From a virus: DNA of 20,854 nucleotides. Both the position numbers and the translations under genes were made by a program. Location of the stretch: IMG/VR virus record IMGVR_UViG_3300017783_000268, positions 1-20,854 of that record. One strand, given 5' to 3'. A model generated the notes under the pieces. That model saw only the letters and a list, made by a program, of their open reading frames with translations. It made no database searches and was not told where the DNA came from. This document shows positions 1 through 20,854 of the stretch, piece after piece; the stretch's first letter is position 1; each line of letters opens with the position of its first letter.

Positions 1-1
1 A

Positions 2-286
2 AATCCACATTGCAGATTCGTATTGTGGACTAAACGCAATGATCTGATTGTTAAGTATTTCAAGGAGAACGCCAAGCCGTCTAACTTTATTCTTATCTAC
101 AGTAATCCTATTATATCTACTGTTATGGGCAAGATACCGAAGTATTTTGATAAGACATTCAATAACGTGCTAGAGCATGAACACGTGGCCTTGCAGAACT
201 GTACAGGGCAGAAGTGCAAAGATTGTATGCTATGTTATACAGAGAATGACACGACAGTAATTGTTGAGAAGGTAAAAAAGTATTAA
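2..286 (+). CDS. C-terminal part of a Cys-rich phage protein (5' truncated)
   Basis: The reading frame is open from base 2, so the true start lies outside the window; an internal TTG at 23 is the first alternative start visible. The 94 or so residues seen include an NPxCxFxLWTKR-like segment followed by a P-S-N-F-I-L-I-Y-S-N-P segment, and end with a dense cysteine cluster (NCTGQKCKDCMLCY) and a short tail. This arrangement resembles the C-terminus of phage proteins of the GP88 / radical-SAM-like type, which I recall but cannot check. The cysteines suggest a metal or Fe-S site. The function is not established. It is followed after 35 bases by the next small gene on the same strand. Coding is fairly sure; the family hint is weak. 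Confidence 0.75.
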   Translation, partial: NPHCRFVLWTKRNDLIVKYFKENAKPSNFILIYSNPIISTVMGKIPKYFDKTFNNVLEHEHVALQNCTGQKCKDCMLCYTENDTTVIVEKVKKY

Positions 287-321
287 CTCTCCCTTACAAG
301 GGAAACATTGGAGGAAGTAAG

Positions 322-483
322 GTGACAAATAAAAAGAAGGGCTTGACATACCGCAATCCTGTCGCTAGAGATATGTTACAGGAGCGTAAGTCACCCCAAG
401 TGATACCGCCTAAAAAGGGGAGCAAGGCAGTACGCAACCGCAGAAAGGAGAAGCAAGATGCGATACGAGATAATGAACTTTGA
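322..483 (+). CDS. small basic phage protein (53 aa, GTG start)
   Basis: A 53-codon frame starts at GTG 322 behind a good ribosome binding site (GGAGG at about 310-314) and ends at TGA 481-483. The product is very basic (many Lys and Arg, few hydrophobic residues) and contains an R-N-P-V-A-R motif near the N-terminus followed by Pro- and Lys-rich stretches. Small basic proteins with an RNPVA-like start are, as I recall, common as uncharacterised genes in the early regions of tailed phages; nucleic-acid binding would fit the charge but is inference. Its 3' end overlaps the next gene by 26 bases in another frame, which suggests translational coupling. Confidence 0.7.
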   Translation: MTNKKKGLTYRNPVARDMLQERKSPQVIPPKKGSKAVRNRRKEKQDAIRDNEL

Positions 484-601
484 GAAAACTATCAAAGTCA
501 AGAAACGCCCACTGAGGGTCAAAAAGTTTCGCTCACAAGAGTGGAAAATCGAGCGCAATAAAATGCGTAAACTGAAACATGCTAACATAAGGAGAGCATA
601 A
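458..601 (+). CDS. small basic protein (47 aa)
   Basis: ATG 458 follows AAAGGAG (444-450) at good spacing, and the frame runs 47 codons to TAA 599-601. The product is rich in Lys and Arg throughout, with no hydrophobic segment and no cysteines, so it is probably soluble and perhaps nucleic-acid binding (inference). It starts inside the preceding gene and ends two bases before the next ATG, so all three belong to one transcript. I do not recognise the family. A longer frame on the opposite strand covers this region, but it has no ribosome binding site of note and runs against the local gene direction. Confidence 0.6.
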   Translation: MRYEIMNFEKTIKVKKRPLRVKKFRSQEWKIERNKMRKLKHANIRRA

Positions 602-602
602 A

Positions 603-965
603 ATGATAAAAGTAACATTCACTACCCAGAGAAACAAAACTATTGACAATCCAAATGACATTGAACCAACAGTGTACAACCACCAAGACAGTAGGTGTCC
701 TATAGGTAGTAATGAGTATAAATTACTTGATACAATAATTATCGAACATTATGCAACGCATACTGTAAATGAGCTAGTATCACTTACTGGAATTTACAAG
801 GCAAGAGTGTTGTGGAGAGTCAAGTTTCTTATGGAGCATGGCTATATTCAGCCTAAGAGTAGGGTTTATTTGACAAAAGAGCAGAGAAGAGATTTGAGAA
901 AGCAGATTACAGCTAACGAAAAGGCAATCAAAAGAGCTGTAGCACAACTGAATCGTGCAGCTTGA
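603..965 (+). CDS. possible winged-helix / HTH DNA-binding protein
   Basis: The 120-residue product starts at ATG 603 behind AAGGAG (589-594). Residues about 45-85 read as a helix-turn-helix or winged-helix unit: a long amphipathic helix, N-E-L-V-S-L-T-G, a turn, then a recognition-helix-like stretch rich in Arg and Val and an L-M-E-H-G-Y-I wing entry. The last 40 residues are strongly charged and helical, probably a coiled coil or dimerisation arm. A role as an early transcriptional regulator is inference from this pattern and from its place among early genes. No close family is recognised. It ends four bases before the next ATG. Confidence 0.75.
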   Translation: MIKVTFTTQRNKTIDNPNDIEPTVYNHQDSRCPIGSNEYKLLDTIIIEHYATHTVNELVSLTGIYKARVLWRVKFLMEHGYIQPKSRVYLTKEQRRDLRKQITANEKAIKRAVAQLNRAA

Positions 966-989
966 CATATGGCAATAATGGCCTATGAT
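962..989 (+). promoter_or_regulatory. candidate sigma70-type promoter (TTGACA-16-TATGAT)
   Basis: A perfect -35 hexamer TTGACA (962-967) is followed by a 16-base spacer and TATGAT (984-989), five of six matches to the -10 consensus. It overlaps the stop of the 603 gene and the start of the 969 gene, so a transcript starting near 996 would lack the proper 969 start and would mainly serve the gene at 1262. This is a consensus match only, in an AT-rich genome. Confidence 0.3.
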
Positions 990-1205
990 ATAGGTATCCT
1001 AGTTGACGGTAAGGAGAGAGTTGTCCAGATTGATGACACATATCCTGCCGTCAACGATTGGGAAACTGCAACAATTTTCGCCATACAGTTAATTATTTCA
1101 AGGTATGGCGAAAGTGACATTGAGTTTTTATTTTGTAAAGATTATCCATCAGAGGAGTACAAAAAATATGGTTATATACATGAAGCACCAATTCGAGTTC
1201 AATAA
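969..1205 (+). CDS. small hypothetical protein (78 aa)
   Basis: The frame starts at ATG 969, with a second in-frame ATG at 978; neither has a strong ribosome binding site, so translation probably depends on coupling to the gene ending at 965. The product is acidic and begins with a beta-rich segment (Y-D-I-G-I-L-V-D-G-K-E-R-V-V-Q-I) followed by a predicted helix, a pattern seen in many small phage proteins of unknown role. No catalytic motif, cysteine cluster or membrane segment is visible. The family is not recognised. Confidence 0.6.
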   Translation: MAIMAYDIGILVDGKERVVQIDDTYPAVNDWETATIFAIQLIISRYGESDIEFLFCKDYPSEEYKKYGYIHEAPIRVQ

Positions 1206-1218
1206 CTACGGTCATAAG

Positions 1219-1246
1219 GCAGTGGGCAGTGAGCAGTGGGCAGTGA
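1219..1246 (+). repeat. four tandem 7-bp units (GCAGTGR)
   Basis: The bases read GCAGTGG, GCAGTGA, GCAGTGG, GCAGTGA, which is also two perfect copies of a 14-bp unit. They lie in the short gap between the genes ending at 1205 and starting at 1262, just before AGGAG of the downstream ribosome binding site (about 1249-1253). They could be a protein-binding iteron, a leader element or slippage debris; the sequence does not decide. Confidence 0.85.
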
Positions 1247-1261
1247 TAGGAGTTACTGAAC

Positions 1262-1825
1262 ATGAATAGATTTATAATTGAACACGATCAAATAGAAATA
1301 GCACAGTCACTGTGTGATCAGCACATTGTCAAGATGCCACTTGAAGAAGCACAGATGTTATGCACTGCACTGTGGGAGTTAGCTCCTAACTATGCAGATG
1401 CTAACAACCTGTACAAACCTGTGCATCAGAAGCATCCATGTACTCTGTGGGTAATGGAGTCAGAATCCAACTACCGATTTGCTTATGGGCTATACACTGC
1501 TATGCTTGCTGAGTATACCCACAGGTATGGCAAGACACATGGTGCAGGTAAGCACTCAGAGGCTCTGAGCATAGGCTATGACTTCATGCCTAGCGGTGGC
1601 ATTACACCACACCCTCAGTGTTTCTCAGGTCATGATGACCTCAAGACAGATGAGAAGTGGCCTATCAAAGCATACAGGGCATTCTACAAGCGTGACAAGA
1701 TGGACTTTGCACGATGGAACAAGAACAGAGCCATGCCTGAATGGTTACAAGAGGGCATATATGAAGCTGACTTGGTGACAAAAAGAAATCTATGGTCAGT
1801 AGGTTTAGAGGAGTTAATAGCATGA
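1262..1825 (+). CDS. conserved phage protein, possibly pyrimidine-dimer-glycosylase-like
   Basis: The 187-residue product starts at ATG 1262 after TAGGAG. It opens with a segment containing A-Q-S-L-C-D-Q-H-I-V-K-M and E-A-Q-M-L, continues with a P-V-H-Q-K-H-P-C-T-L-W stretch and a Y-T-H-R-Y-G-K motif, then T-P-H-P-Q-C-F, and ends with F-A-R-W-N-K-N-R. I recall this pattern as a widespread uncharacterised family in phages and marine viral genomes. The LxDQHxxxxxxE core near the N-terminus is loosely like that of T4 DenV-type pyrimidine dimer glycosylases, and related proteins have sometimes been annotated that way. A DNA repair role is therefore possible but not shown. Coding is certain; the function is open. 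Confidence 0.85.
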   Translation: MNRFIIEHDQIEIAQSLCDQHIVKMPLEEAQMLCTALWELAPNYADANNLYKPVHQKHPCTLWVMESESNYRFAYGLYTAMLAEYTHRYGKTHGAGKHSEALSIGYDFMPSGGITPHPQCFSGHDDLKTDEKWPIKAYRAFYKRDKMDFARWNKNRAMPEWLQEGIYEADLVTKRNLWSVGLEELIA

Positions 1826-2049
1826 GTTATCCAGACCAATCACAAAATGATGGAGATGTAGGCATGAAAAAATACGCAGTATTAGTTACAGGTGAGGTGA
1901 CAAGAAGTTTTTCCGTCACGGCTGACAGTGAAGGGGAGGCAAGGACTGAAGCCTGTAACGAGTGGACTAGAATGGTAGGTGGTGATAGATCTACATCCGA
2001 AATACTATTAATAATGGAGGAGGATAAGCATATACTAAAAACTGTTTGA
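1822..2049 (+). CDS. small hypothetical protein (75 aa)
   Basis: I chose ATG 1822 because it overlaps the stop of the preceding gene as ATGA and has GAGGAG (1808-1813) at suitable distance; the frame is also open upstream to 1792, and another ATG lies at 1864. From the 1864 Met the product is K-K-Y-A-V-L-V-T followed by a second beta strand and a helix rich in Glu and Ala. The strand-strand-helix layout recurs in the small protein at 3926, which opens M-K-K-Y-K-V-T-F, so the two may share a fold. The function is unknown. Confidence 0.65.
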   Translation: MSYPDQSQNDGDVGMKKYAVLVTGEVTRSFSVTADSEGEARTEACNEWTRMVGGDRSTSEILLIMEEDKHILKTV

Positions 2050-2074
2050 CAATTAATAGAAAGGAGTTAGTAAC

Positions 2075-2371
2075 ATGAATAAATATACAGTAATATATAC
2101 CGCAAATGGTAGGTATGATTCACCATACGATGAGCCAATCAGTAGAGTGGATTATATACAGGGTAAAACTATTGACGAGGCTATTGATGGACATATTAAA
2201 CACCTCAAAGGATACGCTATACGTGATAACGTAGGTGAGCCAGTATTTTTAGAAGGCCATATACGACAGGTTGATATTGGTGCTGGTGTAGGCCACATGT
2301 TGGTGGGAAAAGATGACTTAATTATCACAGGCGTAAACAATGATAAGGTATTGTTTGACAATGATAAGTGA
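2075..2371 (+). CDS. small hypothetical protein (98 aa)
   Basis: ATG 2075 is preceded by AAAGGAG at good spacing. The 98-residue product is mixed alpha/beta, beginning M-N-K-Y-T-V-I-Y-T, with several Gly residues in the second half (G-A-G-V-G-H) and an acidic C-terminus. There are no cysteines or membrane segments. It lies between two other short genes on the same strand and has no recognisable family. A real early phage gene is likely from its length, start signal and tight packing. Confidence 0.7.
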   Translation: MNKYTVIYTANGRYDSPYDEPISRVDYIQGKTIDEAIDGHIKHLKGYAIRDNVGEPVFLEGHIRQVDIGAGVGHMLVGKDDLIITGVNNDKVLFDNDK

Positions 2372-2388
2372 CTATGATACAACTATAA

Positions 2389-2408
2389 GTATGGCACAGT
2401 TGCCATGC
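2389..2408 (+). promoter_or_regulatory. intergenic stem-loop
   Basis: ATGGCA (2391-2396) and TGCCAT (2401-2406) form a perfect 6-bp stem around the loop CAGT, and it can be extended by a T-G wobble and a G-C pair to 2389-2408. No T-run follows, so it is not an intrinsic terminator. It sits in the 64-base gap before the gene at 2436 and could stabilise or process the mRNA, or be an inverted-repeat operator. Confidence 0.45.
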
Positions 2409-2435
2409 GTTAACCAACAATAAAGGAGATACACT

Positions 2436-2567
2436 ATGAAAATTATAATTAGTATGCCAACCCCAGAGTTACAGAAGGCGGCTGAAGACAAGGTAGATGA
2501 CTGGACTAAACAGTGGGGTACATTTGCTGATCAACAAGAGAAACTAGATGATGAGGAGAATACATAA
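2436..2567 (+). CDS. micro-protein of 43 aa
   Basis: ATG 2436 follows AAAGGAG at the right distance, and the frame runs 43 codons to TAA 2565-2567. The product starts with a hydrophobic strand (M-K-I-I-I-S-M) and becomes acidic and Trp-containing, ending E-E-N-T. Its stop overlaps the next ATG as TAATG. Its last codons lie within a 28-bp sequence that is repeated at the end of the next micro-gene, so the two are linked by a local duplication. The function is unknown. Confidence 0.6.
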   Translation: MKIIISMPTPELQKAAEDKVDDWTKQWGTFADQQEKLDDEENT

Positions 2568-2580
2568 TGCCATTTGATTT
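2553..2580 (+). repeat. 28-bp direct repeat, copy 1 (Shine-Dalgarno, start, first codons)
   Basis: This copy is identical to bases 2660-2687, 107 bases downstream. Each copy contains GAGGAG, the end of one gene (E-N-T-stop), the TAATG junction, and the first four to five codons (M-P-F-D-F) of the next gene. Similarity continues for three bases past the repeat with one mismatch. The duplication therefore repeats a complete translation-initiation region. Confidence 0.9.
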
Positions 2581-2674
2581 TACAGATGAAGAGTGGGGTC
2601 AATTAACAAAAGACCAACAAGGTGATTGGATAGAATATTGGAGCAACCAAGATAGAGAAGAGGAGAATACATAA
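2567..2674 (+). CDS. micro-protein of 35 aa arising from a duplicated start region
   Basis: ATG 2567 overlaps the previous stop (TAATG) and has GAGGAG upstream; the frame gives 35 residues ending at TAA 2672-2674. The first six residues, M-P-F-D-F-T, are the same as those of the DUF932-type protein downstream, because the initiation region is duplicated. The body is acidic with three Trp residues and several Gln. It may be a real peptide or simply the translated spacer created by the duplication. The stop again overlaps the next ATG, so translational coupling through all three genes is likely. Confidence 0.55.
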   Translation: MPFDFTDEEWGQLTKDQQGDWIEYWSNQDREEENT

Positions 2675-2687
2675 TGCCATTTGATTT
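2660..2687 (+). repeat. 28-bp direct repeat, copy 2
   Basis: This is the second perfect copy of the sequence at 2553-2580. It supplies the ribosome binding site and start codon of the DUF932-type gene at 2674 and encodes the end of the 35-aa micro-protein. Confidence 0.9.
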
Positions 2688-3507
2688 CACGATACCAGAT
2701 ACGGTAGACTTTGACATAGCCTTTGAGGATACAAAGGTAGATGACAAGAAGTATGTTCTTAACGCAACGACAGGTGAGTACTTGAATGTAGTAGGCAAGG
2801 ACTTCACTTGCGTCAGTCACCCTGAACACTACAACGGTGTGATGAAAACTATCGTAGATACACTAGGCAGTGATGCAGTAGAGGATGCACAGGTCAGGTG
2901 GAGAGTTGCACGTAATGGAGGGTGGACTATGATGGACATGGTACTACCTAAAGTCAAGAACTTTATACGTACATCTAAGCATGAGACTGAGGTAAGCCAG
3001 AGAGTTATCTCACTACATGGTGTAGACTCATCATGCTCTAGCATCTGTCTGCATGGTTGGATAGACTTCTTCTGCACCAATGGTTGCATCTCAGGTGAAC
3101 ATGACAAGGTGAAGCGTAAGCATACATCAGGCTTTGACTTTGACATATTCCAGATGCAACTACGAGATAGTCAGCGTAGCTTTAATGAGCAAGCTGAGAA
3201 GCTACAGCTATGGGCTAGGCAGAGAGTAGGTCTTTACGAGGTCAAGGCTATGCTTGAGTCTATGATACCGTCTAAGCAGAAGGCTGAGAAGATGTATGAG
3301 TTGTGTTGTGCTGAAGCATCAGTACGTGGACAGAACAAGTACGCAGTGTACTCTGCCTTTACTAACTACAGTTCATGGGCAGATGAACGCAATGGTTTCA
3401 GCTTACGTAACACAGGCTATGATACTAAGAATATCAGCATGTTCAATCGTGAAGTAGAAGTATCTAAGTGGATAGACAGTCCACAGTTTAACCAGCTAGC
3501 CGCATAA
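2674..3507 (+). CDS. DUF932-type phage/plasmid-like protein
   Basis: The 277-residue product matches the general shape of the DUF932 (phage/plasmid-like) family: an N-terminal region with Y-V-L-N-A-T-T-G-E-Y, then a central core with V-C-style cysteines (C-S-S-I-C-L-H-G-W, F-F-C-T-N-G-C) directly followed by a K-x-R-K-H-T-S-G-F motif, and a helical C-terminal half. In other phages and plasmids these proteins are uncharacterised and often lie in early or accessory regions. The four clustered cysteines and the histidine could bind metal (inference). The start is fixed by TAATG coupling and GAGGAG. It is followed 12 bases later by another small gene with its own strong ribosome binding site. Confidence 0.8.
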   Translation: MPFDFTIPDTVDFDIAFEDTKVDDKKYVLNATTGEYLNVVGKDFTCVSHPEHYNGVMKTIVDTLGSDAVEDAQVRWRVARNGGWTMMDMVLPKVKNFIRTSKHETEVSQRVISLHGVDSSCSSICLHGWIDFFCTNGCISGEHDKVKRKHTSGFDFDIFQMQLRDSQRSFNEQAEKLQLWARQRVGLYEVKAMLESMIPSKQKAEKMYELCCAEASVRGQNKYAVYSAFTNYSSWADERNGFSLRNTGYDTKNISMFNREVEVSKWIDSPQFNQLAA

Positions 3508-3519
3508 GGAGGGCAACAT

Positions 3520-3750
3520 ATGTATATAACAGTAGGAACAGTAACAGTCAGAACATTTGAAACGACTAAATGGAATCCAGATACAAAGGAGCGTGAAGAC
3601 ATCAAGCCTGATGAGCGTGAGTATGAGATTGTCTCAATAGACAAGTATGTTCATGGTATACATGAGTTTGCTAAACTGGTAGAGTATTGGCATATACGCC
3701 TGCCTTATGCCGCACTTGACTTTCAGTTTACTTCAGAGATGGAGTGGTAA
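3520..3750 (+). CDS. small hypothetical protein (76 aa)
   Basis: ATG 3520 follows AAGGAGGGCAACAT, one of the strongest ribosome binding sites in the window. The 76-residue product opens with beta strands (M-Y-I-T-V-G-T-V-T-V-R-T-F), has a charged middle (D-T-K-E-R-E-D-I-K-P-D) and an aromatic C-terminal half with several Tyr and Trp. No known motif is visible. It is spaced one base from the start of the next gene. The family is not recognised. Confidence 0.7.
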   Translation: MYITVGTVTVRTFETTKWNPDTKEREDIKPDEREYEIVSIDKYVHGIHEFAKLVEYWHIRLPYAALDFQFTSEMEW

Positions 3751-3751
3751 G

Positions 3752-3895
3752 ATGGGTAGTAAAGAGTTGAATAAAATATGGGAAGTCCTACACACCTATC
3801 GTGAGGATTGCATACCAGAAGGTAGATCACTTTACGATGATGAGTGGGATGATATATGCTATGCGATGGCGAGATTAAAGGAGATGCTTGAATGA
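3752..3895 (+). CDS. small acidic helical protein (47 aa)
   Basis: The frame is open from 3707, but the likely start is ATG 3752, one base after the stop of the previous gene and with GGAG at 3741-3744. The 47-residue product has two predicted amphipathic helices, separated by an R-E-D-C-I-P-E-G-R loop, and a D-D-E-W-D-D-I acidic patch. There is no recognisable family. The stop overlaps a following ATG (ATGA). Confidence 0.55.
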   Translation: MGSKELNKIWEVLHTYREDCIPEGRSLYDDEWDDICYAMARLKEMLE

Positions 3896-3939
3896 GATTT
3901 ATGCGTGAAAGTTGGGGTATAGATGATGAAGAAATATAA
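3892..3939 (+). CDS. possible 15-aa micro-ORF
   Basis: An ATG at 3892 overlaps the preceding TGA as ATGA and gives 15 codons ending at TAA 3937-3939, 14 bases after the start of the 3926 gene. It could be a coupling peptide that carries ribosomes to the next start, or chance. No separate ribosome binding site is obvious apart from AAGGAG at about 3879. Confidence 0.25.
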   Translation: MRFMRESWGIDDEEI

Positions 3940-4072
3940 AGTAACATTTACCTACGAAGAAGAAGTAGAAGCTACTGATCGTTGGGAAGCACTAATAACA
4001 GTAGGCTCAGATAGTAGAATACTTGAACACCTTGGATCAGATGCAATAGTGGAGGAGATAACAAATGGCTAA
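3926..4072 (+). CDS. small hypothetical protein (48 aa)
   Basis: ATG 3926 opens a 48-codon frame ending at TAA 4070-4072, overlapping the next gene by eight bases. The product begins M-K-K-Y-K-V-T-F-T-Y and continues with Glu-rich strand E-E-E-V-E-A, then a helix containing R-W-E-A, and ends E-E-I-T-N-G. The strand-strand-helix layout is like that of the protein at 1822. No strong Shine-Dalgarno is visible, so coupling with upstream translation is likely. The function is unknown. Confidence 0.5.
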   Translation: MKKYKVTFTYEEEVEATDRWEALITVGSDSRILEHLGSDAIVEEITNG

Positions 4073-4265
4073 ATGGGCAACAGAAGAATGGGTAGCATCT
4101 AAGGAAGATGATGCCAAGAGTGTAGAGCGTATACTTATTAGACTTAGGCGTGTAGCTAACCTGATAAAGACGGATGCTATATGTAGGTCAAGACCTAATG
4201 TGAGAGACAGGGCATCTGAAATGGAGTCACTGATATCTTTGTTGGAGAAGAAGCTAGATGAATAG
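4065..4265 (+). CDS. small helical protein (66 aa)
   Basis: ATG 4065 has GGAGGAG about eight bases upstream. The 66-residue product is almost entirely charged helix, rich in Arg, Lys and Glu, with one internal Cys, and ends in a coiled-coil-like S-L-L-E-K-K-L-D-E. Its 3' end overlaps the start of the recombinase gene by eight bases, so the two are probably translated together; it could be a small partner of the recombinase, but nothing in the sequence proves that. The family is not recognised. Confidence 0.65.
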   Translation: MAKWATEEWVASKEDDAKSVERILIRLRRVANLIKTDAICRSRPNVRDRASEMESLISLLEKKLDE

Positions 4266-5379
4266 ATTACCTAGATATGTACAAGCTATAAAAAAGTCTG
4301 GTAGACCCACTGAATACAGATTTAACCCTCCTCAAACTTTAGTAGACGAGGGGGTAGTAAAACGTGAGATGTATGGCAGTGATGTTAGTCAGGTTAAGCG
4401 TATAGCTAAACACAACAATGATTTAATTGATCAGTATAGAGAAGAGAAAGCTAAAGTTTTAAATATAACAAAACATAGCAAAGTCAGTGATCTAGTCAGG
4501 TTATACTACGAATCTAACGATTTTGACATGCTACGTGACACAACCAAGGCTGATTATAGGTATTTATTGACTATACTATGTAATTCTATGGGTAATAGGA
4601 AGTATTCTGACATTACAAGTAAGGTAGCGAAGGCTGCATATGAGGAATGGGTCAAAAGAGGTGTAAGTTTTGCTAATCATATAGCTACTTGCTCATCTAG
4701 GGTATTTAACTATGCCATAGAGATGGAATATATCATATTTAATCCATTTACAAACATAAAACGTAAGCCTTTAGCTAAACGTAAGGTTGTATGGCAACAT
4801 GAAGATGTGTTAAGGTTTCTTGATGAGGCGTATTCTGACTTTAGTACTCGTAACATTGGTCTTATTGTGCAAATGGCTTACGAATGGTGTCAAAGACTAG
4901 GTGATATGCGTACATTACGTTGGGAGGACATAGATTTTGATAGTAAAATGCTTACTTTAGAACAGAGCAAGCGTAGAGCAGAGGTATTTTTACCTATATC
5001 AGAGGACTTGATGGCAATGTTACGTGATCAGCATGATGACTTTGGCTTTCAACAGTATGTAGCACCTCATATACTACCCACTGAGGGGGTGTATCATCCT
5101 TATGCGATGCAAAGGCTTTCAAAAAACGGAAGGGGTGTCATGCGTAAGGCAGGGCTGTCTGAGAAGCTACGATTAATGGACTTACGAAGGACAGGGGTTG
5201 TACAAATGGTAGAAAAGAAAGTTCCATTGCCTAATATTATGTCTGTTACTGGTCACGCAAATGTTGCATCTGTGAAACCCTATTTAAAAAATACGTACAC
5301 GGCAGCAAATGAAGCCTTGACACAAAGAAACGTCAGTGTACAATCGAACACTGTGAGTAACATTGAAAGTGATACATAA
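4258..5379 (+). CDS. int: tyrosine recombinase / phage integrase
   Basis: The 373-residue product has an N-terminal arm-binding-like region (1-70), a SAM-like core-binding domain (about 72-165) and a C-terminal catalytic domain. The catalytic residues can be placed: R213 in C-Q-R-L-G-D-M-R-T-L-R-W, K238 in Q-S-K-R-R-A, R310 in M-D-L-R-R-T-G, H333 in V-T-G-H-A-N and the nucleophile Y342 in K-P-Y-L-K. The usual His of the HxxR box is Met307 here. Known family members carry out site-specific integration and excision; for this phage that suggests temperate ability, but the enzyme could also resolve multimers. No excisionase was recognised and no attachment core was seen next to it. It overlaps the primase start by one base (TAATG). 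Confidence 0.92.
   Translation: MNRLPRYVQAIKKSGRPTEYRFNPPQTLVDEGVVKREMYGSDVSQVKRIAKHNNDLIDQYREEKAKVLNITKHSKVSDLVRLYYESNDFDMLRDTTKADYRYLLTILCNSMGNRKYSDITSKVAKAAYEEWVKRGVSFANHIATCSSRVFNYAIEMEYIIFNPFTNIKRKPLAKRKVVWQHEDVLRFLDEAYSDFSTRNIGLIVQMAYEWCQRLGDMRTLRWEDIDFDSKMLTLEQSKRRAEVFLPISEDLMAMLRDQHDDFGFQQYVAPHILPTEGVYHPYAMQRLSKNGRGVMRKAGLSEKLRLMDLRRTGVVQMVEKKVPLPNIMSVTGHANVASVKPYLKNTYTAANEALTQRNVSVQSNTVSNIESDT
5317..5344 (+). promoter_or_regulatory. candidate sigma70-type promoter before the primase
   Basis: TTGACA (5317-5322), a 16-base spacer and TACAAT (5339-5344, five of six -10 matches) lie in the last codons of the recombinase gene. Initiation near 5351 would give a short leader to the primase start at 5379. 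It would let replication genes be expressed apart from the recombinase. This is a consensus match only. Confidence 0.4.
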
Positions 5380-6146
5380 TGAATATAAATAAACTACTAA
5401 ATGATATAACACTTATAAATGGTGATACTAAGAGAATGGATTGTCCTGAATGTAATGGTAAGAAAACTTTTACTATCACTAATAATATGGGTTCTATTGT
5501 ATGGAACTGTTACAAAGCAGGATGTACTGTATCAGGAGGTAGGCGTATTCACTTATCCAGTGATGACATTCGTAAGTCATTGGGTAAAACTGTATCAGAG
5601 ATTGAGGGTATACCTAAGTTTACTAAACCAGAATGGATAGTACGTGATACAGATAAGATAGCATCTTATTGTGACAAGTGGAGTTTAGATGCTGAAGAAC
5701 TTGGGTTATTGTATGACGTAAAGGAACACAGAGTTGTATTTCCAGTGATGCATAATGGTCACACTGTAGATGCTACAGGTCGTAGTCTTGGTAAAAGATT
5801 ACCTAAGTGGAAGCGATATGGAAAGAATACCTTGCCCTATGCTCACGGCTATGGTAATGTCGCTGTAGTTGTTGAAGACTGTGTGAGTGCTGCTGTTATT
5901 GGTAGTCATGTATATGTAGGGGTTGCAGTGTTGGGTACATCTCTATCGGAATCGCATAAGAAGTATCTTGCACAGTTTTCAACGGCAGTAATAGCACTAG
6001 ACCCAGATGCCCTACCAAAGACACTGCAATTTGCAAAGGAGCTAAGAGGATACGTAGATAGTGTGCGTGTCTTGAGACTTAACGATGACTTAAAATATAG
6101 AAACCCTGATGACCTACAGAATCTAACACGCATAGGAGAGAGCTAA
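5379..6146 (+). CDS. DNA primase (zinc-binding + TOPRIM)
   Basis: The protein has 255 residues. An N-terminal zinc ribbon uses C22 and C25 (C-P-E-C) and C44 and C49 (C-Y-K-A-G-C). A central segment with F-P-V and D-A-T-G-R plus P-K-W matches the nucleotide-binding part of phage primases. The TOPRIM core has E166 in V-V-V-E-D-C-V-S-A-A and D208/D210 in A-L-D-P-D-A. It makes RNA primers for replication on single-stranded DNA. It resembles the primase half of T7 gp4 but is a separate gene, with the helicase starting one base into its stop codon (TAATG), so the two are probably made in matched amounts and act as a complex. The start ATG overlaps the recombinase stop. Confidence 0.9.
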   Translation: MNINKLLNDITLINGDTKRMDCPECNGKKTFTITNNMGSIVWNCYKAGCTVSGGRRIHLSSDDIRKSLGKTVSEIEGIPKFTKPEWIVRDTDKIASYCDKWSLDAEELGLLYDVKEHRVVFPVMHNGHTVDATGRSLGKRLPKWKRYGKNTLPYAHGYGNVAVVVEDCVSAAVIGSHVYVGVAVLGTSLSESHKKYLAQFSTAVIALDPDALPKTLQFAKELRGYVDSVRVLRLNDDLKYRNPDDLQNLTRIGES

Positions 6147-7369
6147 TGGAACTAAGTTTAATAAGAAGTTTAATGGATAAAGAGTTCTACGAAGAACATC
6201 GTGGAGCTAGATGTCCTAACAGATTATTCAGTAAGGATGTACGTAAGATAAAAGAAGCCATTGATGCAGCAATGGATAGATATGAGCGGAGTGTCACGCC
6301 TGCTGAGATAGAATCACTATTTATGTCAAACAATCCGACAATGACTACGGCACAGAAGCAGGCTTATAGTGCATTGTTTACACAGATAACGAGTAAGCCA
6401 CCATTAGGTAATGACGTGGCTCAAGAGGTATTGTCTAAACTATTTCAACAGGTAGTTGGTGAGGACATAGCTAACTTAGGCTTTGACTATGTGAATGGTG
6501 ACAAGACGAGCCTTGAACCACTGCGTGTATTACTAGAACAGTATGGTGATGACTTTACACCTGACTTAAAAGTACAGTGGGATGACATTGACGTTGAGAC
6601 TTTACTATCTAAGAATGATCTCGAAGCACGTTGGACATTCAACATACCTACCCTTACACGTAAGCTAGAGGGCGTAAACGATGGACACTTGATTGAGATA
6701 GGTGCTAGACCTAACACAGGTAAGACATCCTTTCACGCATCACTGGTTGCATCACCCAATGGGTTTGCACATCAGGGTGCTAAGTGCATCATACTCTGTA
6801 ACGAAGAAGGTTCTCATCGTGTTGGTGCTAGGTATTTGACTGCCGCTACAGGTATGACCATGCAGGAAATCAAGAGAGATCCAGCCAAGGCTAGAGATAT
6901 ATATGCCTCAGTCAAAGAGAACATAAAAATATATGATGCAAGTAATCGTGACATGGCATGGGTTGAGAGTGTGTGCAAGTCATACAAGCCTGACATCGTT
7001 ATATTAGATATGGGTGATAAGTTTGCTAGGACAGGAGGCTTTGCTAGAACTGACGAAGCACTCAAGGCTAATGCCATACACGCTAGGCAAATAGCTAAAC
7101 AACATAGCTGTGCTATATTCTATATGTCACAGTTGTCTGCTGATGCAGAGAATAAGGTGGTACTTAATCAGGCAATGATGGAAGGCTCACGTACAGGTAA
7201 GGCTGCTGAAGCTGACCTAATGATACTGATAGCTAAGAATCCACCAGTAGAAGGGCAAGAGGAAGAAGATACAATGCGTCACCTGAACCTAGTTAAAAAT
7301 AAATTGTCAGGTTGGCATGGTATTATCCATTGCGAATTAGAGTATAGAACAGCGAGGTATGTAGTATGA
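6146..7369 (+). CDS. replicative DNA helicase (DnaB / T7 gp4-like)
   Basis: The 407-residue product has a helical N-terminal domain (about 1-135) and a RecA-like motor. Walker A is G-A-R-P-N-T-G-K-T-S (186-195); a catalytic-Glu region follows at C-N-E-E-G-S (218-223); Walker B is I-V-I-L-D-M-G-D with D288; a further conserved motif is M-S-Q-L-S (327-331), and G-S-R-T-G-K-A-A-E-A-D (347-357) plus K-N-K-L-S-G (385-390) match the C-terminal motifs of DnaB-family enzymes. It should unwind duplex DNA ahead of the polymerase as a hexamer, driven by nucleotide hydrolysis. It is coupled to the primase upstream and overlaps the next gene by four bases (ATGA). Confidence 0.92.
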   Translation: MELSLIRSLMDKEFYEEHRGARCPNRLFSKDVRKIKEAIDAAMDRYERSVTPAEIESLFMSNNPTMTTAQKQAYSALFTQITSKPPLGNDVAQEVLSKLFQQVVGEDIANLGFDYVNGDKTSLEPLRVLLEQYGDDFTPDLKVQWDDIDVETLLSKNDLEARWTFNIPTLTRKLEGVNDGHLIEIGARPNTGKTSFHASLVASPNGFAHQGAKCIILCNEEGSHRVGARYLTAATGMTMQEIKRDPAKARDIYASVKENIKIYDASNRDMAWVESVCKSYKPDIVILDMGDKFARTGGFARTDEALKANAIHARQIAKQHSCAIFYMSQLSADAENKVVLNQAMMEGSRTGKAAEADLMILIAKNPPVEGQEEEDTMRHLNLVKNKLSGWHGIIHCELEYRTARYVV

Positions 7370-7863
7370 TTAGAAATTGTAGATTTTGTGATGTAGAATT
7401 GTCACAGGATAATTGGTGTATTGGAAATATAAAACAAAAACAATACAAATGTAAAACTTGTGACGGTATTGTAGGAAGACAAAATTATTTAAAGCGTAAG
7501 GCAAAACAATTATCATCTTATTCTGTCACAGCGTTTAATAGAGTAAAAGAGGGTTATGTTTATGCAATAACAAACTCAGCATGGCAAGGATGGATAAAGA
7601 TAGGTATGGCAGTTGATGCAGAGGATAGATTAAAAGGCTATCAAACATCTAGTCCTTTCAGAGATTATGAATTATTACATAAAAGTTTTTTTAAAAATAA
7701 ACGTAGGGCAGAAGCTAAAGCACATAAACTTGCAGGAGAAATTGCTGATGAAACAAGAGGGGAATGGTTTAATATTAGTAAAGATAAAGCAATTAATATA
7801 ATTAATAGTATTGACAATGTAGAAAAAACAGGTATACAAGATATAAAAGAGGTATTTATTTAA
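7366..7863 (+). CDS. GIY-YIG-type (T5orf172-like) nuclease or DNA-binding protein
   Basis: The protein has 165 residues. The N-terminus holds two CxxC pairs (C5/C8 and C29/C32) that probably form a zinc finger. From residue 63 a GIY-YIG fold can be followed: G-Y-V-Y-A-I-T as the GIY-like strand, W-I-K-I-G (76-80) as the YIG-like strand, R88 in D-R-L-K-G-Y as the likely catalytic Arg, E116 in the following helix, and G-E-W-F-N (132-136) at the end. This order matches the T5orf172 / Mug113 branch of the superfamily. Such genes are often mobile or homing-like; this one sits exactly between helicase and polymerase and has a more A/T-rich codon choice than both, which suggests later arrival. Its exact role is unknown. 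Confidence 0.8.
   Translation: MIRNCRFCDVELSQDNWCIGNIKQKQYKCKTCDGIVGRQNYLKRKAKQLSSYSVTAFNRVKEGYVYAITNSAWQGWIKIGMAVDAEDRLKGYQTSSPFRDYELLHKSFFKNKRRAEAKAHKLAGEIADETRGEWFNISKDKAINIINSIDNVEKTGIQDIKEVFI
7811..7838 (+). promoter_or_regulatory. candidate promoter before the DNA polymerase
   Basis: TTGACA (7811-7816), a 16-base spacer and TATACA (7833-7838, four of six matches) lie near the end of the GIY-YIG gene. Initiation near 7845 would leave a leader of about 20 bases before the polymerase ATG at 7865. The match is moderate and the region is AT-rich. Confidence 0.3.
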
Positions 7864-7864
7864 C

Positions 7865-9913
7865 ATGATTACAATACTAGATGTAGAAAACACTGTTGTA
7901 AAAAGAAATGGCAAGATGCATCTTGATCCATTCGAACCAGAGAATACACTTGTTATGGTGGGGATGCTAGATGGTACTGGACTTGAGCAAATTGTAACGT
8001 TTGACCACACAGAGCATCCCCCCACAAAAAATGGTAGAGAGATAGTACAGAAAATGCTTGATCGTACTACTCGTTTGGTTGCACACAATGCAGTACATGA
8101 TTTGATGTGGCTGTGGGAGTCAGGCTTTACCTATGATGGTAGAGTATTTGATACCATGCTAGGTGAGTATGTACTACAACGTGGGCAGAAAGAACCACTA
8201 TCTCTTGAAGCATGTGCAGAAAGACACCATCTACATACACAGAAGCAGGACACATTAAAAGAATACTTCAAGCAAGGACTGAATGTATCAGAGATACCAC
8301 ACGATGAGTTGTCTGAGTATCTATGTGCTGACTTACATGCGACACAGCAATTGTTCAGACATCAGGACAGACAGTATACCTATGGTGCAGGTAGATCTTT
8401 AGTAGATACAATACGACTAACAAACGACTTAGTTGTACACCTAGCTCGTATATACCAACGTGGTTTCAAGGTAGACATGGATGCACTTGAAGAGGTACGC
8501 AAAGAGTTTGAAGCAGAGAAGCAGGAGCTTACAGTACAGCTAGAGAAACAGGTACACAAAATTATGGGTGACAGACCCATTAATCTCAACAGTCCAGAGC
8601 AGTTGTCATGGATTATATACAGCCGTAAAGTAAATGATAAACCTACATGGTCGTATGCTTATGAGGAACGTGTTACAAATACGCAACACACTGACAACAT
8701 ACGAAGTCTGACTACAAAACTATACAAGCAGAAAGCAGAGAGATGTCAGGAGTGTAATGGGGCAGGACAGATACGTAAGATACGTAAGAATGGTACACCA
8801 CATAAGAATACAAACAAGTGTCCAACCTGTGCGGCTAGTGGCTTTCTGTACATAAATAGCAAGGAGATAGCAGGATTAAAGTTTAATGCACCTGATCCTA
8901 AGTGGGTCAGTGCCAATGGCTTTAGTACTAGTAAGGACAATCTTGTATACCTAGAAGGTGTAGCTAGATCTCGTGGTATGAAGGATGCAGAGTTGTTTCT
9001 ACAACGAGTACGTAGATTGTCAGCACTTGACACCTATCTATCTAGTTTTGTTGAGGGTATAGCTACTCATGTTAAACAGGATGGTAAGCTACATGTACGA
9101 TTGCTACAACACAGGACAGGTACAGGCAGACTATCTGGTGCTGATCCTAATATGCAGAACATGCCACGTGGTGGTACGTTTCCAGTTAAGAAAGTATTTG
9201 TATCTCGCTGGGATGGTGGACAGATTTGTGAGGCTGACTTCGCTCAGTTAGAGTTTCGTGTAGCTGCCTTTCTTAGTCAGGACAAGACTGCAATAGAAGA
9301 AGTAACAACAGGCTTTGATGTACACAGCTATACAGCTAAAGTTATTAGTGATGCAGGTCAAAGTATATCTCGCCAAGACGCCAAGGCACATACATTTGCT
9401 CCTCTCTACGGTGCGTCTGGGTTTGGTCGTACACCAGCAGAGGCATCCTACTATCAACAGTTTACATCTAAGTACTCAGGTATAGGTGCATGGCACAAGA
9501 GGCTAGCCAAGGAAGTAATTACTACAGGTAATGTGCGTACCCCATCAGGTCGTGAGTTTGCATTTCCTTTGGCTACACGTAGAGCCAATGGAAGTATCAC
9601 ATACTTTACTCAGGTAAAGAACTATCCTGTGCAATCATTTGCTACAGCAGACATCGTGCCTGTATCTCTTATCTACATAGACAAGATGTTACACGCTAAC
9701 AAATTACAATCATGTGTTGTCAATACCGTACACGATTCAATTGTGATTGACGTACACCCTAATGAGAAGGAGAAAGTATTACGGATCATCAATCGTACCA
9801 ATGAAGTACTGGTCGATATCATAAATAAGAAGTGGGATGTTGACTTTAATGTACCACTATTATTAGAAGCAAAAATAGGTAATAATTGGCTTGACACAAA
9901 AGACGTGGCATGA
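7865..9913 (+). CDS. family A DNA polymerase with 3'-5' exonuclease and a DnaJ-like zinc-finger insert
   Basis: The protein has 682 residues. The exonuclease domain has D6 and E8 (L-D-V-E), D79 (H-N-A-V-H-D) and D156 (Y-L-C-A-D). The polymerase domain has motif A with D458 (E-A-D-F-A-Q-L-E-F-R), motif B with K507, F511 and Y515 (A-K-A-H-T-F-A-P-L-Y-G) and motif C with H623 D624 (V-H-D-S). Phe511 matches E. coli Phe762. Between the conserved N-S-P-E-Q-L (242-247) and S-T-S-K-D (354-358) segments of the thumb lies an insert with C294, C297, C319 and C322: a CxxCxGxG repeat and a CxxCxxSG repeat, like half of a DnaJ cysteine-rich domain. This combination is the hallmark described for marine phage HMO-2011. 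It is the replicative polymerase. The insert's role is unknown; it might bind DNA or a host processivity factor. Confidence 0.97.
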   Translation: MITILDVENTVVKRNGKMHLDPFEPENTLVMVGMLDGTGLEQIVTFDHTEHPPTKNGREIVQKMLDRTTRLVAHNAVHDLMWLWESGFTYDGRVFDTMLGEYVLQRGQKEPLSLEACAERHHLHTQKQDTLKEYFKQGLNVSEIPHDELSEYLCADLHATQQLFRHQDRQYTYGAGRSLVDTIRLTNDLVVHLARIYQRGFKVDMDALEEVRKEFEAEKQELTVQLEKQVHKIMGDRPINLNSPEQLSWIIYSRKVNDKPTWSYAYEERVTNTQHTDNIRSLTTKLYKQKAERCQECNGAGQIRKIRKNGTPHKNTNKCPTCAASGFLYINSKEIAGLKFNAPDPKWVSANGFSTSKDNLVYLEGVARSRGMKDAELFLQRVRRLSALDTYLSSFVEGIATHVKQDGKLHVRLLQHRTGTGRLSGADPNMQNMPRGGTFPVKKVFVSRWDGGQICEADFAQLEFRVAAFLSQDKTAIEEVTTGFDVHSYTAKVISDAGQSISRQDAKAHTFAPLYGASGFGRTPAEASYYQQFTSKYSGIGAWHKRLAKEVITTGNVRTPSGREFAFPLATRRANGSITYFTQVKNYPVQSFATADIVPVSLIYIDKMLHANKLQSCVVNTVHDSIVIDVHPNEKEKVLRIINRTNEVLVDIINKKWDVDFNVPLLLEAKIGNNWLDTKDVA

Positions 9914-9919
9914 TATACC
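9891..9919 (+). promoter_or_regulatory. candidate extended -10 promoter before the 9945 gene
   Basis: TTGACA (9891-9896), a 17-base spacer and TATACC (9914-9919) preceded by TG at -15/-14 form an extended -10 type promoter that spans the polymerase stop codon. Initiation near 9926 would fall in the 31-base gap before the ATG at 9945. A strongly expressed product there would fit a single-stranded DNA-binding protein. Confidence 0.35.
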
Positions 9920-9944
9920 TACAAGTCTAACATAGGAGAAATAT

Positions 9945-10838
9945 ATGAATCAAATAACAAATTTAGATACAAGTAACTACGAAGCTATGGCAAAAGCAAT
10001 GGGCATGAGTTCATTGGCAGTGCCAACAAAAGAGAAGACTAACTCTCTTGCAAGACTACGCATACATCACACACCTTTAATGGGTCAGGAAGAGATCAAA
10101 GGTAAAATGACTAACGTTGAGGTAGTCAGTGGTGGTACATACAAACTAGAGATACCAGAGGGTGAGACATATTACGCTGAGAGTGTAGCTATTCGCCCAT
10201 TCCTACAGAGGTTTATGTACAAGCGTTTCATTAAAGGTACTGACAGTACACCTAACAGGTATGTCAAGACTATTATGGCAGACAATCTCAACATGGATCT
10301 GAAGGATAACGATGGACAGTTTAACTGTGGTAAACCTGCAGGGTACATCGAAGACTTCAAGTCTCTACCTGAGAAGATGCAGGATCTAATTAGACAGATC
10401 AAACGTACTCGTGTACTATTTGGTACTGTTGACTTGGTTAATCCTGTTGATGCTAGTGGCAACTCAGTAGATGTGGAGTCCACTCCATTTATATGGGAGG
10501 TTGAAAACCGTGATGCATTCAAGACTATGGGTGATGTGTTCAATAAATTAAATAAAATGAAACGTCTACCTGTACAGCATTATGTCAAGGCAGGAACAGA
10601 GGAACGTAAGTTGCCAAATGGTAACTCATTCTATCTGCCTACTGCTGAGTTGGATCTATCTGAAACATTGGATATGGACAACGACACTCAGGAAAACTTA
10701 GCTAGTTTCTTAGCTTGGGTAGCTAACTATAATGAGTATATTATGGGGGCTTGGAATGAGAATATGCAGAAGCACCAGTCAGTAGATACAGATACTGTCA
10801 ATGATTTTATTGACATTGATACTGCTGAGTTAGTGTAA
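9945..10838 (+). CDS. conserved phage protein, candidate ssDNA-binding protein
   Basis: The 297-residue product starts at ATG 9945 after AGGAG. It has a beta-rich middle (residues about 45-90, including E-V-V-S-G-G-T-Y-K-L-E-I), basic and aromatic stretches (F-L-Q-R-F-M-Y-K-R-F), an F-N-C-G-K-P-A-G-Y segment, and a markedly acidic C-terminal tail rich in Asp (D-T-D-T-V-N-D-F-I-D-I-D). A beta-rich core with an acidic tail, located between polymerase and recombination nuclease, is what one expects of a phage single-stranded DNA-binding protein such as T7 gp2.5, but I see no diagnostic motif. The function is inference from position and composition. It overlaps the next gene by one base (TAATG). 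Confidence 0.8.
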   Translation: MNQITNLDTSNYEAMAKAMGMSSLAVPTKEKTNSLARLRIHHTPLMGQEEIKGKMTNVEVVSGGTYKLEIPEGETYYAESVAIRPFLQRFMYKRFIKGTDSTPNRYVKTIMADNLNMDLKDNDGQFNCGKPAGYIEDFKSLPEKMQDLIRQIKRTRVLFGTVDLVNPVDASGNSVDVESTPFIWEVENRDAFKTMGDVFNKLNKMKRLPVQHYVKAGTEERKLPNGNSFYLPTAELDLSETLDMDNDTQENLASFLAWVANYNEYIMGAWNENMQKHQSVDTDTVNDFIDIDTAELV

Positions 10839-11695
10839 TGAACCATCCTGCTGAACTGCCTATTCATCAGTACCTTGATAACGCTTCCAATGGCAAGACA
10901 ACTATGTCTGATGAAACCATTGAACAAGTAGCACAAGACATCAAGGATGCTATGAAGCGGCAGTTTGGTGGGGGCAATAGGAGAGATAAGTTTCGTCTAC
11001 GTATGTCCAATATAGGTAGACCTACATGCCAACTCTGGTGGGAAAAGAACCATCCAGAGAAGGCACTCCCCAAGCCTACCACCTTCGTAATGAACATGTT
11101 AATAGGAGATATAGTTGAGGCAGCATTTAAAGGAATACTTAAAGAAGCAGGAGTTAAATACGAAGATAAAGATAACAATGTATCATTACAGCTTGACAAC
11201 ACCACAGTTAATGGAAGCTATGATCTTATTGTTAATGGTGCTTTGGATGACGTAAAGTCTGCATCATTTTGGTCTTATACTAATAAGTTTGAATCCTACG
11301 ACACATTAGCTAAAGGAGATTCTTTTGGTTATGTAGGTCAGCTTGCAGGTTATATAAAAGCTACAGGTAAGAAGATTGGAGGTTGGTGGGTAGTCAATAA
11401 AGCCAATGGTCAAATTAAGTATATAGCCGCTACTGGTCTAAACTTAGCTAAAGAAATAAAGAAGTTAAAAGAGACAGCTAAAACTGTAGAAGCTAATGTA
11501 TTTAAACGTTGCTTTGAACCAGAGCCTGAAGTATATAGAGGTAAAGAATCAGGTAACAAGATACTACCTGATGGATGTAAGTTCTGTGACTTTAGATACG
11601 CATGTTGGGAAGATATAAAAGACTTACCATCTAAAGTGTATCAAGGTAAAAAGATACCACCAACTGTTTCTTACATTGGAGAAGTAACAGATTGA
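10838..11695 (+). CDS. Cas4/RecB-like PD-(D/E)XK nuclease with probable Fe-S cluster
   Basis: The protein has 285 residues. The nuclease core can be followed: G-S-Y-D with D129, D-D-V-K with D138 and K140, and Q168 in Y-V-G-Q-L-A-G-Y. The motif I position usually filled by His reads E94 in I-G-D-I-V-E. C64 (P-T-C-Q-L-W-W) and C247, C250 and C256 (C-K-F-C-D-F-R-Y-A-C-W) give the 1+3 cysteine spacing of the 4Fe-4S cluster in Cas4 and AddB-type nucleases. Family members are 5'-3' or bidirectional exonucleases on DNA ends. Here it is probably a phage recombination or DNA-degradation nuclease; there is no CRISPR array or other cas gene nearby. It overlaps the endonuclease I gene by four bases. Third-position A/T content rises from about base 11097 on. 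Confidence 0.88.
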   Translation: MNHPAELPIHQYLDNASNGKTTMSDETIEQVAQDIKDAMKRQFGGGNRRDKFRLRMSNIGRPTCQLWWEKNHPEKALPKPTTFVMNMLIGDIVEAAFKGILKEAGVKYEDKDNNVSLQLDNTTVNGSYDLIVNGALDDVKSASFWSYTNKFESYDTLAKGDSFGYVGQLAGYIKATGKKIGGWWVVNKANGQIKYIAATGLNLAKEIKKLKETAKTVEANVFKRCFEPEPEVYRGKESGNKILPDGCKFCDFRYACWEDIKDLPSKVYQGKKIPPTVSYIGEVTD

Positions 11696-12144
11696 ATGGT
11701 AAACGTTTTCAGGCTGCCCTAAAACATGGGTACAGGAGTGGTTTAGAGATGAAGATCTCTGACTACCTCAAAGAAATGGATATACCTGTGGTGTATGAGG
11801 CCATTAAGATTGAATGGGAAGACCTTATGTACCGCACGTATACTCCAGACTTTGTGTTGCCTAATGGCATCATAATAGAAAGTAAGGGCCGCTTTACCGC
11901 AGCAGATAGACGCAAACATATTGAAATAAAGAAACAACATCCTAAGTTAGATATACGCTTTGTGTTTTACAATAGTAGAAATAAACTAAACAAGGGTGCA
12001 AAGACTACGTATCAAGGATGGTGTGAAAAACATAAGTTTTTATATTACGATAGGATCGTACCATTAGAATGGATACAAGAAAAAGGAAAAAATAAACATA
12101 AACCACTTATACATTTACCGTATAAAAAAATAGTAAGGAGATAA
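11692..12144 (+). CDS. endonuclease I, T7 gp3-like Holliday junction resolvase
   Basis: The 150-residue product aligns by eye along nearly its whole length with T7 endonuclease I (149 residues): R-S-G-L-E near the start, T-Y-T-P-D-F-V-L-P-N-G, E-S-K-G, D-R-R-K-H-I, H-P-K-L-D-I-R, W-C-E-K-H and P-L-E-W-I. The metal-binding residues correspond: E19, D53, E63 and K65 (T7 E20, D55, E65, K67). It cleaves branched DNA such as four-way junctions, and in T7 it also breaks down host DNA. The start is TTG 11692, overlapping the preceding TGA, with GGAG at 11678-11681; the ATG at 11697 is out of frame, and no in-frame ATG gives the full conserved N-terminus. Confidence 0.95.
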   Translation: MNGKRFQAALKHGYRSGLEMKISDYLKEMDIPVVYEAIKIEWEDLMYRTYTPDFVLPNGIIIESKGRFTAADRRKHIEIKKQHPKLDIRFVFYNSRNKLNKGAKTTYQGWCEKHKFLYYDRIVPLEWIQEKGKNKHKPLIHLPYKKIVRR

Positions 12145-12147
12145 ACC

Positions 12148-12498
12148 ATGACAATACAAGTAGATAACTTTGATGTTAATGATATTATACTAAGAATGAA
12201 ACCTAATTTTTCAGATAAAAATAGGTGGAATGGGTTTATTGATATGGAAATTATTACAGATAATAAACACACAATGGTTAGAGATGACTACCTACAACTT
12301 ATGCAAGTTGCATCTTTAGTTTGTTCTTCTTTGCCTGTCATGGAAATGAATGAAGAATTTAGAGATATACTTTGCGATTATGTAGAAAGTATGATAGAAG
12401 TAGATAATAAAAAAGAAAAAGATGAAAAGGTAAAAGAATCTATAGCTAATTCTGTAGGTAATATTATTAAGGTAAATTTTAAAAGGAGTGATATATGA
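12148..12498 (+). CDS. hypothetical protein (116 aa)
   Basis: ATG 12148 follows AAGGAG at normal spacing. The product begins with an acidic, Asn- and Asp-rich segment, then has a short beta region (F-I-D-M-E-I-I-T-D), a helical region with two Cys, and a Lys/Glu-rich linker (N-K-K-E-K-D-E-K-V-K-E) before a basic C-terminus. Codons are conspicuously A/T-ending. No catalytic motif is seen. It overlaps the DUF3310 gene by four bases, so it belongs to the same operon. The family is not recognised. Confidence 0.75.
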   Translation: MTIQVDNFDVNDIILRMKPNFSDKNRWNGFIDMEIITDNKHTMVRDDYLQLMQVASLVCSSLPVMEMNEEFRDILCDYVESMIEVDNKKEKDEKVKESIANSVGNIIKVNFKRSDI

Positions 12499-12734
12499 GT
12501 GATAAACAAGTATACGATGTAGTAACTAAACCAGAACACTACAACCAAGATAACTGTATAGAATGTATTGATGCCATACGTGCTGCTCTAGGTTCAGGGT
12601 TTAAAGAATATCTACAGGGTAATATACTTAAATATATATGGAGACATAAGTATAAAAATGGAGTAGAAGATTTAAAGAAAGCAAGTTGGTATCTTGATAG
12701 ACTAATTGAAGCAGAGATTAGTAATGATAGCTAA
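12495..12734 (+). CDS. DUF3310 family protein
   Basis: The 79-residue product carries the family signature from end to end: V-T-K-P-E-H-Y-N near the N-terminus, I-E-C-I-D-A-I, G-N-I-L-K-Y-I-W-R-H-K, K-N-G-V-E-D-L-K-K-A and W-Y-L-D-R-L-I. DUF3310 proteins are very common in tailed phages and are sometimes annotated as nucleotide-kinase-like; their biochemical role is not settled. The start at ATG 12495 overlaps the preceding stop, with AAAAGGAG just upstream. It sits in the nucleotide-metabolism block, directly before the RNR region, which is consistent with but does not prove a nucleotide-related role. Confidence 0.92.
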   Translation: MSDKQVYDVVTKPEHYNQDNCIECIDAIRAALGSGFKEYLQGNILKYIWRHKYKNGVEDLKKASWYLDRLIEAEISNDS

Positions 12735-12882
12735 AATATTATTAACACTTGACATTGATGAGGAAGAATATAGAATGCCATCAGATGGAAAGATAGAACA
12801 AGAACTACAAGAAGCAGTACATGAATTTGTATATGACATAGATGGCATGGAAATTAAAGCCATGCGAATAACAACGGAGTAA
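12724..12882 (+). CDS. small acidic protein (52 aa)
   Basis: ATG 12724 lies inside the end of the DUF3310 gene, and the frame gives 52 residues ending at TAA 12880-12882. The product opens with a hydrophobic strand (M-I-A-K-I-L-L-T-L-D-I-D), is strongly acidic, has a helix with E-L-Q-E-A-V-H-E-F, and ends with another strand (M-E-I-K-A-M-R-I-T-T-E). That strand-helix-strand plan is common in small phage proteins and fits a folded domain. No clear Shine-Dalgarno is seen, so coupling to the gene upstream is likely. The function is unknown. Confidence 0.6.
   Translation: MIAKILLTLDIDEEEYRMPSDGKIEQELQEAVHEFVYDIDGMEIKAMRITTE
12749..12776 (+). promoter_or_regulatory. candidate sigma70-type promoter before the RNR gene
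   Basis: TTGACA (12749-12754), a 16-base spacer and TAGAAT (12771-12776, five of six -10 matches) lie inside the small gene at 12724. Initiation near 12783 would give a leader of about 100 bases to the ribonucleotide reductase. This is a consensus match only. Confidence 0.35.
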
Positions 12883-12886
12883 TTAA

Positions 12887-14794
12887 ATGAGCAACAACTA
12901 CCTACCCACAGACTACCAAGCATTTATTCATACCTCACGGTATGCTCGTTGGTTAGAAGACGAGAACAGAAGAGAAACATGGCCTGAGACTGTACGTAGA
13001 TATATGGATAATGTCGTAAAGCCTAAACTAAAAACAAAAACAGAATTTAAAAAGATAGAAGAACAGATTCTTAATCTTAATGTAATGCCTAGCATGAGAG
13101 CTTTAATGACAGCAGGTGCTGCGTTAGATCGTGACAACACAGCAGGCTACAACTGTAGCTATTTGCCAGTAGATGACCCAAAAGCATTTGATGAAGCTAT
13201 GTATATATTACTATGTGGTACAGGTGTAGGTTTTAGTGTAGAGCGTCAGTATATACAGAAGTTACCTGAGATACCTGAGATGTCAGAAAGCGACACTACG
13301 GTCATAGTCAAAGATAGCAAAGAAGGATGGGCAAAAGGATTAAGACAAGTACTTGCCCTACTATGGGCAGGAGAAATACCTAAGTGGGATGTCAGTCAGA
13401 TACGACCTGCAGGAGCTAGATTAAAGACATTTGGTGGTAGAGCATCTGGCCCTGCACCACTGATTGATCTGTTTAATTTTTGTGTAAGTACATTTAGAAC
13501 TGCTTCAGGTAGAAGGTTGTCATCTATAGAATGTCACGACCTGATGTGTTACATTGGACAGATTGTTGTTGTAGGTGGTGTGCGTAGATCAGCAATGATC
13601 TCACTGTCTAATCTATCCGATGGTAGAATGAGACATGCAAAATCAGGTAACTGGTGGGAAACAGCAGGACATAGAGCATTGGCAAATAACTCTGTCTGTT
13701 ATACAGAAAAACCTGACTCAGAAACTTTCATGCGTGAGTGGCTTGCACTTGTAGAAAGTAAGTCAGGTGAACGTGGTGTCTTCAATAGACAGGCATGTAA
13801 AGTATTAGCAGAGCGTAGCGGTAGACGTGATCCAGACCACGAGTTTGGCACAAACCCATGCTCAGAGATTAGCTTGAGGCCATATCAATTCTGTAATCTA
13901 ACAGAAGTTGTGGTACGTGCAACTGATAATCTGAGAGACATCAAAGATAAAGTTGAGGTCGCTACTATACTAGGCACAATACAGTCTACGTACACTAAGT
14001 TTCCTTATCTACGTAAGGTATGGCAGCGTAACACTGAAGAAGAAAGATTGTTAGGCGTAAGTCTTACAGGTGTAATGGACAATCCTATTATGACATCAGC
14101 TAACAAAAACTTAGCTAGAGACTTAGAAAGCCTGAAAGAATATGCAGTATATATAAATTCTGTATGGTCTAAAAGTCTTGGTGTCGAACAGAGTACTGCG
14201 GTTACATGCTGTAAGCCATCAGGCACTGTATCACAGTTAGTAGACTCTGCATCAGGTATACATGCAAGACATTCACCACACTACATACGAACTGTACGTG
14301 GAGATAACAAAGATCCTCTTACACAGTTTATGCAAGATCAGGGCATACCAGCAGAGCCATGTGTCATGAAACCTGACACAACTACAGTGTTCAGCTTTCC
14401 TGTTGCAGCACCACCGAAGTCTGTTACACGTAATGATATGACAGCTCTACAACAGCTAGACATGTGGCTTATATATCAAAGACACTGGACAGAGCATAAA
14501 CCTTCTGTTACAATAACAGTTCGAGACAATGAGTGGATGGAAGTAGGTGCATTTGTATATAAAAACTTTAATGAGATGAGTGGTGTGTCATTTTTACCAC
14601 ACTCTGATCATACTTATCAGCAAGCACCCTATCAGGATTGTACTAAGCATGAATATAAGTTATTAAAAAGTATCATGCCTAGTAAAATAGACTGGTCTAA
14701 ACTATCAGACTTTGAAGTTGAAGACACAACCAAATCATCTCAGACATTTGCCTGCACTGGCGAAGTATGTGAGATGGTAGACATAACAGCATAG
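12887..14794 (+). CDS. class II (B12-dependent) ribonucleotide reductase, monomeric RTPR type
   Basis: The protein has 635 residues, against about 739 for the Lactobacillus enzyme. It reduces ribonucleotides, in this subclass usually triphosphates, to deoxynucleotides with adenosylcobalamin as radical source. The key residues are in place: C90 in G-Y-N-C-S-Y, the N-P-C-S-E motif (N323, C325, E327), C336 eleven residues on as in RTPR (C408/C419), and the C-terminal redox pair C623/C628 (A-C-T-G-E-V-C). Also visible are P-S-M-R-A-L (68-73) and G-T-G-V-G-F-S-V (111-118). As a single-chain, oxygen-independent enzyme it makes the phage depend on host or environmental B12. The start at 12887 follows GGAG. 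It anchors the nucleotide-supply block with MazG downstream. Confidence 0.95.
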   Translation: MSNNYLPTDYQAFIHTSRYARWLEDENRRETWPETVRRYMDNVVKPKLKTKTEFKKIEEQILNLNVMPSMRALMTAGAALDRDNTAGYNCSYLPVDDPKAFDEAMYILLCGTGVGFSVERQYIQKLPEIPEMSESDTTVIVKDSKEGWAKGLRQVLALLWAGEIPKWDVSQIRPAGARLKTFGGRASGPAPLIDLFNFCVSTFRTASGRRLSSIECHDLMCYIGQIVVVGGVRRSAMISLSNLSDGRMRHAKSGNWWETAGHRALANNSVCYTEKPDSETFMREWLALVESKSGERGVFNRQACKVLAERSGRRDPDHEFGTNPCSEISLRPYQFCNLTEVVVRATDNLRDIKDKVEVATILGTIQSTYTKFPYLRKVWQRNTEEERLLGVSLTGVMDNPIMTSANKNLARDLESLKEYAVYINSVWSKSLGVEQSTAVTCCKPSGTVSQLVDSASGIHARHSPHYIRTVRGDNKDPLTQFMQDQGIPAEPCVMKPDTTTVFSFPVAAPPKSVTRNDMTALQQLDMWLIYQRHWTEHKPSVTITVRDNEWMEVGAFVYKNFNEMSGVSFLPHSDHTYQQAPYQDCTKHEYKLLKSIMPSKIDWSKLSDFEVEDTTKSSQTFACTGEVCEMVDITA

Positions 14795-14803
14795 GAGAAA
14801 CAC

Positions 14804-15022
14804 ATGAAGGTAAATATAGAAGGAAAAGACTACGAGATAGATGAGAAAAACAAAGACCTCGTAGGTATTGTAAACACATTAAAGTTAGGTAGTGCTGTGC
14901 TTCACAAAGACGAAGGACAAAACTTTGCGTTACTAAATCATATCATACTTTGTGTTCAGGCAGTACAAGAAGGAAAGATAAAGGAGCTAAAAGAAAAACT
15001 TAAACCTAAAAAGGAGAAGTAA
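14804..15022 (+). CDS. small hypothetical protein (72 aa)
   Basis: ATG 14804 follows AGGAG at good spacing, nine bases after the RNR stop. The product starts with a short beta hairpin (M-K-V-N-I-E-G-K-D-Y-E-I), then a helix containing L-N-H-I-I-L-C-V-Q-A-V-Q, and ends with an extremely Lys/Glu-rich tail (K-E-L-K-E-K-L-K-P-K-K-E-K) that is probably disordered or a coiled coil. No known motif is seen. It may be a small accessory of its neighbours, but this is not shown. Confidence 0.7.
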   Translation: MKVNIEGKDYEIDEKNKDLVGIVNTLKLGSAVLHKDEGQNFALLNHIILCVQAVQEGKIKELKEKLKPKKEK

Positions 15023-15023
15023 T

Positions 15024-15281
15024 ATGAAAAAGACTTTGACAAGAAAAGAACGTGGCCTTGGAAAATACGATGCCCCACTGAAGGTTCAATTTCAGAAGGG
15101 CTTTGATGATTTCAAACGTGGTCGTGTAGGTAATCCATTTCACAGAGATACCATGCAACACAGAGAATGGAACAGAGGATTTAATAAAGCATGGTATGAG
15201 AATCTAAAGCGAGTAATTACATATGAAAAAACTAGAAACAGAGGTAAGAGAATGGCTGAAGGAGAAGTACAACATGTCTGA
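15024..15281 (+). CDS. RMF-like (ribosome modulation factor-like) small protein
   Basis: The 85-residue product starts at ATG 15024 behind AAGGAG. Its core has G-F-D-D-F-K-R-G, then N-P-F and, after a spacer, E-W-N-R-G-F-N-K-A-W-Y. This repeats the order of features in E. coli RMF (a basic start, G-Y-x-A-G-x-x-G, a Pro, then W-x-x-G-W-x-x-A), including the two aromatic-Gly units. RMF binds the 30S subunit and promotes inactive ribosome dimers. If the match is real, this protein might modulate host translation; that is inference from a short pattern. The C-terminal tail is strongly basic. It overlaps the MazG start by eight bases. Confidence 0.75.
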   Translation: MKKTLTRKERGLGKYDAPLKVQFQKGFDDFKRGRVGNPFHRDTMQHREWNRGFNKAWYENLKRVITYEKTRNRGKRMAEGEVQHV

Positions 15282-15603
15282 CTTTAATGCTTATCAAAGA
15301 TCGGCAATAAAAACTGCTGTATATCCACCTGAACACAAGATACTTTACCCTGCACTAGGACTAGCAGGAGAAGCAGGTGAGGTAGCTAACAAGGTTAAGA
15401 AGGTTATGCGTGATGGCATAGAGAACCAACCAAACGATTGGAAAGAACAGATAGCCAGTGAGATAGGAGATGTACTTTGGTACTGTGCTGCACTGGCACA
15501 AGATCTTAATATGTCACTGGGTATGATAGCAAGTCTTAATGAAAATAAACTAAGAGATAGGTTTGATAGGGGAAAGATAAATGGTAGTGGAGACAATAGG
15601 TAG
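15274..15603 (+). CDS. mazG: MazG-like nucleotide pyrophosphohydrolase
   Basis: I chose ATG 15274 (109 residues) over the longer frame from 15223 because AAGGAG lies just before it and family members usually begin with a short M-x-x-x-x-Y-Q-x-x-A segment, which fits here. The metal-binding core is clear: G-L-A-G-E-A-G-E with E33 and E36, then E63 and D66 in E-I-G-D-V-L-W-Y. MazG-fold enzymes hydrolyse nucleoside triphosphates to monophosphates and pyrophosphate; phage versions have been proposed to clean the nucleotide pool or lower alarmone levels. It is the last gene of the + strand block and is followed directly by a terminator. Confidence 0.92.
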   Translation: MSDFNAYQRSAIKTAVYPPEHKILYPALGLAGEAGEVANKVKKVMRDGIENQPNDWKEQIASEIGDVLWYCAALAQDLNMSLGMIASLNENKLRDRFDRGKINGSGDNR

Positions 15604-15611
15604 AAACATTT

Positions 15612-15635
15612 AGGGGGCTTAACGCCCCCTTTTGT
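15612..15635 (+). terminator. rho-independent terminator at the convergent boundary
   Basis: AGGGGGC (15612-15618) pairs with GCCCCCT (15624-15630) around the loop TTAAC, giving a 7-bp GC-rich stem that starts nine bases after the MazG stop. A T-rich run (TTTTGTTTATTTT) follows on the + strand. Read on the - strand, the same hairpin follows the 15641 gene by about ten bases but with only a poor T-run, so it probably stops + strand transcripts well and - strand transcripts less well. Confidence 0.9.
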
Positions 15636-15640
15636 TTATT

Positions 15641-18600
15641 TTATCTTTTAGGTTTTGTAATTCTATATGGTAAAAATATTTCACTATAAAATGTTTGAAG
15701 AAAATCTACTGCCTCTAAAGACATTACAGGTTTTTCTTTTGTTCCACTAATTAGTTCTCCATTATAAACTATATCTGCATCTTTTAATTTTCTTAAATCC
15801 TTTGTCATAGATGTTTTTAAATGTTCTTTAAATTTTTTACTTTTAAATACTTTCCATGCTTGATTTATTATTCTTTTTTCAGAGCCAGAAAGATTTTCAA
15901 ATCTAGTAGCAAAAGTATGTCTTTGATAGTCTACCCAATCTTGAATATAGTCTTCGTCAGATTCACTATTTGGTTTAGCCATTAAATCATAATTTAATAC
16001 TTTCTTTTTTACCACTGTTCTTATTTCAGACAATCTACTTTTTATATACTTTTCTTTTGCTTCATTTGTTTTAAAACTTAAATACGTTTTTTCGTCATTA
16101 ATTTCTTTAGTTAACTCCGTAGAAATTTCCATAGCCATAATTCTTTTAGCTATATTATTTAGATAGTCTCCCCCTTTAAGTTTTTTAGGCGTATAGTCTC
16201 TCCACTCTAATCTTAAACGATCAAACTCATTGCTTATTTCAGAGCCTATATCTTTAGGTGTAATTCCTGATAATTGTTTTATTACAGGATTTACTCTGTA
16301 TATCTTTCTAGGTTCTAAAGGGTTATTTAAGTCATCTCTTAATGGATGATCTTTTCCTCTGATATGATCTGCTAAATCAATTTTTTTACCGTCAATATCA
16401 AATCTTAAAGGTAAGGCTCTAGTAGCTGATAACATAAATATTTTCATAAGATCTACATCTGAATTATCTGGCAATGTTAAATAATCTTCTGCGGATGTAA
16501 ATGGAGTGTCTGTTGTAGCTGCTATGTCTTTTAGCATTCCTGCACCTACTATGGCTCTTCCAGGAATAGTTCCTAATAGTTTAGCTACCTCTCTAGCTAC
16601 ATCTTCATTGTTATCTCCTGCTCCTTGTGCTGCTTCTACTATGGCATCTACTAGATAAAGTCCAGAACCTCCTTTCCCTAGTTGCCCAAAAGCAGCTTCT
16701 AAAAGTTCTTTTGATTTAAAAGGTTGATCTTGAAGAGATCTTGCAAGATTATTGTAAGGATTAAAGTCTTTTTCTTCTCTACCTGTAGCAATGCCGTACA
16801 GATCGGATCTATAAATCATGTCTACAGCAAAAGCAAACATTGAATACGGCCCTAAAAAGGCTCTAAAATCTTCTTTTTTTCCACTGGTAGGATTGTAGAA
16901 GGTATAAGAATCTGTTGTCTCATCCCCATAAATTGTTCTTAATCCAAGAAAAGTACCCAAGGTCGCTAAACCTGTCATTTGTTTTCCTAAAGTTTCGCCA
17001 TCTATTGCAATAGCAGATTTTGTGCCTGTTCTTTTTCCTCCTTTAACACCTGGTTTATTTAATATTCCTCCAAAATTTATAGATCCCAAGACAGGCGCAT
17101 GAGTATACCAAAATCTAAGTTGATTTACTAAGTATCTAGGAAAAGGAGCAAATATAGCTCCTATTGGGTTTGTTCCTGCTTTTAAAAACCAATTTGCTAT
17201 CTGATTTGCCCCACCTTCAATCTCTTTAAACCTAGAAAACTGATAGGTATATTCAAATGCTTCTGTCATAGCTTCAGAAATATACTCACTTGGAACTTGA
17301 TTAAACTGACCCTCTCTCATAACTTTATCTATACCATCTAGTTCAGTAAATGTTCCATCTGCATTTTTTATTTTTATAGGTTTAATGTTAATAAGTTTAT
17401 TTAATTCTCTATAATATATGGCTCTTTTAAACATATTATCAGACAAAGTATTTAAAGTATTAGCGTATCTAGTTGCACCTAAAAGACCTTTTTCTGTACC
17501 TGTAACTTCTGCAATATCGCCTAATCCTCTTACAAGCTTAGATAATTCGTCGGATTGACCAAAAGCAGGATCTTGAAGTATTTTAAATAATGCTTGATTT
17601 TCAGGACTTGTTATACCAAATAAAAGATCTTTAAATAAAATTGAGTCTCTTGAATTTTTAACTTGAGCTTGGCCTCGCTTTACCATTAGGTCTGCATACT
17701 TAGCAATATCCTCTTCAGGTATTCCTTCCGCTCTTAACTGATTAATATTCCAAGGTCTTCCAAGTTTTCCTGCAAAATAATTTAATGTTCCCATATTAAA
17801 TTCATCTAAAGCGTATGTAAAATTACGCATGTAACCATTGTTAGTGTTTCTAACAGTGGTAGCTAACTGAATAGTCATCATACCTACAGAAGTTTTACTT
17901 AATACTTTTGCTCCATTCCAAATCATTCTTGTAACAGTAGGAGCTTCATCCATTAAACTTTCTCTAGCTTTTCTAGTTAAACTTGTTACGCCATTAGCTA
18001 ATAGTAAGTCATCTAAATGATTTAATGCTTCTACATTTCTTTTATATCTAAGAGTAGAACTTTTAGTTGCGTTTCCAAATGTTCCTAGTATCGTACCTGC
18101 ACGAGAAAGTTCTTCCGCAACCAATGGGCCAAGTTGACTCATTTGAATATTGTGTCTTCTTAGTATAGGACTAACAGTTCTTCCATCTATTAAACCTTTA
18201 CTTAGAGCATAACTTAATTTAGAACCAAATCTTTCTACACCTTCTCCAAATTCTCTATCTCCTATAGCAGCTAACTTTTCATCAATCTCATCTATCATTC
18301 TAGCACCTGCAGCAGATATATTATCTAACTCTTGTATTGCTATTGCATAAGGTCTTCCTTCTTTAAATGCATCTATTTTTTGAAGTTTACTTGGTACTTC
18401 TTGTAAAACTTTACCTTCAGTTAAAAGTTCAGGTATAGTATCTGAAAATGGCAACAATAATTTTTGTCTTATTTGTTTTGCATGTTTAGATGTTTTATCT
18501 GCATTACGTGATCCAGTAGTACCGTTAAATATTGGAACAGCATATTTACTGTGAGAATTTGATATTGCTTCTTCTAATACTTTTTTATTTCCCTGTAACA

Positions 18601-19291
18601 AAAGCTCTGATTTATTTCCGCTTATTATCTGTCTGCCAGTAACTGGCAAAGATAAAAGACCACCTGCACCTGCACTTAAACCTGTAGCTAAACTTACATT
18701 TTTCCAATTAATTTTTTCTTGATCTGTAGCTAACACTCTTGCCTGTTCTTGTAATCCAACGGTAGCACCTGCTCCTGCTGCCTCAACAACAGAAGATTGA
18801 ATTGCTGTTTTAGTCAATGCCTGACGAGCTAACGCATCTTTTAAAACTTTTCGTAAAGTTAATTGTACGCCTTTTTGTGCAACTAACGTTCCTGCTTTTG
18901 CTCCTCCTGCAGTAAATAAACTACCATATGTACTAGGCGAAGTAGCTATTCCACCTATGTAATCTCCTATCATATTTAAATCATACTCACTATCTACTTT
19001 ATCATAGGTACTCATTAATCTTCCAAATTGTTGTAATTCGTTAACATTGCCAGATTTTTTTGCTCTATACGCATAGTTTAAATCTTTTGCTGCAGTTACT
19101 TCGTTTACATTTTGAACACGAAAATGTTCTAAGTATGCATCATATAAATCTTCTGGATCATTTAAATCTTGATCAGAATAACCTTCACGCCCTTGTAAAA
19201 AAGATCTTGCATCAGATAAAAAATCTTGATCCTCTATAAGAGATTCTCTGTTTAAACTACTTTTATCATATAGATGATACATTGATGCCAT
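15641..19291 (-). CDS. large virion / internal ejection protein (1216 aa)
   Basis: ATG at 19291 (- strand) follows AAAGGAAA. The 1216-residue product has a polar, helical N-terminus, then a Gly/Ala-rich stretch with low charge at about 107-215, including several G-x-x-x-G and A-G-A-G-A runs, further hydrophobic segments in the middle (such as G-M-M-T-I-Q-L-A-T-T-V and N-P-I-G-A-I-F-A-P-F), and long charged helical regions toward the C-terminus. Length, composition and position match the large internal core proteins of short-tailed phages, which are ejected and help form a channel into the cell. I saw no lysozyme or transglycosylase motif. The specific assignment is inference. It is the last gene of the - strand structural block and ends close to the shared terminator. 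Confidence 0.8.
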   Translation of the reverse strand: MASMYHLYDKSSLNRESLIEDQDFLSDARSFLQGREGYSDQDLNDPEDLYDAYLEHFRVQNVNEVTAAKDLNYAYRAKKSGNVNELQQFGRLMSTYDKVDSEYDLNMIGDYIGGIATSPSTYGSLFTAGGAKAGTLVAQKGVQLTLRKVLKDALARQALTKTAIQSSVVEAAGAGATVGLQEQARVLATDQEKINWKNVSLATGLSAGAGGLLSLPVTGRQIISGNKSELLLQGNKKVLEEAISNSHSKYAVPIFNGTTGSRNADKTSKHAKQIRQKLLLPFSDTIPELLTEGKVLQEVPSKLQKIDAFKEGRPYAIAIQELDNISAAGARMIDEIDEKLAAIGDREFGEGVERFGSKLSYALSKGLIDGRTVSPILRRHNIQMSQLGPLVAEELSRAGTILGTFGNATKSSTLRYKRNVEALNHLDDLLLANGVTSLTRKARESLMDEAPTVTRMIWNGAKVLSKTSVGMMTIQLATTVRNTNNGYMRNFTYALDEFNMGTLNYFAGKLGRPWNINQLRAEGIPEEDIAKYADLMVKRGQAQVKNSRDSILFKDLLFGITSPENQALFKILQDPAFGQSDELSKLVRGLGDIAEVTGTEKGLLGATRYANTLNTLSDNMFKRAIYYRELNKLINIKPIKIKNADGTFTELDGIDKVMREGQFNQVPSEYISEAMTEAFEYTYQFSRFKEIEGGANQIANWFLKAGTNPIGAIFAPFPRYLVNQLRFWYTHAPVLGSINFGGILNKPGVKGGKRTGTKSAIAIDGETLGKQMTGLATLGTFLGLRTIYGDETTDSYTFYNPTSGKKEDFRAFLGPYSMFAFAVDMIYRSDLYGIATGREEKDFNPYNNLARSLQDQPFKSKELLEAAFGQLGKGGSGLYLVDAIVEAAQGAGDNNEDVAREVAKLLGTIPGRAIVGAGMLKDIAATTDTPFTSAEDYLTLPDNSDVDLMKIFMLSATRALPLRFDIDGKKIDLADHIRGKDHPLRDDLNNPLEPRKIYRVNPVIKQLSGITPKDIGSEISNEFDRLRLEWRDYTPKKLKGGDYLNNIAKRIMAMEISTELTKEINDEKTYLSFKTNEAKEKYIKSRLSEIRTVVKKKVLNYDLMAKPNSESDEDYIQDWVDYQRHTFATRFENLSGSEKRIINQAWKVFKSKKFKEHLKTSMTKDLRKLKDADIVYNGELISGTKEKPVMSLEAVDFLQTFYSEIFLPYRITKPKR

Positions 19292-19312
19292 TATAATATT
19301 TTCCTTTTATTA

Positions 19313-20830
19313 CTATTTAAAAGCAAATGGATAGATTGCTTTAAATTGATCTGCTCTTATAGGATCACCGTTATACAAATAAACTTTACCATTTAATATA
19401 CTCTTATGTATGTCTTTTATAACATTAATTTTTTCTGCTCTGCTTTTTCCTCCTGCTATATTAATTATAGTTTGCAAGCCTTTATACGTTGTTACATCTT
19501 TTAAGTCTGTAATTTCTCTTTCTTTATCTGTATCATCTGTTCCATCTAATGAAGAAGGGTCAAGTCCTAATTCAGTTTTTTTCTTTTTAAGACTTGGATC
19601 AGTAGATGTGTCAGATACATCATATTTTGGGTCTTTAAGTTTCTCATAAAAGGATTCAAAAAACTGTTCTGAAGTAGGGTATACTTCTTGAATTTTTCTA
19701 ACTTTAAAGTCTACTACTGTAGGTGCAGTAGAATCATTTCCATAATCAATTACTACGTCAGTTATCAGTCCTTGTTGTAAATTTTCCATCATTACACTTC
19801 TTACGTCTGTTAATTTTGTAACGTCTATTTTTTTACCTACCCTATTTGTTGCAGTAGAAATTTTTTGTAACTCGTTACTCATGTGTCTAGCCATAGAAAG
19901 CACGATAGGTTTTTGATTAGCGTCACTAACTTCATACACTTTACCCCAATTTGCATCTACAACATATGTACCTTTAGTAAACATAGTAATTCCAATATCA
20001 CCTGTAAGTCTTTTTTCTATATTCAATCTTTGAGAATCTGTCATGTTATTTTGTTGGTTATCTACATTAAACAAATCATATTCTGCCCTGTGAGAATTAG
20101 AAATTTCTGTTAATATATTTAATGTTTCCTTTGCTTCTGGAGAGGACTTATCTTCATAATTGTTATATTTTTTTAGGTACAAGTTGCTTATAGTTTTAAG
20201 ATACTCTAATTTTTCTTTAGGGTCATTTGGTGCGTTTATTAGCCAAGTTTTTTCTCCACTAGAAGATACAGGAGCTAATTTGGGAATATTTACTGGTATA
20301 CTTATATCGTTATTAACTGCTGAAATTAACTCATTTGATCGTGCATTTACTTGATCAGAGTAATCTGGGTCAAAAAATCCAAGGATTCCTCTATTTTCAG
20401 TAACTTTGCTAGGAGCTAAAGGTGAATATTTAGGAGCTTCTCCTACAACAAATTGCGCTAGTTGATTTGCAGTAATATTTGCTTTAGGATCTCTATCTAT
20501 TTTAACTAGGTCAGAAGTAGATATAGCTCCTCCACTATTATCAGAAGTAGTTTTTAAGTCCTTTAAAAATTCTTCTGCACCATCTAATCCATATGTTTGT
20601 ACAGCATATTGAACTAAGTTCATGTCATTATTAACAATTCCTGCATAAGATCTAATTTTATTTTTTGTAGCTTTGAATTGCGTTGCGTGTTTACCACTTT
20701 CTTCAATTACTTTAGATGCACGTAATTTTGAAATTTCACTAATTCTTTTTTCTCTTTGGTCTATCTGTCTTCTTATACCTGTGTCAAGACCAGTTGCTAG
20801 ACCCCCTACTAAACCTTCTAAAAAACTCAT
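19313..20830 (-). CDS. probable virion / ejection-associated protein (505 aa)
   Basis: ATG at 20830 (- strand) has GAGGAG at good spacing. The N-terminus is a Gly-rich amphipathic segment (M-S-F-L-E-G-L-V-G-G-L-A-T-G-L) followed by a strongly charged helix likely to form a coiled coil (about 20-60). The rest is mixed and polar, with an acidic Asp/Ser/Thr-rich stretch near residues 400-435. The gene sits 21 bases upstream of the large 1216-residue protein in the same direction, as expected for two core or ejection proteins made together. It has no recognised family motif. The virion role is inferred from context and composition; it could also be a tail or assembly protein. Confidence 0.75.
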   Translation of the reverse strand: MSFLEGLVGGLATGLDTGIRRQIDQREKRISEISKLRASKVIEESGKHATQFKATKNKIRSYAGIVNNDMNLVQYAVQTYGLDGAEEFLKDLKTTSDNSGGAISTSDLVKIDRDPKANITANQLAQFVVGEAPKYSPLAPSKVTENRGILGFFDPDYSDQVNARSNELISAVNNDISIPVNIPKLAPVSSSGEKTWLINAPNDPKEKLEYLKTISNLYLKKYNNYEDKSSPEAKETLNILTEISNSHRAEYDLFNVDNQQNNMTDSQRLNIEKRLTGDIGITMFTKGTYVVDANWGKVYEVSDANQKPIVLSMARHMSNELQKISTATNRVGKKIDVTKLTDVRSVMMENLQQGLITDVVIDYGNDSTAPTVVDFKVRKIQEVYPTSEQFFESFYEKLKDPKYDVSDTSTDPSLKKKKTELGLDPSSLDGTDDTDKEREITDLKDVTTYKGLQTIINIAGGKSRAEKINVIKDIHKSILNGKVYLYNGDPIRADQFKAIYPFAFK

Positions 20831-20854
20831 ACTGATCTCCTCGCCATTAATCCT
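20827..20854 (-). CDS. C-terminal end of an upstream - strand gene (partial)
   Basis: On the - strand, an open frame enters from the right edge and reads G-L-M-A-R-R-S-V before a TGA at 20827-20829, overlapping the ATG of the 505-residue gene as ATGA. The short overlap and the ribosome binding site inside it are typical of adjacent phage genes, so a structural gene probably continues beyond the window. Only eight codons are visible, so nothing can be said about its function. Confidence 0.35.

Follow-up and report, generated by a model that had tools for sequence, protein, structure and literature searches.

Here we show that the family A DNA polymerase of an HMO-2011-type phage carries a cysteine-rich finger whose four cysteines are kept throughout the group, and that this finger sits on an insert which a structural model and the alignment of its flanks both place at the tip of the Pol I-type thumb. 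On balance, and with modest confidence, we favour the view that the insert is a zinc-knuckle module whose lysine hairpin grips the product duplex and thereby raises processivity. The polymerase is encoded in the window, that is, the whole stretch of DNA analysed (20,854 nt, or 20.8 kb), which is a whole virus record, itself a fragment, in which no capsid or terminase gene was identified.

HMO-2011-type phages are an abundant marine group with hosts among SAR11, SAR116, and Roseobacter. Their polymerase has been described as atypical in carrying two CXXCXGXG motifs as part of a partial DnaJ central domain (PMC6918029, PMC9038755), a feature that has been used to define the group and by which 2433 such polymerases have been identified (PMC9038755); PF00684 is already annotated in the GenBank entry for HMO-2011. 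The published location of the domain is “between exonuclease and polymerase domains”, with the thumb left unmentioned (PMC9038755, PMC6918029), and a search for literature combining HMO-2011 with “thumb”, which did not extend to the original HMO-2011 description, found none.

The window polymerase is 75% identical to that of CRP-345, 73% to that of CRP-1, and 65.5% to that of HMO-2011. In a tree of 65 polymerases, made by a quick method, the HMO group forms one clade (20 rows, support 91) with the window inside it. The protein combines family A polymerase and 3'-5' exonuclease domains and has both CxxC pairs between them. The first-pass annotation had proposed an HMO-2011-type partial DnaJ motif, and this is borne out by the PF00684 match, the two CxxC pairs, and the position in the HMO clade. 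Since the partial DnaJ motif is published and the window falls within that clade, the core finding is already known; nothing essential differs from the polymerases of HMO-2011, CRP-1, CRP-2, CRP-3, and HTVC033P, and the window represents a new member. What we add is the thumb-tip position, the universal cysteines, the match to DnaJ motifs II-III, the invariantly basic hairpin, and the inserts found in other lineages.

Several observations concern the phage more generally. HMO-type polymerase contigs (L101-L107) were also seen in MAGs labelled Flavobacteriales, Neomarinimicrobiota, Euryarchaeota, Maricaulis, and Rhodobiaceae; because the same contigs occur in two MAGs, they are probably mis-binned phage contigs. 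The window encodes a phage integrase (PHROG 1; 4258-5379, plus strand), which makes a temperate lifestyle possible, as in HMO-type subgroups I and III. Between helicase and polymerase lies a T5orf172/MUG113 (GIY-YIG-like) gene whose product has CxxC motifs at its N terminus (7366-7863, plus strand). Helicase and polymerase adjoin directly in HMO-2011, in CRP-1 they are separated by thymidylate synthase and two small genes, and the junction looks like a cargo site. Two long minus-strand frames adjoining the replication module, one of 1216 aa (15641-19291; no Pfam or PHROG match) and one of 505 aa or more (19313-20854; chance-level PHROG match only), possibly encode virion proteins.

Polymerase architecture and place of the insert

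The polymerase ORF (682 aa; 7865-9913, plus strand; PF00476) finds its best solved-structure matches in E. coli Pol I, Bst, and Klenow, and a fold search of a viral library yielded polymerases only, many of them unnamed. Its 3'-5' exonuclease domain (aa 1-175; 7865-8389, plus strand) matches PF01612 with E = 1.3e-4 and 22.3 bits, just under the cut-off of 23.6, while the palm and fingers (aa 405-682; 9077-9913, plus strand) match PF00476 with E = 1.3e-54. Invariant across 139 aligned full-length HMO-type polymerases are D6, E8, N75, D79, Y152, and D156 of the exonuclease and D458, R503, K507, F511, H623, and D624 of the palm and fingers.

An AlphaFold2 model (mean pLDDT 92, pTM 0.85), computed from 64 aligned sequences taken from the window and fetched loci and containing neither metal nor DNA, shows an insert of about 90 residues (aa 253-343; 8621-8893, plus strand; block pLDDT 84-95) between two thumb helices. 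H1 (aa 244-252, within SPEQLSWII; 8594-8620, plus strand) forms the conserved flank on its N-terminal side and H2 (aa 357-369, after STSKD; 8933-8971, plus strand) the conserved flank on its C-terminal side. The insert is modelled as short helices at 259-265 and 272-282 and a two-strand stalk, 287-293/327-335, at the end of which stands the finger, with pLDDT of 86-91 in its 10-residue blocks. The flanks, N-S-P-E-Q-L from residue 240 and S-T-S-K-D from residue 354, align with FNLSSTKQL (578) and STSEEVL (608) of E. coli Pol I, in which H1 and H2 are about 15 residues apart, as against about 100 in the window polymerase.

Model and alignment together indicate that the position of the insert is the Klenow thumb tip. 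A thumb-tip insert in a Pol A is what the first-pass annotation had claimed, with a span (8627-8899, residues 255-345) close to that of the modelled insert, and predicting the structure of the polymerase alone did not put the finger outside the thumb. When the insert was compared with PDB sequences there was no meaningful match, the best having E = 0.24.

The thioredoxin-binding domain of T7 gp5, which in T7 is linked to processivity, is likewise a thumb insert of a phage family A polymerase. That domain precedes H1, ending just before FNPSS (T7 residue 334), whereas the insert of the HMO-type polymerases, the window's included, follows H1 and does not stand before it; the different insertion point suspected earlier is thus upheld by alignment and model as a shift of one helix. 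No sequence likeness to the T7 thioredoxin-binding loop (residues 258-333) was evident in the alignment.

Conservation of the finger and its relation to DnaJ

The Cys4 finger (aa 294-326; 8744-8842, plus strand), delimited by the PF00684 match and by conservation, has the form CQEC-x21-CPTC, the pairs standing in CQECNGAG and CPTCAASG, and the polymerase has no further C..C motif elsewhere. Translation of the ORF at 7865-9913 puts the cysteines at 294, 297, 319, and 322, exactly where they had been reported. C294, C297, C319, C322, G299, and G310 are invariant in 139 of the 139 aligned polymerases, and G326 is kept in 99%. Over two surveys the four cysteines are retained in 157 of 157 HMO-type polymerases, with a spacing of x21 in 152 and x33 in 5; these counts come from the matches listed and include near-duplicate contigs. 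The relatives were retrieved with peptides from outside the finger, such as NTVHDS and DPNMQN, so the conservation of the cysteines is not circular, and alignment of the insert across the group turned up no relative without the finger among those examined. The second motif is often CxxCxxxG, as it is in the window, with its first glycine present in just 56 of 142 sequences, and the published description of “two CXXCXGXG” motifs needs a small correction.

Between the two cysteine pairs lies a Lys/Arg-rich hairpin (aa 302-318; 8768-8818, plus strand), recognised from the sequence and the 139-sequence alignment. Lysine or arginine occupies positions 305 and 307 in 100% of these sequences, 308 and 318 in 86% each, and 315, an asparagine in the window, in 78%. 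Mean net charge in the same set is +4.7 for the finger and slightly negative for the whole polymerase. In some CRP-3-like members (L190, L202, L215, L222, L228, and CRP-738, our L007) this hairpin is 12 residues longer and even more basic (such as QKYKQKTRQKNGKKYRVQGEPYKN). Estimated from 36 independent close pairs, dN/dS is 0.15 in the finger, 0.10 in the exonuclease, and 0.08 in the palm, values that place the finger under purifying selection, slightly weaker than that on the catalytic core. The segment ahead of the finger, aa 253-293, is the most variable region of the polymerase compared in the 139-sequence alignment.

The Pfam family DnaJ_CXXCXGXG (PF00684) matches residues 289-327 with E = 8.2e-5 and 23.2 bits, below the gathering score of 32.7, and the finger covers positions 13-52 of the 65 in the profile. 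In a control with E. coli DnaJ, the fragments that span motifs I-II, II-III, and III-IV matched positions 1-27, 16-52, and 39-65, respectively. Because its profile positions parallel those of the II-III fragment, we equate the finger with motifs II-III; a pairing with motifs I-II, obtained by single-sequence alignment to E. coli DnaJ, was overruled by the profile positions. In DnaJ, motifs II-III form the second zinc site.

The likeness to the cysteine-rich domain of DnaJ/Hsp40 consists in the CxxCxGxG pattern, with 21 against 18 residues between the CxxC pairs, and in this stretch of the profile. It has bounds: the polymerase has just two CXXCXGXG-type motifs and one predicted zinc site, against four motifs and two zinc sites in DnaJ; the hairpin is lysine-rich; and the whole is embedded in a polymerase. 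Pfam detected neither a J-domain (PF00226), which the same library does detect in E. coli DnaJ, nor a DnaJ C-terminal domain in the polymerase, and the finger therefore resembles DnaJ in its motif pattern without being one. Membership of the DnaJ chaperones is ruled out by the missing J-domain, and the finger is not a chaperone module. An “HPD” present in 76 of the 139 polymerases was considered as a sign of a J-domain and rejected, the window being without HPD and no J-domain being detected; from the alignment we read it as part of a conserved V-H-P-D/N after motif C.

Thumb inserts in other family A polymerases

The suggestion that the insert is specific to this phage type holds in part: every HMO-type polymerase examined has it and that of Stenotrophomonas phage StenR_269 (StenR269) does not, whereas Cys4 knuckles also occur in the thumbs of two other lineages of phage Pol A. 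StenR_269 is the nearest non-HMO relative among the matches listed, on a long branch in the tree of 65, and its polymerase has a short Pol I-like loop without insert or finger.

Many other phage Pol A enzymes carry a different insert at the same point, nearly always knuckle-free, with a conserved lysine-rich core (such as KSGKNKG..K.K). The FGG-type insert of ICP2, Alteromonas R8W, KBC54, and Acinetobacter podoviruses shares with the HMO insert its insertion point and a lysine-rich core and has predicted beta strands, a model of one such polymerase showing long beta strands at the insert; unlike the HMO insert, it is without a cysteine knuckle in nearly all cases. We do not claim homology between the two, although MAFFT aligned the hairpin glycine.

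Of the two knuckle-bearing lineages outside the HMO group, one is Myoviridae sp. ctsHD2 from a freshwater spring (L245), whose very divergent Pol A (L245:2179-4368) has a DnaJ-like Cys4 finger of its own at the thumb, CPECDGGG...CKPCQGTG, shortly before ISTSRDSL; close relatives of this polymerase were found neither in viral_contigs (IMG/VR) nor in other phage records. The other (L173, L254, and L255) is a small set inside the FGG-type clade with a CPxC-x11-CxHC knuckle followed by CDGADANW, and its close relatives have no knuckle. On the tree of 65 polymerases, these knuckles need separate changes. For L173 and L254/L255 a common origin is probable, as their knuckles are nearly alike.

A possible DNA grip and its alternatives

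In the mechanism that we regard as somewhat better than an even bet, C294, C297, C319, and C322 would together bind one Zn2+, which would stiffen the stalk and bring the lysine hairpin up against the backbone of the new duplex as it leaves past the thumb. With this longer grip the enzyme would need no separate clamp to gain in processivity, and possibly in strand displacement, and the zinc-stiffened hairpin would be an alternative to the thioredoxin-binding loops of T7 and to the thumb insertions, rich in lysine, of plant organellar Pol I enzymes. We base this proposal on the thumb-tip position, the invariant cysteines, the basic hairpin, and the purifying selection, together with the lysine-rich character of FGG-type inserts at the same point.

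Two further supports come from other Pol I-type enzymes. The thumb deletion of Minnick 1996 reportedly has its limits at Klenow 590-613. Truncated-thumb E. coli Pol I is less processive, according to that study as cited in PMC10061031. Plant organellar Pol I-type polymerases have thumb insertions 1 and 2, of which insertion 1 is lysine-rich and thought to touch dsDNA/primer-template (PMC7699545); no zinc finger is described in them, other functions were measured, and they are likened to the HMO insert by thumb location and lysines alone. Against the grip model, aa 253-293 of the insert are the least conserved region compared, and the basic residues of the hairpin could just as well be turned towards a protein partner.

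The strongest rival takes up this last point, making the basic finger the place where a phage protein docks, likeliest the acidic-tailed product of the next gene, which would behave as an SSB that binds the polymerase thumb through its C-tail, in the manner of gp2.5 and the T7 thioredoxin-binding domain. This gene (297 aa; 9945-10838, plus strand) is a candidate SSB-like partner of the insert by its position and tail: in each of 101 HMO-type loci, the gene immediately 3' of the polymerase codes for a protein of 276-316 aa, detectably similar to that of the window in 99 of them, and all 101 proteins have an acidic C-terminal tail, with a mean net charge of -8.4 in the last 25 aa versus about -0.2 per 25 elsewhere. 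Precedents exist in T7, whose SSB binds its polymerase at the thumb insert (PMC7699545), and in a mobile-element PolA-SSB pair modelled to touch through the thumb tip (PMC10061031). Profile searches of Pfam, PHROGs, and the PDB nevertheless gave the neighbour no SSB family match, nor indeed any family or structure match at all, and its SSB identity, derived as it is from tail and position only, is a guess. We consider docking of this kind unlikely.

Two other functional readings appear improbable, and about equally so. One would have the insert aid lesion bypass, strand displacement, or repair, as do the lysines of plant organellar insertion 1, which serve translesion synthesis, lyase activity, and microhomology joining (PMC7699545). 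The same general location of a lysine-rich insertion in a family A polymerase (PMC7699545) and the invariant basic positions fit this idea, but neither zinc nor Cys4 is described for the plant insertions, their likeness to the HMO insert is one of location and lysines, and the exonuclease residues are intact in HMO-type polymerases. The other makes the insert a host-factor site, either recruiting DnaK as a DnaJ fragment or binding thioredoxin or a sliding clamp. The finger does match DnaJ motifs II-III, the second zinc site, and lambda replication uses DnaJ, as cited in PMC9038755. However, J-domain and DnaJ C-terminal domain are missing, two of the four CXXCXGXG motifs are present, the lysine-rich hairpin is unlike that of DnaJ (QVQMRQGFFAVQQT), and the site lies one helix from the T7 thioredoxin loop, which it does not evidently resemble in sequence. 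With hosts spanning SAR11, SAR116, and Roseobacter, a single host-specific partner is less likely, and we hold recruitment of DnaK or thioredoxin to be less likely than SSB-like docking. That the knuckle is purely structural, stabilising an otherwise neutral insertion at a site whose recurrent, apparently unrelated inserts in phage Pol A show it to be tolerant, is very hard to credit, as the basic hairpin residues and G310, outside the metal site, are conserved like many catalytic positions.

Taken across lineages, the HMO-type finger, the ctsHD2 finger, the L173/L254 knuckle, and the FGG-type hairpins raise the tentative possibility, which we would not yet bet on, that the H1-H2 tip is a hot spot at which phage Pol A enzymes have repeatedly acquired unrelated lysine-rich or zinc-knuckle modules, each giving its phage clamp-free processivity or SSB coupling; the HMO finger would then engage its neighbour's acidic tail. 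The thumb-tip position, the lysine hairpin, and the knuckles in two unrelated lineages suggest a device for holding DNA or docking a partner. For HMO-2011-type phages, placing the finger at the thumb tip, by the product duplex, replaces the vague and chaperone-suggesting label “DnaJ domain” with the concrete hypothesis that it grips DNA or docks an SSB.
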